A stretch of 60,063 nt of DNA, taken from Candidatus Zixiibacteriota bacterium. Its GTDB lineage: Bacteria > Zixibacteria > MSB-5A5 > GN15 > JAAZOE01. How positions within the stretch are numbered: the first letter of the stretch is position 1; every line of letters begins with the position of its first letter. The stretch covers positions 1-60,063 of the forward strand of contig DAOUTW010000026.1 of the NCBI GenBank assembly GCA_030668485.1, written 5' to 3'. Under the pieces are notes generated by a model that was given only the letters and a program-made list of their open reading frames with translations, was not told the DNA's origin and ran no database searches. Below, in pieces: positions 1-60,063 of the stretch. A program made the translations under genes and the position numbers.

Positions 1-137
1 ATCGAATTGCTTCTTGAGCCCCGCATTTACGACACCACTTTTTGACCCATCACTAAACCCCTTTAATACCTTTTGACGTAATATTATCAATACCAATAAG
101 TTCAAACAAAAAAACCAACATAATTTGGCTATTATGC

Positions 138-220
138 CCATTGCGAGGAGTAAAGACCCGCCAACGGCGGGGTGAGCGACGCGGCAATCTATAGGTGATG
201 CCAATGAATAGCCAATATTA
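138..220 (+). repeat. Dispersed repeat, left-type copy A
   Basis: The sequence opens with CATTGCGAGGAG and runs to GCGGCAATCTATAGGTGA, then continues into GAATAGCCAATATTA, which is already the 5' end of the GIY-YIG gene. A second copy (C, 689-781) shares both the outer motif and the inner GAATAG-CAATATTA tail. The right-type copies (B and D) carry the reverse complement of the outer motif (GATTGCTTCGTC, CCTCGCAATGAC). CATTGCGAGG/GCAATCT repeats of this general kind are scattered in many bacterial genomes. Confidence 0.75.
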
Positions 221-491
221 TGTGTACATAATGACCAACTTCCAGAAATCAGCCCTGTATACTGGAGTAACCAACGACTTAAAAAGACGAGCTTACGAAC
301 ACAAGCAAGGCAGTGGAAGCGGATTCACTCGGAAGTATGGGGCAGTGCTTCTTGTCTATTATGAGGTCTTTCAGGATCCTCTTAATGCGATCGCGAGAGA
401 GAAGCAGATTAAGGGCGGGTCACGAAAGAAGAAGATGGCCTTGGTTGATAAGTTTAATCCGGCTTGGGAGGATTTGTATTCTCAGTTATAA
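204..491 (+). CDS. GIY-YIG nuclease-domain protein
   Basis: This is a 95-residue single-domain protein of the small GIY-YIG family (YhbQ/UPF0213-like). The GIY and YIG positions read YYVYIMTN (residues 4-11) and LYTGVTNDLKRR (about 19-30), followed by the usual helix with an Arg and a His (AYEHK) and a later EKQIKGG segment. Known members are monomeric nucleases or nuclease-like proteins of poorly defined role. I place the start at ATG 204; GTG 195 and ATG 198 are in frame just upstream and no good ribosome site separates them. The gene is tightly bracketed by repeat copy A, which overlaps its start, and copy B, which begins at its stop, so gene and repeats look like one unit. Confidence 0.8.
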   Translation: MNSQYYVYIMTNFQKSALYTGVTNDLKRRAYEHKQGSGSGFTRKYGAVLLVYYEVFQDPLNAIAREKQIKGGSRKKKMALVDKFNPAWEDLYSQL

Positions 492-573
492 TTCGAGTTA
501 CAGTTTCATCCTATCTATAGATTGCTTCGTCACTCGATCCGCCTTCGGCGTCCCTCGTTCCTCGCAATGACCG
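487..573 (+). repeat. Dispersed repeat, right-type copy B
   Basis: The copy starts at the GIY-YIG stop codon (TATAATTCGAGTTACAG) and ends in CCTCGCAATGACCGGCAG. It matches copy D (2972-3056) over about 85 bp with few differences. Its outer half is an inverted version of the left-type motif. Confidence 0.75.
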
Positions 574-991
574 GCAGAGAATTGATACTCCTCCAAATGA
601 AATATCGTTATTGGGAGAAGTGAAGCCCCGGGAGAGATGTGTTTTTGCTCAAAATATGTGATTGATCATCCTCCCAAAATAAACTATGGTCATTGCGAGG
701 AGGCCCGTAAACTCGAACGTAGTGAGGAGTGGGGCTGACGCGGCAATCTATAGGTGACACTTTTGAATAGTCAATATTACCGTTGCGGCGGGTCTTGATC
801 CGCTATTGTCCGCCGCGGCGGATGACCGGCCGCCTCTCAAAATGTCATTGCACTCATTTTAATATCGGATTATATTATCAATGTCACATGAGCAAAGTCA
901 TCAACCGGCATCGACACCGTGATAGGAAGTCGGGAACGCACAATGTGTCCTTTCTCCGCCATTATCCGACGTGCAAAATAAGGATTATTTC
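492..991. other. Gene-free repeat-rich spacer
   Basis: The 500 bases between the GIY-YIG gene and the membrane glycosyltransferase hold repeat copies B and C. They also hold an inverted repeat near 785-816 (GCGGCGG with CCGCCGC) and otherwise AT-rich sequence. No ORF here looks coding: the only ORF of note (783-995) has no ribosome site and a composition rich in Arg, His and Cys. Confidence 0.6.
689..781 (+). repeat. Dispersed repeat, left-type copy C
   Basis: The copy begins GTCATTGCGAGGAGG and includes GCGGCAATCTATAGGTGACA and GAATAGTCAATATTAC. The latter matches the first codons of the GIY-YIG gene after copy A, but here no GIY-YIG reading frame follows. Confidence 0.75.
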
Positions 992-2848
992 GTGAAGCTA
1001 TGCATCAAGGCATCACCTGCATTTATTGGTTCGCTATTGGTGATGATGGCCCTTATCTGCCATATCGGACTCATTTTACATTATAATTTTACACAAGATG
1101 ATGCCTACATTACTTTTCGATACGCGACCAATTTTCTCAACGGTGACGGATTAGTTTACAATATTGGCGAACAGGTCGAGGGATATACTAACTTTCTCTG
1201 GACTCTCCTGATGATCTTGGGACGACAATTGGGGTTTGGTTTCATAGTGCTTTCAAAGTTCTTGGGATCAATATTCGGAGTGGGCACGATACTCATTAGT
1301 TATCTATTGGGAAAAAGAATTTTCGCCGATCCAGATTGCGACCTGCGTTTTCCACTTGCCGGATTTTGCTGTCTGATTTTGGGGGCTGTTTATTCTTTTG
1401 CCTATTGGGCAGTGGCCGGACTTGAAACGGCAGCCTTCACTTTCATGGTCACGACGTCATTATATTTATATCTTCGCAGATCGTTTCTCATTATCCCGGT
1501 CCTGACCGCCGCGACTTTACTACGCCCGGAAGGCGGCCTGGTATTTGTATTTATTGTCATTTATGAAATCCTAAGGAAAAAAGCTTTAACTCAATATGCT
1601 ATCCTTGCGACTCTCTTATATGTACTCTTTATGTTACCGTCTGTCGCTTTCAAATTCTATTATTATGGATCGCTACTGCCTAATTCATTCTATGCCAAGA
1701 CAAATTTCAGCTCAGTTCAGGTAATTAGAGGCTTGGAATATGTCTGGCAATTCTCCAAACATTACCTGGGCGCCGGTCTATTTATTATCCCGGCCGTGGT
1801 CTTTTGGCAAAGAATGTCAACGGGAGTCCGGTTGTGTATGGCGTTTATACTGGTCTATACTATCTATCTAATCTTGATTGGCGGCGATGTGCTGAAAGTC
1901 CACCGGTTTTTTGTACCGCTGTTGCCATTCTTCATTATCGTAACGATAGCCGGACTAAAAATTCTGCTTCGGGGCAAATTGTTGATCAGCCTTGGGATTT
2001 TGATAGTCCTCGGTTATCAGATAGTTATGCCGCGAAGCTATGTGCAAACCTATCATGATCGAGAGGTTTTATTGGCGTCCAAGATGAGCCGGCTGACCGA
2101 TCAGATGGTTGCGGTAGATAATAGCGATTTTTCGGTAGCTGCCAGCACCATTGGAATGCTGGGATATGGTTTGATGGGGCATACGGTGATTGACCTTCTG
2201 GGCCTCACCGATTCCACCATTGCTCGTCATCCTGAACCTGAAGTCGAAGGATTAGAATCTTCCTGGCATGAATCACATTTTAATAGTCCTTATGTTCTTT
2301 CTCGTCAACCTGACTATATAGTATTTTCTACAAATGTGAAACCTTCGGCTCCCGCCGAACGAGCTTTATTTCTCTATAGCGAATTTCTGAGATGTTATCG
2401 CACCGTCGGCTTCTATCTCGGGGGTAGCCTTCAGGGTATTTACAAAAGGTATTATGACATCAAAGGGCCGATTGAGCGAGATGTCGAAGTCCAAATGGTA
2501 CAAAACTTCAATCGCGGTTTTAACCTGCTTAGTGAAGGTAATGACTATCGGAATGCCATTATGGCTTTTGATTCAGCTCTTAGATATTCGCCTGAGCCAA
2601 AATATCCATATATAATATCTGGAAAAGTCCTCGCCTATCGTAATATGGGTGACTTTGAAAAACTATATCATCTTTCACAAGAGATAGTAAGCAGTGATAC
2701 ACTTATTTATGAACCATATATGAATTTGTATTTGCTCGAAGCAGCGATGGGAAACCATGAAGCAGCCCAATATTACCGTGGCCGGTTGACCTCTTTAGTC
2801 CCCTGGATAATACCCCGTCTGGATTCATTGATTGACCGCGCCGATTGA
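992..2848 (+). CDS. AftB-like polytopic membrane glycosyltransferase
   Basis: This 618-residue protein has about ten hydrophobic segments in residues 10-360 and a soluble C-terminal part. After the first membrane helix it carries DDAYITFRYATNFLNGDGL and VEGYTNFLWT, the luminal signature of GT-C lipid-linked sugar transferases of the AftB/ArnT type. Such enzymes use a polyprenyl-phosphate sugar to modify an envelope polymer or lipid; donor and acceptor are unknown here. The last 110 residues contain TPR-like helices (NAIMAFDSALRYSPEPKYP). I prefer GTG 992 because AAGGA lies 7 bases upstream; GTG 971 is in frame but lacks a site. Base composition is more AT-rich than the downstream genes, and the gene sits between repeat copies C and D, which suggests acquisition. 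Confidence 0.7.
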   Translation: MKLCIKASPAFIGSLLVMMALICHIGLILHYNFTQDDAYITFRYATNFLNGDGLVYNIGEQVEGYTNFLWTLLMILGRQLGFGFIVLSKFLGSIFGVGTILISYLLGKRIFADPDCDLRFPLAGFCCLILGAVYSFAYWAVAGLETAAFTFMVTTSLYLYLRRSFLIIPVLTAATLLRPEGGLVFVFIVIYEILRKKALTQYAILATLLYVLFMLPSVAFKFYYYGSLLPNSFYAKTNFSSVQVIRGLEYVWQFSKHYLGAGLFIIPAVVFWQRMSTGVRLCMAFILVYTIYLILIGGDVLKVHRFFVPLLPFFIIVTIAGLKILLRGKLLISLGILIVLGYQIVMPRSYVQTYHDREVLLASKMSRLTDQMVAVDNSDFSVAASTIGMLGYGLMGHTVIDLLGLTDSTIARHPEPEVEGLESSWHESHFNSPYVLSRQPDYIVFSTNVKPSAPAERALFLYSEFLRCYRTVGFYLGGSLQGIYKRYYDIKGPIERDVEVQMVQNFNRGFNLLSEGNDYRNAIMAFDSALRYSPEPKYPYIISGKVLAYRNMGDFEKLYHLSQEIVSSDTLIYEPYMNLYLLEAAMGNHEAAQYYRGRLTSLVPWIIPRLDSLIDRAD

Positions 2849-2971
2849 TTTCATCATGATTTGTTCTATATTTTTGCTCTACCTCCTGATGGGTTTATTT
2901 TTTGTGGTTAGTGTACTTCCCCGTGCACCAACTACCCCGCTGGCAGACGAGGACGTCCGCCAGCCACGAAA

Positions 2972-3056
2972 CATAATTCGAATCACAGTATCATCCTATC
3001 CATAGATTGCTTCGTCACTCGATCCGCCTCCGGCGTCACTTGTTCCTCGCAATGAC
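2972..3056 (+). repeat. Dispersed repeat, right-type copy D
   Basis: The copy runs from CATAATTCGAATCACAG to CCTCGCAATGACCCGC and is nearly identical to copy B. It lies about 125 bases after the glycosyltransferase gene. An imperfect palindrome (CTGGCAGAC/GTCCGCCAG, about 2940-2963) immediately precedes it. Confidence 0.75.
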
Positions 3057-3149
3057 CCGCAGGGAGGTGGATTTATGCGAATTACAATCAAAAAAAAAGG
3101 CGACCCGCATTAACAACGAATCGCCTTATCAATTATATAAAACCGGCAA

Positions 3150-4637
3150 CTATTTCTTTGCGGCTTTGGCTTTTTGTTCTGCTTCCGCCTTCTCCACTTC
3201 CGGGTCAACCAACGGCAGGCCCAGCATGTAGCGATGCATGGCTCGTGCGGCAACCTTGCCTGCGCCTGCGGCCAAAATAACCGTCGCGCCGCCGGTGACG
3301 ATATCACCGCCGGCGAAGACGCCGGGGCGAGAGGTCATCATAGTTCGCTCGTCGGCCACGGTGATGTTGCCCCACTTGTTCGTATCCAGACCGGTCGTGG
3401 TCTGAGGCACCAGGGGATTGGATGAATTACCAATGGCAACCACCACGGTATCGACCGGAATTATGAAATTGGAACCTTCGATAACAACCGGACGACGACG
3501 CCCCGATGCGTCAGGCTCGCCCAACTCCATCTGAACGCATTCCATCTGGGTCACCCAGCCGTCTTCATCGCCATGATATTTGACCGGGTTGGTCAACAGC
3601 TTGAATTCGATTTGCTCTTCCTCGGCATGATGGATTTCTTCGGTTCGAGCCGGCATCTCCTCCCGGCTGCGGCGATAGACGATAGTCGAATGATCGGCGC
3701 CCAGCCGTTTCGAAATCCGAACCGCATCCATAGCGGTATTGCCGCCGCCAAGGACAGCTACATTCTTGCCGGAAAAGATCGGCGTGTCGTAATCGGGGAA
3801 ATCATAACCGCGCATCAGGTTGGCCCGCGTAAGATATTCATTGGCGGAGTAGACCCCTTTGAGGTTCTCGCCTTCAATGCGCATGAAATTGGGCAGTCCC
3901 GCACCGGTGCCGATGAAGACCGAATCGTACCCTTCTTCCAGCAGTTCATCGATGGTTTCGAGTTTGCCGATGACATAACTGGTCAACACCTCGACACCCA
4001 TCTGCTTCAGGTAATCGACTTCGGAAGCGACAATGCTCTTGGGAAGACGGAATTCGGGAATACCGTAAACGAGCACACCGCCCGGCATATGCAAGGCTTC
4101 AAAGATGGTCACCTTGTGGCCCATCAAGGCCAGGTCGGCGGCAGCGGTCAGTCCTGCCGGGCCGGCTCCGACAATAGCCACTCTTTTGCCGGTCGGGGCT
4201 GGGATTTTCGGAATCTCGACTTCGCCATGTTCCCGTTCCCAGTCGGCCACGAATCGTTCCAGGTTACCGACGCCGACCGATTTGTGTTTTTTGGTCAGGA
4301 CGCAGACTATTTCGCACTGCTCATCCTGAGGGCAAACGCGTCCGCAAATTGCCGGGAGGGCATTGGTCTCTTTGATCTTGCGCGCTGCTTCGGAAAACTT
4401 GCCATCACGCACCAGCATAATGAAAGCGGGGATATCCACCTCCACCGGGCATCCGGCGATACACTTCGGCTTGGGGCAATTCAGACATCGCTCGGCTTCT
4501 TCCATCGCCATTTCCGGAGTCAATCCGCAGGGGACTTCGTTGAAATTTGTAATGCGCTCCAGCGGCGGTTGAGCCGGCATATTCAGGCGCTTTATTTTCA
4601 TCCGTTCTTTGTTGGTCATTTTCTTTTCGTCTGCCAC
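3150..4637 (-). CDS. nfnB: NfnB-type NADPH oxidoreductase, GltD-like flavoprotein
   Basis: This 495-residue flavoprotein belongs to the glutamate synthase small-subunit family. The N-terminal ferredoxin-like region has two Cys clusters (CLNCPKPKCIAGCP and CGRVCPQDEQCEIVC, residues about 52-110) for Fe-S centres. A dinucleotide-binding GAGPAGLTAA motif follows (about 157), and a second one, GGGNTAMDA (about 297). Its neighbour 12 bases upstream is the NfnA-type subunit, so the pair most likely forms NfnAB, which couples NADH, NADPH and ferredoxin by electron bifurcation in the cytoplasm. Large glutamate synthase subunit is absent, which argues against a GltBD role. The start is GTG with AAGGAG just upstream. 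The C-terminus is a charged Lys/Ala/Glu tail. Confidence 0.88.
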   Translation of the reverse strand: MADEKKMTNKERMKIKRLNMPAQPPLERITNFNEVPCGLTPEMAMEEAERCLNCPKPKCIAGCPVEVDIPAFIMLVRDGKFSEAARKIKETNALPAICGRVCPQDEQCEIVCVLTKKHKSVGVGNLERFVADWEREHGEVEIPKIPAPTGKRVAIVGAGPAGLTAAADLALMGHKVTIFEALHMPGGVLVYGIPEFRLPKSIVASEVDYLKQMGVEVLTSYVIGKLETIDELLEEGYDSVFIGTGAGLPNFMRIEGENLKGVYSANEYLTRANLMRGYDFPDYDTPIFSGKNVAVLGGGNTAMDAVRISKRLGADHSTIVYRRSREEMPARTEEIHHAEEEQIEFKLLTNPVKYHGDEDGWVTQMECVQMELGEPDASGRRRPVVIEGSNFIIPVDTVVVAIGNSSNPLVPQTTTGLDTNKWGNITVADERTMMTSRPGVFAGGDIVTGGATVILAAGAGKVAARAMHRYMLGLPLVDPEVEKAEAEQKAKAAKK

Positions 4638-4649
4638 GGAAAACTCCTT

Positions 4650-5528
4650 TTATGCTTCAGTCTCGGAACCGGTTTGAGCTTTCGCGTCCTTATAGGAACA
4701 TTCCTCCGAATGCAAAAACTTGTCGTATGCAATTTTTTCCTGTTTATGATACATCTTCAAACGACTGGTCATCTCGTCGAAGTCAACCAGATGAGCATCG
4801 AAATCGGGACCATCGACACAGGCAAATTTGGTCTTGCCGCCGACCGTTACCCGGCAGGCGCCGCACATTCCGGTGCCGTCGACCATGATCGGGTTCAGGC
4901 TGACCCAGGTCTTGATACCCGCGGCGCGGGTCGTTTCGGCAATCGCCTTCATCATCGGGACCGGCCCGATCGCCATGATATTGTCGATCGGGGTGCCGTC
5001 CTTCATAAGCTGTTCCAGAACGGTGGTGACAAAACCATGGGTGCCGAAGGAACCGTCATCGGTAGCGATATGCAGTTTATGCGAAGCCGCGGTCAATTCC
5101 TCTTGATAAATCAACAAGTCTTTAGTCCGCGCGCCGATAATCGTTTCCACCTGGTTGCCGGCTTCTTTCAAGGCCAGGGCAATCGGGGCGATAGGGGGGA
5201 TGCCCAGTCCGCCGCCGATACAGACGCAGCGACCGAATTTCTCGACATGCGATGGCAATCCCAGAGGCCCGACGACATCACGGAAATGATCTCCCGCTTT
5301 CATGCGGTTCATGGAAGCTGAGGTTTTGCCCACTTCCTGAATAACCACCGTCAGAATACCATTTTCTTTATCCAGACCGCCGATCGACATCGGTATCCGT
5401 TCACCGCGTTCATGCTGTCGCAGGATTACAAACTGACCGGCAACCGCCTTTTTGACCAGCTTGGATGCCTCGATCCGAAAACGGCATACTTTGGGGCATA
5501 TCTCAACTATTTCTATAATCTTGTACAC
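4650..5528 (-). CDS. nfnA: NfnA-type ferredoxin:NAD oxidoreductase subunit
   Basis: This 292-residue protein has the ferredoxin-NADP reductase-like fold of NfnA/SudB/PyrK. An FAD-binding beta barrel occupies the first 100 residues. The NAD-binding domain has GRCVCIGGGLGIPPIAPIA (about 102-120), and a C-terminal [2Fe-2S] loop has MCGACRVTVGG with a later FACVDGP Cys. In NfnAB the small subunit reduces NAD while the large subunit handles NADPH and ferredoxin. The start is GTG 5528 with GGAGGAAAC directly upstream, an excellent ribosome site; no ATG is better placed. It is first in the nfnA-nfnB unit. A weak minus-strand promoter (TTGACT, 17 bases, TACTTT) can be read near 5665-5695. Sulfide dehydrogenase (SudAB) is the main alternative annotation. 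Confidence 0.87.
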   Translation of the reverse strand: MYKIIEIVEICPKVCRFRIEASKLVKKAVAGQFVILRQHERGERIPMSIGGLDKENGILTVVIQEVGKTSASMNRMKAGDHFRDVVGPLGLPSHVEKFGRCVCIGGGLGIPPIAPIALALKEAGNQVETIIGARTKDLLIYQEELTAASHKLHIATDDGSFGTHGFVTTVLEQLMKDGTPIDNIMAIGPVPMMKAIAETTRAAGIKTWVSLNPIMVDGTGMCGACRVTVGGKTKFACVDGPDFDAHLVDFDEMTSRLKMYHKQEKIAYDKFLHSEECSYKDAKAQTGSETEA

Positions 5529-5737
5529 GTTTCCTCCACGTCTGTCAAACCGGGATCATTGAGACTCCACAGAAGTTACATCTTATATAAACGGAGTCGT
5601 ATAATCTTTTATCCGTTCTCTCCCGTTGTCCTCATTCTCAACCTGACCACATATTCTTCATCGAGGGAGAAAGTATGCAATTCGGGCAGTCTAGTCAAGG
5701 CCTGAGCCGTAAAGAGGACGAAAAATACCCTATTATT

Positions 5738-6937
5738 TTAAACTCCGATAATCCGCTCTGTTTCCCGGGCAATCACCAATTCTTCGTTGGTCGGCACGAC
5801 TACAATACCGACCTTGGAATCATCAGTCGAAACCATACCAATCCCGCCTTCATGAGCCTGATTTTTGCCCTGATCGATCTTGATACCGCAGAATTCCATA
5901 CCGCTGCATGACAATCGCCGCACCTCGGCGGAGTTTTCTCCGACACCGCCGGTGAATACAATCAGGTCAATGCCGCCCATGGCTGCGGTGTAGGAACCGA
6001 TATACTTTTTAATGCGATACGTAAAAATATCGATGGCGAGTTTGGCGCGGGAACGACCATTTTCCGCCGCTTCGAGAACCTCGCGCACATCCGATGATAT
6101 CCCGGAGATTCCGTATAACCCCGAGTGTTTGTTCAGCAGTGTGTTGGCTTCATGAAGCGACAATTCCTCTCGTCCCATTATATGGAGAATGATGGCCGGA
6201 TCGCAGTCACCGCTGCGAGTGCCCATCAGGAGTCCTTCCAGCGGCGTGAAACCCATCGAGGTGTCGATCGAAACACCGCCGTCGACAGCGGCCATCGAGG
6301 CGCCATTGCCAAGATGACAGGTGATTATTTTCAAATCCTCAATCGGGCGACCGACTGTTTTGGCTGCCTGTTGCGAAACAAAATAATGTGACGGACCGTG
6401 AAAACCGTAGCGTCGAATGCCGTACTTTTTGTAAAGCTGATAAGGGATACCGTAAATGTAGGCATAGGGAGGCATCTTGTGATGGAAGGCGGTGTCGAAG
6501 ACCGCAACTTGAGGAAGGCCCTCCAGCGATTGCGTAGCGGCGTTGATGCCGCGAATATTGTGAGGATTATGCAGCGGAGCCAGGGCGATAAGGTTCCTGA
6601 TTTCGCCCATCAATTCCTGCGTGATCAGAATCGATTCGGTAAACCGTTCTCCGCCGTGCACCACCCGGTGGCCGACGGCATTGATTTCACTTTTATCCTT
6701 GATAACTCCGTGGTTTGCGGAGAGCAGCATCGAAATAACGAAATCAATCGCTTGAATATGATCCAGGATTTCACCGGAAATCATCGTCTCCGGGCGGTCA
6801 AACGGTTTATGCGTCAGGACCGACGCCGACATCCCGATCCGATCCACTTTACCTTTGGCCAGCGCCAGCTCTTTGTCCATATCGATCAGTTGGTATTTGA
6901 CCGATGATGATCCGCAGTTGAGTACCAGAATTTTCAT
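5738..6937 (-). CDS. ackA: Acetate kinase
   Basis: This is a full-length (399 residues) ASKHA-fold acetate kinase that interconverts acetate plus ATP with acetyl phosphate plus ADP. The phosphate-binding NCGSSSVKY is at 7-15, GHRVVHGGERF at about 88, VFDTAFHHKMP at about 147, HLGNGASMAA at about 206, and the GFTPLEGLLMGTRSGDCDP signature at about 230. All expected catalytic residues appear present. It overlaps the stop of the upstream 3-hydroxyacyl-CoA dehydrogenase gene by one base (TAATG), so the two are translationally coupled. No phosphotransacetylase is in the window. The pairing suggests substrate-level ATP formation from acyl-CoA catabolism. Confidence 0.96.
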   Translation of the reverse strand: MKILVLNCGSSSVKYQLIDMDKELALAKGKVDRIGMSASVLTHKPFDRPETMISGEILDHIQAIDFVISMLLSANHGVIKDKSEINAVGHRVVHGGERFTESILITQELMGEIRNLIALAPLHNPHNIRGINAATQSLEGLPQVAVFDTAFHHKMPPYAYIYGIPYQLYKKYGIRRYGFHGPSHYFVSQQAAKTVGRPIEDLKIITCHLGNGASMAAVDGGVSIDTSMGFTPLEGLLMGTRSGDCDPAIILHIMGREELSLHEANTLLNKHSGLYGISGISSDVREVLEAAENGRSRAKLAIDIFTYRIKKYIGSYTAAMGGIDLIVFTGGVGENSAEVRRLSCSGMEFCGIKIDQGKNQAHEGGIGMVSTDDSKVGIVVVPTNEELVIARETERIIGV

Positions 6938-7833
6938 TATTTGTCTCCCGGATTATTGTCTGGCTTGATGCGGTTCCCTTCGGCGTCGTACTTGAAAAAG
7001 CCTTCGCCGGTCTTGACGCCGAGGTGACCGGCACGAACCATTTTACGCAGCAGGGGACAGGGGTTGTATTTGTGCTCCGACAATTCCGAAATCAGGTTTT
7101 CCATCCACGACATCACTTCGTCGAGGCCCATCATATCGGCCAGCGCCAGCGGCCCGACATTGAACCCGAATCCGAGTTTCATGGCGGTATCGATATCCTC
7201 GGCCGTCGATATCCCTTCCATCAGAACATGCATCGCCTCATTGAGAAACGGGACGATGATACGGGTGGTTACATAGCCGGGATATTCATGAACCAGAATC
7301 GGTCGCCGGTTGATAGACTCGGCGAATTCGCGAATCGTCTGATAGGTTTCATCGGATGTGTTAAGGCCGCGTACCACTTCAATAATCTGAACCTTGGTGA
7401 CCGGGTTGAGAAAGTGCATACCGATGACTTTGTCCGGTCTATTGGTCACCGATGCGATTTGCGAAATCGACAGGGTCGAGGTATTGGTGACCAGGATCGT
7501 TTCGGGCGGGCATAATTTGTCGAGCTGGGCAAATATATCCTGCTTTTGCCTTAACCTATCCGGGATCGCTTCAATGACCATTTCCGCTTCAGCCACCGAT
7601 GAAAGGTCACCGCTCGGTAATATCCGGGCCAGAATCGCTCGTTTTTCCGACTCGGTCAGACCCCAGCGTTCGATCTCGCGGTCCATATTTTCAATGATCC
7701 GCTTTATCCCTCTTTCCGCCATTTCCGCTGTCTTATCGATCAGCGTAACATCGGTGCCGGTGGAGGCGATGGTTTCGGCGATACCGGTGCCCATAACTCC
7801 GGCGCCGACGATAAAAACTCTTTTTATAGCCAC
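6937..7833 (-). CDS. 3-hydroxyacyl-CoA (3-hydroxybutyryl-CoA) dehydrogenase
   Basis: This 298-residue NAD(P)-dependent dehydrogenase has the Rossmann motif GAGVMGTGIAETIA at 10-23. It has the family motif TNTSTLSISQIA (about 117-128), the catalytic His/Glu region GMHFLNPVTKVQIIEVVRG (about 138-156), and the C-terminal domain ending TGEGFFKYD. The size and KTGEGFF ending fit the short single-function 3-hydroxybutyryl-CoA dehydrogenase, acting in butyrate or beta-oxidation chemistry. Translation starts at GTG 7833 with GAGGT upstream. It leads a two-gene unit with ackA. Confidence 0.9.
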   Translation of the reverse strand: MAIKRVFIVGAGVMGTGIAETIASTGTDVTLIDKTAEMAERGIKRIIENMDREIERWGLTESEKRAILARILPSGDLSSVAEAEMVIEAIPDRLRQKQDIFAQLDKLCPPETILVTNTSTLSISQIASVTNRPDKVIGMHFLNPVTKVQIIEVVRGLNTSDETYQTIREFAESINRRPILVHEYPGYVTTRIIVPFLNEAMHVLMEGISTAEDIDTAMKLGFGFNVGPLALADMMGLDEVMSWMENLISELSEHKYNPCPLLRKMVRAGHLGVKTGEGFFKYDAEGNRIKPDNNPGDK

Positions 7834-8483
7834 TGTTTATTACCTCAGTAAAAGGCGCAAATATGCAAAAATATCAACAAACGTCTACTTTCATAACGGC
7901 TGAAATATATGGATTTGTGCAAAGTTGGCAAGCGGTTTCTAACCCATTCGTTTTACAGGAGTCAGCCCATCTCAGGGCCATATTGTAACCCACCTAAGAT
8001 CGCTCTTGCGACCGCCAGGTGGGTTTATTTTTTTGACCATGAGATGACGACCTTTTATAAAAGTAAATGGTATTAAATGACCTGCCGCAATTTATAATGC
8101 AACGGTCTCAGGATAAAATCGCTTCGCCCACCCTCCGGGTGGGGTACAAAGTGGAGCTACACGATGTCACACTTAACCACTTGATACAACACTAATTACG
8201 GGATTTCCTTGCAATCTGGTATGAAAAGACTTGAATAATAACCGCTCTTTATGTATACTTATAATGAGGGGGTGTTGGAAATATCTGTTAGCCCCCCCCA
8301 AGACTTTGGAATATCTTTCATAAAGCCAACAGATAACGGACAAGTCGGACTCGTCCAGTGATCCTGCCTGTGGAAAACCGCGAGATTGCGACCGGATTTA
8401 TTCTGGGATGTCTCGAACGAAAAGATAGAGATTTTTCTGAATAGAACAGATTTATTGAAAGAACAGAGAGGAGGCAAATAAAC
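7834..8483. other. Spacer with hairpin repeats ahead of the ATP-grasp gene
   Basis: No coding ORF is supported. The stretch holds repeat copy 1 (7982-8046), a perfect hairpin CCCACCC/GGGTGGG at 8127-8143, and a TATAAT at 8260-8265 without a good -35 partner. The 160 bases before the ATP-grasp start are AT-rich and may be leader. Confidence 0.5.
7982..8046 (+). repeat. Cassette-flanking hairpin repeat, copy 1
   Basis: The sequence begins ATTGTAACCCACCTAAG and contains CGCCAGGTGGGTTTATTTTTTT, with stem arms CCCACCT and AGGTGGG and an inner CG-rich loop. Copy 2 at 11180-11241 has the same orientation and matches on both sides of the hairpin, down to the GA-C-TGAGA-G tail. The arms plus T-run could also act as a terminator. 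Confidence 0.75.
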
Positions 8484-9575
8484 ATGTCGAAGACTAATTC
8501 AACTATGCCGCCACTGTCTGGTTCTTATCGAAGCATCGAACCGGTGCTTCCGCTTCGAAACAAATCGCAGTATGTGCTTGGCATAATCGAAGAGTTCGAT
8601 AACAACCATTTACCATATATCGCTGCGTGTGAGGACTTAGGGGTTCGCTACAAAACTCTCGACATCTCCGGTTCTAACTGGATTCAGGTCGTACGGGACA
8701 GGGGATGTGACGCTTTTCTTGTGTGGCCCTCCTTCAACGTGAGTATCTGGAAACGTATGTTCACCGAACGATTGAAGGTAATGGTTGAAGAGTTGCACAA
8801 GATCGTCTACCCAACCTGCAATGAAGTATGGTTGAATGAGAGCAAACTGCGGATGTCTTATTGGCTGGAAGCCAACAATATTCCACATACTAAAACATGG
8901 GTGTTTTATTCGCACGAACAAGCGCTGAGATTTGCCAAAAACGCGGACCTGCCGCTCGTAGTGAAGCACGACATGGGTTCCAGGAACGCGGGAGTGGAGA
9001 TCCTTCATGACCGCACTGAACTCTTGCAATATGTCAATCATCGTTTTGGGGAAGGGCTTGTCTGCCCAGGTGCCGACAGCCGGGATATTGAATGGGGTAA
9101 CATCCTGTTTCAGAAATACCTCCCGGAAGTAGCCGAGTGGCGAATGATTCGAATCGGCGAGTCGTATTTCGGACATCAGAAACTCCTGGATGGGGATTTC
9201 CATAGTGGTTCCGGAAAGGTGGGATGGTATGATCCACCACGCGCGCTGTTGGACTTTATCCGCGAGTTAACTGACAATGCCGGATACACGGCGATGAATG
9301 TGGACATCTTTGAGACCCCTGATGGGCGCCTTGTGGTTAACGAGATTCAATCGCACTTCGCGGCCCAGGTGGAGTCTCAAATGTATATAGATGGCAAGCC
9401 GGGTCGATATTTATATGACTATTCCAACGGCAAATGGCTATTCGAAGGAGGTGTTTTCTGCCGAAATAGTTGCTGCGACCTGCGAGTTATGGCGCTCCTG
9501 GATCAGCTCGGTCGAACGACTCCCAAATTATCGCCGCAGGATGTCAGAAAACTCGCATTTAAAAATGTAATCTAA
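8484..9575 (+). CDS. ATP-grasp ligase-like protein
   Basis: This 363-residue protein has an N-terminal pre-ATP-grasp half (residues 25-110) and an ATP-grasp core. The core shows LPLVVKHDMGSRNAGVEIL (about 155-173, the Lys- and glycine-rich nucleotide strand), FQKYLPEVAEWRMIRIG (about 213-229), and NVDIFETPDGRLVVNEIQS (about 272-290) with the metal-binding Asp/Glu/Asn residues. Such enzymes form an acyl-phosphate and attach an amine or amino acid; the substrate cannot be told from sequence. Relatives often sit in surface-sugar or natural-product clusters. The start is ATG 8484 with GAGAGGAGG upstream. A putative opine dehydrogenase follows after 266 bases, and direct hairpin repeats flank the pair, so a joint pathway is inferred. 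Confidence 0.75.
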   Translation: MSKTNSTMPPLSGSYRSIEPVLPLRNKSQYVLGIIEEFDNNHLPYIAACEDLGVRYKTLDISGSNWIQVVRDRGCDAFLVWPSFNVSIWKRMFTERLKVMVEELHKIVYPTCNEVWLNESKLRMSYWLEANNIPHTKTWVFYSHEQALRFAKNADLPLVVKHDMGSRNAGVEILHDRTELLQYVNHRFGEGLVCPGADSRDIEWGNILFQKYLPEVAEWRMIRIGESYFGHQKLLDGDFHSGSGKVGWYDPPRALLDFIRELTDNAGYTAMNVDIFETPDGRLVVNEIQSHFAAQVESQMYIDGKPGRYLYDYSNGKWLFEGGVFCRNSCCDLRVMALLDQLGRTTPKLSPQDVRKLAFKNVI

Positions 9576-9600
9576 ATTTGATTTACGATATAGGAAACAT

Positions 9601-9665
9601 TTTGAAAGCAGATGTTGAAAATTCGATTGCTGAGTGTCGCGCATCTCCACACATCTGCTTTCAAA
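9601..9665 (+). terminator. Long perfect inverted repeat between cassette genes
   Basis: The arms TTTGAAAGCAGATGT (9601-9615) and ACATCTGCTTTCAAA (9651-9665) are perfect over 15 bp and enclose 35 bases. There is no T-run after it, so it may be a processing or regulatory hairpin rather than a simple terminator. Confidence 0.45.
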
Positions 9666-9841
9666 GTGTTGTCGGGAGTTGTACGCTAATCTAATGTTCA
9701 TATTAATGTTGTGTTTTAATATAATAGTATAATATAATGTGTCTGGGTGAGTTGTATGAATGAAGAAAGCGATTACTCGTAGCGGATAATGTTAAGGAGA
9801 GTCCTGTCATTTTGAGAATTGCAGACAAATAAGGTGACAAC

Positions 9842-11056
9842 ATGGTTGAACAAGAAAAACAAGATGTGACGATTGTCGGTGGCGGTAGTAGTGCGCATGT
9901 TTTGATTCCTTTTCTTTCCGGAGCGGGTTTTGCCGTCAACCTTCTCACGCGGAAACCAAAGGAATGGTCCCGGAAGGTCGATGTTCAATTGCACACGATT
10001 CATGGGGAAATCCAGGAAGAGTTTAGTGGTACACTGACGAAAGTCAGTGATAATCCGGCTGAGGTCATTCCACAGGCACGTTTTGTGATTTTGTGCATGC
10101 CTGTATGCAAATACCGCTTCGCTCTGCACGGCCTGGCGCCACATCTTGCGAAAGACAAAGAGGTGTTTGTGGGGACCATCTATGGTCAGGCAGGATTTAA
10201 CTGGATGGTCGATGAGATCAAGAAAAAATTTGATTTGAGCAATATCACCACCTTTTCCGCCGGTTTGATTCCGTGGATTTGCCGGATCATTGAGTATGGT
10301 AAGGTGGGAGTGACCTATGGTTGTCACGAGATCAATATCGTGGCGGTGTCACCGCCGAATCGTTTCTCTGAGCTCAATGACATTTTGTTGAAGAATATTT
10401 GCGAGCGATGGCTGAAAAAAGGGTCTTTCCGACAGGCCGCTAATTTTTTGTCACTGACTCTATCTGTCGACAACCAAATCATCCATCCATCGCGTTGCTA
10501 CGGTTTGTTTCTAAGATACGATGGGAAATGGGCACACAAAGAAGATATCCCTTATTTTTACCGCGACTATGACCAAAAATCAGCCGATCTTCTACAGGAA
10601 TTAGACGCGGATTTCTCTAAGATTCGAGATACCATCAAGGCAAAATATCCTCAGCAGGATTTCCAATACATGCTTGATTATTTGGGTCTTGAGCGACTCT
10701 CACACCAGTCGGAAAACACCGACATTCGCGAGTCATTTACGACATCGCAGACGTTGGGAGCCATCAAACCACCCACAATTCAATTAGAAAGTGGCGAATG
10801 GATCATAGACAAGGATCATCGCTTCTTCACAGACGACATTCATTATGGCCTGTGCATCGCAAAATGGATTGCCGACCAACTAGCTCTGGACGTTCCCACC
10901 ATTGATAGCATCATCGACTGGGCCCAGCAATTGCGCAATGAGAAAATCATCGAGGGGAATAGATTGTTATTGAACAGCGAAAGCCTGACCTCGGAATTCA
11001 TGTCCGGCATTCCTCCGGTGTATGGACTCAACAGCATCGATGCCATACTGGACTAA
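9842..11056 (+). CDS. Opine/octopine dehydrogenase family protein
   Basis: This 404-residue protein has an N-terminal Rossmann domain (TIVGGGSSAHVLIPFL, about 10-25) and a middle stretch RFVILCMPVCKYRFAL (about 80-95) typical of NAD(P)-octopine/nopaline dehydrogenases. A helical C-terminal domain follows (from about 190) with the family-like Pro-rich VSPPNRF and a HPSRCYG site (about 218-224) holding the His expected in the active site. The family reductively condenses a 2-oxo acid with the amino group of an amino acid or amine. Neighbouring ATP-grasp gene suggests an amino-acid-derived product modified by both enzymes. The start ATG follows AAGGTGAC. Its codons look slightly more AT-rich than the flanking housekeeping genes. 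Confidence 0.75.
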   Translation: MVEQEKQDVTIVGGGSSAHVLIPFLSGAGFAVNLLTRKPKEWSRKVDVQLHTIHGEIQEEFSGTLTKVSDNPAEVIPQARFVILCMPVCKYRFALHGLAPHLAKDKEVFVGTIYGQAGFNWMVDEIKKKFDLSNITTFSAGLIPWICRIIEYGKVGVTYGCHEINIVAVSPPNRFSELNDILLKNICERWLKKGSFRQAANFLSLTLSVDNQIIHPSRCYGLFLRYDGKWAHKEDIPYFYRDYDQKSADLLQELDADFSKIRDTIKAKYPQQDFQYMLDYLGLERLSHQSENTDIRESFTTSQTLGAIKPPTIQLESGEWIIDKDHRFFTDDIHYGLCIAKWIADQLALDVPTIDSIIDWAQQLRNEKIIEGNRLLLNSESLTSEFMSGIPPVYGLNSIDAILD

Positions 11057-11112
11057 TTTCTGTTTTCAACCCCCAGCGAACTTGACAAACGCTGTGATAA
11101 AACTAACTTAGA

Positions 11113-11186
11113 AAGTGGTACAACAGCCGGGGGGAATCGAACCCCCTTCCATATAATCTAACTCCATGACTAACGCTACAATGTAC
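11113..11186 (-). other. tRNA/tmRNA 3'-end-like remnant
   Basis: Read on the minus strand the segment contains a textbook T-arm, GGGGG-TTCGATT-CCCCC, followed by CGGCTGTTGTACCA. A cloverleaf cannot be built: the distance from T-stem to CCA is three bases too long and the 5' part gives no D or anticodon arm. The T-arm wording resembles tmRNA 3' ends, which are common integration targets, so an attachment-site scar is possible. Confidence 0.35.
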
Positions 11187-11241
11187 CCCACCTAAGCCCG
11201 TCTGCGGGCGCCAGGTGGGATTATCTTTTGATCCTGAGACG
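11180..11241 (+). repeat. Cassette-flanking hairpin repeat, copy 2
   Basis: The copy begins AATGTACCCCACCTAAG and contains CGCCAGGTGGGATTATCTTTTG. It is a direct-orientation match to 7982-8046. The loop differs (CCCGTCTGCGGG against ATCGCTCTTGCGAC), but the arms are preserved. Confidence 0.75.
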
Positions 11242-11519
11242 TTTCCTCAATAAATTAGTTTGTCTGAATTTCCTGGTTTCGGCCAACCTTGCGTCAGCCA
11301 AAAACAGGCCCTTGCCCACCTACAAAAACAACATAGAACCTGCGTTGATTCCGATGCCATTCCGTTAAGTGAACCATTATGAGAAAGGCGTAACCATGAA
11401 CCAAATCACCCTCAGAAACAGACCGAAAATACCTCCAATTGAGGAAAAACCGGGAAGACATGCAAAAATGACGAAACAAAGCCAACTTATCGTTGAACGG
11501 CAACAACATACCGTTTTTA

Positions 11520-11640
11520 CCTATCCCAACTTAAGCCATTATAAGCCATTTTTTGAGCAAAAAAGGGGTTTTTCGGGTCAGATTATGGTCATCCACGCGC
11601 CTGTCCGCCTCATGAGGGACAGCCGCAGACAGGCTTATGC
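11520..11640 (+). repeat. Dispersed element, copy 1
   Basis: The core includes TAAGCCATTTTTTGAGC, AAAAGGGGTTTTTCGGG and CAGATTATGGTCATC. The reverse complement of 33785-33880 carries the same blocks in the same order. An imperfect hairpin follows (GCCTGTC to GACAGGC, 11600-11635), which also abuts the stop of the TauE gene. Confidence 0.6.
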
Positions 11641-12537
11641 CTGGAAAAAGCCGATGATGTATTTTGTGGCGATGAAGAGCATGATCAATCCGAGGACCAA
11701 TTTGATCGCCGTCGCGGGAAGGAATTTTTGAACGCGAGCACCGACATATATACCAACCGCGCCGCCAATGCCGAACATCAGTCCCAACAGCCAGTCGGGA
11801 TGCACCACCTCACCGCTGACCGAAAAGGACGGCCCGATCAAGATATAAAACAAAACTCCGACAGTGGAACTGACAAATGTTCCGCACAAGGCCGCCCCGG
11901 AGATAGTATGCACCGGCAAACGAAAAACCGTCACCAGAAACGGCGCCAGGATCGCACCGCCGCCAATACCATAAATACCGCCGATCGTCCCCACCAGAGT
12001 GCTCAATCCGAAAATAATCGGCGTAGAGACCTGATAATCGACACCGTTGAATTCATAAGCGATTTTCCGCAGGTTGAAAACTTTCGGGACGACTTCGAAT
12101 TTCCCGCCGGTCTCTTTGCGAGTATCCGGTTCGCGACGACGTCGCGTGATATCCAAAAGCAATCTCCCGGCGATATACAACAGCACCAGCCCGACAAAGA
12201 ATTTGAAGGTCGACGGATCTGGAAGATAGCGTACTCGAATAATTACGCCCAGCAACAAGCCGGGGATAGTGCCGATGGAAATCGTCCAAACCAGCGGCCA
12301 GACCATCCGCTTCTCGCGGTAGAACCGATAAACGCCACTGGGGATGGCGATGATATTAAAGAGAAGATTGGTTGGCGTGACGCCGGGAGCGGTGAAGCGC
12401 AGGACACTGACCTGAAAGGGGAGAAGTACAAAAGCGCCGGACAGTCCTGCTGTCGAGGTGACGCTGGAGACGACAAAAGCGACCACCATCGGGAGCCACC
12501 AGTAGGTTTCAACACCGCTGATCGGAAAGTCGAACAT
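11635..12537 (-). CDS. TauE/SafE-family membrane permease
   Basis: This 300-residue protein has about eight membrane segments in the two-repeat pattern of the TauE/SafE (DUF81) family. The glycine- and proline-rich repeats TSTAGLSGAFVLLPFQ (about 27-42) and GTIGGIYGIGGGAILAPF (about 190-207) mark the two homologous halves. Members export sulfite, sulfoacetate or related anions across the inner membrane; the substrate here is unknown. It is transcribed on the minus strand, just after the TPR gene, with a 42-base gap. The hairpin at 11600-11635 lies immediately after its stop and could end transcription. Confidence 0.85.
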   Translation of the reverse strand: MFDFPISGVETYWWLPMVVAFVVSSVTSTAGLSGAFVLLPFQVSVLRFTAPGVTPTNLLFNIIAIPSGVYRFYREKRMVWPLVWTISIGTIPGLLLGVIIRVRYLPDPSTFKFFVGLVLLYIAGRLLLDITRRRREPDTRKETGGKFEVVPKVFNLRKIAYEFNGVDYQVSTPIIFGLSTLVGTIGGIYGIGGGAILAPFLVTVFRLPVHTISGAALCGTFVSSTVGVLFYILIGPSFSVSGEVVHPDWLLGLMFGIGGAVGIYVGARVQKFLPATAIKLVLGLIMLFIATKYIIGFFQA

Positions 12538-12579
12538 ATGCGGATGATATTACATGATTTAATATCGCCCTGTCAACGT

Positions 12580-13584
12580 TTATTCCAGTTTGGCCCTGAG
12601 TTCATCGATCCGATCTATCATTTGATTAAATCCATCCGGGTCCCATTGATCCATTTCGGCCGCCTTCAACATATCCCGGGCGCGAACCATCAATTCATAA
12701 GCCTCCTTATAATTGCCGGAGGAGGCTCCGATCTCACTCAGGTCACGGCAGGTCAAACCGACAAATTCGTCATCATGAGCTTCTTCGCATTTGGTCAATA
12801 CCGGGCGCAGCCATTGACCAGCCTCTTCGAATTTCTCCATCTTCACCAGAATATGCCCGACAGCCCAGTCGGCGATAACCTTGTTTCTATCGGTTCCATA
12901 TTTATAGTGATACTCACGGGCGGTCGTGTAGGCCGCGAGCGAACTGTCAAATTGCTCCATCTCTTCGTAAGTCACACCGAGGTTGTTCCAGAGCGGCCCG
13001 AGCCATCCGGTGATATCGCCGGTCTCAGCCTCCTTAATACCTTTGCGGGCCCATTCGATCTGCTCCTCATACGTCCCGGTAATAGCGACCATATGAGCGG
13101 CATCGACGGCCCGGAAATGAAGTTTCCGTTCGGAGCAGTAATCGTACAGTTCCTTAAAAAGAGCGGTCGATTCTTCCAACTCCTTCTTGCGCCACATAAA
13201 CCGTCCCTTGACCAACTGGTAGCGCGACCATCCCAGCGGTTCATGATCGTTGGCAAGTTTCTCGGCCTTTTGCAGCCATTCGTATCCGGTTTCGATCTTA
13301 TCCTCGACGAGGTAGGTCCGGGCGATCATCGACAGCGCTTCGGTCTTGTCGGAATTGTTGAATTCGGATTCAGCTTTGGTCAGAGCTTTTTCGTATATAG
13401 ACCGAGCTTGCACATAATTTCGGGCCTTGTACAGATCGTCGCCTTCGTCCAGCAGCGTCCGGGCTTCACTCATAACCACCTCTCGGTTTTCTCCCTGGGC
13501 ATCGCCGATGCTCGGCAATAAAATTAATAGCAGCATCCCTGAAAGCAAAAAAAGTCTTATGACTTTGCCGATCATGAGTTTCAT
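12580..13584 (-). CDS. Secreted TPR-repeat protein
   Basis: This 334-residue protein starts with a signal peptide (MKLMIGKVIRLFLLSG, then a hydrophobic run ending SIGDAQG). About six tetratricopeptide-like helical pairs fill residues 35-320, for example ARTLLDEGDDLYKARNYVQA and WNNLGVTYEEMEQFDSSLAA. TPR arrays bind other proteins; no catalytic motif is seen. I chose ATG 13584 because AGGAGA lies just upstream and the signal peptide begins there; the frame stays open for 25 more codons with no site. A partner or function cannot be inferred beyond a periplasmic scaffold. Confidence 0.75.
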   Translation of the reverse strand: MKLMIGKVIRLFLLSGMLLLILLPSIGDAQGENREVVMSEARTLLDEGDDLYKARNYVQARSIYEKALTKAESEFNNSDKTEALSMIARTYLVEDKIETGYEWLQKAEKLANDHEPLGWSRYQLVKGRFMWRKKELEESTALFKELYDYCSERKLHFRAVDAAHMVAITGTYEEQIEWARKGIKEAETGDITGWLGPLWNNLGVTYEEMEQFDSSLAAYTTAREYHYKYGTDRNKVIADWAVGHILVKMEKFEEAGQWLRPVLTKCEEAHDDEFVGLTCRDLSEIGASSGNYKEAYELMVRARDMLKAAEMDQWDPDGFNQMIDRIDELRAKLE

Positions 13585-13708
13585 CCGATGTCTCCTGATT
13601 TGATTTAATAATAATACGTAGGTAAAATGTAATCTATTTATGGACATTTTCCACGACAATTCTCATTCAATTGCTCTCAAACAGTGCCGAGCGGTTGTCC
13701 AATATTAA

Positions 13709-13737
13709 TTGACAAGGTTCAGGTCGCTGTCTATATT
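13709..13737 (+). promoter_or_regulatory. Sigma-70-type promoter for the cyclophilin gene
   Basis: TTGACA (13709-13714), a 17-base spacer and TATATT (13732-13737) lie 58 bases before the cyclophilin start. Confidence 0.65.
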
Positions 13738-13794
13738 CGCCGCGACTGAATTTATCGCCGTGAAAACGGTCGTTTTGGATTTTAGGGTGAGGTG

Positions 13795-14382
13795 ATGAAA
13801 AGACTTCTGGTATTGCTGGCCGCGCTCGTATTAATAATCGGTTGCTCCGGTGAAGATAAGGACGGATCAAAAGAGGAGACGAAGGTGGAACAGAACAGAC
13901 CTCGGGTCATTATGGAAACCGATATGGGTAAAATAGTTTTTGAATTGTTCCCGGATGTCGCCCCCAATCATGTCAAAAACTTCCTCGATCTGGTCGACAA
14001 GGGATTTTATAACGGTCTGACCTTCCATCGCATCGCCAAAAATTTTGTCATCCAGGGCGGCAGCCCCGACGGATCGCCCGCCGGAAATGCCGGTTATACC
14101 ATACCGGCCGAATTCTCCAATGTTAAGCATATGCCGGGGACGTTGGCGATGGCTCGCGGCGGAGATCCCAATTCAGCCTCCTGTCAGTTTTACATCTGCC
14201 TTACCCAGCTTGAAGATCTGGATGGAAAATACACCATCTTCGGCCAGACTGTCGAGGGGATGGATGTGGTTCTGAAAATCGGCAAAGCGCCCACAAAAGA
14301 AGGAACCGATTCGCCATTGGAACCGATCACCATGATCAGGTTATGGGAGCAGGGGAAGGAGCCGGCGGAAAGTATCGAGTAA
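13795..14382 (+). CDS. Cyclophilin-type peptidyl-prolyl isomerase, lipoprotein
   Basis: This is a 195-residue cyclophilin with a lipoprotein signal (hydrophobic run, then LIIGC, the Cys at about 19). After a charged linker the catalytic domain shows FHRIAKNFVIQGG (about 80-92, with the catalytic Arg and the Phe/Gln positions), LAMARGGDPNSASCQFYI (about 117-134) and YTIFGQTVEGMDVV (about 145-158). It should catalyse prolyl cis-trans isomerisation in the periplasm, tethered to a membrane, and assist folding of exported proteins. GTG 13792 directly precedes the ATG; ATG is preferred. A strong promoter lies upstream and a terminator follows. Confidence 0.92.
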   Translation: MKRLLVLLAALVLIIGCSGEDKDGSKEETKVEQNRPRVIMETDMGKIVFELFPDVAPNHVKNFLDLVDKGFYNGLTFHRIAKNFVIQGGSPDGSPAGNAGYTIPAEFSNVKHMPGTLAMARGGDPNSASCQFYICLTQLEDLDGKYTIFGQTVEGMDVVLKIGKAPTKEGTDSPLEPITMIRLWEQGKEPAESIE

Positions 14383-14414
14383 GCCGATCAGATAATTCGA
14401 ATTTTGTCGATTTG

Positions 14415-14448
14415 ACCGTCCCGGTCTGCGATTTCGGGGCGGTTTTTT
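14415..14448 (+). terminator. Rho-independent terminator
   Basis: ACCGTCCCG (14415-14423) pairs with CGGGGCGGT (14435-14443), allowing one G-T pair, and a run of T follows. It closes the cyclophilin transcript. Confidence 0.8.
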
Positions 14449-14524
14449 GCCTTGATTCCCGGCTTATAATGTGCAACTTTACTGAAACTGCGGCGCCCTC
14501 AGGCCGTTAATTTAAACTGAGCTT

Positions 14525-15685
14525 ATGAATAGCAAAACCATAACCATACTCGGCTCCACCGGATCAATCGGCCGCGCGACATTGGATGTCGTGGTCAATC
14601 ATCCGGGTCAGTTCGAAATTCTGGCCCTGTCAGCCGGGCGCAATATGGAACTTTTGGCCGAACAGATAAAACGTTTCCGTCCGAAATTTGTCGTCGTCTA
14701 TTCCGAAAAGGAAGCTGACATCCTAAGGGAAATGAATCCGCTTCCCGGCCTCGAAATCGGTTGCGGGCAGGAGGGTTTGAAACAGGCGGCGACATTACCT
14801 GAAAACGATATAGTTCTCAATGCCTTGGTCGGAGCCGCCGGTTTGATGGCCTCTTTGGAGACTATCCGGGCCGGAAAAAACCTGGCACTGGCCAATAAGG
14901 AATCGCTGGTGGTCGGCGGACCGCTTTTTGAGGCCGAAATGGCGAAAACCGGTGCCAAAATCCTGCCGGTCGATTCGGAACATTCCGCAATCTGGCAATG
15001 CCTGAACGCCGGTAAGACATCGGAGGTAAGACAGATTCTGCTGACCGCCTCGGGTGGGCCGTTCCGGGAAAGGGAGGCATCGACATTTAAGGATATCTCT
15101 CGAGAGGAAGCTCTCAACCATCCAACCTGGAAAATGGGGCCGAAAATTACCATCGATTCGGCCACGATGATGAATAAAGGGTTGGAATTAATCGAGGCGG
15201 TCTGGTTGTTTTCGCTGCCGCCGGAACAGATTAAAATTGTGATCCATCCGCAGTCGATTGTCCATTCGATGGTCGAATTCGTCGACAGTTCGATTATCGC
15301 CCAGCTTTCCAATCCGGATATGAAGCTGCCGATTGCCTATGCTTTGTTCTGGCCCGACAGACTGCCGTCGGACAACGGTAAGGCGGATCTGGCGACTATC
15401 GGGCAGCTAAATTTCTATGAACCGGATGATTGCAAATTCCCTGCCTTGAAGCTGGCCCGGCAGGCAGCCGATATGGGCGGAACCGCTCCGGCAGCGCTTA
15501 ACGCTGCCAATGAGGTAGCGGTTGAGCACTTTTTAAACGGCCGGATCGGCTTTACCCGGATCACGGAACTAATAGAAAAGATTTTAGTTAAACATAATGT
15601 AATAGTAACTCCAAGCCTTGACGATATACTAAATTGTGATCGGGAAACCCGACGTCAGGCGGCTGGAATGATCGGAAAGGAATAA
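14525..15685 (+). CDS. dxr: 1-deoxy-D-xylulose 5-phosphate reductoisomerase
   Basis: This 386-residue enzyme converts DXP to MEP with NADPH, the committed step of the non-mevalonate isoprenoid pathway. The NADPH motif GSTGSIGRATLDVV is at 9-22, ANKESLVVGG at about 122, the metal and substrate loop PVDSEHSAIWQ at about 148-158, and ASGGPFRE at about 176. The C-terminal MNKGLELIEA and IHPQSIVHSMVEF segments match the family. Its stop abuts the rseP start (TAA then ATG), an arrangement common in bacteria. A TATAAT at 14465-14470 lies upstream, without an obvious -35. Confidence 0.96.
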   Translation: MNSKTITILGSTGSIGRATLDVVVNHPGQFEILALSAGRNMELLAEQIKRFRPKFVVVYSEKEADILREMNPLPGLEIGCGQEGLKQAATLPENDIVLNALVGAAGLMASLETIRAGKNLALANKESLVVGGPLFEAEMAKTGAKILPVDSEHSAIWQCLNAGKTSEVRQILLTASGGPFREREASTFKDISREEALNHPTWKMGPKITIDSATMMNKGLELIEAVWLFSLPPEQIKIVIHPQSIVHSMVEFVDSSIIAQLSNPDMKLPIAYALFWPDRLPSDNGKADLATIGQLNFYEPDDCKFPALKLARQAADMGGTAPAALNAANEVAVEHFLNGRIGFTRITELIEKILVKHNVIVTPSLDDILNCDRETRRQAAGMIGKE

Positions 15686-16747
15686 ATGACTACCTTACTT
15701 TCGACAGTATTTGTACTCGGTGTTTTGATTTTTATTCACGAATTGGGGCATTTTCTGGTGGCCAAATGGTCCGGTATCAGGGTAGACAAGTTCTCCCTCG
15801 GTTTCCCGCCGTCGATTCTGAAGAAAAAGGTTGGCGAAACCGAATACTGCATCGGCGCCATCCCACTTGGCGGTTTTGTCAAGATGGCTGGAGAAAACCC
15901 CGATGAAGAAGCTACCGGAGCGCCCGATGAATTCATGTCCAAGTCGGTAAAGATCAGAACCGCGGTGGTTGCCGCCGGTCCGTTTATGAACTTTGTCCTG
16001 GCTTGGTTGATTTTGTGGGGATTGCTTTTCATCCAGGGTGAAGTTGTTACCGATCCTGACAATGTTATCATCGGTGCGGTTTCAGCCGATAGCCCGGCTC
16101 TCAATGCCGGTCTTCTCGAAGATGATATCATCAAGGCTATCAACGGTACCCCGGTGAGTAGCTTTCGCGATATGGCGGTCCTGATTTCCGAACAGGTCGA
16201 AAAACCGATCACCATAGACTGGACACGGAACGGTCAGGAAATGACGGCGACCGCTACGACTATCTCGGAAGAGGCCTATAATGCCGAGGGTGAGAAAATT
16301 GCCGTGGGCAAAATCGGTATAGGTCAAAAGCATACCTATAACCGGCTGGGATTCTTCAATGCCGCTTACGAGGGATTCACCGAAACTCTGGTCTTTATTA
16401 AAATGATCGGCGAGTTTGTCTGGAATCTGGTTTCGTTCAAGATTTCGCCCAAGATGATCGGTGGTCCGGTATTTATCGCCCAGATGGCCGGTCAGAGAGC
16501 TGAACTCGGAATGTCGGCACTGCTGATCTTTATGGCCTTTTTGTCGGTAAACCTGGCAATTCTCAATATCCTGCCTATTCCGGCGCTGGACGGCGGCCAT
16601 CTCGCTTTTCTTCTCATAGAAAAGATCAAAGGCTCGCCGCTGACCATTAATCAGCGCATGATTGCCCAGCAGGTCGGATTGGTATTTTTGATAGTCATAA
16701 TTGTCATGGTTACGTATAACGATATTATGCGATTCATTTCCGGATAG
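15686..16747 (+). CDS. rseP: RseP-type site-2 zinc metalloprotease
   Basis: This 353-residue intramembrane protease has the zinc motif HELGHFLVAK (about 19-28) in its first membrane helix. A single PDZ domain spans about 115-190 (SPALNAGLLEDDIIKAINGT). The C-terminal NILPIPALDGGHLAFLLIE (about 291-309) carries the third zinc ligand Asp. Members cleave membrane-anchored anti-sigma factors or signal peptide remnants. With only one PDZ it resembles the shorter RseP/RasP forms rather than the two-PDZ E. coli protein. It follows dxr without a gap and precedes lepB. Confidence 0.93.
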   Translation: MTTLLSTVFVLGVLIFIHELGHFLVAKWSGIRVDKFSLGFPPSILKKKVGETEYCIGAIPLGGFVKMAGENPDEEATGAPDEFMSKSVKIRTAVVAAGPFMNFVLAWLILWGLLFIQGEVVTDPDNVIIGAVSADSPALNAGLLEDDIIKAINGTPVSSFRDMAVLISEQVEKPITIDWTRNGQEMTATATTISEEAYNAEGEKIAVGKIGIGQKHTYNRLGFFNAAYEGFTETLVFIKMIGEFVWNLVSFKISPKMIGGPVFIAQMAGQRAELGMSALLIFMAFLSVNLAILNILPIPALDGGHLAFLLIEKIKGSPLTINQRMIAQQVGLVFLIVIIVMVTYNDIMRFISG

Positions 16748-16771
16748 GGTGATAATAGCGATGGGAGGCGT

Positions 16772-17464
16772 ATGAAAAGAAAACTGTTCACCGAAACCCG
16801 CGACTATGCGAAAGCGTTGATTTTTGCCTTAATCATCGCTTTTATCATCAAGTCAACCATCGTCGAGGCTTATGGTATCCCGTCGGGATCAATGGAAGAT
16901 ACCCTTCTGATCGGTGATCTGATCGTCTCTAATAAAATTGTCTATGGCGCTCGCATTCCCATTATCGGGTATCGTTTGCCGGCTGTTCGTAAACCGATGC
17001 CGGGAGATATTATCACCTTTAAATGGCCTGGCGATGGTATTACCGATTATGTCAAGCGATGTGTGGCTGTTGAAGGTCAGACCGTGGAGGTTCGTGATAA
17101 AGTCCTTTATGTCGACGGGGTCGTATTTCCTGATCCGGAATTTTCCAAACATGCCGATCAGCGAATTCTGCCTTCAGGCAAAAACCCACGCGATAATTTC
17201 GGGCCTTATGTTGTCCCCGCGGGGCATGTTTTTGCGATGGGCGACAATCGCGATAACAGTTATGACTCCCGTTTCTGGGGACCGGTGCCGCTGGAGTTGA
17301 TAGAGGGCAAGGTGGAAATGATTCAATGGTCGATCGCGCCGGATGAAAAGGCTCCACAGCTCGATCTGGCAGATATGGGCTCTATTCCCCGCACGGTTTG
17401 GCATAACGTGACTCATTTCCTCGGACGGATTCGATGGTCGCGGACTATTGACCACGTGGAATAG
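16772..17464 (+). CDS. lepB: Signal peptidase I, first copy
   Basis: This 230-residue S26 protease removes signal peptides from exported preproteins. An N-terminal membrane helix (about 10-30) leads into GIPSGSMEDTLLIGD (about 36-50, with the catalytic Ser) and YVKRCVAVEGQTVEV (about 91-105, with the catalytic Lys). MGDNRDNSYDSRFWGPV (about 157-173) is the conserved box E. Both catalytic residues are present. It is 24 bases behind rseP and appears to belong to the same operon; a second, closely related copy follows after 86 bases. Confidence 0.94.
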   Translation: MKRKLFTETRDYAKALIFALIIAFIIKSTIVEAYGIPSGSMEDTLLIGDLIVSNKIVYGARIPIIGYRLPAVRKPMPGDIITFKWPGDGITDYVKRCVAVEGQTVEVRDKVLYVDGVVFPDPEFSKHADQRILPSGKNPRDNFGPYVVPAGHVFAMGDNRDNSYDSRFWGPVPLELIEGKVEMIQWSIAPDEKAPQLDLADMGSIPRTVWHNVTHFLGRIRWSRTIDHVE

Positions 17465-17550
17465 GAAAAAATTCTTTTCGTGAAGGTCGCCAGATAGTAT
17501 ATTGAGACCTTGATAGTTTCAGTAAAAGCGGTAGAAAAATCGGAGGAGCA

Positions 17551-18243
17551 TTGGCCAGGAAAACAACTTCAGGAATATATGAATACGCCAAATCACTCGG
17601 CATCGCCCTGATTCTGGCTTTTGTTATCAAGACATCGATTGTCGAAGCCTATAAAATTCCATCATCATCAATGGAAGATACTCTTCTGGTGGGTGATTTT
17701 CTTCTGGCCAATAAGTTCGTATATGGTGCCCGGATTCCCTTCTTCGGCTGGCGCCTGCCAGCCATAAAAGACCCCGAACAAGGTGATGTGGTCATTTTCA
17801 AGGTCCCGATCGACCGCACTACCAATTATATCAAACGCTGTGTCGCGACTGAGGGGCAGGTAGTGGAGATCAGGGACAAGGAATTGTTTATCGACGGGAC
17901 TCGTTTTGAAGATCCGATTCACTCCAAATTCACCGATCATCGGATTCATCCGAACGGGACCGATACCCGCGATAATTTCGGCCAGTTTACCGTCCCCGAG
18001 GGGCATATCTTTGTCATGGGCGATAATCGCGATAACAGCTACGATTCCCGCTTTTGGGGAACGGTTCCGCTTGACCTGCTGCAGGGCGAGGCGCTGATGA
18101 TTCACTGGTCATGGGAACCGGATCGCAATGCGCCGGAGATCAAATTGTCGGACCTGTCGTCCATACCGCGGTCGGTTTTTTATAACGTTCTCCATTTTCT
18201 ACAACGAGTGCGCTGGAGCCGGCTGGGCGATATCATTTCCTGA
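17551..18243 (+). CDS. lepB: Signal peptidase I, second copy
   Basis: This protein has exactly the same length (230 residues) as its neighbour. Ser is in KIPSSSMEDTLLVGD, Lys in YIKRCVATEGQVVEI, and MGDNRDNSYDSRFWGTV is the C-terminal signature, so it should also be active. Sequence identity between the copies is high but not complete, with most change in the exposed middle region. Translation starts at TTG 17551 with GGAGGAG immediately before it; the next ATG would delete the membrane helix. Duplication suggests division of labour over a large secretome, which the many dockerin and FG-GAP proteins nearby would fit. Confidence 0.93.
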   Translation: MARKTTSGIYEYAKSLGIALILAFVIKTSIVEAYKIPSSSMEDTLLVGDFLLANKFVYGARIPFFGWRLPAIKDPEQGDVVIFKVPIDRTTNYIKRCVATEGQVVEIRDKELFIDGTRFEDPIHSKFTDHRIHPNGTDTRDNFGQFTVPEGHIFVMGDNRDNSYDSRFWGTVPLDLLQGEALMIHWSWEPDRNAPEIKLSDLSSIPRSVFYNVLHFLQRVRWSRLGDIIS

Positions 18244-18319
18244 AATGGCATTGATTATCTCTTAAAGTATTAGTTTTATGAGCCATCTATTAATTGTTGA
18301 ATACCAAAGAGTTTTATAC

Positions 18320-18348
18320 TTGACATAAATAGCAGAATTGGCTTTAAA
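18320..18348 (+). promoter_or_regulatory. Promoter for the small Cys protein
   Basis: TTGACA (18320-18325), 17 bases and TTTAAA (18343-18348) lie 50 bases before the ATG at 18398. Confidence 0.55.
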
Positions 18349-18397
18349 TGGGGCAAATTAATAATAATTCATTCGACAGGGAGGTCGAAAAACAGGT

Positions 18398-18658
18398 ATG
18401 AAACCATCAGCCCGTAAATTGGCCGTGCGATTGGCCGAAATTCAAAATATTCCGGTATGCGAAGAATGCGAAACCCTTCGCGGCGCCAACTTATTCGCCA
18501 GGAAATATTTTGGAGATAAAAAGGCGCACCATTTTGAGGAAAATCTGTCCCATATAATAACCACCCATGTCGACCTGGGATGCAAGGCATGCCCTGTCGA
18601 TGATGTCCTGAAGCTGATCCGCAGGGATCGTTTCGCCGCCATTGCGGCGATGTTCTGA
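18398..18658 (+). CDS. Small cytoplasmic protein with two CxxC pairs
   Basis: I do not recognise this 86-residue protein. It has a basic N-terminus, a CEEC pair (about 21-24) and a CKAC pair (about 63-66), separated by a His-rich middle (KKAHHFEENLSHIITTHVD). The spacing could give one zinc site or a redox pair, but nothing more can be claimed. There is no signal peptide or membrane segment. It has its own promoter and shares a bidirectional terminator with the convergent FG-GAP gene, so it appears to be a monocistronic, genuine gene. GGGAGG lies 13 bases before the ATG, with a nearer AGG at 18391. Confidence 0.65.
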   Translation: MKPSARKLAVRLAEIQNIPVCEECETLRGANLFARKYFGDKKAHHFEENLSHIITTHVDLGCKACPVDDVLKLIRRDRFAAIAAMF

Positions 18659-18686
18659 TCCGCACAATTCGATTTGGAAAAATAAA

Positions 18687-18713
18687 AAAAGGCCGGCATG
18701 ATACCGGCCTTTT
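18687..18713. terminator. Bidirectional terminator
   Basis: AAAAGGCCGG (18687-18696) pairs with CCGGCCTTTT (18704-18713). It is A-rich on the left and T-rich on the right, and sits between convergent genes ending at 18658 and 18734. Confidence 0.88.
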
Positions 18714-18733
18714 ATTATTGGGTGCATATTTCC

Positions 18734-21013
18734 CTATGGGCAGCACGGAGGGGGACCGCCCTTGAAGACATAGCAGAGGACCCATACGGCGTCACCTATA
18801 TTGACATTATTGTCAGCATTGGCGTCGGCTGATTGGCGTGGAAGAGGTGCCGGGCCGTAATTAAAAGTGTATTCGATAACATAAACGCAATCACCGACAT
18901 TGACCGAGCGGTCATTATTGGCGTCGCCGCATACATAATCGACCTGCCCGAGGGTCACCGTTGTGAGCATTCTACTGCGCCCGCAGAGGTAATTGTTCTC
19001 GGGTTCGATATGGCTGGTTATCCCGGCCCAGTCGATCCACCATAATCCTCTATATTCTTCCATTCGGATCATTTCTTTATAAAACGGGCCGTCACAATAA
19101 GTCATGCAGATGTCAAACATATCGGCATATTCAGCGGTTGTCTCGAACTGGTAATAATGTAATAGATCGCCGGGAACCTGTCTGTAATAGGGAAGAGCAG
19201 GTCCTTCGGAAGTCATCATCATGACTGTTGTGCCGCTTTGAGTTACCTCATCAAAGGTTAGCGCCACACTATCGGTGAAAACCAGTTCCACATCGGTTCC
19301 GACCGGAGTGAAAACTTCGAAAGTGCAGGCATCGCCGATTCCATCGCCATTCATATCCTCCTGCCCGGGATTATAGTAAAACGGGCAATTATCCTGGGTG
19401 CAGGTATTGGCCATAAAGCCGGGATCGCCGAAACCGTCGCCGTCATGATCGGTGCACTCATCGCAGACATCCCCGATTCCGTCACCATCGAGGTCGGCCT
19501 GATCGGGGTTAAAAGTATCAGGGCAATTGTCATCGGCGCAAACGTTTTCGGCATAACCGGGATCGCCCCAGCCATCCTGATCCGAATCGTAGCAGGTCCC
19601 GTTGAATAAGATATAAAGCGAATCATAGTTGTCAGCGACGATCAGGTCTATTTTGCCGTCGTTGTTCACATCGGCAGCCCCGATGGCATAGTGATCATAT
19701 CCGGCAATGATTTCACTCTGTTCCAAAAAAGTTCCATCACCATTGTTGCGGAAAAAGGTGATGCTGGAATCGTTGCTACCGATTACCAAATCCTGATCGC
19801 CGTCGCCATCAAGATCAGCCGAGGCTCCGTAATAATTACGAACCTTGAAATAAACCGACTCCCTCAGAAAGGTGCCGGTCCCGTCGTTTAGAAAGATATT
19901 CAGGCTATCCCAAGCATCCAGAATCATAAGATCGACATCGTGATCACCGTCCAAATCTTCGGCCAATTGAAAAATCGGGGTGTCGTCAAAATCGAAAATG
20001 GTATGGTCGTACAAATTCCCGAAACCGTCATTGAAAATTACCGACATTTGGGTTGGATAGTAATTGGTAATTATGGCATCAAAAGCTCCGTCATTGTTGA
20101 CATCGGCCGCCAGCAGATGTCTTGGCTGATTACCGCCGCTGAAAGCCACCGCTGGAGCGAACGATGCGTCACCGTTGTTATACAAAATCGATATGTCGTC
20201 AGTGCTATAATTGGATGTTGCCAGATCAAGATCGCCATCTCCGTCAAAATCGACGGTGACCACCTCATTAGGAAAGTGACCGACCGAATAGTCGGCATCG
20301 GGGACAAAGCTGCCGTCTCCAGCATTGATAAATACGTTTATAGAATCGGTATCATGACTTGATATGGCCAGATCGATATCGCCGTCGGCATCAAAATCAC
20401 CAGTGGTAAGACCGGATGGATCATCGCTCACCGAATATTCTACCCGAGGCAAAAAAGTTCCATCGCCGTTATTAAGCATAATCGAGAGGGTGTTGTAGTT
20501 GTAGCTGGTCGTGGCGATATCCTGAAAATCGTCCTGGTTAAAATCGGCCGCTCTGATCCTGTTCAGCCTGCTGCCGGCTTCATAAACGCCGCCAATCGTG
20601 AAAGCTCCCGAAGGGACATCATCGGCCCCGACTTTGAAACTCCAGACATAGGGCCGGTCAAGCGGCGTTGCGTCGCCGCTATGAATACCAGTGGTGAGGG
20701 TCACCGAAATAATAGCGCCGGCGCCAAAATCGGCATCAGGATCAAATGTCGCCGTTCGCGATGGGGTATCATAACCGATAGTCCCATTTACTTTGCCCGA
20801 CAGGGCAGAGTGCACAGAGAAAGTAGAAGAAGTAATCGAGGCCGCATCCATGTCGACATCGAAAGTCACTGTGATATCATTTGCAGCCGGTACATCCAGT
20901 TCATTTTGCACCGGTGAAGTGGAAAGAACCTGAGGTATCTGGGCAGCGATGGGGGTTGCTAATTGCAGCATTGCACCGACCGCTAATGCCGCATGAAACA
21001 GCAAGCGTTTCAT
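18734..21013 (-). CDS. Secreted FG-GAP/TSP3/dockerin protein, copy 1
   Basis: This 759-residue exported protein begins with a signal peptide ([15 protein letters not shown] to PIAAQ). A bacterial Ig-like (Big_5) domain follows (about 30-125; [12 protein letters not shown]). About seven FG-GAP/VCBS beta-propeller blades come next (about 135-455), each with a DxDxDGD-type calcium loop and LNNGDGTF-like ending. Two thrombospondin type 3 calcium repeats ([11 protein letters not shown]) fill about 460-545, then a beta domain and a C-terminal pair of dockerin-like repeats ([15 protein letters not shown] and [15 protein letters not shown]) ending in Cys-Cys-Pro. It is likely a surface or secreted binding protein. 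ATG 21013 is chosen because GGAGG precedes it and the signal peptide starts there. Confidence 0.85.
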
Positions 21014-21141
21014 TTTATCCTCCCTATGGTTTATTCTGGTGTTGCGTCTACAGCAAACGGATTTATAATTTCCTCTTCGGTACGAGTGCATTTAAACTCC
21101 GCCGGAGGCGGTCGGAGCATGCCTCCGGCGGATAGTTTCGT

Positions 21142-23469
21142 CTATGGGCAACATGGCGGGGGACCGCCCTTGAACATATAGTTTATATCCCAAACGGCGT
21201 CACCAATGTTGACATTATTATCGGCATTGGAATCGCCCGCCTGTCGAGGAATCGGTTCCGGCCCGAAATTAAAAGTATATTGGATAACATAGACAGCATC
21301 GCCGACACCAAGTTGACCATCGTGGTTGGCGTCGCCGCATAAATATTCCGGCCGGGCCAGAATGACCGGATCAAGAGACCGACTGGTGCCGCAAATGGTG
21401 TTTTCGCAGGTATCGGTGTAGGTAGTGATTCCCGCCCAGTCAACCCACGGCAAATTCCAATACTGCTCCATCCGGATCATGTTTTCATCACCCGCGTACT
21501 GTTCGTCGTTGTAGTATTTCAGACAAATTTCCACATTCCCGGAATAGAGCGCAGTGGTTTCGAAATAGTAATAAAAGGGTATTTCTACCGGTAGAAGTTG
21601 ATAGTAAGGCAGATCCGGCCCCGATGATTCGAAGGAAAAGGATGTCACGCCACTTTGAATTACTTCCTCGAAAGTTATCCAAACATCGGCAGCCAGTTCG
21701 ACAGTTACATTCTCTCCCGCAGGGGTAGCCACTTCATTGCCCATGAAGCAGGCGTCTCCAATCCCGTCGCCGTCGCTGTCTATTTGGTCGGGATTATATA
21801 CGCCGGGACAATTATCTTCGGGACAAACATTGGCCATATAACCGGGGTCACCGTATCCATCCCCATCCAAATCGATACATTCATCACAGACATCGCCAAA
21901 TCCGTCGCCATCAAAATCGCACTGGCTCGGATTATATATATCGGGGCAATTGTCGTTTGCGCAGATATTCTCGGGATGGCCGGGATTGCCGTAGGCATCG
22001 CTATCGCTGTCAACGCAAGGCCCATTCACAAGCACATAAAGCCAATCTGGGTTTCCGTAATACTCATCGAAAATGCCCGCAATATCAATATTATTGTCAC
22101 CGTCAAAATCGGCCGCACAGATTATATCGAGTCGTCTACCAAGTAATGTGCCGGGTGGAGATAGTGTAAATGTTGCGTCACTATTATTCAAAGCCACCGC
22201 GATTTTGGGATCATCCTTGCCGGTTGTGATCAGATCGAGGTGGCCGTCACTGTTATAATCGGCGACGGAGAAATCATAACAATAACTGTATGTCTGGAAG
22301 AATTGCGGCGAAGGGAACTGACCGCTGCCGTTATTGATAAAGATTTCGATGCCGTTCGGGTGGCCCTCCAGAACCGCGAGGTCGTTATCCCCGTCTCCGT
22401 CAAAATCAGCCGTAATGATTTTGCTTATAACGCCCTGAGAAGAATATGTCTCCGGAGAAGTAAAGCTTATAAAACTTGCACCCTCATTGAACACAATATA
22501 AAATGTGCCGGCGTCTCTTATAACCAGGTCGATCCTGCCGTCGTTGTTAAGGTCTGCCGAAGTGATGCCTCTTGTGTATTGTGGATAAGCGCCGTCGGAA
22601 TCAGTCCTTATCGCTGGAAATTCACCAAAGCCATTGTTAATAAATATGGTTAATGTTTTGTCGTAATTGGCGGTAACCAAATCAATGTCACCGTCACCAT
22701 CAAAATCGGCGGCCGTAATACCTCTTGATTCGGCTCCGGCATAATCTTCACGGGGAGTGAAGGTACCATCGCCATTGTTTTTAAATACCGAAATGCCGGT
22801 GCCGTTTCTTATTGCCAGTGCCAAATCAAGATCATCATCCTTATCCAGATCGGCAACCACAATATTATAGGCTCGGTCATTGGTTTCGTAGTTATCGGAG
22901 ATTGTAAAATATCCGGCGCCGTCATTGAGATATACTTGCAGCAAGTCACCGTAACCCGAAAAACTTGCCATATCAATATATCCGTCACCGTTAAAATCAG
23001 CCGCGATTATTTCGTCCATGTAGTTGGCAACCGGAAAGCTGTCGTGTATTGCCAGGTACCCATACAGACCGCCAGACGCTTCTATCCAGAAAGTCCATAT
23101 AAAGTAATCCTCGAGGGGATTTCCTGATACCGATTCAATCTCGGTTGTCAGAGCTACCGTCACCAATTCTCCGGCGGCAAAATCTGTCGATGGCTCAAAG
23201 GTTGCTGTGCGAGAAGGGATGTCGTAGCTGATTATCCCGCCGCATAATCCGGTTTGATCTCCCTGAATGATAAACGACGATTCGGTGATCGTGGGTTCAT
23301 CGATGTCGATATCAAAAGTTACCAAAATTGAGGCCGTTACCTGAATATCCAATTCGTTCTGTTCCGGCGAAGTGGATAAAATCTGCGGTGTCTGGGCTGC
23401 GAGGGGAGACACCAGGATTGATAAGAAGGCAATTAATAGTGCCAGTCCGATTTTCTCAAATACTTGCAT
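21142..23469 (-). CDS. Secreted FG-GAP/TSP3/dockerin protein, copy 2
   Basis: This 775-residue paralogue of the downstream gene has the same order: signal peptide ([18 protein letters not shown], cleaved near LAAQ), Big_5-like domain ([12 protein letters not shown]), FG-GAP/VCBS propeller blades, two TSP3 repeats ([11 protein letters not shown]), a beta domain, and dockerin repeats ([30 protein letters not shown]). It ends in the same GGPPPCCP. Dockerins elsewhere bind cohesins; whether these do is unknown. The GGGAGG ribosome site is close to ATG 23469, and a strong promoter lies 82-110 bases further out. The pair is a tandem duplication, probably cotranscribed. Confidence 0.86.
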
Positions 23470-23550
23470 ATAACCCTCCCATGGTTATATCCCATGAATA
23501 TTAATTTATCAATTACTCTCTGTGAAGGATTGAGGCAAGGTTCTATAATT

Positions 23551-23579
23551 AAAATACACGAATTGTCCCGATCTGTCAA
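23551..23579 (-). promoter_or_regulatory. Promoter of the FG-GAP gene pair
   Basis: On the minus strand TTGACA (23579-23574), a 17-base spacer and TATTTT (23556-23551) precede the gene starting at 23469. Confidence 0.7.
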
Positions 23580-23702
23580 TAAGTTATATTGATGTGATAT
23601 TGAGTACAATTACAACGTGGATTAAATCCGGGGGAGTTTATGCTTGACTTCCCTCACTCCGGCTTCTTTATTGCCAGCTAACTTGGAGTGCTTTTTTTGT
23701 AA

Positions 23703-24320
23703 ATGTACAGACTTGAAGCGAAAAAAATATTTCGGAATTTCGGTTACCGTCGGGTATTGAAAGATATCTCATTTTCCCTTAAAACGGGCGATTCGCTGGC
23801 CATACGTGGGAAAAATGGTTCCGGAAAGACGACGTTGTTGCGTATCCTGGCCGGTTTGTCCGCCCCAACAAAAGGGCAAGTTATTTTTGAACACGAGGGC
23901 AAGACGCTCAATCGCAGTGAGGCGAAACAGCGGTTGTCTTATGTCGGTCCTGAATTGACGCTCTACGATTCCCTTACTGCCGCGGAAAACCTGAAGTTTT
24001 TTGCCACTATGCGTGGCATCTCCCTCGATAAGCCACTGATAGACAAAATTTTGGATATGGTCGGTCTCGATGGTCGCGGCAGAGATTTTTACCGGGCCTA
24101 TTCTTCCGGAATGAAACAACGGCTTAAGTACGCCACCGCTCTACTCAATGACCCGGCTTATCTGCTGCTTGACGAGCCGACAGCTAACCTGGACGATGAT
24201 GGAAAAAAGATCGTTTCCCAGATCATCAATCGCCAGAGAGAAAACGGCATTTTAATCATTGCCACCAACGAAAAAGAGGAGTACGACTTTGCCGAAAAGC
24301 AGTATCGGCTTAATGGCTAA
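23703..24320 (+). CDS. ccmA: Heme exporter ATP-binding subunit CcmA
   Basis: This 205-residue ABC ATPase drives the CcmABCD step that releases holo-CcmE in system I cytochrome c maturation. The Walker A GKNGSGKTTLLRIL is at about 36-49, the ABC signature YSSGMKQRLKYA at about 137-148, and Walker B AYLLLDEPTANLDDDG at about 155-170. It is shorter than general ABC transporters, as is usual for CcmA. It is first in the ccmABCDEF operon and its end overlaps the ccmB start by 8 bases (ATGGCTAA). Confidence 0.92.
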   Translation: MYRLEAKKIFRNFGYRRVLKDISFSLKTGDSLAIRGKNGSGKTTLLRILAGLSAPTKGQVIFEHEGKTLNRSEAKQRLSYVGPELTLYDSLTAAENLKFFATMRGISLDKPLIDKILDMVGLDGRGRDFYRAYSSGMKQRLKYATALLNDPAYLLLDEPTANLDDDGKKIVSQIINRQRENGILIIATNEKEEYDFAEKQYRLNG

Positions 24321-24981
24321 AGCCCTGGCGGTCTGGCGTAAGGATATTCGCTGCGAATTCCGGACCCGCTATGCGGTTAATGCTATCATGCTGTTCGGCG
24401 TCACTACTCTGGTGGTGGTATCGTTTGCGGTGGGGCAGAAAAATCTACTGCCCGAGGTTTATTCCGCGCTATTCTGGATTATTATCTTCTTTTCGGCGAT
24501 GTCGGGGCTGGCCCATATTTTCGTGCGTGAGGAGGAATCCAAAACCGCCACCGTCCTCAGGCTGACATCCGATACCACCCCGATCTATCTGGGGAAATTG
24601 GGATATAACGTAGTCCTTCTGGCTTTGTTGCAAATTGTTATTGCACCGCTATTTTTGCTCCTGACAGATGCCACCCTCTACGATCCTGCGCTGTTTATCG
24701 TAATAGTAATCCTGGGATCGATAGGGTTGGCGGGAGCAACGACATTGATTGCCGCTATAATCTCTCGCGCCAGCGTCAAAGGAGCCCTTTTCGCGGTCTT
24801 ATCATTCCCGATTCTGTTACCCTTGCTGATCGGTGTCATCAATGCAACCACCAAAGCCCTGTCAGCGTCTGGCGGAGGATTTTCCGGTTCATCGTCTGAA
24901 CTGCAACTCCTGGTCAGTTATGCGGTGGTGATGATAACTGCCAGTTTGCTGCTGTTTGAATTTGTATGGGAAGAGGAATAA
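24313..24981 (+). CDS. ccmB: Heme exporter permease CcmB
   Basis: This 222-residue membrane protein has six predicted helices and the CcmB features: an N-terminal WRKDIRCEFRTRY amphipathic stretch and FFSAMSGLAHIFVREEES after the second helix. It forms the membrane part of the CcmAB ABC complex. I start at ATG 24313, inside the ccmA stop, since the family begins with a short run before the WRKD motif; an upstream in-frame start at 24259 would overlap ccmA by 62 bases. Coupling with ccmA is translational. Confidence 0.9.
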   Translation: MAKALAVWRKDIRCEFRTRYAVNAIMLFGVTTLVVVSFAVGQKNLLPEVYSALFWIIIFFSAMSGLAHIFVREEESKTATVLRLTSDTTPIYLGKLGYNVVLLALLQIVIAPLFLLLTDATLYDPALFIVIVILGSIGLAGATTLIAAIISRASVKGALFAVLSFPILLPLLIGVINATTKALSASGGGFSGSSSELQLLVSYAVVMITASLLLFEFVWEEE

Positions 24982-25060
24982 GGGAACTTATTGAAAAATA
25001 GGTTGTTATAATCTCTTTATTAAGGGATTTGAGCCGCTTTTCGTAGGTGGTTATTGAATT

Positions 25061-25720
25061 ATGGTGTGGAAAATCTTTTTATTCTTGCTGATGGCCGGAG
25101 TTATAATCGCGGCCTTTATCTTCCCGGCTCCGCAGCAGCAGATCGGAGATGCCAGCCGTATCTTCTATTTCCATGTTCCGCAGGCATGGGTGGGAGTGGT
25201 CGCTTTTGTGGTTTCATTGATAGCCTCGATTCGATACCTGCGAAAGGGTAAAATAATTGATGACGATCGAGCTCGTGTAGCGGCCGGCTTGGGATTGCTG
25301 TTCACCATTCTGGCGACCGTCAGCGGTTCCATCTACGCTAAAGCCACCTGGGGCGCTTACTGGAACTGGGATCCTCGCCAGACCTCCATCCTGATGCTGC
25401 TTCTCATATATGGAGCCTATTTTGCCCTTCGCTCAGCCATCGAAGTGGAAACCAAGCGAGCCCGCTTGTCGGCCGTTTATGCCATTTTTGCATTTATCAC
25501 CGTGCCTTTTCTGGTCTTTATCATTCCCCGGATGATGCTTTCATTGCATCCCTCCGATACCGTGATTTCTTCTTCGGGGAGCCCATTGGGGACAAGTTAT
25601 GCCGCCGCTATTTTCTTCTCTTCGCTGATCGCTTTCACTGGGCTGTTCTTCTGGATAAATAATTTGGCCCTCAGGATCTGCATCGTTGAACGTAGAATGT
25701 TGGAGGAGTCAGACCAATGA
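25061..25720 (+). CDS. ccmC: Heme-handling protein CcmC
   Basis: This 219-residue protein has six membrane segments and the tryptophan-rich heme motif TWGAYWNWDPRQTSILML (about 103-120). The two external His ligands are in FYFHVPQAWVG (about 40-50) and in LSLHPSD (about 163-169). CcmC loads heme onto CcmE. Ribosome site is weak and the gene lies 79 bases after ccmB. The stop overlaps the start of ccmD (ATGA). Confidence 0.93.
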   Translation: MVWKIFLFLLMAGVIIAAFIFPAPQQQIGDASRIFYFHVPQAWVGVVAFVVSLIASIRYLRKGKIIDDDRARVAAGLGLLFTILATVSGSIYAKATWGAYWNWDPRQTSILMLLLIYGAYFALRSAIEVETKRARLSAVYAIFAFITVPFLVFIIPRMMLSLHPSDTVISSSGSPLGTSYAAAIFFSSLIAFTGLFFWINNLALRICIVERRMLEESDQ

Positions 25721-25827
25721 CTTGCAATTACGCCGTTTTGGCTGTTAACCTCGTTATCTGGACGGGAATATTTCTGTACCTGATGACGCTGGATCGTAAA
25801 ACGAGAAAGCTTGAGGACCGAAAGTGA
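25717..25827 (+). CDS. ccmD: Small membrane protein CcmD
   Basis: This 36-residue protein starts at ATG 25717 inside the ccmC stop (ATGA) and stops inside the ccmE start (GTGA). It has one membrane helix (AVLAVNLVIWTGIFLYLMTL) followed by a basic, charged tail (DRKTRKLEDRK), the usual CcmD plan. TGGAGGAG 9-16 bases upstream is a good ribosome site. CcmD stabilises the CcmABC-CcmE complex and assists release of holo-CcmE. Both overlaps, position and topology make this assignment secure despite the small size. Confidence 0.85.
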   Translation: MTCNYAVLAVNLVIWTGIFLYLMTLDRKTRKLEDRK

Positions 25828-26210
25828 AAGCCAAGTTTATCGTAGGCATAGTTATCATTGCCGTATTTGCCGCATGGGGGATCAATTCCTTCATGTCGAC
25901 CACCATCAAGTATGTTTCGCTAGCCGAAGTGTCGCAATCCGAAGGGATTGTCCAGGTGATGGGGAAAATTGATTTTGATGCGGTGAACTATGATACTGAA
26001 AATTCCCGCTTGATCTTCGATGTGACCGACCTTGAAGATCAATCCAGCGATCGACGCCTGAAGATCATATATGCCGGCATGGTCCCCGGAAACTTTGATC
26101 AGGCTACCTCGGTCGTTGTCAGAGGACAATATCAGGACGGAGCCCTTGTGGCCGACCAGTTGTTGGTCAAATGCCCGTCAAAATACCAGGGCTTGGATGG
26201 AGAAACCTAA
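25824..26210 (+). CDS. ccmE: Heme chaperone CcmE, Cys-type (C-x3-Y)
   Basis: This 128-residue periplasmic heme chaperone has an N-terminal membrane anchor (about 4-22) and an OB-fold (VQVMGKIDFDAV and later beta strands). Classical CcmE binds heme covalently through a His in an H-x3-Y motif. Here the equivalent place reads CPSKY (Cys117, Tyr121), the C-x3-Y variant reported in some sulfate reducers and archaea. The start is GTG 25824, overlapping ccmD. No ccmG or ccmH follows ccmF in this operon, which matches what is known of several C-type systems. Confidence 0.9.
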   Translation: MKAKFIVGIVIIAVFAAWGINSFMSTTIKYVSLAEVSQSEGIVQVMGKIDFDAVNYDTENSRLIFDVTDLEDQSSDRRLKIIYAGMVPGNFDQATSVVVRGQYQDGALVADQLLVKCPSKYQGLDGET

Positions 26211-26213
26211 TCG

Positions 26214-28412
26214 GTGAATATCGGATATCTGCTTACTCTGCTCGCCTTTGCCGGACTTCTGATCAGCACTATCAGTTATTTTCTGGCGGCACGCGGCAAC
26301 CGTCGCTTTGAAAGCCTTGGCCTGGCCGGCTATAAATATTTCACTTCGTTTGTAGTTCTGGCTTCGGCGCTATTGCTTTACTATTTCCTGACCGGCGATT
26401 ATTCATACAAGTATGTCTTTGAATATTCCTCCTCCGATCTGTCGGTCTTTTATCTTATCTCCGGTTTCTGGGCCGGTCAAAGTGGGACCTATCTTTTCTG
26501 GCTCTTACTGCTGGCACTTCTTGGTTACTATATCCTGAAGCGGGGCAAAGATTACAGTAACTATGCCATGTTCTTCTACGGATTGATAAATATCTTTTTC
26601 TGCGTCATGTTGATGGTGCTCTCACCATTTGAAAAACTCGCTATCCCGCAGCCGGAAGGAGCCGGTCTCAACCCCCTTCTTAAAGACCCCTGGATGGTGA
26701 TCCATCCTCCCGTCATATTTCTGGGGTATGCGGCCGTTGCCATACCGGCGGTGATCGCTTTGGCGGCACTGGCTAAACGAAAATACGATGATTGGCTGTC
26801 GGTAGCATTCGCACCGGTGGCTTTGGGAACGATGGCGCTGGCAGCCGGCAATATCATGGGCGGCTTCTGGGCCTACAAAACTCTCGGATGGGGCGGTTAC
26901 TGGGCCTGGGACCCGGTGGAAAACTCATCGTTGATTCCCTGGATGACATCGCTGGCCTTAATCCACGGCCTCCTGATTGAACGCCGCGACGGGGCGATGC
27001 GGAAAACCAATCTGTTTATGGCGATTTTTACCTTCCTGCTGGTCATCTACGGTACGTTCCTGACCCGATCGGGTGTTCTCGCCGATTTTTCCGTGCATAG
27101 TTTCGTTGATCTGGGAGTCAATCAATATCTTATTGGGTTTATGGGCGGCTTTACATTGCTCTGTCTGGCTATTTTCCTTACCCGAGCACCGCGAATCAAG
27201 GGGCCGTCGATCAGCCTCGCCATAACTTCTCAGGAATTCGCTCTGCTGGTCTCGGTCTGGATTCTGTTTCTGATCGGCATCGTTGTTCTGGCCGGCACCT
27301 CATGGCCGCTTTTGACGACTCTATTGGGTAACCCGGCGACGGTCGATACTGCCGTCTACACTAAAGTTTCTTTCCCACTGGCAATGGTCATAGGTGTTTT
27401 TCTCGGGTTTTCCCCCTTCATGTTCCGGGCAGGAACGCCGGTGCGTGACTTGATCAAAAAAGTTATTCCGTCAGCCGTGGCTTCAATTATCATTACCGCG
27501 ATTGCCTTTGCCGTCGGTGTTAAAGATATTTCCTATCTGGTTTTTATCTTTTTTGTATCCCTGGCGGTGTTTTCCAATCTGATTGCCATCTTTAAATATT
27601 TCCCAGATAACCCCTGGCTCTCTGCGGCCCAGGTATCACATTTCGGATTTGGACTGATGCTCCTCGGTATTCTGGGGTCCTCGGCCTATGCGACCCATCA
27701 AAAACTGGTTATTGACCGGGGAGGTCAAGAATCAGCCTATGATATAACGGTTACCTACAAGGGAATGGCCGGAGAAATTACGACTCCCGATAATGAAATC
27801 ATCCTCGATGTAGTCGATGGCTCAAATAGTTTCGAGGCCCGACCGAAATTGTATTGGAACAGCCGCATGGATGGGTTGATGAAGAAGCCCTACATCTCTC
27901 GCCATCTCTTATATGATTTATACCTGGCGCCGGAGCAGATACAGGAGTTGGAAACTCATCCGGGAGTTCGGCTGGTTCGGGGCGAACCGGTTCAACTGGA
28001 TCAGTATTCCCTGAAATTTATCGAGTTCGATCAGGGCTCGCACAGCAATGCCGGAGCCATGACCTTCGGTGCCTTGATTGAGGTAACCGACTCGGCCGGG
28101 AACGCCGACACGACTTCTCCTTCCATGGAATTTGGCACCGATAATCAAGTGCGGTATCATGATACCCCGCTTTTGGAAAACATGACCGACAATCCGGTGC
28201 GATTGGAAAAAATCTATGCCGATGATGGGGCTGTCCGTATTTCCATTCCGGGATTAACGTCGAAAACCCCGCCTGACCGTCTTATTCTTGAGATTTCCAA
28301 GAAGCCGACCATGAATGTTCTCTGGGCAGGCTCGATTCTGCTGGTTTTCGGGGGGCTGATGGCCATGCGAAACAGGTGGAAAATGTCGGCGCAGGCAAAT
28401 AATCTTGAGTGA
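26214..28412 (+). CDS. ccmF: Heme lyase CcmF
   Basis: This 732-residue polytopic protein, with more than a dozen helices, transfers heme from CcmE to apocytochrome c. The WWD heme-handling domain reads GWGGYWAWDPVENSSLIPWM (about 224-243). His residues lie in PWMVIHPPVIFLGY and in TFLTRSGVLADFSVHSF. A periplasmic soluble domain spans about 490-690, followed by a final helix. Translation starts at GTG 26214, only three bases after the ccmE stop, with GGATGGAGA upstream. It is the last gene of the ccm operon in the window. Confidence 0.93.
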   Translation: MNIGYLLTLLAFAGLLISTISYFLAARGNRRFESLGLAGYKYFTSFVVLASALLLYYFLTGDYSYKYVFEYSSSDLSVFYLISGFWAGQSGTYLFWLLLLALLGYYILKRGKDYSNYAMFFYGLINIFFCVMLMVLSPFEKLAIPQPEGAGLNPLLKDPWMVIHPPVIFLGYAAVAIPAVIALAALAKRKYDDWLSVAFAPVALGTMALAAGNIMGGFWAYKTLGWGGYWAWDPVENSSLIPWMTSLALIHGLLIERRDGAMRKTNLFMAIFTFLLVIYGTFLTRSGVLADFSVHSFVDLGVNQYLIGFMGGFTLLCLAIFLTRAPRIKGPSISLAITSQEFALLVSVWILFLIGIVVLAGTSWPLLTTLLGNPATVDTAVYTKVSFPLAMVIGVFLGFSPFMFRAGTPVRDLIKKVIPSAVASIIITAIAFAVGVKDISYLVFIFFVSLAVFSNLIAIFKYFPDNPWLSAAQVSHFGFGLMLLGILGSSAYATHQKLVIDRGGQESAYDITVTYKGMAGEITTPDNEIILDVVDGSNSFEARPKLYWNSRMDGLMKKPYISRHLLYDLYLAPEQIQELETHPGVRLVRGEPVQLDQYSLKFIEFDQGSHSNAGAMTFGALIEVTDSAGNADTTSPSMEFGTDNQVRYHDTPLLENMTDNPVRLEKIYADDGAVRISIPGLTSKTPPDRLILEISKKPTMNVLWAGSILLVFGGLMAMRNRWKMSAQANNLE

Positions 28413-28543
28413 TTTTGGAAGGTTTCCTTGCACAAAATCGGTTCTTGTCCGTCAGAATTGAAAAAACCGATAATTTTGCTTGCACGAGGCAAGCAAAGAT
28501 ATTATGTTTACAGCCTGTTTTTGGAAATTATCGGGAGGAATAC

Positions 28544-29731
28544 ATGAAAGCAGTTGTTTCTGCCCTTATTGCGTTAAGTTTGATTCTGGTTATTGGTTGT
28601 GATAATAATGACGACAATATCGTCAATAAGATAACCAAAGATCATAATGTCTATCCGATCTTCCATCTGAAGATCGATAACGGGTATCGCACCTTTGGTG
28701 TAGACTCGGTGCAACTAATCCCCAATCCGACTATCGGATGGCCCGAACCGGTCTACTCCGGTGAAAATGGTTTTATCGGTTCTCTGGCTTCCGCTTCATA
28801 TGTCGACTACATCGATAGTGTGCCTGATGGAGATACGATTAGGATTGACACCACCTGGGTGGAGTTCGGTTTCACACCTTTACAGCCCTATGATTTCTCT
28901 TTCAATAGGGGAGAACCGTTCATTTGGCTCGATTCTTTCCGTGCCGATTACGCCATTTCGGTGGAATCGCTCTGGGTGCTGATGTCGGCCGATACGATCG
29001 AGGTAACCATCGCTCCGGATTCGATTGATAATCCGCCTATTGTAGTCCTTGACTGGGTGGAAAATAATTCGGTCCTTGATTTCGATGATCCGCCGCCGAA
29101 TGATACTATTATACAAGAGCTTTTGTACGGATTTTGGTTTGATACGGCCCGCGTGATCGCTGTTCCGGTCGACACGGCGAATTACCCGCCTGATTCGACC
29201 TATCTCGATACCGTTTACTGGGGCTTATGGGACAGGATCGATAGTTTCTTCCTTGCTCCCGATTCGAGTATCTGGTGTAATCTCGATTCAACGGTGATCG
29301 TCGAAGATACTCGCGACGCCAATAAAGAATTCCCGTACATAGTTGTTGATACTTTGGAATACTACGGCGATTGCGATGCCAGAATCGACAGCCTTCAGGA
29401 ACGCATTTACAAAGTTTATGGCTGGGGAGTCTATCCGGGCGGAGACGAAGACGAAACGCCCATTCCGACTTTCGACACGGCCATCCATTTCACTTTCCCG
29501 GATACGGCCAAATTCCTCTATTTCGACAACGGTGCACTTTCGGTTCGGATTCCGGAAGTCGGGGTGGATACCACCGAGACTACATGGACCGATATGGGCG
29601 TCTCCATCGAGTATATACACGATGGGGTTTCGACAAATCTGGATAGCCTGACTATCAATTCGGTCATGCCGCCGGTGGAAATATTCCCGGAATATGACTT
29701 CATCATCCGCGAAATTCCTCTGACGAAATAG
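28544..29731 (+). CDS. Hypothetical lipoprotein
   Basis: This is a 395-residue protein of unknown function. The signal sequence ends in LVIGC (Cys20), a good lipobox, followed by an Asn/Asp-rich linker. The mature part is acidic, rich in Asp, Thr, Tyr and Trp, and predicted mainly beta; no repeat or catalytic motif stands out. ATG 28544 has GGGAGGAATAC before it. The frame extends upstream to 28409 but without a ribosome site. A strong terminator lies 26 bases downstream. It likely sits on the periplasmic or outer face of the outer membrane. Confidence 0.7.
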   Translation: MKAVVSALIALSLILVIGCDNNDDNIVNKITKDHNVYPIFHLKIDNGYRTFGVDSVQLIPNPTIGWPEPVYSGENGFIGSLASASYVDYIDSVPDGDTIRIDTTWVEFGFTPLQPYDFSFNRGEPFIWLDSFRADYAISVESLWVLMSADTIEVTIAPDSIDNPPIVVLDWVENNSVLDFDDPPPNDTIIQELLYGFWFDTARVIAVPVDTANYPPDSTYLDTVYWGLWDRIDSFFLAPDSSIWCNLDSTVIVEDTRDANKEFPYIVVDTLEYYGDCDARIDSLQERIYKVYGWGVYPGGDEDETPIPTFDTAIHFTFPDTAKFLYFDNGALSVRIPEVGVDTTETTWTDMGVSIEYIHDGVSTNLDSLTINSVMPPVEIFPEYDFIIREIPLTK

Positions 29732-29756
29732 ATTCGGTCGGTTTTAAAATGTTCGA

Positions 29757-29789
29757 AAAACCCCGCCTTTATGGGTGGGGTTTTTTTTA
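29757..29789 (+). terminator. Rho-independent terminator
   Basis: AAAAACCCCGCC and GGGTGGGGTTTTTTTT form a 7-bp stem with a 5-base loop and flanking A and T runs, directly after the lipoprotein gene. Confidence 0.88.
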
Positions 29790-29831
29790 TTGACAATCAT
29801 CCGGTCATTGGATATACTTTTAACTGTTAAT

Positions 29832-29998
29832 ACATTCCGGTCCCACAGCGGTTAATAGGGAAGACGGTGCGAAACCGTCGCAGCCCCGCTACTGTGAGCG
29901 GCTACGAAAGGGCCAAATTCCACTCTCCCGTATCATCCGGGAGGGGAAGGGGCCCCGATAGGCTTGATGCCGCAAGCCAGGAGACCTGCCGGAATGAG
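29832..29998 (+). promoter_or_regulatory. Cobalamin riboswitch
   Basis: All landmark blocks of the adenosylcobalamin-type aptamer are present in order. The outer stem CATTCCGGT is near 29833. The conserved GCGGTTAATAGGGAA then GGTGCGAAACCGTCGCAGC come next. CCGCTACTGTGAGCGG follows, then a variable hairpin. The B12-box region GATGCCGCAAGCCAGGAGAC closes the aptamer, followed by CTGCCGGAATG. It lies just upstream of the TonB-dependent receptor, with the ribosome site (GGGAGGGGAAG) about 20 bases past its end, so translational control is plausible. Confidence 0.94.
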
Positions 29999-30035
29999 AA
30001 ACCATTAAGTTCGACAGCCCTCGAGGGAGGGGAAG

Positions 30036-32369
30036 TTGAAACCATCCCGATCCCAAATCAAGGCTGCCGGGAATTTTTTTGGCCCGATTCCCGATAGACC
30101 TCCCGGTTTGTTCACCGTGGCAGTACGTCTGATTATCTGTCTCGTGTTCATAGCCGGATTGAACATCACCGTCGACGCGCAGTCGATTGTCAAAATCAAC
30201 GGTCATGTGTATGATGCCGTCGATGGTCATCCGATCGACCGGGCCGAAATCAAAATCCTGGGCAGCGATTATTTTACCTTCACCGATCAGTTCGGATATT
30301 TCACCCTGGAAAATATCCCTGACGGTCGCTATCGAATTGACATTACGGCGCAGGGATATTTGACCGGACCGGGCGAGGAGGTCGAGGTGGTGGCCGATAT
30401 CACCCGCCGCTTGACAATCCGGCTGGAACGGAAAATTCATAAACTAAACGACAGAGAAGTGCGCGGGCAGACCGTTCCGTTGGAAATCAATAGTCTTGAG
30501 ATCATCGATCGTCGCCGGATTGAACAATCGGGCAACCGCTCGCTGGCCGAGGTCCTGAATCAACTGGAGGGGGTCTATATCCATGAAACCGGTCCCGCCG
30601 GTGGAGAAAAGCAGGTCAGTATCCGCGGAAGCGCCTCCAAACATGTCCTGGTTCTCCTTGACGGTCAGCGTCTCAATCCGGCCGGCAGCGGCGAGGCCGA
30701 CCTCAACAGCGTCCCCCTTGAAATGATCGAAAAAGTGGAAGTGTATCGCGGCGGTCAGTCGTCCCGGTTCGGGGCTGACGCTCTCGGCGGTGTGATCAAT
30801 ATCATTACCCAGGGCAGTCGGGCGAAAAACAAGCCGGAGATGAAAGTTGACAAATACTGGGGGAAATGGAAGACCAATCTGCATCATGTGACCCTGATAA
30901 ATCCGGTTGATATTAAACGCCTGACGACCAAATTCACCTATGGCTACCGTTCGACCAACAGCGACTTCGATTACAATTACACCGTCCTGCCGCGCCATGA
31001 TAACGAAAGAATTTATACCGGCAGGCGAAATAACGCCGATTTTGAAAGCCGCAACTATTTCCTCTCCACTGTTTACCGCCCGGGAGAAAAAACGTCTGTC
31101 AGTTTTTCCGGGCAGGCTTATAATTCCCGTCAGGGACTTCCCGGAAAAGCTTCGCAGCCCAATTCCACCGCCCGTAAAGAGGATGACCGTTTGCTGGGAA
31201 GTCTGCGCCTGGAACATGATCTTAATCCGGATCATCATCTGGAGATGTCACTCGGTTTTACTCGCCTCCGGCAGGAGTTTGATGATAAAACCGGAGCCAC
31301 GCCGTTTGAAAGCCGTCATATCAACGATATCGCCATCTGGCAGACGAGTGTCCGTTCCCGCCTCTGGACCGGCAACGAGCTGAACGGCGGCGTATCCCTC
31401 CAACGCGATATCCTGTATAATGATGAACTCCTCAATCCGGCTCAGAGCATGGGACGGACAGTTCGTGATAATATCGGCCTCCGTATTTCCGACCGTCAAA
31501 CCTGGGACCTTGTAAAACTGCCGTTCTGGGATTTGGCGGCGGTCGATATTTCGGTGCGATGGGATAATACCGATACCAAAAAAGTAATCGATGATGAAGA
31601 TTATGTCAGCCATTCTTCGGACTGGTCGCAAAAAATCGGCGCATCTATATCCCGCGGAGAAAAGACCCGAATAATCATCCGGGGCAACTATGGCACATCG
31701 TACCGGCTGCCGTCGATCAATGCCCTGTTCTGGAAAACCGATATCCGTTCTCAGGGGAATCCCGATCTGAACCCGGAACGATCCGAACATTCCGACGCCG
31801 GGATCGAGTTCGTCACCGAAGGATGGGCCGACATTTCGGCAGGGGTTACTTATTTTCACAGCTTTGTCAAAGATATCATCGTCTGGCGTCCCAGTTCGCC
31901 GTTGGGGATATGGACTCCGGCAAACCTCGATGCCGCCCTGATTACCGGACATGAGGATTTTGTCAGGATCGGTTTGTTCGATAAACGACTGAGGCTTGGT
32001 TACAGCAACACCATTACCGTGCCGCAGAATAATGTCTCGGGACCGGTCGCCGATAACAAGTATCTGACCTTTCGGCCGCATTATGTTACCAGCCTCGAAT
32101 GCGAAATGAAATTCTGGAAATTCAGGGGGGCTTATAATATCAGGCTGGTCGATATCCGTTATGCCCTTGAGGCGAATACCAAATGGTATGGCGTTTATCG
32201 AATCGATGATGCTGCACTCGATTTCAAGACCGATATCTCTCATGTTACGATTCAAGCCGGGTATCGAGTCAAGAACCTGCATGGTAACCATTATGAACTG
32301 ATCGCTCATTACCCGATGCCGGGCCGGGAATGGGGCGTCGATTTGTCGATGAATTATCGGCTGGATTGA
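30036..32369 (+). CDS. btuB: TonB-dependent receptor, probable cobalamin transporter
   Basis: This 777-residue outer-membrane receptor has a signal anchor, a carboxypeptidase-regulatory-like beta sandwich (about 55-135, INGHVYDAVDGHPIDRAEI) and a plug domain with ASKHVLVLLDGQRLNPAG and RGGQSSRFGADALGGVINII. A C-terminal 22-strand barrel follows, ending in a Trp/Asp-containing strand. It should import a cobalt corrinoid with TonB-ExbBD energy. The riboswitch immediately upstream is the main reason for the B12 assignment. Translation begins at TTG 30036 with a very strong GGGAGGGGAAG site. It is followed after 51 bases by a beta-propeller gene that may work with it. Confidence 0.87.
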   Translation: MKPSRSQIKAAGNFFGPIPDRPPGLFTVAVRLIICLVFIAGLNITVDAQSIVKINGHVYDAVDGHPIDRAEIKILGSDYFTFTDQFGYFTLENIPDGRYRIDITAQGYLTGPGEEVEVVADITRRLTIRLERKIHKLNDREVRGQTVPLEINSLEIIDRRRIEQSGNRSLAEVLNQLEGVYIHETGPAGGEKQVSIRGSASKHVLVLLDGQRLNPAGSGEADLNSVPLEMIEKVEVYRGGQSSRFGADALGGVINIITQGSRAKNKPEMKVDKYWGKWKTNLHHVTLINPVDIKRLTTKFTYGYRSTNSDFDYNYTVLPRHDNERIYTGRRNNADFESRNYFLSTVYRPGEKTSVSFSGQAYNSRQGLPGKASQPNSTARKEDDRLLGSLRLEHDLNPDHHLEMSLGFTRLRQEFDDKTGATPFESRHINDIAIWQTSVRSRLWTGNELNGGVSLQRDILYNDELLNPAQSMGRTVRDNIGLRISDRQTWDLVKLPFWDLAAVDISVRWDNTDTKKVIDDEDYVSHSSDWSQKIGASISRGEKTRIIIRGNYGTSYRLPSINALFWKTDIRSQGNPDLNPERSEHSDAGIEFVTEGWADISAGVTYFHSFVKDIIVWRPSSPLGIWTPANLDAALITGHEDFVRIGLFDKRLRLGYSNTITVPQNNVSGPVADNKYLTFRPHYVTSLECEMKFWKFRGAYNIRLVDIRYALEANTKWYGVYRIDDAALDFKTDISHVTIQAGYRVKNLHGNHYELIAHYPMPGREWGVDLSMNYRLD

Positions 32370-32420
32370 GAACATGGATGAATGTCCTCTGAAATATAGA
32401 AAAGACTTGGAGTTTATGAA

Positions 32421-33641
32421 ATGAAATATAAAGCGATTGTCATTATCTTTCTTTCCCTCTGCGTCGGTGCTGCTGCTATGGCTGTCGACCCGACCGCTTA
32501 TGTCATCAACACTTCGGGGGAGACATTGTCGAAGATAAATGTGACCACCGGCCAGATATCCAACAATATTCTGACGCTGGGGTCTGATGTATACTGTTAT
32601 CCCAATCAGATCATCGTCCGCGATACGCTGGCTTATGTTGTCGTCTCCGGAACCGATGAGGTTCAGGTTATTAATCTCAATACCGAAAGTACCGCCGGAT
32701 GGATCGTGTTCGATACGCCGGGTGTCAATCCCTATTGGTCGGCCTTCCTTGATGAGCAGTACCTCTATGTCACCCTCATGGTCGATAACAGCCTCGCCAA
32801 GGTCGATGTGACCACTCGGCAGGTGATCAAAACCGTCGATGTCGGGAAATCGCCGGAAGGGGTGTTGATGTTTGACGGCAAGGCCTATATCGCTATTACC
32901 GCCTATGATTTTTCCACCTGGTCGTGGGGGCAGGGGAAGGTGGCGGTTTATGATCCTGATATCGATACGGTCGTGTCTGAAATCCTGGTCGGGATGAATC
33001 CGCAATTTCTCGATTTCGACAGCGAAGGACGTATCCATGTCGTGTGTACCGGCAATTACTGGGATATCCCGGGGATTGTCTATATCATCGATCCCGTTAC
33101 CAATACGGTACTTGATAGCATCCCGGTCGGCGGTCAGCCGGGGCAGATATCGATTGCCCCCGACGATATGGCTTATCTTGCCGCCGGGGGGTGGTCCGCT
33201 GACGGCGAGGTGCTGATCTATCATGCCCTGACCGGCGAGATTTATCATGATGGTTCCAATCCGGTCTATGTCGATTCGGGAGCGACCGGAGCGGTGGCTT
33301 TTCAGGATAGTACCGCGTTTATATCCACATTCGGCGACCGGATCAACCGGATCAATTCCGGCGGTGAGAAGTTGAACACCTATCATATGGGCGATGGTCC
33401 GGTTCATATCGATTTCGATTATCGCCCCGGCGATGTCAATGGCGATTGGGAGGCCAATGTTGCCGATGCCGTTTATCTGATCAATTATGTTTTCAAGGCC
33501 GGTCCGACCCCATCCGATCCGGCGTGGCGGTCCGATGCCAATGCCGACGGATTCATCGATGTCGGCGATGCGGTCTATATGATCAATTACGTCTTCCGCG
33601 GCGGTTCCGCCCCCAAACTAGCCCCGACCTGGGTGCGGTAG
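32421..33641 (+). CDS. YncE-like beta-propeller protein with dockerin repeats
   Basis: This 406-residue exported protein begins with a signal peptide (MKYKAIVIIFLSLCVG to AMA). YncE-like propeller blades with TLYVI/VNTATN-type repeats follow (residues 25-330; for example NSLAKVDVTTRQVIKTVDV). The C-terminus has two dockerin-like calcium repeats (NVADAVYLINYVF and DVGDAVYMINYVF). It lies 51 bases behind the riboswitch-controlled receptor. In Bacteroides, a surface beta-propeller (BtuG) captures B12 for BtuB, so a similar partner role is inferred. It lacks a convincing lipobox, unlike BtuG. The last codons fall inside a repeat (see 33629-33679). Confidence 0.8.
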   Translation: MKYKAIVIIFLSLCVGAAAMAVDPTAYVINTSGETLSKINVTTGQISNNILTLGSDVYCYPNQIIVRDTLAYVVVSGTDEVQVINLNTESTAGWIVFDTPGVNPYWSAFLDEQYLYVTLMVDNSLAKVDVTTRQVIKTVDVGKSPEGVLMFDGKAYIAITAYDFSTWSWGQGKVAVYDPDIDTVVSEILVGMNPQFLDFDSEGRIHVVCTGNYWDIPGIVYIIDPVTNTVLDSIPVGGQPGQISIAPDDMAYLAAGGWSADGEVLIYHALTGEIYHDGSNPVYVDSGATGAVAFQDSTAFISTFGDRINRINSGGEKLNTYHMGDGPVHIDFDYRPGDVNGDWEANVADAVYLINYVFKAGPTPSDPAWRSDANADGFIDVGDAVYMINYVFRGGSAPKLAPTWVR

Positions 33642-33679
33642 CAGGCAAAGCCAGGCAGAGGCCTGATTTTGGCTGTCGC
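33629..33679 (+). repeat. Hairpin-GGCTGTCGC repeat, copy 1, over a stop codon
   Basis: The copy begins CTGGGTGCGGT, contains CCAGGCAGAGGCCTG and ends TTTTGGCTGTCGC. It includes the last codons and stop of the beta-propeller gene. Confidence 0.75.
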
Positions 33680-33729
33680 GTGTATGATCCAATGTTGGTA
33701 TATGAAGCAATAAATGGCTCGCCATCCGT

Positions 33730-33782
33730 CTGGGTGCGGTGAAGCAGGCAAGACCAGGCAAAAGCCTGATTTTGGCTGTCGC
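33730..33782 (+). repeat. Hairpin-GGCTGTCGC repeat, copy 2
   Basis: It matches copy 1 over its whole length: CTGGGTGCGGT, AGCAGGCAA, CCAGGCAAAAGCCTG, TTTTGGCTGTCGC. The stem loop differs (AAAA against AGAG). Confidence 0.75.
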
Positions 33783-33784
33783 TT

Positions 33785-33880
33785 CGATGACCATAATCTG
33801 AGCCAAGAAACGCCCTATTTAGACCAAAAAACCCCTTTTAAGTCGAAAAAATGGCTTAAAATGGGTTAGAAATGGGTTTG
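33785..33880 (-). repeat. Dispersed element, copy 2
   Basis: Read on the minus strand it contains TAAGCCATTTTTTCGAC, AAAAGGGGTTTTTTGG and CTCAGATTATGGTCATC. It parallels 11520-11595 with a short insertion before the CAGATTATGG block. Confidence 0.6.
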
Positions 33881-33948
33881 TAAAATTGTTATGTTGTTGC
33901 CGCACAACGATAAAATGGCTTTGTTTGCTCATTTTTAAAGATTTTTTT

Positions 33949-34007
33949 TGCGGCAGGGGCCGCTTTTTGGCTGTCGCGGTGGCAGGGGCCACTTTTTGGC
34001 TGTCGCG
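33949..34007 (+). repeat. Hairpin-GGCTGTCGC repeats, copies 3 and 4 in tandem
   Basis: Two adjacent units read GCGGC-AGGG-GCCGC (33949-33977) and GTGGC-AGGG-GCCAC (33978-34007), each followed by TTTTTGGCTGTCGC. The stem changes at paired positions (C-G to T-A), with the tail unchanged. Confidence 0.8.
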
Positions 34008-34024
34008 AAGATGAACTCAATCGT

Positions 34025-34082
34025 TGCTTGAATTCCAGCGGGTCACACGTCCCGAAGACGGGCCGCAGGACCCGGCAGAACG
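34025..34082 (+). repeat. 58-bp structured direct repeat, copy 1
   Basis: It begins TGCTTGAATTCC and contains CGGGTCACACGTCCCG and GACGGGCCGCAGGACCCGG. About five substitutions separate it from copy 2. Confidence 0.8.
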
Positions 34083-34224
34083 CTAAATATTTGAGGTTTT
34101 TCCATTCTTCGCATTTGGATGGGATTTTCTTTTCGGTTACAGACATCAGTATATCTCCACTAAATGATCAGGTTCAATAATGGAGATAGGGCAGGAATCA
34201 ACGCAGATTTTATGTCGATTTTGT

Positions 34225-34289
34225 CGCCCAGGGCGGTTTGAGGCTGTCGCGGTGGCAGGGGCAGGCAGGGGCCTGTTATTGGCTGTCGC
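34225..34289 (+). repeat. Hairpin-GGCTGTCGC repeats, copies 5 and 6
   Basis: Copy 5 is CGCC-CAG-GGCG with GGCTGTCGC; copy 6 is CAGGC-AGGG-GCCTG with TTATTGGCTGTCGC (34262-34289). A degenerate seventh copy (CAGGC-AAAA-GCCTG) lies near 34520-34548. Confidence 0.65.
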
Positions 34290-34308
34290 GAGGCAAATCA
34301 TGATTCGG

Positions 34309-34357
34309 TCGCGGGGTCATCCGCCTCTGGCGGACCCTTACGGGAAGGACCCCGCGA
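34309..34357 (+). repeat. Nested palindrome
   Basis: TCGCGGGGTC (34309-34318) pairs perfectly with GACCCCGCGA (34348-34357), and within it TCCGCC-TCT-GGCGGA (34320-34334) forms a second stem. Confidence 0.75.
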
Positions 34358-34378
34358 AACAGTAATCAGCGAAGTAGC

Positions 34379-34436
34379 TGCTTGAATGCCGCCGGGTCAC
34401 ACGTCCCGAAGACGGGCCGCAAGACCCGGCGGAACG
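34379..34436 (+). repeat. 58-bp structured direct repeat, copy 2
   Basis: The unit can fold as GCCGGGTC...GACCCGGC around CCCG-AAGA-CGGG. Copy 1 at 34025-34082 has the same inner stem. Confidence 0.8.
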
Positions 34437-34701
34437 GGAATAAATTACTATAGATTGATGGCGCACGGGACATATGCCATCCACGAAACGACAATTGCAT
34501 CGTAGGGGCCGTTCGTGACAGGCAAAAGCCTGGTTATGGCCATACGAAGAATGGACAATACCTGACCTGAATACGATCACCCCCAAACAAGTTTGAGGGT
34601 GGCACCCTTGGAAGCAATAAGAATGAAAGTACTTCTTCGCTTCATCGGTTTTAGCCCAATATGTTTCTGTAAGAAATAGATATTTGACAAATTTTTGCTT
34701 C

Positions 34702-34730
34702 TTGACAAAAGTTTGTGAAAATAGTATAAA
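34702..34730 (+). promoter_or_regulatory. Orphan sigma-70-type promoter
   Basis: TTGACA (34702-34707), a 17-base spacer and TATAAA (34725-34730) match the consensus closely. A second TTGACA lies at 34684. No plus-strand gene follows before the convergent gene ending at 34935. Confidence 0.6.
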
Positions 34731-34736
34731 ACAAGA

Positions 34737-34862
34737 TAAGAAAAGTATCGTATATAATATGAATATATAATTTGAGCCGTGGGTCCAGATCGACGGCGAA
34801 GAATTTGTAAGATCCCTCCCAGATAAGGCGTCGTGGCGAGTCCTACGCACGGCGCCTTAGCC
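34737..34862 (+). ncRNA. Possible small RNA downstream of the orphan promoter
   Basis: About 125 bases from the predicted start contain a GGGTCCAGATC/GATCCCTCCC pairing. A strong terminal hairpin follows (AAGGCG-T-CGTG with CACG-G-CGCCTT, about 34826-34859). No ORF is present. The family is not recognised. Confidence 0.3.
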
Positions 34863-34934
34863 CTTTAAACAGAAAATTAAAATCTCGTTAGAACTAAGGT
34901 TCCGATCCGGGCGATGTCGGCATCGCGAAGAATC

Positions 34935-35870
34935 TTAACGTTCAAGGATCATCGACTTAGTAATAGTTTGGCCGCCAACCGTTGCTTTGTAGAAATAAAC
35001 TCCGTCCTCAACCGGATCGCCTATGGCGTCGGTGCCGTCCCATACTATATCAAGCCTACCGGCCTCGGCATATCCGGAAAATTCAATGACAAAATTACCA
35101 TTATCATCCCGGATCGTAATTTTCCAGTCGGAGGCCTCCGGAAGAGACAGACTAATGGTCGTCGAGGCGCTGAATGGGTTGGGGTAGTTCTGCCCCAGTT
35201 CAAATAATGCAGCATGATTGCTAATCACAAAACTACCGATTGGATAGCCATCGTAAGTAGCCGCTTTAGCTCCGAGAAGCGTTATATCACCAGTAATAGT
35301 AACCAGATCATGATCGCCGACCTCAATCAATTCAGTTCCGATATTATAAATCAGGATCCGCAAGCGGTCGCCATCCAGGTGGTATTTAAAGTCCATCGCC
35401 TCGGCTCCGGCCTCCAATATTGGAGGCCCGATCTCGCCTTCAACACCGAACCTAAGGAAGACCGCCCCCAGGTCGACCGGGGAATCGTAACTGACGGTTG
35501 ATCCCATCAGGGTCAGTTGCAAAGGTGAATCGGGATATGGTTTTTGAATGGGATTAGCATCGCCAGTAATGACACGCACGAGATAGACCAGATCGGCTAA
35601 ATCCAGTAAGCTGCCATCGCCATTGACATCGGATTTGCTTATCGAGGCGGTGGCATGATCGTCGAAGGCATCGGTCCCGGTCATGAAGTAATTGGAAAAC
35701 ATGACGGCATCGGCTATTTCATACGGGATGTCGTTGTCATTAATATCCCCGGCATTTTCCACCGTGGTGATCGGATTCACCATGCCCTTCTTATCCACGC
35801 AACCGGCAGGGAGGAGGAGAAAGAGTCCGATAATTAGAACCGGTAAAAAAGCTAATGATGGGAATCGCAT
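34935..35870 (-). CDS. Lipoprotein with dockerin-like region and type IX-style sorting domain
   Basis: This 311-residue protein has a lipobox (LLLPAGC, Cys24). Two degenerate calcium loops follow (NDNDIPYEIADAVMFSNYF and DVNGDGSLLDLADLVYLV, about 43-90). A beta domain spans about 105-215. The C-terminus reads LGQNYPNPFSASTTISLSLP and ends VYFYKATVGGQTITKSMILE, the FlgD/type A sorting-domain pattern used by the type IX secretion system. A lipobox together with a sorting domain is unusual. GGAGGG precedes ATG 35870. The nearby minus-strand gene upstream encodes a related protein without the sorting domain. Confidence 0.75.
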   Translation of the reverse strand: MRFPSLAFLPVLIIGLFLLLPAGCVDKKGMVNPITTVENAGDINDNDIPYEIADAVMFSNYFMTGTDAFDDHATASISKSDVNGDGSLLDLADLVYLVRVITGDANPIQKPYPDSPLQLTLMGSTVSYDSPVDLGAVFLRFGVEGEIGPPILEAGAEAMDFKYHLDGDRLRILIYNIGTELIEVGDHDLVTITGDITLLGAKAATYDGYPIGSFVISNHAALFELGQNYPNPFSASTTISLSLPEASDWKITIRDDNGNFVIEFSGYAEAGRLDIVWDGTDAIGDPVEDGVYFYKATVGGQTITKSMILER

Positions 35871-35923
35871 TTAACCCTCCCGAAGTTAAGATAGCAATTG
35901 TTTCTGGTCTGATGGCTAATATA

Positions 35924-35953
35924 TAAATATGCCTGAAAAGCCAAAAATGTCAA
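35924..35953 (-). promoter_or_regulatory. Promoter for the sorting-domain lipoprotein
   Basis: On the minus strand TTGACA (35953-35948), 18 bases and TATTTA (35929-35924) lie 54 bases before the ATG. Confidence 0.5.
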
Positions 35954-35990
35954 GCGGTTATCGGTTCTACCGGTAAACTCCGCAAGGCTG

Positions 35991-37271
35991 TTAGAAATCT
36001 GCCTTCATCAGCCAGCCTTGAAATTCGGCGGCATCCACCGCGATCAAAACCGGCGAAATCGAGGTCGGGATAGTTAACACTGCGCCGGTTCCGGCCGGGA
36101 TCATGCTGGTGCCAAAGCTGTAGATCAACACTTTCAGAGTGTCGTTTCGATAAGCGTATTCGAGGTCCATATCAGACGCGGCTTGTTCCAGCGAAGGCAG
36201 AGCGGTTGTGTCATTGACGGTGAAGGTGAAGAGCGTGGCGCCGATGTGTTCATCCGAGCTGCAATAAACTTTCAGCCGGTCGAAGTAAGTCATGGTGTCG
36301 ACGGTCAAGAAAAGATTTTCCAGCGGTTTGGGGTATGGTTCGGCACTGCCATTGAATATGCGCACCAGGCGTTGGAGGTCGGAGGCGGTTAGAGTGATAC
36401 CATCTTTATTGACGTCAGAGGTTGAAATGCAACAGGGAGCAATATCGGGATTCAGAATCTCAATACCGCTGGTTAGAAGCTGGCTATACAAGATGGCATC
36501 AGCCAATTCAAATGACAATCCATTACAGTTGAGGTCGCCGGTCATGTCGGGTCTACTTCCGGCACAGACAATTTCAAAGCCACCATTAACAAAATCAACC
36601 ATGGGAACCGGGACTTGTGTCAAAGAGTCGAGGCATCCATCCGGCGGTTCCGGCCATTCCGGGATTGGGGCTCTCCCGTATATCTCCCGTGGGTCCTCAG
36701 TAACGGAGCGGGACAGGGCAATGGTGTCGCCTTGTGCCAAAAATAGCAGGTTGTCCTCACAATCACGCCAGAAGAAACGGAGCGGGAGAAACATACATTC
36801 ATGGGTCCGGTCGTTTGAGATATACATATATAATTCGACAAATCCGCCGGCCAATTGGGCGCTGTCGGGCAGACTTGGGTCAACATTCGGGATATCGGCT
36901 GCAGCCATGATATTGACAAAGGCCAGGCTATCGTTGGCAGTGTCGCCGAAGATTTGGTATGAGAAATATTCCCAATTATTATCAAGCAACAGGCGACCGG
37001 GGAGAGCATGCCTCAGCGTCAGTTCATCCGGATTATAGGAAAGAAGGAGGTCGAACCCATCCAAGCGGTCAATATTAGCGTTGAGCGTTATGGCGAAAGG
37101 GCTGTAATGCCCCTGGAGGACATCATGCTCAGTGCCGATCCGGATTTCGATCGGTTCGACGGTTTTCACCGTTTCCTTCTTAACGGGGATTATGGCGTTG
37201 CCGGCGGTAAAGAATAAGAGGAGTAGCAGCGCCAATGAAATTCGAGTGAAAGATGAATAATTCATTACCAT
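35991..37271 (-). CDS. Secreted cohesin-like/dockerin-like protein
   Basis: This 426-residue protein has a signal peptide (hydrophobic run about 10-26). A cohesin-like beta domain follows (about 45-175; FAITLNANIDRLDGFDLLLSY has the typical cohesin strand pattern). Two dockerin-like calcium segments come next (DLNCNGLSFELADAILYS and DVNKDGITLTASDLQRLV, about 245-310), and then a second beta domain with TLFTFTVNDTT. It resembles the 34935-35870 protein in its dockerin and C-terminal parts. ATG 37271 follows GGGAGGGGCC; an internal ATG lies two codons later. The function is probably surface assembly. Confidence 0.68.
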   Translation of the reverse strand: MVMNYSSFTRISLALLLLLFFTAGNAIIPVKKETVKTVEPIEIRIGTEHDVLQGHYSPFAITLNANIDRLDGFDLLLSYNPDELTLRHALPGRLLLDNNWEYFSYQIFGDTANDSLAFVNIMAAADIPNVDPSLPDSAQLAGGFVELYMYISNDRTHECMFLPLRFFWRDCEDNLLFLAQGDTIALSRSVTEDPREIYGRAPIPEWPEPPDGCLDSLTQVPVPMVDFVNGGFEIVCAGSRPDMTGDLNCNGLSFELADAILYSQLLTSGIEILNPDIAPCCISTSDVNKDGITLTASDLQRLVRIFNGSAEPYPKPLENLFLTVDTMTYFDRLKVYCSSDEHIGATLFTFTVNDTTALPSLEQAASDMDLEYAYRNDTLKVLIYSFGTSMIPAGTGAVLTIPTSISPVLIAVDAAEFQGWLMKADF

Positions 37272-37581
37272 GTGGCCCCTCCCGGTTCCCGAACATAAAT
37301 TACAGCTTGATGCAGGATCGCGAAATTATGAATTACATCTTAATTATACAAAAATGGGAAGGCAAGTCAAGCACTTAGGGCGGCAGCCGAAGGATATATA
37401 TTTGCCGGGCAAGACGATAAATTCTCCAATAGGTGACAAAAATATCCGTAAATGATTGAGATATGAAAAATAAGAGTCGCCGGCAAATAAACTGAAAAGG
37501 GTTGAAATGCCGGACAAAAACCATTAAACTTGGGTGACTCAGTCGACAATCAAATTTTAATATAGAATCTGGGAGGCAATT
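37272..37581. other. Divergent intergenic region
   Basis: It holds the minus-strand promoter at 37343-37370 and, for the plus-strand E1 gene, no clear promoter beyond AT-rich sequence. A small palindrome-free leader ends in GGGAGG. No ORF is supported. Confidence 0.5.
37343..37370 (-). promoter_or_regulatory. Promoter for the cohesin-like protein gene
   Basis: On the minus strand TTGACT (37370-37365), 16 bases and TATAAT (37348-37343) lie about 72 bases before the ATG. Confidence 0.65.
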
Positions 37582-39876
37582 GTGGAGATAGTATCATTAG
37601 CTGAAAAACTTCGCAATTATAAGGGCAAAAAAGGTACCCCGGTCAAGGGCAATAAACCGTTATCGGCCTATAACGGTGTCAAGCCGAGTGAGCTGAGGAA
37701 GATGTTTCATTCGATGGTGATGGCCCGGCGGATCGAGCGCGAAGAAAAACTCCTGCTGCGCAAAGGGCATTGCCGTTTCGTGATCGGTTGCGGCGGCAAA
37801 GAGATGATCGACGTTGTCGGCGCTCATTATACGCGGCCTAATGATCCCTTTTTCGGTTATTACCGCAACAAGGCTTTTGATATGCATCGCGGGGCGGAGC
37901 TTTCGGAAAAGATGAAGGAGGCGATCGGCGATGTGCGCGGTAAGGGGGTCGGCGGTATGATTCAGCCGTCGCATTCGGCCTATCCCGATTTGGAAATTCT
38001 GCCGCAGGCGTCGCCCACCGGGTCGCATGCCCTTGAGGCGGCCGGCCTCGGATGCGCTATTGTCAGTAAGGCGCCGATTTCCAAGCATGCGATTTATCCC
38101 AATGGTCGTTATCCCAAAGATGCCATTGTCTACAGCGCTATCGGCGAGGGGTCGACTTCGTCGCCGGAGTTTGCTCGGGCTGTCTTTTATTCGGTGTTCG
38201 ATAATGCTCCGAATGTATATGCTATCTACAACTGCGGCTGGGCGATCTCGGTTTCGGTCGATGAGCAATTCCCTGAAGGTAATCCGACGACGCCGTTTGA
38301 GGGCTTTCAGCGGTTCGGGTTGAAGATAATGAACTTCAACGGGACCAATATCAAAGAATCGCTCAAATCGGTTAAAGAAGCGATTGACTATGCCCGATCC
38401 GGTGCGGGTCCGGTGCTGATGAATATCAAGGTGACTCGCGAGGAATCGCATTCCGGCTCCGACGATCAATCGTTTTATATGGATCCCGATCAGCAAAAAT
38501 GGCATATCGAAAATGATTGTATCCTCAAAACCGGCATGACCTTCATCAAAGACGGCATTTTGACCCCGGCCCAGATAGGTAAAATGTGGGATGAAATTGA
38601 CAGTCAGGTTAGCGAGGAATCGGCCAAAGCGGTCGCCGATTTCCAACCGAAAACTTATGACAGTATTATGTCGAAGGTGCTGAGCTGCACTTTCGAGGAT
38701 ATCAAGAAAAGATGGGCCGGTATATTGGCCGACGCCAAAGTTGACCGGAAGAAAGAGTTTGCCGAATATGCCAAAAAGAAATATTATCCGAAACCGGATT
38801 TGCCGGAAACACTTGGTCCGATGACGATGAGGTCGGCGATCAACTATACTCTCTTTGAGATTATGAAGCATTCGCAGGAAGCGCTTATCTTCGGTGAGGA
38901 TGTGGGCGATTTCTCCGGCGAGATCCTCAATCATCCGGAAAAGATGGAAGGCCTCAAAGGCAAAGGGGGTGTTTTCCTGGTGTCGAAAAATCTCCAGCGC
39001 CATTTCGGTCGTGATCGTTGTTTCAACACGCCTCTCGACGAGGCCGGAATTCTGGGGCGAGCCATCGGTCATGTTTTTCAGGGGCGGCGCCCGTTGGCGG
39101 AGATTCAATTTATCGACTATGTGTCGCCGGCCTACCAGGTTTTGAAGGACCGTATTTGCACCCTCCATCAGCGGTCCAATGGCCAGTGGACAGGGCATAT
39201 GGTTATTCGTGTTTCTTATGGCGGTTATAAGCAGGGTGCGGGAGCGTTCTGGCACAGCGAGGCGAATATCGGGACCTTTATCAATATTCCCGGACTCCAT
39301 GTGGTGGTGCCGTCCAACGCCCGTGATGCCGCCGGTCTTTTGCGTACCGCCTATGCCTGCAACGATCCGGTCCTTTTCTGCGAATCGGTGGCGCTTTACA
39401 ATCGTCGCGATTGGGAAGGGGTTCCGGTGGAAACCGAATACCCGCCGATTGATGAGATCATCCCGTTCGGCAAGGCAAATGTGTATCATCCGGAAAACAA
39501 TGACGTCGCCGTTATCACTTATGGTGCAACCGTTCATATGGCCCGTAAATGCGCCGAAGTTCTCAAGGAGAGAGGTGTCGGCCTGCGTGTCGTCGATCTG
39601 CGCACAGTCCGGCCGTTGGATGAAGAGGCCATAATTCAGGCGGCTGAGGAATGCGGCCGGGTTATTGTCGTTACCGAAGACAGGATGATGGGCGGCGCGG
39701 CGCCGACTATCGCCAGCGTGATCACTTCCGGAAACGCGATCGGTTCTATGGAGGCGCCGGTCAGACTGGTGACCGCTATTGACAGCCGGGTAGCCTATGG
39801 CGTCGATGGTGACGCGATTTGTCTTCCGACCACGGAGAAAATTCTGACCGCGGTTGATGAGGTTATGAATTACTAG
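37582..39876 (+). CDS. Fused alpha-beta thiamine-dependent E1 dehydrogenase
   Basis: This 764-residue protein joins an E1 alpha-like half (1-390) to an E1 beta-like half (410-764), as in some 2-oxo acid dehydrogenases. The alpha part has GKEMIDVVGAHYTRPNDPFF, SPTGSHALEAAGLG and a ThDP loop GEGSTSSPEFARAVFYSVF, with GEGS in place of the usual GDGA. The beta part has ALIFGEDVGDFSGEILNHPE, FNTPLDEAGILGRAIG and PIDEIIPFGKANVYHPENND. Such enzymes decarboxylate pyruvate or branched-chain 2-oxo acids; the substrate is not clear. No E2 or E3 is adjacent. The start is GTG 37582 with GGGAGG. A terminator follows. Confidence 0.85.
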   Translation: MEIVSLAEKLRNYKGKKGTPVKGNKPLSAYNGVKPSELRKMFHSMVMARRIEREEKLLLRKGHCRFVIGCGGKEMIDVVGAHYTRPNDPFFGYYRNKAFDMHRGAELSEKMKEAIGDVRGKGVGGMIQPSHSAYPDLEILPQASPTGSHALEAAGLGCAIVSKAPISKHAIYPNGRYPKDAIVYSAIGEGSTSSPEFARAVFYSVFDNAPNVYAIYNCGWAISVSVDEQFPEGNPTTPFEGFQRFGLKIMNFNGTNIKESLKSVKEAIDYARSGAGPVLMNIKVTREESHSGSDDQSFYMDPDQQKWHIENDCILKTGMTFIKDGILTPAQIGKMWDEIDSQVSEESAKAVADFQPKTYDSIMSKVLSCTFEDIKKRWAGILADAKVDRKKEFAEYAKKKYYPKPDLPETLGPMTMRSAINYTLFEIMKHSQEALIFGEDVGDFSGEILNHPEKMEGLKGKGGVFLVSKNLQRHFGRDRCFNTPLDEAGILGRAIGHVFQGRRPLAEIQFIDYVSPAYQVLKDRICTLHQRSNGQWTGHMVIRVSYGGYKQGAGAFWHSEANIGTFINIPGLHVVVPSNARDAAGLLRTAYACNDPVLFCESVALYNRRDWEGVPVETEYPPIDEIIPFGKANVYHPENNDVAVITYGATVHMARKCAEVLKERGVGLRVVDLRTVRPLDEEAIIQAAEECGRVIVVTEDRMMGGAAPTIASVITSGNAIGSMEAPVRLVTAIDSRVAYGVDGDAICLPTTEKILTAVDEVMNY

Positions 39877-39911
39877 TTAAACTCTGATTATTATCGTAGC
39901 GGTAAATATCG

Positions 39912-39938
39912 CCCCGGCAGGCCAACGATCTGCCGGGG
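39912..39938 (+). terminator. Rho-independent terminator
   Basis: CCCCGGCAG pairs with CTGCCGGGG around a 9-base loop; TTATTATTTC follows. Confidence 0.75.
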
Positions 39939-39992
39939 TTATTATTTCATATTTTTAATTGCTACATTCCCGACGGTGTATAATATACCGAT

Positions 39993-41120
39993 ATGCATAA
40001 AAGACTATTTCTGATAATAGCGGTATTTTTCTGTTCTGCCGTTCTTATGGCCGAAGATTCAATTGAACCGGTAGTGACACCTTATTTTGGCATATCAATG
40101 CCTTTCCCGGATACGATCCCGATCCTCATTGTTAATCCGGAAAAAGGACCGCCGCTGACTAACCGTTCCCTGATAGCCTGGCTTTCGGTCGATGAAAAAG
40201 GCAAGGTTAAAAAAGTTGAGTATCCCTCCGATTCCGCAGCCTATATCAAGCCGATCAAGAAGGATCTGAAGAAGATAAGATTTCACTTTATGGGGGGGAT
40301 CGATCCGAAGTTTCCGGTGGAAGTACCGGTCAGGGTCACGTATTTAAGAGATAACATGTCTGAGATGAAGGCAAATCTTGCGTATCCCGTTTCCGCCGAA
40401 CTGATTACCGATACCACGCTGCTTCCGCTATTTTTCGAGCGAAATGGTATTGAAGCGCCTTCGGTGGTCGATCTCAATCCGTTTTTTTATAAAGTATATC
40501 CGAACCGCAAGGAATCGGATTACCTGATAATAACCGCACGGGTTTTCCTGGATGAAAAAGGTCGCCTGCAAAATATAACATATCCGATACCGGGTCAGGA
40601 GGTCATGAATCATCCGGTCCACATGGCCCTGATGAATGCCGAATTCAGTCCGGCCGGAATCGATGGTCGGACCCATGAATCCGATTTTCTATTGACTTTT
40701 CGCATCTTTGATAATATCAGATATCCGTTTTCACCGTTGCACCGTAACGACACGAGTTCCCCGGCACCCATAAGCTCTTATCATGTAATGACATATTATT
40801 TTAACGCCGCAGATATGGCCTTGCCGCCGCTTCCTCGCAACCATGGCAACGGCATAATTAAGGCGGCAAACCTGGCCCGTGGTCGAAGAGGGACAGCCGA
40901 AGTCCATGTTCGGATCAATTCAGAGGGCAAAACCACTGGTGTCTCGGTGACCCGAGCCGGTTCGCGAATTGGTGAAGTAGCAGGCAAGGTAGCGAAGCTG
41001 ATTCAATGGTATCCCGCCAAAAATAATTCGGGCGAGACCGAGTCGTTTGTCGGTACAATTAACCTGACATTCGATGGTTCGACCGAAATCGTATGTATCC
41101 CCGAATGGCTAAAGCCATAG
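39993..41120 (+). CDS. Secreted protein with TonB_C-like repeats
   Basis: This 375-residue exported protein has a signal peptide (MHKRLFLIIAVFFCSAVLMA). Its body contains three stretches that resemble the TonB C-terminal beta-alpha-beta fold: LIAWLSVDEKGKVKKVEYP (about 60-78), ITARVFLDEKGRLQNITYP (about 170-188) and AEVHVRINSEGKTTGVSV (about 305-322). There is no N-terminal membrane anchor or proline-rich spacer, so it is not an ordinary TonB. The function is unknown; interaction with peptidoglycan or an outer-membrane partner is conceivable. It stands alone between a terminator and a 268-base gap. Confidence 0.65.
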   Translation: MHKRLFLIIAVFFCSAVLMAEDSIEPVVTPYFGISMPFPDTIPILIVNPEKGPPLTNRSLIAWLSVDEKGKVKKVEYPSDSAAYIKPIKKDLKKIRFHFMGGIDPKFPVEVPVRVTYLRDNMSEMKANLAYPVSAELITDTTLLPLFFERNGIEAPSVVDLNPFFYKVYPNRKESDYLIITARVFLDEKGRLQNITYPIPGQEVMNHPVHMALMNAEFSPAGIDGRTHESDFLLTFRIFDNIRYPFSPLHRNDTSSPAPISSYHVMTYYFNAADMALPPLPRNHGNGIIKAANLARGRRGTAEVHVRINSEGKTTGVSVTRAGSRIGEVAGKVAKLIQWYPAKNNSGETESFVGTINLTFDGSTEIVCIPEWLKP

Positions 41121-41388
41121 CGCAGAATATGCGTTCCGTAAGACTTGTTCTTGTAACGACTTAACGCAAACGTTCGGATTTCATGCGAGTTTGACCGTTG
41201 TAATCCCCGGAAAGAATTCCCGGAGATTGTGATTGCTTCCTAAAGTACTTAATAGCAATAACTTAAAATCACGAAATTGTGGATTGAAACGGCATGTTTT
41301 TTGTTTATTTTTGGAACAGAAGACCGGTTTAAGACATTATAGTTGGAAGAATATATGGTGTGATTTGTATATATTATAGAAGGTTAAG

Positions 41389-41646
41389 ATGAACGTTAGG
41401 AATTATGTAAACATGTTTTCGGCCCTGCTGGTTTTTATCGGGGGGCTGGTGATAATTATCTTGTATCCGCTTGATTTATCCAATGGCTCCCGGATACTGA
41501 TCGGGTTGATTGTCTCTTTGTATTTTTTCCTGAGAATGGGACAGGTACTATTGGCGATCAAACGAGAGAGACGCAAGGCGAGAAGCGAGTTACGAGGAAG
41601 TGTGACTAACAGAGAAGACGGTTCTTATGATCCAAAAAGCTCTTGA
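41389..41646 (+). CDS. Small two-helix membrane protein
   Basis: This 85-residue protein has two hydrophobic segments (about 8-28, ALLVFIGGLVIIILYP, and 37-55, LIGLIVSLYFFLRMGQVLL). A basic then acidic tail follows (KRERRKARSELRGS). A pattern of two helices and a basic tail is all that can be said; I know no family. AAGGTTAAG lies before the ATG. It may be cotranscribed with the TPR gene, but an internal promoter is found in its last codons. Confidence 0.6.
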   Translation: MNVRNYVNMFSALLVFIGGLVIIILYPLDLSNGSRILIGLIVSLYFFLRMGQVLLAIKRERRKARSELRGSVTNREDGSYDPKSS

Positions 41647-41670
41647 CAACCTGTATGATTTTTGTATTAT
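41643..41670 (+). promoter_or_regulatory. Promoter of the TPR-ExbB-ExbD-TonB operon
   Basis: TTGACA (41643-41648), 16 bases and TATTAT (41665-41670) lie 45 bases before the TPR gene start and overlap the stop of the small membrane gene. Confidence 0.65.
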
Positions 41671-41714
41671 GGGAATCTTGGTTTTGTACGAAACTGAAAG
41701 GGTTTGTGAGTACT

Positions 41715-43529
41715 ATGAATGCTTCTAGCAAAATTGTGATAACCCTCCTGACACTATTTACGGTCATGGTTTTAGCCGTAGTTCCTGCATTGTCATCCGA
41801 TTTTGGATATGATGTAAAACCGGAGATATTGGAAGCGCTGAACAATCATGATACCACCCAGGTGATCGATTTGATTGTTGATGAGATCAAAATCGATCCG
41901 GCCTATGCTCCTCATTATTTTCTCATGGGCAGAATTATGTTTGAGCGTAAGCAGCTTGATGAGGCGCTGGAACAGTTCGAAATGGCCCTGAAGAAGAAAT
42001 CAAAGCTGTATGAAGCTCTTTATTATAAAGGGATAGTATTACTAAAGCAGGGAAACCTGGAAGAAGCCGAAAAGGCTTTTGACAAAGGGATAAAAAAATC
42101 CAAAGACGAAAAAGCTCTTTTCCACAACGGTATGGGTTTGTTGTTACTGGAGAAAAAAGAGTACACTAACGCCGATGTCGAATTTCGCAAGGCCAGTTCG
42201 GTCGGTCCTGATCGGTCCGAATTTCATGCCAATCTCGGTGATGCCAATTATTACGCCGAATTTTATCCGTTGGCGATCAGCGAATACAATCAGGTCATTG
42301 AGATGGACACTACTTATCTCGATGTCTACTTTCGTCTGGCTCGGGCCTATGTGGCACAGGGGCAGTATAACGATGCCTTGAGTCAGTTGCGGGTCGTACT
42401 CACCCGAGACAGTATGTATACTTATGCCTGGGAAGAGATCGGACGGTTATATACCATGGCCGGTCTATCTGCCAATGATCGGGAAACCAAGAAACAGCGG
42501 TTTACCGAGGCGATCGGGTCGTATCACAAGTTTATCGAGTTATCGAACGATTCCGCCAGGGGTGAGATATTTTTCAATATTGGTCGTTCTTATTTCAACC
42601 TGGGTGGATTTCCTCAGGCCGATTCCGCCTTCGAGCATGTATTGGCGCTTGGGGATGTGCCGAAAAATATTTACCTTTATCTCGGTCGCGGATATATAGC
42701 AGAGGAGAGGTTCGATGAAGGCATCGAAACCCTCGGCAAACATATGGAGTGGATGGTAGCTGAGGATCCCGACTGGACTCCGGGGCCGGGGGAAGCAGAC
42801 ATTTTCCGGCGTATCGGCGACGGTTATAAGGCCAATCAGGATTGGGCCAACGCATCGGAAAATTATGCCCGCGCAGCGGAACTGATCCCCGATAATGCTC
42901 GAATTGCGGTTGAAACGGCGGTAGCTTACCACCAGTTTCAGGATTTCCCCAAGGCTCTGGAATATTATCAGAGGCGGATCGATCTCGGTCCGGATGCCTG
43001 GAATGTTTACATGAACGCCGCGTATTGCACGTTGAATATGGAAGATTATGAAAAATCGGCGGAATTTCTTGAGAAGGTAGTGGAACTGGATTCGACCAGG
43101 GTTAAGGCATACTCATTACTTTCAGATACCTACATGCTCCGGCTTCAGGATTGTGAAAACGGTGTTAAATGGACGAAGAAATGGTTGGAACTCGATTCGA
43201 CCAGTTGTGATGCTTTGAAGAGTCTCGGTTTTGCTTATATTACCGATATTTGTTCCTCGAATTATCTTCTGGCGGTGGATTATTTCAAGCGCGCACTGAA
43301 ATGTTATAAAGCGACCGGCGGCGGAGACTGCGGCAATGTCGACATCATTACCTCGATCGCTCAGTCGTATCAGCTTCATGCCTTCGACCTTAGGGAAGAG
43401 CAAGGCAAGAAAGAGGAATCGAAGCCCTATTTCAAAAATTCATATGATTGGTTCGTCAAGTGTTTGAAATGTGACCCTGGTAACGCTGACTGCAAAAAGG
43501 GTGAGAGCGATACCGAGTTTGAATATTAA
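41715..43529 (+). CDS. Periplasmic TPR-repeat protein
   Basis: This 604-residue protein has an N-terminal signal or anchor helix (SKIVITLLTLFTVMVLAV). About twelve tetratricopeptide repeats run almost to the end (for example DEALEQFEMALKKKSKLYEA and NLEEAEKAFDKGIKKSKDEK). A Cys-bearing C-terminal stretch (FVKCLKCDPGNADCKKG) closes it. I start at ATG 41715; an open frame from 41643 lacks a ribosome site and coincides with the promoter. It is the first of a series of envelope genes ending with TonB, and could assemble the ExbB/ExbD/TonB complex or a partner barrel, which is inference. Confidence 0.75.
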   Translation: MNASSKIVITLLTLFTVMVLAVVPALSSDFGYDVKPEILEALNNHDTTQVIDLIVDEIKIDPAYAPHYFLMGRIMFERKQLDEALEQFEMALKKKSKLYEALYYKGIVLLKQGNLEEAEKAFDKGIKKSKDEKALFHNGMGLLLLEKKEYTNADVEFRKASSVGPDRSEFHANLGDANYYAEFYPLAISEYNQVIEMDTTYLDVYFRLARAYVAQGQYNDALSQLRVVLTRDSMYTYAWEEIGRLYTMAGLSANDRETKKQRFTEAIGSYHKFIELSNDSARGEIFFNIGRSYFNLGGFPQADSAFEHVLALGDVPKNIYLYLGRGYIAEERFDEGIETLGKHMEWMVAEDPDWTPGPGEADIFRRIGDGYKANQDWANASENYARAAELIPDNARIAVETAVAYHQFQDFPKALEYYQRRIDLGPDAWNVYMNAAYCTLNMEDYEKSAEFLEKVVELDSTRVKAYSLLSDTYMLRLQDCENGVKWTKKWLELDSTSCDALKSLGFAYITDICSSNYLLAVDYFKRALKCYKATGGGDCGNVDIITSIAQSYQLHAFDLREEQGKKEESKPYFKNSYDWFVKCLKCDPGNADCKKGESDTEFEY

Positions 43530-43570
43530 TACCGGATCGGATATCACGACCGGCAGGTACGGGAGAGTAT

Positions 43571-44992
43571 ATGGCAGAAGGTGAGAACAATAAAGAATCG
43601 TTAGAACCATCGGAAGAACGATTCAAATACATCGGGTTTGATGTGTTTTCCGGCAAAGCGGGGAACATGTTCAAATCGGAGGACGAGCGGAAATCACTGG
43701 TCGAAAAGGTCAAAGCCAAACTGTCTCGCAGCCATGGTGAGGTCCGTGACCGCTGTACCCTGATGGAATCACGGGTTTCCATGGTTGAGAAACTGTTCAT
43801 GACGGCGGCGGCAGTTGCTATGGTTTTGGCTCTTTTTGTTCCCTGGTTTTCCGGTTATATACCGATTTCATATGAGGAGCTTGGTTCCGTCGGAGAGCAC
43901 ACGTTCTTTTTTGCTTCTCAAGATGACAAAGGGACGATTGATGACCTATCCGGCGCGTTGAGGAAAAAACACAGCCAACGTTTTGCCTCGTTTGCAGCCA
44001 TTCGGGCCGATGAAGCACCAGTTCAGCAGCCGCCTGTGGAAGAAGTCATCCCACCGGCTGACAGCCTGACTGAGTCCGGTGAAGATGTTGCCGCCGGCGC
44101 CGAAGAGGTTCAAACCGATTCAACCTTTGAGGTCGAAGAGGTGGCCGCGCTTCACGAAGATCAGGCTCCGCAGCCGCAACCGACGCCCGATGAAGTAGAG
44201 GAAAGAAATGTGGTGCCGGAAGAGATCAGAGTAATTTTCGTTAATAATCCTGATCTTGAACAGCTACACGGGATGAGCGATCTTCAGGAGCGGGTGGTTG
44301 CCGTTTACACATACAATGCCAGGACCGATCGGGAAAACCTGATTTACGGAGGGGCCGACGCGTTACGCGCGCTGCCTCAGTACCTGGTTTTGAAAGCGAA
44401 GGCGAACGATTCGATTTCGGTTGCGGTGACCGATTCAATGAAGCAGGCGGCGGTTGAGAGGCTGGCCCAGGGCGATAGTACTATCGCTCCCGATTCGATT
44501 TTTTATGCCGGTCCGGTTCTGGTCGATGACAAGGTCGTCCCGGAACTGGCCCTGAAGGGAATTATAAACGATTATTATTCCTTGACCGGTTTCGGCGCCA
44601 TGCTGTCGCTTGGAACTTACGGTTCGAAGATATTTTCCAGCGGTATAGTACTGATAATTACCGGGACTTTAATGATAGTCTACTTCCTCAGTTGTCTGGT
44701 TCTGGCGGCAATAAATATTTATCTGCTTTATGGCGCCAAAAAGAGTTCGGGGGGGGAATACGTACTCTACTTGAAAAAAATGTTGCGTTACAACTGGATA
44801 CCGGTGATAATCTGGATGGGAATGTTCATCATCTCGTTCTTTGGAGCCTCCTACGGTTTCGACTCGACCGGAATGCTCGCGCAGGTTGGTGATTCCTATG
44901 GTGTCACCACTTTTATCGGGTTATCCTCGTTTGGAATATATGTTAGCCTTATGGGCTTTTTGATTGTGGCCCTTAAAGGTAAAGAGATTTAG
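43571..44992 (+). CDS. Multi-helix membrane protein with acidic periplasmic insert
   Basis: I do not recognise this 473-residue protein. It has a charged N-terminal cytoplasmic tail (1-76), a helix at about 77-96 (LFMTAAAVAMVLALFVPWFS) and a long periplasmic insert (about 100-330). The insert is rich in Glu, Pro, Gln and Val (PTPDEVEERNVVPEE). Three or four helices follow at the end (about 345-470). The ribosome site is GGGAG. Position between the TPR gene and exbB suggests it belongs to the energy-transducing machine. A TolA-like spacer role is possible but unproven. Confidence 0.6.
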   Translation: MAEGENNKESLEPSEERFKYIGFDVFSGKAGNMFKSEDERKSLVEKVKAKLSRSHGEVRDRCTLMESRVSMVEKLFMTAAAVAMVLALFVPWFSGYIPISYEELGSVGEHTFFFASQDDKGTIDDLSGALRKKHSQRFASFAAIRADEAPVQQPPVEEVIPPADSLTESGEDVAAGAEEVQTDSTFEVEEVAALHEDQAPQPQPTPDEVEERNVVPEEIRVIFVNNPDLEQLHGMSDLQERVVAVYTYNARTDRENLIYGGADALRALPQYLVLKAKANDSISVAVTDSMKQAAVERLAQGDSTIAPDSIFYAGPVLVDDKVVPELALKGIINDYYSLTGFGAMLSLGTYGSKIFSSGIVLIITGTLMIVYFLSCLVLAAINIYLLYGAKKSSGGEYVLYLKKMLRYNWIPVIIWMGMFIISFFGASYGFDSTGMLAQVGDSYGVTTFIGLSSFGIYVSLMGFLIVALKGKEI

Positions 44993-45040
44993 GACTTTGA
45001 AATTAAATGGAAATTCATATAGAGTGGAGGAGTTGAAAAG

Positions 45041-45799
45041 GTGAAACAGACAATCTTTGTGACATTGAATACGTTGATTTCCTTTGTTATCGGTTATGTC
45101 GTTTGGGGAATCATCTTAAAGAATACTGAAATTGGCACGATTGCCCATTCGGTTTATCAGGGCGGTCCTCTGGTGGTAGTGCTGATATCGATTCTGCTTA
45201 TGCTCATGGCCTTTGTGGTGGAACGTTTCCTGTCATTAAGGGTGGCCAAGGGCACAAGTTCGGTCCAGGTTTTCTTCAAAGGGCTGATCGGTCATCTGCA
45301 GAGCAACGATTATGAGTCGGCCCTGGCCTCCTGCGACAAGCAGCGCGGTACCACCGCCAATGTCCTTCGCGCCGGAATCGAGCGCTACATGCGCATCAAA
45401 GACGACGGCGCACTGATCATTGAAAAGAAGATGGCGATGACTCAGTCGGCCATCGAAGAAGCCAACGCCCTTGAAGGTCCGCTTCTGGAGCGCAACCTGA
45501 TTGCTCTTTCGACTATCGCTTCGATTGCGACCATGGTCGGTCTTCTGGGAACGACTATCGGCATGATCCGCGCCTTTGCGGCCACCGGCCACACGGCGGG
45601 CGGTGTTATCGATGCCCAGGCACTGGCGACCGGTATTTCCGAGGCTCTGGTAAATACCGCCGGCGGTCTGGTTTCCGGTATCCTCGGTATTTTCTTCTAT
45701 AACTTTTTTGTCAACAAGGTTGACTCCTTCAATTACACTACTGACGAAGCCACTTATGAAGTGCTCCAGTTGTTGAAGGCCAAGGAGGATGCGAAGTAG
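45041..45799 (+). CDS. exbB: ExbB/TolQ/MotA-type proton channel
   Basis: This 252-residue inner-membrane protein has three helices. Its MotA/TolQ/ExbB domain shows NLIALSTIASIATMVGLLGT and TIGMIRAFAATGHTAGG (about 150-187), then ALATGISEALVNTAGGLVSG (about 192-211), including the channel Thr and Pro/Gly pattern. It forms the pentameric proton channel that works with ExbD to drive TonB. Translation begins at GTG 45041 after GGAGG. The next gene starts directly after the stop (TAG ATG). Confidence 0.92.
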   Translation: MKQTIFVTLNTLISFVIGYVVWGIILKNTEIGTIAHSVYQGGPLVVVLISILLMLMAFVVERFLSLRVAKGTSSVQVFFKGLIGHLQSNDYESALASCDKQRGTTANVLRAGIERYMRIKDDGALIIEKKMAMTQSAIEEANALEGPLLERNLIALSTIASIATMVGLLGTTIGMIRAFAATGHTAGGVIDAQALATGISEALVNTAGGLVSGILGIFFYNFFVNKVDSFNYTTDEATYEVLQLLKAKEDAK

Positions 45800-46270
45800 A
45801 TGAAGATTAAAAAGAAAAGGCGTATCAACATCCTGATCGACATGACTCCGATGGTGGATATAGCCTTTCTTCTCCTGATCTTTTATATGGCGACGACACA
45901 GTTTAAGCCTCCGGAGAAGAAATCGGTCGACTTACCGTCATCGCACTCGCAGGTTTCGCTGCCGGATAAGGACATTATCAACGTCACGGTAACATCCGAT
46001 GACTCGATCTTTGTCGATTATATTATCAAAGAGAAAGTCAATATCGGCGACCGCGTGATAACCAAGCCGTTTCGGAAATATAGAGAGGCGACCACAAGCA
46101 CGGTCGGATATGAGATCAATGACGCCCGTATGACAAACCCTCGAGCGTTTCTGGTGATTAAGGCCGACCGAGAGTCAAGTTATGGTGCGATGGAAGGGAT
46201 AATGGAAACGCTGCAAGAGCAGCATTTGACCCGATTCCAGATCATAACAAGCCTGGAACAGGATTTATAA
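45800..46270 (+). CDS. exbD: ExbD/TolR-type protein, first copy
   Basis: This 156-residue protein has a short basic N-terminus and a helix with the proton-path Asp (NILIDMTPMVDIAFLLLIFY, Asp in MVDIAF). A periplasmic ExbD domain (about 60-150) follows, ending VIKADRESSYGAMEGIMETL. It stands immediately behind exbB and before a second exbD, so a heteromeric stator is likely. Confidence 0.92.
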   Translation: MKIKKKRRINILIDMTPMVDIAFLLLIFYMATTQFKPPEKKSVDLPSSHSQVSLPDKDIINVTVTSDDSIFVDYIIKEKVNIGDRVITKPFRKYREATTSTVGYEINDARMTNPRAFLVIKADRESSYGAMEGIMETLQEQHLTRFQIITSLEQDL

Positions 46271-46291
46271 TGTCAAAGGTGGTGATTTAAT

Positions 46292-46906
46292 ATGGGTGGA
46301 GCAGTAGCCCAAAGACCGCAAGGCGGAAAGAAGCAAGGCCTTCGCCGCCCGAAGCGAAGAATAGCTATTCTTATTGATATGACGCCGATGGTTGATATCG
46401 CGTTTCTGCTGCTTATCTTCTATATGGTAACGACGGTATTTTCGATGCCACAGGCGATGGAGGTCAACCTGCCGCCGGCGACGGAAGATCAGCTAAAGAT
46501 TAAAGAATCGAATGTGCTGACCGTACATATCGACGAGGAAAGCAATTTTTACTGGAATATTGGACGGGAATTACCAGTCCCGATGAAGACCGATTCCCTG
46601 CGAACACTGCTGGTTGATCAGAACAAGGAAAACGCGAAGCTCAATACGCTGATTATCATCCATAAGGATGCCCGTTATAAAACGATGGTGGATATTCTTG
46701 ATGAAATCGATCTGATCGAACGCTCATTCAATGCGGTGACTGCCGAAGAGATGGGTGTTACGCCCAGGGAATTCAAGGATCCCTCGCATGATCGGTACGC
46801 CGAATTCAGAGCCAAGAAGTTTTCTTATCGATATGCCATGTCTCCCTGGGAAGACCGCGATTCGCGTATCATTGATAAGGTTCTTTCACAGCAGGGGGGT
46901 GAGTAG
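46292..46906 (+). CDS. exbD: ExbD/TolR-type protein, second copy
   Basis: This 204-residue protein shares the anchor with the first copy (RIAILIDMTPMVDIAFLLLI, Asp present). It has a longer periplasmic part and a C-terminal extension of about 40 residues after the ExbD domain (from about 150). A Gly/Gln/Lys-rich N-terminal tail precedes the helix. AAAGGTGG lies before the ATG. Two ExbD homologues per ExbB are common in Bacteroidetes-related operons. The extension is specific to this copy. Confidence 0.9.
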   Translation: MGGAVAQRPQGGKKQGLRRPKRRIAILIDMTPMVDIAFLLLIFYMVTTVFSMPQAMEVNLPPATEDQLKIKESNVLTVHIDEESNFYWNIGRELPVPMKTDSLRTLLVDQNKENAKLNTLIIIHKDARYKTMVDILDEIDLIERSFNAVTAEEMGVTPREFKDPSHDRYAEFRAKKFSYRYAMSPWEDRDSRIIDKVLSQQGGE

Positions 46907-46908
46907 TT

Positions 46909-47631
46909 ATGGCCCAAACTGCAAGTGCCTATTACGGCGCGTTTGAACTGAAACGTTCATATCAGCGCAATATGATGATGGGGACCGGTTTTGCAGCCGC
47001 CCTGACGGCGTTTTTGATTCTCACCGTGTGGTTGTATAATGTGATTACTTACGACGAGATGGAAGTCAGAAACGTTGTCCGTATCAGGACCATCGCCGAT
47101 CTGGGAGCGCCTCCTTCGCTGACGGCGAAGCCGCCTCAGGTCGATATTGCCAAACCGAATGTGGCCGCGCCCAAAATCGGTATTCCGACACCGGTTGCCG
47201 ACGACGAAGTGGTTGACGAAGATATCGTGATCGCCTCGCGTGAGGAACTTCAGGAGATTAACGCTCCGGTTCTCTCGGGCGCCGACGGATCAGGTTCCGA
47301 ACTGATTATCGATATTCCTGAAGATGACTATATGCCGTCGCCCGATGAATTCGTTCCGGTGGAAGAAATACCGGTGCAGATTTATGAGGAAATACCGGAA
47401 TATCCCCGTCTGGCCCAGGAAGGCGGTTTTACCGGCTGGGTGAAGATTCAGGCCTTTGTCGATAAAAGCGGCAATGTCAAAAAGGCTCAATCGGTCCAGA
47501 CCAACCGTCCTAATATGGGTTTCGAGGATGCCGCTATCAAAGCCGCGTATAAGTGCAAATACCGCCCGGCGATTCAGAACGGCAACCCGATCGGTTTATG
47601 GATTGAGTACAAGATTGACTTTGTTCTCTAA
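46909..47631 (+). CDS. tonB: TonB-family energy transducer, first copy
   Basis: This 240-residue protein has a cytoplasmic N-terminal motif (YYGAFELKRSYQRNMMMG, residues 7-24) shared with the second copy. A membrane helix (about 26-46), a Pro/Ala/Val spacer with acidic patches, and a C-terminal TonB domain follow (about 160-240; EEIPEYPRLAQEGGFTGWVK, then KYRPAIQNGNPIGLWIEY). It should pass proton-motive energy to TonB-dependent receptors such as the B12 receptor in this window. It starts two bases after the exbD stop. Confidence 0.9.
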   Translation: MAQTASAYYGAFELKRSYQRNMMMGTGFAAALTAFLILTVWLYNVITYDEMEVRNVVRIRTIADLGAPPSLTAKPPQVDIAKPNVAAPKIGIPTPVADDEVVDEDIVIASREELQEINAPVLSGADGSGSELIIDIPEDDYMPSPDEFVPVEEIPVQIYEEIPEYPRLAQEGGFTGWVKIQAFVDKSGNVKKAQSVQTNRPNMGFEDAAIKAAYKCKYRPAIQNGNPIGLWIEYKIDFVL

Positions 47632-47652
47632 ACCGCGCTGAACAATATTTTC

Positions 47653-47677
47653 GGGGGAAGATTAATTACTTCCCCCG
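47653..47677 (+). terminator. Hairpin after tonB
   Basis: GGGGGAAG and CTTCCCCC form an 8-bp stem with an AT-rich loop. Only A, not T, follows, so it may act as an attenuator or mRNA-stability hairpin rather than a full terminator. Confidence 0.45.
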
Positions 47678-47776
47678 CCCAAAAAAAACCCCTCCGAGAC
47701 GGCCGCCCGTCTTAAGTTATCCTCACATCCCTCACGTTTGCAGCGCATGCAAAAGCAGCTTTCCGCCGGAGTCACC

Positions 47777-47884
47777 ATGTCCGGCAAAAATGACCAGCCG
47801 TCCGAGAAAAAAGTTGTATCGGCGCCAGTTGCAGTGGTTGTAACGGCTGCCGGCCCGACAAACTTTGAACGGAGGGTAGTATGA
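47777..47884 (+). CDS. Possible 35-residue coupled small ORF
   Basis: An ATG with CCGGAG 5 bases upstream opens a 35-codon frame (MSGKNDQPSEKKVVSAPVAV, continuing to ERRVV). It ends by overlapping the start of the next gene in ATGA fashion. It has a charged N-terminus and an Ala/Val run. The overlap and ribosome site support translation, but the length gives no proof, and an upstream ATG (47747) is also in frame. Confidence 0.3.
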   Translation: MSGKNDQPSEKKVVSAPVAVVVTAAGPTNFERRVV

Positions 47885-48216
47885 GGATACGCTACCAACA
47901 GCCAACGGGGATATGGGAAAGACAGCCGGGACAATGCGGTTCGGGAGTGATTCCTCTCGAGTGGCGTCAGGATTGGTTCACCAATGTCTGCCTGATGATT
48001 ATTCTGGCAGTGGTGCTTTTTCTGATGTTGTTATCGATTTATATGGTGTTCAGCAAACCGGCTCCAACCGCTGTTCCCGAGCCTGATCGAACCGGCCGAC
48101 TGGCCAATGGTTCACCCCTGGCGCAGATTTTGCCCGAGAACAGTACCGTTCTGTTGACAATTAATAATCAAGCCTTAGCAGTTGATCATGCAGTCTGGGG
48201 AGGGGAGATTGGATGA
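47881..48216 (+). CDS. Small single-helix membrane protein
   Basis: This 111-residue protein starts at ATG 47881 with GGAGGGT upstream. One membrane helix (about 38-58, VCLMIILAVVLFLMLLSIYM) separates a cytoplasmic N-terminus with WERQPGQCGS from a Pro-rich exterior segment. No family is recognised. The topology matches the next two proteins, which suggests that this group forms accessory subunits of the second TonB. Confidence 0.55.
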   Translation: MRIRYQQPTGIWERQPGQCGSGVIPLEWRQDWFTNVCLMIILAVVLFLMLLSIYMVFSKPAPTAVPEPDRTGRLANGSPLAQILPENSTVLLTINNQALAVDHAVWGGEIG

Positions 48217-48364
48217 ATAGCTATCGCTGTTTATGTTATTCCTTTTACTGAACGTATCAGGATAGTTTTGCCTTAGTACTTCCGGGAAGAAAGGCCACTG
48301 ACGATGGGTAACCCGCATGGGCGGGTCGGCCATCTGTTCCTTAACCTTTAATAAGGAGGGAGCC

Positions 48365-48688
48365 ATGAGCCTTTTTTCAAAGACCAACCCCGAAATCCTC
48401 ACGACTACCCCAATCACCACCGCCCGAGTCGGTTCGTCCGATTCCGATACCGCACTATTGCGACTCCTGTCATTGAGCGTTGTGCTCGGTTTACTGATCA
48501 TGATGGCGGTGGTTGCGATTTTTGTCGTCCGACTGCATCCGGTTCCCGCTTTTCCCGGGACCAGGACCGGCGAAAATCAGGATAAGCCCAAGATGGTAAA
48601 GGCCCTCGACACTCTCCGTTTTTCCCGTCTTCCCTCACCGACTCTCAGCATTGGCAAAGGGGGTGATTTAAATGATTCGCACTGTTAA
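48365..48688 (+). CDS. Small single-helix membrane protein
   Basis: This 107-residue protein has a strong ribosome site (AAGGAGGG) six bases from the ATG. A Thr/Ser-rich cytoplasmic N-terminus leads to a helix at about 35-55 (LLSLSVVLGLLIMMAVVAIF), and a Pro-rich outside region follows. Its 3' end overlaps the second tonB by 17 bases in another frame, indicating coupling. The function is unknown. Confidence 0.6.
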   Translation: MSLFSKTNPEILTTTPITTARVGSSDSDTALLRLLSLSVVLGLLIMMAVVAIFVVRLHPVPAFPGTRTGENQDKPKMVKALDTLRFSRLPSPTLSIGKGGDLNDSHC

Positions 48689-49430
48689 TGCCATGTACGG
48701 CGCTTTTGAATTGAAGCGCTATTATCAGCGGAACATGCTGATGGGAACCTTTTCAGCCTTCTTGCTGGCCGTGATGTTGATCGGGCTGGTTTGGGTTTAC
48801 GGCAGATCGTTACCTGAAGGAAAAGGGACCACAGTGGGCCCGGGAGGAGGCGGACAAGGTACGAAGGAAATTGTCTGGAGGAAGCGGCCTTCGCCGGGAC
48901 CTCCAAGACCGGGGCAGGGCATCAAGCCGCCGCTGCCTAAGCAATCCGGACGAGGTGAGATCGTGATGATCGACGATCTTATGGCCGAGGAGGATACCTC
49001 GTATCTGGGTTTGGATGATTTACCTGAATCCGGTTTCTACGATCCTTTTGAAACCACAGGCAGTGGCGACGGTTTCCCGGGGGGAGATGGTATCTCTGGA
49101 TATCCTCCCGGATATTTGCCGCCGGTCGATACCTTTATTGCCTGCGAGGTTCAACCTAAATTCGTTCACGATGAGATTCCGGTATATCCCCGTATTGCCC
49201 GGGAGGGAGGCTTTACGGCGGATGTGCTGGTTCAGGCTTTTATCGGCACCGATGGCCGGGTTATCATGGCGCAGGCGGCCCGATGTTCTCGGCCCGATAT
49301 CGGTTTCGAAGAGGCGGCCGTTGAGGCTGCCTACAAATGCACTTATCGTCCGGCGATTCAGAATGGCGAAGCGGTGGCGGTCTGGATCGATTATACCGTG
49401 AAATTCGTATTGGATGAAAAGCTCCGCTAG
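48672..49430 (+). CDS. tonB: TonB-family energy transducer, second copy
   Basis: This 252-residue paralogue of the first TonB keeps the N-terminal motif MYGAFELKRYYQRNMLMG (residues 8-25), the membrane helix, and a glycine/proline-rich spacer (GPGGGGQGTKEIVWRKR). The C-terminal TonB domain has DEIPVYPRIAREGGFTADVL and TYRPAIQNGEAVAVWIDY. No ExbB or ExbD lies downstream, so it probably shares the first set. AAAGGGGGTGA precedes the ATG. Confidence 0.88.
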   Translation: MIRTVNAMYGAFELKRYYQRNMLMGTFSAFLLAVMLIGLVWVYGRSLPEGKGTTVGPGGGGQGTKEIVWRKRPSPGPPRPGQGIKPPLPKQSGRGEIVMIDDLMAEEDTSYLGLDDLPESGFYDPFETTGSGDGFPGGDGISGYPPGYLPPVDTFIACEVQPKFVHDEIPVYPRIAREGGFTADVLVQAFIGTDGRVIMAQAARCSRPDIGFEEAAVEAAYKCTYRPAIQNGEAVAVWIDYTVKFVLDEKLR

Positions 49431-49584
49431 GTTGACGCAATTCCCCCTCGTTGGGATCACCCGGGGGGCCGGAGACGGCCCCCCTTCACCGCTTGCAACA
49501 GCAAGTTTTCTGCTGTCGCCAGCTTGACCCAAATATCTACCTCGAAAATCATAGCTATATATATCCCAGTCTCTCTACTACCAG

Positions 49585-49629
49585 AAGGCAGTTTTCTGCA
49601 AGGCAGTTTTCTGCAAGGCAGTTTTCTGC
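49585..49629 (+). repeat. 15-bp tandem repeat, three copies
   Basis: AAGGCAGTTTTCTGC occurs three times in a row without mismatch, and a related CAAGTTTTCTGCTG lies at about 49501-49514. Confidence 0.9.
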
Positions 49630-49642
49630 TGTTTTGTGAACG

Positions 49643-49685
49643 GCCGATGTCCACATCGGTCGTGGGCGTAGATGTGGACATCGGC
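49643..49685. repeat. Perfect inverted repeat
   Basis: GCCGATGTCCACATC (49643-49657) and GATGTGGACATCGGC (49671-49685) are exact complements around 13 bases. Each arm is itself nearly palindromic (CCGATGT-CC-ACATCGG). Confidence 0.85.
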
Positions 49686-49762
49686 GCTGCATAGATTCGG
49701 TCAGGAAGGGGTTCATGACCGCACATTAAGAATTTATAACCGTCGTGAGAAGATACAAATCT

Positions 49763-50947
49763 TCAAAATGACAGGCTCATTTTTAAAAAGTTGGTTCCCT
49801 CAAGCGGTGTATCTCCGAAATACTTTGCATAATCAACCGAAAAATCAGCATGCGTCAGCAGGTAGCGCAAGAACGTATCGCCCTCCTCAGGTTGCGTCGT
49901 CTCTATGAACTGCAGGATACCCTGCAGGCTGAGACCGGCGCCGAAGGTGGGGTATTTCAGCTCGCCGGCATCATCGTGATGAAATCCGCCGCGTATAAAG
50001 AGCACATTTCCGATTCCCAACTCGCCGCCGAATTTATTTATCGGGTCTGGATCGATGGATAAGGCCGAGCGCTCGTGCTCCCATGAAATCCGAAGAGATG
50101 CCAGGGTTGCGCCGCGCGATTTGAGGCCACCATAGATCGACAGGCTGATTCGATGTATTGTGGGAAATGGATCGGCCTGTGCGGCGTCGACGTATGTTAT
50201 ATCATTGCCTATGTTGCTCAGGACATAGGCCAGGGCAGGAGTTAACTCGATGTTCATATCCGATTCGGCTTTTCCGGTCATAAGGCGTCCCAACGGCAGT
50301 TCGGCATAAAGGCCGATATCGAAAGCGGTAGCCTTCGCCGTTCCATCGCCTTTTTCCTCCCCCGCACCAACAGTACTCAGGCGACTATCTATTTTTTTCA
50401 TGGTTAGTCCAAGACCCAATCGGGCGATATGTTCGATCCCGAAGCCGAGCGTAAAACAATGCGCTTCTTCTTCAGGATAACCATAACCGATTTCGTTGCC
50501 CTCCGCATCGGTAAAGACAAGACGCCCATAGTCAAGCTTTATCCGACTATACGCCAAGCCGAAAGATAGATGAGTCTTCTGATCCGGTTTCAGTAATCTT
50601 GTCGATCCGCCAACACTCACATTGAACGTCTTATACCGCATATCAAGGTCAAGAGTCGGCAACCAATCGGTTGAGGAGGGAGAGGAAATGGAGAAGACCT
50701 TATCAAGATGAAAGACCCCAACTGCAGCCGGGTTATATAATGAAGACTGCTCGTCAATTAATGCGATGCCGCATCCGCCCATACCATTGACACGAGGCGA
50801 ATTGGAAACTACTAAGAAAAGTACCGCGGCATTTGAAACATCTGTACGGTCCATATCCGCCGCGGCAACCTGCGGCAGGCCCAACACCATAATGGCCGAA
50901 ATCAGAATGACAAGATTGCTAAGAAGAACACGATTTGAAGTAACCAT
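49763..50947 (-). CDS. PorV/PorQ-like outer-membrane barrel
   Basis: This 394-residue protein has a signal peptide (SNLVILISAIMVLGLPQVAA). A beta-barrel body follows, starting with RVNGMGGCGIALIDEQSSLY and NPAAVGVF, the typical opening of PorV/PorQ family proteins, and ends with a short aromatic strand (LKMSLSF). In Bacteroidetes PorV shuttles cargo from the type IX translocon to the anchoring enzyme. A lipoprotein with a type IX-style sorting domain occurs at 34935-35870, so a link is reasonable. I chose ATG 50947 with AGGAGG upstream; ten earlier codons lack a site. Confidence 0.72.
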   Translation of the reverse strand: MVTSNRVLLSNLVILISAIMVLGLPQVAAADMDRTDVSNAAVLFLVVSNSPRVNGMGGCGIALIDEQSSLYNPAAVGVFHLDKVFSISSPSSTDWLPTLDLDMRYKTFNVSVGGSTRLLKPDQKTHLSFGLAYSRIKLDYGRLVFTDAEGNEIGYGYPEEEAHCFTLGFGIEHIARLGLGLTMKKIDSRLSTVGAGEEKGDGTAKATAFDIGLYAELPLGRLMTGKAESDMNIELTPALAYVLSNIGNDITYVDAAQADPFPTIHRISLSIYGGLKSRGATLASLRISWEHERSALSIDPDPINKFGGELGIGNVLFIRGGFHHDDAGELKYPTFGAGLSLQGILQFIETTQPEEGDTFLRYLLTHADFSVDYAKYFGDTPLEGTNFLKMSLSF

Positions 50948-51155
50948 AACTACCTCCTGTGTGATCGTATATATCATGTAGGCTAATTGATACAGATGTC
51001 CTTAATTGCTGTCTCCAACATATACAATATTTCTCAGAATGTCAATATCGTAAACGGTATGCCCTTGAAGGTCGTCCTATATATCGTGGGCTATCTTCAA
51101 GTATACACAACATACAGCTATATCAGCCGAATTATGAAAGTTTTCAAAAAATCGC

Positions 51156-51184
51156 TTGACAACTGCACAAATGTGCAGTATTTT
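51156..51184 (+). promoter_or_regulatory. Promoter with LexA-box-like operator in the spacer
   Basis: TTGACA (51156-51161), a spacer of exactly 17 bases and TATTTT (51179-51184) frame a 16-bp palindrome, CTGCACAAATGTGCAG (51163-51178). It contains TGC-N-C-N4-GTGCA, the LexA box described for Fibrobacter succinogenes. A repressor bound here would cover the promoter. Confidence 0.72.
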
Positions 51185-51225
51185 GACTTTACGCCGATAT
51201 TAACACCAGACACAGGGAGAGAGTT

Positions 51226-51441
51226 ATGCATCAAGATCAACAACAGGAACGGAAAGGTATCTCCGGGCAGGGCGGGAAAAGTTTGTTGCTGCTTGGCCGG
51301 AGTCAATCGACCGAGGAAAAACGGCCGGTATCAAATACTTCCAACCGCCCCAGGTCGGGCATTTGTTCGTGCGGGGGGCCGCTGGTTCGCAACGGGTATT
51401 GTTTTATATGTGCTTCCTGCGGATGGGGTAGTTGCGACTGA
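51226..51441 (+). CDS. Small zinc-ribbon protein
   Basis: This 71-residue protein has a Gln/Arg/Ser-rich N-terminal half. Its C-terminal zinc ribbon is CSCGGPLVRNGYCFICASCG (about 47-66) with a further WGSCD. The pattern resembles the C-terminal zinc finger of class II (NrdJ) ribonucleotide reductases, but no reductase domain is present. ATG 51226 has AGGGAGAG upstream. It is the first gene behind the LexA-like promoter, 28 bases before the helicase, so a DNA-damage role is inferred. It overlaps a spurious upstream extension of the helicase frame. Confidence 0.65.
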   Translation: MHQDQQQERKGISGQGGKSLLLLGRSQSTEEKRPVSNTSNRPRSGICSCGGPLVRNGYCFICASCGWGSCD

Positions 51442-51469
51442 TACCGGAAAACATTTATGGGGCGGCCGT

Positions 51470-54124
51470 ATGGCCATGAAACAGAGGGGCGACAAAATGC
51501 GGAAACGACTGGCAAAACAGGGAATTCCCGAGCCGATTCTGGCGCAATGGGAGAAACGATTTAACGGCAGGTTGCTGCCGCTTCAGTATCGGGCTGTGGA
51601 AGAGTACCGGCTTCTGGAGGGTGCGTCGCTATTGATCTCGGCGCCGACCTCGTCGGGCAAAACCTTCTGCGGCGAAATGGCTCTGATACGGGCGGTCCAG
51701 CAGCGGAAGAAGGCGATCTTTTTAGTGCCGCTCAAGGCTGTCGCTGAGGAAAAATACCGCCAGTTCCGAGACTGCTACGGCGATCTCGGCTTGCGTATCA
51801 CGATTGCCACGCGCGATCATCAGGACAACGACGGCAGCGTGGAAAAGGGACGCTTCGATATCGCCATCATGGTCTATGAGAAATTCAATTCTCTGCTTTT
51901 GGGGAATTTTGATCTCATGGCGCAAATCGGAACGGTCGTCGTCGATGAACTGCAGATGCTTGAGGACAAAACCAGGGGAGCCCAACTGGAACTGGCTTTG
52001 ACCAAGCTTTTATACTCCGACTACAATCCCCAACTGGTGGCGCTGTCGGCGGTCCTGGGCGAAGCCACTGAGCTGGCTCAATGGCTGGGATGCCGTTTAC
52101 TGCTGGAGAAGATGAGACCGGTGGAACTGCAGCGAGGTATTGCGTCGGAGGGGCGCTTTTATTTTCGCTGTCATAATTCGGGTGAGTTGGGGGAGGAATC
52201 CTGCCGCGAAGGTGACGATGTCAGCCTGACCCTATTTGAAAACATCAAAGAGGCGACCACTGCGGGGCGGCCGGCACTGGTGTTTTTGAAGTCACGTCGA
52301 GAGACAATGACGGCGGCTGAGAAATTTGCCGAATACCTGGGGCAGGAAATACGGCCCGAAAACGAGAAATATTTTGACCAAAAACTGGCCGATGAGGAAG
52401 AGTCGTCATTGCTGTCGAATTTGCGCAGCTTGTTTGTGGTCGGGATTGCCTTTCATAATGCCGACCTGACCGCTCATCAGCGGCTGGCTGTCGAGGAGGG
52501 ATATCGGAACGGATTGATCAATGTCATTTTTGCCACGACAACTCTTTCGACCGGTATCAACCTGCCTGCCGCCACGGTTTTTATCGAGGCTCAAAAATAT
52601 CGACAACAGGGATATACCGGGCGACCCGGATTGGAGCCGTTATCATGGGCCGAGTACGAAAGCATGTCCGGCCGGGCCGGGCGGATCGGTTTGATGGAGG
52701 AGGAAGGAGCCGCCGGGCGAGCGGTTTTGTTTGCCTCCGGCGAACTTGAAAAATCGATCCTGTGGGAATACTATATCGATAAACAGCCGACTCGAATAAC
52801 ATCTCAATTGCCGGGCCGGGATATGCCCGATATTCTCGTCGACCTTTTCAGCTCCGGTCTTGTGCGACATCCCGACGATGCTGAGAAATTGTTGCAACGG
52901 TCATATTGTTGTGTTTGTAACGATAATGTCAGTCATGAAATAAGCGGTATATATGAAGCGTTACTTGATGATGGTTTCGTGAGCTATGAGGGTGATCGTA
53001 TGGTTGCCACGCCGTTGGGGAAGGCGGTCGCAAAATCCGGTCTGACGGTGGCGGGAGCAAATTATATTCTGAAGAGGGCGCCGTTTCCGGAGTCGGTCGA
53101 CGATGGGCGGCTTATGTATCATATTCTTCACTCTCCCGAGGGGAAGGGTATTTATCTGCCGGCGGGCCGGCGGGACCAATTGAGTATGTCTCAACGGCTT
53201 TTCGCTGAAGATGCCGATGGCAGCCCGCTGATACGTGATATGGCCGCTATGCAGCGCGAATTGAACCCCAATGAAATAAGCCGTCTGAATCTGGTTTTCT
53301 TAATGGAGGACTGGATGGGAGGCATGGCGGCGGTTGATATCGAAAGCGATTACCATCTGCATCCCGGTATGATGGAAAATCTAGGGTACCAGGTCGGCTG
53401 GCTCCTGGTATCGGCGGCGTCGATAATCAGGGCTCGTGATCGATTTTCGCAGCTTCCGCGGCAGCTTGACGATCTTGCCTTTTCGGCCAGGTACGGGCTT
53501 CCCGTGGGGCTCAGGCAGCTTCACCGGGATTTCAGAGGATTGCTTTTCCGGCGTGAATGGATGGCCCTGTATAATCATGAGATAATCGACAGGCGACAAT
53601 TTTTGGGTGAGGGGTGTTCGTTTTTGGGCGGAATAATCTCGTCCGAGGAACGATTGAAAAAAATCGAAAAGAGAATTCGTAAAATAAAGGAGGATGATAT
53701 GCCGGTAAATGGAAGTCTTGTTTTTGAGCCGACGGTGTGGCCGGAATCGATTGAAATCGACGGAACTCCTATCCGGGAGCGGTTTCGAATCCGTATCGAC
53801 GGGCACCCGATCAATCTCACCGGGAAGTCATTCAAGTATCTTTTGCGTCTGGTATGGTCCAGGTTAACTCAAGACAACGGATGGGTATACAAGGAAGAAT
53901 TAGAGAAAGGCTTTAATCAAGCCAGGTATCTTTATCGTCTGCGTCAGGAGATCGGTCGGGACTTTTTGCCGGACTGGCCGCTCTATGAAAACAACCGTTC
54001 CGGCTACTATCGGCTGGCGGCCCAGCGAGACGGCCTTAAGGTGAATGTGGATGCTCTCAGGGATATTCCGGATTATGATATCCAGCAAATGGCACTCGAT
54101 TTGACACCGATTGTAAGCAATTAG
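51470..54124 (+). CDS. Ski2/Hel308-like superfamily 2 helicase
   Basis: This 884-residue helicase shows motif I APTSSGKTF (about 58-66), motif II VVDELQML (Asp159, Glu160), motif III LSAVLGEA, motif V TTTLSTGINLPAATVFIEAQ and motif VI MSGRAGRIG (about 399-407), the Ski2-family form. A helical region follows (about 480-700), and a C-terminal winged-helix-like domain (about 755-860; LTGKSFKYLLRLVWSRL, then YKEELEKGFNQARYLYRLRQ). It probably unwinds DNA or RNA in repair. I start at ATG 51470; 161 upstream codons in frame have no coding character and overlap the zinc-ribbon gene and promoter. GTG and ATG (51497) are other options. Confidence 0.82.
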   Translation: MAMKQRGDKMRKRLAKQGIPEPILAQWEKRFNGRLLPLQYRAVEEYRLLEGASLLISAPTSSGKTFCGEMALIRAVQQRKKAIFLVPLKAVAEEKYRQFRDCYGDLGLRITIATRDHQDNDGSVEKGRFDIAIMVYEKFNSLLLGNFDLMAQIGTVVVDELQMLEDKTRGAQLELALTKLLYSDYNPQLVALSAVLGEATELAQWLGCRLLLEKMRPVELQRGIASEGRFYFRCHNSGELGEESCREGDDVSLTLFENIKEATTAGRPALVFLKSRRETMTAAEKFAEYLGQEIRPENEKYFDQKLADEEESSLLSNLRSLFVVGIAFHNADLTAHQRLAVEEGYRNGLINVIFATTTLSTGINLPAATVFIEAQKYRQQGYTGRPGLEPLSWAEYESMSGRAGRIGLMEEEGAAGRAVLFASGELEKSILWEYYIDKQPTRITSQLPGRDMPDILVDLFSSGLVRHPDDAEKLLQRSYCCVCNDNVSHEISGIYEALLDDGFVSYEGDRMVATPLGKAVAKSGLTVAGANYILKRAPFPESVDDGRLMYHILHSPEGKGIYLPAGRRDQLSMSQRLFAEDADGSPLIRDMAAMQRELNPNEISRLNLVFLMEDWMGGMAAVDIESDYHLHPGMMENLGYQVGWLLVSAASIIRARDRFSQLPRQLDDLAFSARYGLPVGLRQLHRDFRGLLFRREWMALYNHEIIDRRQFLGEGCSFLGGIISSEERLKKIEKRIRKIKEDDMPVNGSLVFEPTVWPESIEIDGTPIRERFRIRIDGHPINLTGKSFKYLLRLVWSRLTQDNGWVYKEELEKGFNQARYLYRLRQEIGRDFLPDWPLYENNRSGYYRLAAQRDGLKVNVDALRDIPDYDIQQMALDLTPIVSN

Positions 54125-54167
54125 GCGGAAATCGACCGGAAAATTTAGTCATCTTTATCTATGTTGG

Positions 54168-54208
54168 TTGACATTTTTTTACAAGAGCCGTAAACTCTCT
54201 TGAGAAAA
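54168..54208 (+). promoter_or_regulatory. Possible lon promoter with inverted repeat
   Basis: TTGACA (54168-54173), 17 bases and TAAACT (54191-54196) are followed by the start at 54238. CAAGAG and CTCTTG (9 bases apart, about 54182-54202) form an inverted repeat across the -10. It is not the CIRCE or HAIR sequence, though the 9-base spacing is as in CIRCE. Confidence 0.4.
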
Positions 54209-54237
54209 AATTGTATAAGCCGATAAGAAGAGTTAAG

Positions 54238-56736
54238 ATGACAATGATAATTAAGTCTCGCAAACAGTTACCGCTCGCGGCTTCAAGAGCGGAAGAAAAC
54301 CTGCCGGTATTGCCGCTCAGGTCGGCTCTAATTTTCCCGGGGGAGACCCATACGATACAGATGGGTCGAAAGGAAAATCTTGAACTCTTGAAGGCTGTTG
54401 CCCGGCGGGACAACCTTCTGGTTCTTTCTTTCTCTCCCCAGAGAATACCGACCACCGCCACACCTCATTTATCGCAGGTGGGTGTCCTTGCCAGGGTGCA
54501 GTCGATCAAGCCTGCTATGGCCAATTCCAAAATGGTTACCCTCGAGGGGATACGACGCATCGCATTGCTCGATATCGTAACTTCGGTACCGTTCGTGGAA
54601 GCGCGGGTCGCGGAGGTTGAAGAAGGGACGGCCGATGTTCCGGATCTCGGAGAGCATCTGTCCGAGATTACCCATTTGATTTCCAATATGGTCCGGTTCG
54701 ACAATCGGTATTCGCAGGAGTTGATTTATAACCTGGAGATGAACCGCCCGTCGACCAGTGCCTTTTCCGATCGGGTCGGCGCCATGATTCATTTTCAACT
54801 GGGCGACAAACAGGAAATAATCAATGCTGTCGGCCTCGGCGAACGTCTCGAAATATTGATTGGCTTGCTCAAAGAAGAGTTGGCCAAGTATTCGCTTTCA
54901 ACCAAAATCGAATCCCGGGTGACCGAATCGCTGGAACGGAAGAAGCGGGAAAGTTTCCTGCGACAGCAATTGATGGAAATCAAGCGCGAGTTGGGTGAAG
55001 AGCTGGTTGAAGAGAATCTGTCCAATATCTATCAGAGACAGATCCGGGGAAATTCCGCCTTACCCAAGGAAGTTACCAATCGTCTCCTGCTGGAAGCCGG
55101 TCGCCTGGCTCATCTCTCATCTTCCTCAGCCGAATACGGTTCCGCAAAAAGCTATATAGATTTTATCCTATCGCTGCCGTGGAACGGCGCTCCCCTTGAA
55201 CCGTTCGATCTGGTCAAGGTCGAGGAGGCAATCAACAAAGAATATTACGGTTTGGGCCATATCAAGGAGCAGGTGCTGGAATACCTGTCAATGCGCCAGA
55301 TGAGCCGTGATATCCGGGAATTGCCTATTCTTTGTCTGGCCGGTTCGGTCGGTACGGGAAAAGCCTCTCTGGTGAAGGCTATATCCAAGGCGATGGGACG
55401 TAAATTGGTCCGGATCAATGGCGCCAGTCTGATTATCGTTGAGGATATTAAGGGGTCGCATCGTAACGATATCGGCGCCGGCCCGGGACAGCTTATTAGA
55501 GCGATTCAAAGCGCTCAATCTTTCGACCTGGTGGTTTACCTGGAAGATCTGGAATATGTGGTCGAATCAGAAGACACCAACGCCCTTTTGGCTCTTCTGG
55601 AGGCGGTTGACCCCAGGCAGAATGGCAATTTTGTCGATAACTATACCGGGATCCCGCTTGACTTATCACGCGTTTTGTTCGTGCTGGGGATAACCGGTGA
55701 GGATTTCCCTGAACCGTTTGCACACCGCCTCGAAATGGTGGAAATGAGCGGTTATATCGAACGCGAAAAAATAGTCATTACCAAAAAGCATATTCTTCCC
55801 AAATTGTATAAAAGGTACGGATTAACCCGGACCGAGCTCAAATTCACCGATAAGGGCTTATCTCGGATAATCAGCCAGTATACCATGGAGGCCGGTTTGA
55901 TCGGCCTTCAGCAACAACTGGAAAAAATATTCAGGCGGATAACTCGCAAGAAGGCAGCCTGCGAGGCCTGCAAATACTCGATAAACGAAACCAACGTCGA
56001 TCAATTTCTCGGAACTCCGCAGTTTATCCCTGAGAAAGCGATGTCAAAACCGGAAATCGGCGTGGCCAACGGGCTGGCGTGGACTGGCGCCGGGGGCGAT
56101 TTGATGTTGATAGAGGGATTGAAAATGCGGGGGACGGGGCAGGTATTCACCACCGGTTCTCTGGGCGATGTGATGAAGGAGTCAATTCAGGCGGCACATA
56201 GCTTTGTTCGCGCCCGGGCCGATCTGCTCGGTATCGATCATAACGATTTCGTCAATTTCGATATTCACATTCATTTCCCAATGGGGGCGATTCCCAAAGA
56301 CGGTCCCTCCGCCGGTGTAACGGTGTCGCTGGTGATCGCATCGGTGATGGCCGAGCGCCCGATCAACAATGAAATCGCCATGACCGGCGAGGTAACTTTG
56401 CGTGGGCGGGTTTTGCCGGTCAGCGGTGTCAAGGAAAAGGTTTCGGCGGCGTATCGTGCTGGGCTGCATACCATTATTCTTCCCAAAGAAAATAATAAGG
56501 ATATCCAGGAACTTCCCCGTGAGATAGTCCGCAAAACCACCTTTGTGTTTATTGAAACGGTTGATGAATTATTCGAACAGGGTTTGCTCGATTTCACGCC
56601 GTCAACGTACAGCCTTGAGAAAATCTTCGCCGAGGAGATTGAAAAGGCTAAGAAACGAACCAAATCCAAACCGAAAGCGGCCTCCGCCAAAACGAAGAAG
56701 AAGACTACGAAGAAACGAGTTAAAAAGGCAACCTGA
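54238..56736 (+). CDS. lon: Lon protease with eroded ATPase site
   Basis: This 832-residue protein has an N-terminal Lon substrate-binding domain (VLPLRSALIFPGE at about 23-35), an AAA+ module and a C-terminal protease domain. The proteolytic dyad is intact: Ser691 in PKDGPSAGVT and Lys732 in GVKEKVSAAY. The AAA+ motifs deviate: Walker A reads GSVGTGKAS (369-377) rather than GPPGVGKTS, and Walker B reads VVYLEDLEY (432-440) instead of LLDEIDK. The C-terminus is a Lys/Arg/Ala tail of about 30 residues. ATG 54238 has AAGAG upstream; TTG 54211 is in frame. It could be a regulatory or ATP-independent Lon variant. Confidence 0.88.
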   Translation: MTMIIKSRKQLPLAASRAEENLPVLPLRSALIFPGETHTIQMGRKENLELLKAVARRDNLLVLSFSPQRIPTTATPHLSQVGVLARVQSIKPAMANSKMVTLEGIRRIALLDIVTSVPFVEARVAEVEEGTADVPDLGEHLSEITHLISNMVRFDNRYSQELIYNLEMNRPSTSAFSDRVGAMIHFQLGDKQEIINAVGLGERLEILIGLLKEELAKYSLSTKIESRVTESLERKKRESFLRQQLMEIKRELGEELVEENLSNIYQRQIRGNSALPKEVTNRLLLEAGRLAHLSSSSAEYGSAKSYIDFILSLPWNGAPLEPFDLVKVEEAINKEYYGLGHIKEQVLEYLSMRQMSRDIRELPILCLAGSVGTGKASLVKAISKAMGRKLVRINGASLIIVEDIKGSHRNDIGAGPGQLIRAIQSAQSFDLVVYLEDLEYVVESEDTNALLALLEAVDPRQNGNFVDNYTGIPLDLSRVLFVLGITGEDFPEPFAHRLEMVEMSGYIEREKIVITKKHILPKLYKRYGLTRTELKFTDKGLSRIISQYTMEAGLIGLQQQLEKIFRRITRKKAACEACKYSINETNVDQFLGTPQFIPEKAMSKPEIGVANGLAWTGAGGDLMLIEGLKMRGTGQVFTTGSLGDVMKESIQAAHSFVRARADLLGIDHNDFVNFDIHIHFPMGAIPKDGPSAGVTVSLVIASVMAERPINNEIAMTGEVTLRGRVLPVSGVKEKVSAAYRAGLHTIILPKENNKDIQELPREIVRKTTFVFIETVDELFEQGLLDFTPSTYSLEKIFAEEIEKAKKRTKSKPKAASAKTKKKTTKKRVKKAT

Positions 56737-56824
56737 CGATCTCATCAGATTCCGATTGACAGAGAGACGATCAGGTATTAACTTATGAATTAACTTTTTG
56801 GCAAAGGATTCCCCGGAGGAAAGA

Positions 56825-57400
56825 ATGCGCACCATAACCCTTCTAGTTACACTTATCTGTATGGCTCTTGCGGCTTCGGTAACAATGGCCAATGATGAAA
56901 ATCAGCCCGATACACTTATGATTGATAAAATCCAGGCTGAAAAGGGCGCTTCCGTGGCCCTGAAGGTCAGTTTTGTTAATGACCAGGAATTGGCCGCGTT
57001 GACAATACCTTTTGTTCTGGTCGGAGATCTTTATACGATTGATTCCGTGTCGTTTGTCGGGAGCCGTGTGGAATATCTCAAAATGCGACCGGTTACGATC
57101 TCGGAAGACCGTAAGCAGGTTGTTTTTGGAGCCATCTGCATGACCGAAGATTATATTCCGGCAGGAAAAGGCTCTATGGCGACTTTATATCTCTCATCCA
57201 TAGAGAAGGCCAAGTCCGATTTCTGCGTTATCGATACGGTGACTATGGGACCGGCTTCGGTGCTGTTTACCAAGAAGGATTCGGGGTCGTTTATACCTGA
57301 ATTCCAGTCCGGGTTGATTTCCATTGGTAAAGCGGCCAAGGAAGAAGCCGGTATCAAGAAATCTACCGGCGATGATACGACCGGCAAAAAAGACAATTAA
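56825..57400 (+). CDS. Exported single cohesin-like domain protein
   Basis: This 191-residue protein has a signal peptide (TITLLVTLICMALAASV, cleaved near TMA) and one cohesin-like beta domain (about 30-170). The motifs ELAALTIPFVL, DSVSFVGSRVEYL and VVFGAI recur in the N-terminal domain of the large protein that follows. A Lys/Asp-rich tail ends it. GGAGGAAAG is a strong ribosome site before ATG 56825. The paralogy with the neighbour suggests that a free cohesin-like module and a dockerin-bearing protein were made from one ancestor. Confidence 0.68.
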   Translation: MRTITLLVTLICMALAASVTMANDENQPDTLMIDKIQAEKGASVALKVSFVNDQELAALTIPFVLVGDLYTIDSVSFVGSRVEYLKMRPVTISEDRKQVVFGAICMTEDYIPAGKGSMATLYLSSIEKAKSDFCVIDTVTMGPASVLFTKKDSGSFIPEFQSGLISIGKAAKEEAGIKKSTGDDTTGKKDN

Positions 57401-57413
57401 ATTACCAGCTTCG

Positions 57414-57440
57414 ATCCGCAGGCGGATAGCCGTCTGCGGA
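57414..57440 (+). terminator. Hairpin after the cohesin-like gene
   Basis: ATCCGCAG and CTGCGGAT form an 8-bp stem with an 11-base loop; TATTC follows. Confidence 0.55.
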
Positions 57441-57449
57441 TTATTCCCC

Positions 57450-57478
57450 TTGACACATCAATAAATAACACATATTTT
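57450..57478 (+). promoter_or_regulatory. Promoter of the large cohesin/dockerin gene
   Basis: TTGACA (57450-57455), 17 bases and TATTTT (57473-57478) lie 105 bases before the ATG, giving a leader of about 95 bases. Confidence 0.65.
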
Positions 57479-57583
57479 ATTTTTAAGACAAATTACGGAC
57501 ATATACATCGTATACATCTAGTAGGGCATTTGTGATATAAAGTAAAGAACAGTACAAATTGAAATCTGTACAGGAGGGTTTTT

Positions 57584-59869
57584 ATGCAGAACAGGATGTT
57601 TTGGTTTATTGCCCTGATAATGTTATGCGCCTCTTCCGCTTTCGGGCAGGGGGCGGCAAATGATCCGGGGGCACGGGACACACTATATATCGGATCGGCC
57701 GAGGTGGATCCCGGGCAGCAGGCGGTAATTGAGGTAAATTTCTTCAGTGATGAAGAGTTGGGTGCCTTAACGATTCCCCTGGCTTGGAGTTCCGCCGATA
57801 TTACCCTGGATTCGGTCTCCTATGTTGGCAGCCGTATCGATTATATCAATACCAAACCAACCACGATTTACAATGATGAGCAGGAAGTCATATTTGGCGC
57901 CATTGTTTTCTTCGAAGCGAATATAGCTGCCGGTACCGGTTTGATGGCTACCTTGTATTTCGATGTGCCGCCGGGAACGCCCGATCAATTCGTATATATG
58001 GACAGTACTACCATCCCACCCGCCAATCTACTTTTTACCAACACCAATTCATCCAATTTTACACCCGAAGTCAGCCCCGGGCAGATTAAAATCGGTGATC
58101 CGCAGTTAGCGCCGCATTTGGAGTTGTCACCCGCGTCGATGATATTCGAGGGGACATACGGCTATCCCAATCCTCCGGGGCAGGCGTTGTCGATCAGCAA
58201 TACCAGTGCAGGCACCATGACCTGGAGTGCGAGTTTTTCATCGGGATGGTTGTCGGTCAACCCGCCCGTTGGGACAGCGCCGTCGACGACCTCAATTAAT
58301 GTCGATATCTCAGGATTGGCGGAGGGGACATATTTTGACACGGTAGTTATCACCGCCCCCGATGCTGACAACAGCCCACAGACGGTCCCGATAACCTTGA
58401 ATATAGTCAAACTGCCGCCGAATATCGTTTATTCTCCTGCGGAGTTTTCGGTTTCCGCCATACAGGATGGAGTGAATCCCGATGACCGTTATTTGGATAT
58501 CTGGACCGATGTCACCGGCAGCGATCTCAATTGGATAGTGTCGAGAAGTTCCGATTGGCTGACTATTTCTCCGACATCGGGAACGCCTCCCGACATGGTA
58601 ACATTACAATTCGATATCACCGGACTATCGTTTGGGTTTTATTACGACACGATTATAATTACCAGTCCGACCGCAACCAATAGTCCCCAGTTTGTACCGG
58701 TAACGCTACAGATCGTATCGGATTTACCGGTCTTGGAATTGGACCCGCCGATTGTTCATGTTGTTGCCGAACCGGGCGCGAGCGTTCCGCCGAAAGAGGT
58801 TTTGGTATATAATTCCGGTGAAGGCGTGATGACTTTCGGGACCTCGGAAGACAGCAAGGTCATAACCGGAATCACTCCCGGTACCGGCACCGCGCCTCAG
58901 CCGATACAGATATCATTCAATCTCACGACCCTCGGTCTGGGGGATCATTACGATACCATTACGGTAACGTCGGCCGAGGCGGTCAATTCGCCTCAGCTTC
59001 TCATCGTCCATTATCATATATCAGATAATCCGGCGGTCCTGGCAGTGTTTCCCAGTTCGATCGAGTTTTTGTATTACGAATGCTGGCAGGGGCCTCAGGC
59101 GATTCCGCCGATCAGGACTTTCCAGATTATCAATACCGGTGCCGACAGCATGTACTGGTGGCTGACTCACCATACCGACTGGCTCTTGGTCTCGACCGAA
59201 TCGGGGACCGACGACGCCTTTGTTTCGGTGACTATCGACGCCGAAGGATTCCCGGTCGGGATGTATTATGATACTATTGTCGTTTATTCCGATGACGCCA
59301 ATAACAGTCCCAAGAGGCTGCCGATAACGCTCAACGTGATTCCCGGCACGGAAACTCCCACCATTGTTATCGGCGATACCATGAAGGATGTCCCGGCCCA
59401 GGAAGTATTCGGTTCGGCTCTTAACTTGTTTGCCGTAACTCAACTATATAATGGATTCCCCGGTTGTATGGATTGGTGGGTGGAAGAGGATATCCCCTGG
59501 TTGAGATTTGTCGATTCGGCCGGTCAGGCTCCCTCTACGCCGGTGGTGGCGGTCGAAATAGGAACTTACACTTACGGTGTTTATCCCGATTCATTCTATA
59601 TTCATTCGTCGACGGCGGCCAATTCGCCTATAAAGATGTATCTGAATTTGCAGGTGTGGCGTTTGCACGGCGATTGGGATTGGAGCAACGATATCAATGT
59701 CGGCGATATTGTCCAGATGATTAATTACTCTTTCTTGTACGGCCCCGGCCCTGAGCCTGAATATCTGGTTGGTGATTGCAATTGCGATCACTTTATCGGC
59801 GTTGACGATATCGTGGTTCTTATCAATTATACCTTTAAGTTCGGCGATAAACCCTGCGGTAATCCGTAG
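57584..59869 (+). CDS. Secreted cohesin-like/BACON-like/dockerin protein
   Basis: This 761-residue exported protein begins with a signal peptide (NRMFWFIALIMLCASSAFG). A cohesin-like domain follows (about 30-170). Five or six beta domains of about 85-95 residues come next, with recurring WLSVNPPVGTAP/VDISGLAEGTYFDTVVI and NSPQTVPITLNIV-type endings, resembling BACON-like modules. Two C-terminal dockerin-like repeats (DINVGDIVQMINYSF and GVDDIVVLINYTF) close it. It has both a cohesin-like and a dockerin-like end, so it could polymerise or join the other modules of this genome. ATG 57584 has AGGAGG. A terminator follows. Confidence 0.8.
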   Translation: MQNRMFWFIALIMLCASSAFGQGAANDPGARDTLYIGSAEVDPGQQAVIEVNFFSDEELGALTIPLAWSSADITLDSVSYVGSRIDYINTKPTTIYNDEQEVIFGAIVFFEANIAAGTGLMATLYFDVPPGTPDQFVYMDSTTIPPANLLFTNTNSSNFTPEVSPGQIKIGDPQLAPHLELSPASMIFEGTYGYPNPPGQALSISNTSAGTMTWSASFSSGWLSVNPPVGTAPSTTSINVDISGLAEGTYFDTVVITAPDADNSPQTVPITLNIVKLPPNIVYSPAEFSVSAIQDGVNPDDRYLDIWTDVTGSDLNWIVSRSSDWLTISPTSGTPPDMVTLQFDITGLSFGFYYDTIIITSPTATNSPQFVPVTLQIVSDLPVLELDPPIVHVVAEPGASVPPKEVLVYNSGEGVMTFGTSEDSKVITGITPGTGTAPQPIQISFNLTTLGLGDHYDTITVTSAEAVNSPQLLIVHYHISDNPAVLAVFPSSIEFLYYECWQGPQAIPPIRTFQIINTGADSMYWWLTHHTDWLLVSTESGTDDAFVSVTIDAEGFPVGMYYDTIVVYSDDANNSPKRLPITLNVIPGTETPTIVIGDTMKDVPAQEVFGSALNLFAVTQLYNGFPGCMDWWVEEDIPWLRFVDSAGQAPSTPVVAVEIGTYTYGVYPDSFYIHSSTAANSPIKMYLNLQVWRLHGDWDWSNDINVGDIVQMINYSFLYGPGPEPEYLVGDCNCDHFIGVDDIVVLINYTFKFGDKPCGNP

Positions 59870-59897
59870 TCTGTTTTTGTAAGAAAAATCATAAGAA

Positions 59898-59929
59898 ACG
59901 CCCGACTGTCACGGTCGGGCGTTTTTTTA
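59898..59929 (+). terminator. Rho-independent terminator
   Basis: ACGCCCGAC and GTCGGGCGT form a 9-bp stem with a 6-base loop, followed by seven T. Confidence 0.88.
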
Positions 59930-59948
59930 TGCGGTCGCAGACAGAACA

Positions 59949-60063
59949 CCACGGCTTTAGCCGTGGATGAATGAGCCTTGAGGCGGTATAATACCGCCGA
60001 AAGATCCTGAAGCCTGGTGTCTGTTCATAACTGTATAGAACTTCATGGGCAACAGGATTCAGG
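59949..60063 (-). mobile_element. Possible IS200/IS605-type end, cut by the window edge
   Basis: Three hairpins lie in a row. They are CCACGGCT-TT-AGCCGTGG (59949-59966), GGCGGTAT-A-ATACCGCC (59982-59998), and a larger one with arms CCTGAAGCCTG (60006-60016) and CAGGATTCAGG (60053-60063). The first resembles the terminal hairpin common at IS200/IS605 ends near tnpB. No transposase is in the window. An alternative is an unrelated structured RNA. Confidence 0.35.

Follow-up and report, generated by a model that had tools for sequence, protein, structure and literature searches.

We describe a family of short hairpin repeats in the genome of a Candidatus Zixiibacteriota bacterium, analyzed in a stretch of 60,063 nucleotides (contig DAOUTW010000026.1, positions 1 to 60,063; here called the window). 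The family is real and extends far past the locus at positions 33629 to 34548 where a preliminary description had noticed it. With a probability of roughly 0.6, it is a REP-like miniature mobile DNA repeat family without the GTAG or CGTC head and the inverted pairing of known REPs; it is REP-like in its visible behavior, yet lies outside the described REP super-families. This reading is built on the observed structure, covariation, distribution, orientation, and insertion state of the units, and reaches from there to a putative mobilizing enzyme and possible effects on expression. Few kinds of repeated DNA in bacteria are as common as REP-like repeats, and both their movement and their role at gene ends are unsettled. 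New here is a family, found in an uncultured lineage, in which the stem sequence is free while pairing and tag are fixed; it offers a clean test of the part that a mobilizing enzyme reads and of the reason why such hairpins come to lie flush with stop codons in mainly one orientation. With its covariance model, hundreds of copies in these genomes can also be masked or marked during annotation.

Each unit is built of a 5-bp hairpin with a loop of 3 to 4 nt, followed by TTTTT and then by the 9-nt tag GGCTGTCGC, for a length of 27 to 29 nt, or ∼42 nt when a 3′ module is included. This module, GNRGATGAYC behind the tag, closes the terminal unit of an array, and conservation fades ∼17 nt past the tag; units of one related genome (G004, see below) carry GYRCTYCG in its place. 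The unit alignment shows neither marked conservation nor a GTAG or CGTC head 5′ of the hairpin. Within the window, a covariance model (R1) built on 53 units from four genera finds five clear units, one degraded unit, and one tail-less hairpin between positions 33652 and 34540 (Table 1), in line with the six to seven units counted previously; the clear units have E values of 5e-16 to 6e-9, and each has a 4-nt loop. The three stem pairs quoted at that time (GCGGC/GCCGC, GTGGC/GCCAC, and CAGGC/GCCTG) are all present. Each hairpin had also been said to be followed by TTTTTGGCTGTCGC, which holds exactly at positions 33964 and 33993, but the remaining array units carry ATTTT, TTATT, or TTTGA ahead of GGCTGTCGC. 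Units 1 to 6 follow the upstream gene and point in its own direction, and a remnant hairpin, CAGGCAAAGCC, stands between its stop codon (33639 to 33641), which it directly follows, and unit 1. Unit 3 sits directly 3′ of a T-run and abuts unit 4. Besides the 3′ module behind the last unit, the two units elsewhere in the window are additions to the preliminary description. An Rfam search of the window found a cobalamin riboswitch alone (RF00174, 29821 to 30007, 115.7 bits), upstream of a TonB-dependent receptor-like gene at 30108 to 32369, and no entry at the hairpin-repeat locus.

Table 1. Hairpin units, their relics, and the upstream gene in the window
Feature	Position	Strand	Description	Evidence
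Gene upstream of array	32421–33641	+	406 aa; C-terminal part dockerin-type repeat-like	By eye
Unit 1	33652–33693	+	Stem CAGGC/GCCTG (33652–33665), ATTTT, GGCTGTCGC (33671–33679), 3′ module GTGTATGATC	R1 54.9 bits, E 4.7e-16
Unit 2	33755–33796	+	Stem CAGGC/GCCTG, loop AAAA, ATTTTGGCTGTCGC, module TTCGATGACC	R1 51.5 bits; repeat D1/D3
Unit 3	33950–33978	+	Stem GCGGC/GCCGC, TTTTTGGCTGTCGC	R1 37.5 bits; terminator-like scan
Unit 4	33979–34020	+	Stem GTGGC/GCCAC, TTTTTGGCTGTCGC, module GAAGATGAAC	R1 55.8 bits; terminator-like scan
Degraded unit 5	34224–34251	+	TCGCC CAG GGCGG TTTGA GGCTGTCGC	R1 9.6 bits, E 0.18; exact GGCTGTCGC at 34242
Unit 6	34262–34293	+	Stem CAGGC/GCCTG, TTATTGGCTGTCGC, module lost	R1 32.8 bits
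Relic hairpin	34519–34540	+	CAGGCAAAAGCCTG without GGCTGTCGC tail	R1 11.6 bits, E 0.04; repeat D3
Further unit	11277–11318	-	Stem TGGGC/GCCTG, TTTTTGGCTGACGC	R1 43.4 bits
Further unit	49492–49533	+	Private stem CTTGC/GCAAG, TTTTCTGCTGTCGC	R1 30.1 bits

The pairing of the stem is conserved independently of its sequence. In ∼650 kb of this genome, taken around exact-tail sites and transposase genes, a perfect stem of 5 bp directly adjoins the T-run in 75 of the 91 units with an exact tail. Reshuffling of the arms among these units in 1,000 trials left 21.7 perfect stems on average and never more than 34, and the same test moved 20 nt upstream gave 2. In the alignment of 53 units (four genera), each of the five stem pairs varies on both sides, and the covariation score of the two-helix structure tested is 0.389, compared to 0.148 for shuffled and at most 0.096 for slid controls. 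Because the alignment rows were selected for having a hairpin and many copies inherit the same stem class, the alignment cells are not independent events; the exact-tail test and the stem differences between genera are free of that row selection. Behind a common tag, the stems are GGGAT/ATCCC in G001, CACAC/GTGTG in G003, GGGAC/GTCCC in G002, and GCGGC and GTGGC in G004. Well-kept units of this genome (G000) fall into the classes GTGGC (37), CAGGC (36), CCGGC (25), and GCGGC (8), with private stems being rarer. The earlier view that structure and not sequence is kept thus applies to the hairpin; the tail is nearly invariant in sequence. A second hairpin, GGCTGTC/GATGAYC, was rejected as a conserved helix: an internal pair is unformed in 43 of the 53 units (mostly C·A), and its 5′ arm hardly varies. 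An alternative fold between the left arm and the tag was seen in one GCGGC unit and is possible for GYGGC stems only.

The spread of the family was surveyed in this genome, in one genome from each of four other genera of the same GTDB family (G001 to G004), and in two genomes of a sixth genus (G005 and G006). R1 matches 175 copies in G000, 157 in G003, 94 in G001, 31 in G002, and 22 in G004, the large counts possibly being lower bounds since the model search scored a limited number of candidates. The preliminary description had named a lack of significant covariation, or confinement to this locus, as grounds for refutation; the units extend beyond the locus, and covariation is above the shuffled and slid controls used here to approximate the named test. 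The sixth genus gave no match in G005 and one weak match in G006, and 24 genomes of other families gave three weak single matches. A strict pattern search of the phylum found matches in 3 of 132 genomes, and viral contigs contained no exact match. The 14-mer TTTTTGGCTGTCGC has 98 exact occurrences in the 4.5-Mb genome and its reversed pattern none, which excludes chance. Nearly all of the 77 GGCTGTCGC sites in the first 362 kb read have a hairpin, unlike a DNA uptake sequence, and the few hairpin-less sites there look like chance matches in genes. In G001, units sit within a longer dispersed repeat, GGGTTCGTTTTGTCC...GGATTTTTGGCCAAAG (loci L086, L088, L089, L091, and L155).

Where units neighbor one another in the genome stretches read, 110 of 114 pairs lie on the same strand and 4 on opposite strands, so the opposite-orientation neighbors that define BIMEs and REPINs are not the rule here. 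Abutting units have a pitch of 26 to 39 nt, mostly 26 to 29 nt, and their stems are nearly independent (16 of 45 equal, with 11.9 expected). This near-independence led us to reject tandem duplication as the source of the arrays, which instead seem to grow by the addition of unrelated units in register. CRISPR arrays, already dismissed in the preliminary description for irregular spacing, were likewise rejected: copies are scattered across the genome without spacers, units often abut, and successive tails in the window array are ∼103, 195, 29, 244, and 39 nt apart.

Comparison of orthologous sites indicates that the units are insertions, since relatives lack the unit at the two loci tested. Past the ftsZ stop codon, units are present in G000 only, and none is found there in G001 to G004. 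Behind a prohibitin-like gene, a unit is present in G003 only and is still followed by a terminator-like hairpin; in G000, G001, G002, and G004, a hairpin is found there without a unit. Moreover, of two paralogous repeats in G001, one has exactly one 26-nt unit more than the other. Of the three roles guessed originally, a mobile hairpin is the best supported, given lineage-specific insertions between gene and native terminator, copy numbers that vary widely between related genera, and gain or loss of the 26-nt unit as a discrete module; nothing specific speaks for RNA binding sites. The stop codon of a CBS-epimerase gene shows another pattern. Units with three unrelated stems follow it in G000, G002, and G003 and are absent from G001, G005, and G006, which reflects either an old unit with a wholly changed stem or repeated insertion at a favored spot. 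Sharing across three genera could also speak against mobility and for vertical inheritance with a role in the host.

RAYT transposases are plausible candidate movers, as judged from gene content and proximity. The genome has ten matches to the Y1_Tnp profile, and all eight G000 proteins tested, together with two from G003, pass the cutoff of NF047646 (REP-associated tyrosine transposase). A unit lies within 300 nt at 7 of ∼30 RAYT loci in four genera, with none near most of them; by our own estimate, this proximity is several-fold above that expected from unit density, but permissive intergenic DNA may simply accumulate both elements. At locus L046, the RAYT gene lies between two direct repeats of ∼100 nt, each containing a unit, and at L046 and L073 units stand on both sides of the gene in direct orientation. 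RAYT genes were always flanked by two inverted REPs in their founding description (PMC2817692). Clustered copies and RAYT genes with some units nearby recall RAYT-REP units and BIMEs (Nunvar 2010, PMC2817692) as well as REPINs (PMC3116915), but arrays here are direct, inverted unit copies do not regularly frame any RAYT gene, and G004 has 22 units and no Y1 transposase match. The RAYT genes that were read closely are flanked by other hairpins, mostly GGTGCCCC-like (L045, 10236 to 10275; L052, 9290 to 9945; L073, 1490 to 2075; and L071, 1190 to 1880), whose stems, in contrast to those of classical GTAG REPs, differ between the genes.

Placement relative to genes was assessed in the genome stretches read with a simple dicodon gene caller, and orientation counts were controlled for convergent gene pairs, which inflate bias. 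The general features of REPs (a short palindrome in many extragenic copies) are evident, with 15 of 259 units inside called genes. Within 20 nt of a gene 3′ end, 26 units are in terminator orientation and 3 are reversed (P = 8e-6); within 40 nt, units pointing away from and towards the gene stand at 35:5, and between tandem gene pairs the ratio is 43:17. Array starts lie within 3 nt of a stop codon in 15 cases, directly behind a T-run in 22, and behind rule-called tRNA 3′ ends in 3, of which the tRNA-Tyr was confirmed by ARAGORN. Native terminator-like hairpins start ∼22 to 39 nt past the stop codon, often with T7 tails, whereas units mostly start at 0 to 2 nt and have T5 followed by GG. Since this geometry differs, the stop-proximal units are not simply the usual terminators of the organism. 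At L111 (3805 to 3910 and 9627 to 9760), units with private hairpins follow the tRNA-Tyr and a second tRNA-like 3′ end. A few copies, behind the tRNA-Tyr and at L136, carry a module of GACGGCC and T7 that would fold into a terminator-like hairpin; in the L111 variant, the tag becomes part of a strong hairpin of this kind, and this is possibly the ancestral form.

In a mechanism in keeping with mobility, each insertion would add a single unit in a fixed orientation just 3′ of a stop codon or of a T-run (in many cases a native terminator), or against an existing unit, the last of these giving rise to head-to-tail arrays. An enzyme acting on single-stranded DNA would read the shape of the hairpin but the sequence of the tag, and the likeliest candidates are RAYT-type HUH transposases (some ten in the genome by profile match). 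After transcription, the hairpin and its U-run would end the upstream mRNA region, where they may act as a weak terminator, shield the 3′ end, or get in the way of terminating ribosomes; such an effect would account for the tolerance of mainly one orientation near gene ends. Sense-orientation copies with U5 directly behind stop codons would be predicted to affect the mRNA 3′ end as weak terminators, blocks to 3′ exonucleases, or ribosome obstacles. Retention bias alone, with reverse insertions being harmful or sense insertions harmless, could give the orientation pattern.

The orientation bias also fits the proposal that the units are intrinsic terminators or 3′-end stabilizers selected by the host, in which the hairpin and T5 end upstream transcripts, selection for termination keeps the pairing, and the tag belongs to the same signal as its downstream element. 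As in intrinsic terminators, a GC-rich hairpin is directly followed by a T-run behind genes and in the gene's direction; four units were found by a terminator-like scan, two copies directly behind tRNA or tRNA-like 3′ ends (one the tRNA-Tyr) have private stems CCATT/AATGG, and three genera have three different stems at the one CBS-epimerase stop codon. We nevertheless consider this proposal unlikely. The stem is of 5 bp with T5 only, set at the stop codon rather than in the native position; hairpin terminators remain downstream of the prohibitin-like gene; T5 is not better kept near stop codons (0.60) than elsewhere (0.75); and copies are limited to one family in uneven numbers. A conserved 9-nt tag past the U-run is not known from any intrinsic terminator. 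The early suggestion of a transcription-stop array draws partial support from orientation, but native terminators with another geometry are still present downstream, so that termination is no more than a possible reason for the units to exist.

A further proposal is that the units are canonical RAYT-moved REPs of the GTAG type whose tag is a variant head. Published REPs are palindromes of 20 to 40 bp with an unpaired GTAG or CGTC head, lie mostly near ORF 3′ ends, and often form inverted pairs (PMC3733652); GTAG REP termini often provide a TAG stop codon (PMC3733652), and stalling of ribosomes has been reported for E. coli REPs that lie no more than 15 nt from a stop codon (discussed in PMC12306157). 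The present units resemble them (Di Nocera 2013, PMC3733652) as short, high-copy, intergenic palindromes placed mostly close behind ORF 3′ ends, with stem complementarity kept while the sequence changes; size, copy number, intergenic placement, and stop-codon nearness all agree with published REPs (PMC3733652 and PMC12306157), RAYT genes are present, and GTRG-like letters occur behind the tag. These letters, however, lie 3′ of the hairpin and behind the last unit only, the 5′ side carries no conserved motif, T5 and the invariant tag GGCTGTCGC stand 3′ instead, several stem sequences per genome share one tag, and the units are arranged head to tail with no inverted pair around a RAYT gene. Head position and dimer orientation therefore led us to reject this class, which appears quite improbable. 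Stop-proximal E. coli REPs (PMC12306157) also have their hairpin at most 15 nt from the stop codon, but the present units often start 0 to 2 nt past it and continue with T5, and no homology is known. Alternatively, the tag and module might insert alone behind pre-existing host terminator hairpins, hence the differing hairpins. Private stems at several sites and units behind the tRNA-Tyr hairpin agree with such insertion, but the unit-free orthologous sites (ftsZ and prohibitin-like) also lack a stop-proximal hairpin, and four stem classes cover most G000 units, which indicates that the hairpins are copied too; we regard this as very improbable. Insertion might also be aimed at transcript 3′ ends as such (a stop codon, a terminator T-run, a tRNA 3′ end, or the end of a previous unit) by a non-RAYT machinery that would read the hairpin shape and the GGCTGTCGC tag, a variant to which we give little credence. 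Against these stands the preferred reading of a REP-like mobile family. Small dispersed repeats (SDRs) of cyanobacteria, with units of 21 to 27 nt, are taken as mobile, and some form hairpins; they share size, presumed mobility, and hairpins with the present family, with no sequence relation known.

Other repeats occur near the units. A second, unrelated structured repeat, GGGTCACACGTCCCGAAGACGGGCCGCAGGACCC, lies at positions 34025 to 34082 and 34379 to 34436 of the window, with outer stems that differ and are still paired. Six copies were seen in the G000 stretches read, two of them in the ∼100-nt direct repeats around the L046 RAYT gene (7893 and 8618). A composite of the unit with the second local repeat (GGGTCACACGTCCCGAAG...) was rejected, as a unit follows only 2 of its 6 copies. 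A larger dispersed repeat with GGCTTTGTTTGCTCATTTTT is often found beside units (window, 33906 to 33950; L045, 9875 to 9900; L046, 7610 to 7640; and L052, 8990 to 9070), and its reverse strand reads like MSKQSQ.... Finally, a long hairpin, GCGGGGTCATCCGCC...GGACCCCGC, at positions 34310 to 34355 of the window is possibly a further repeat.
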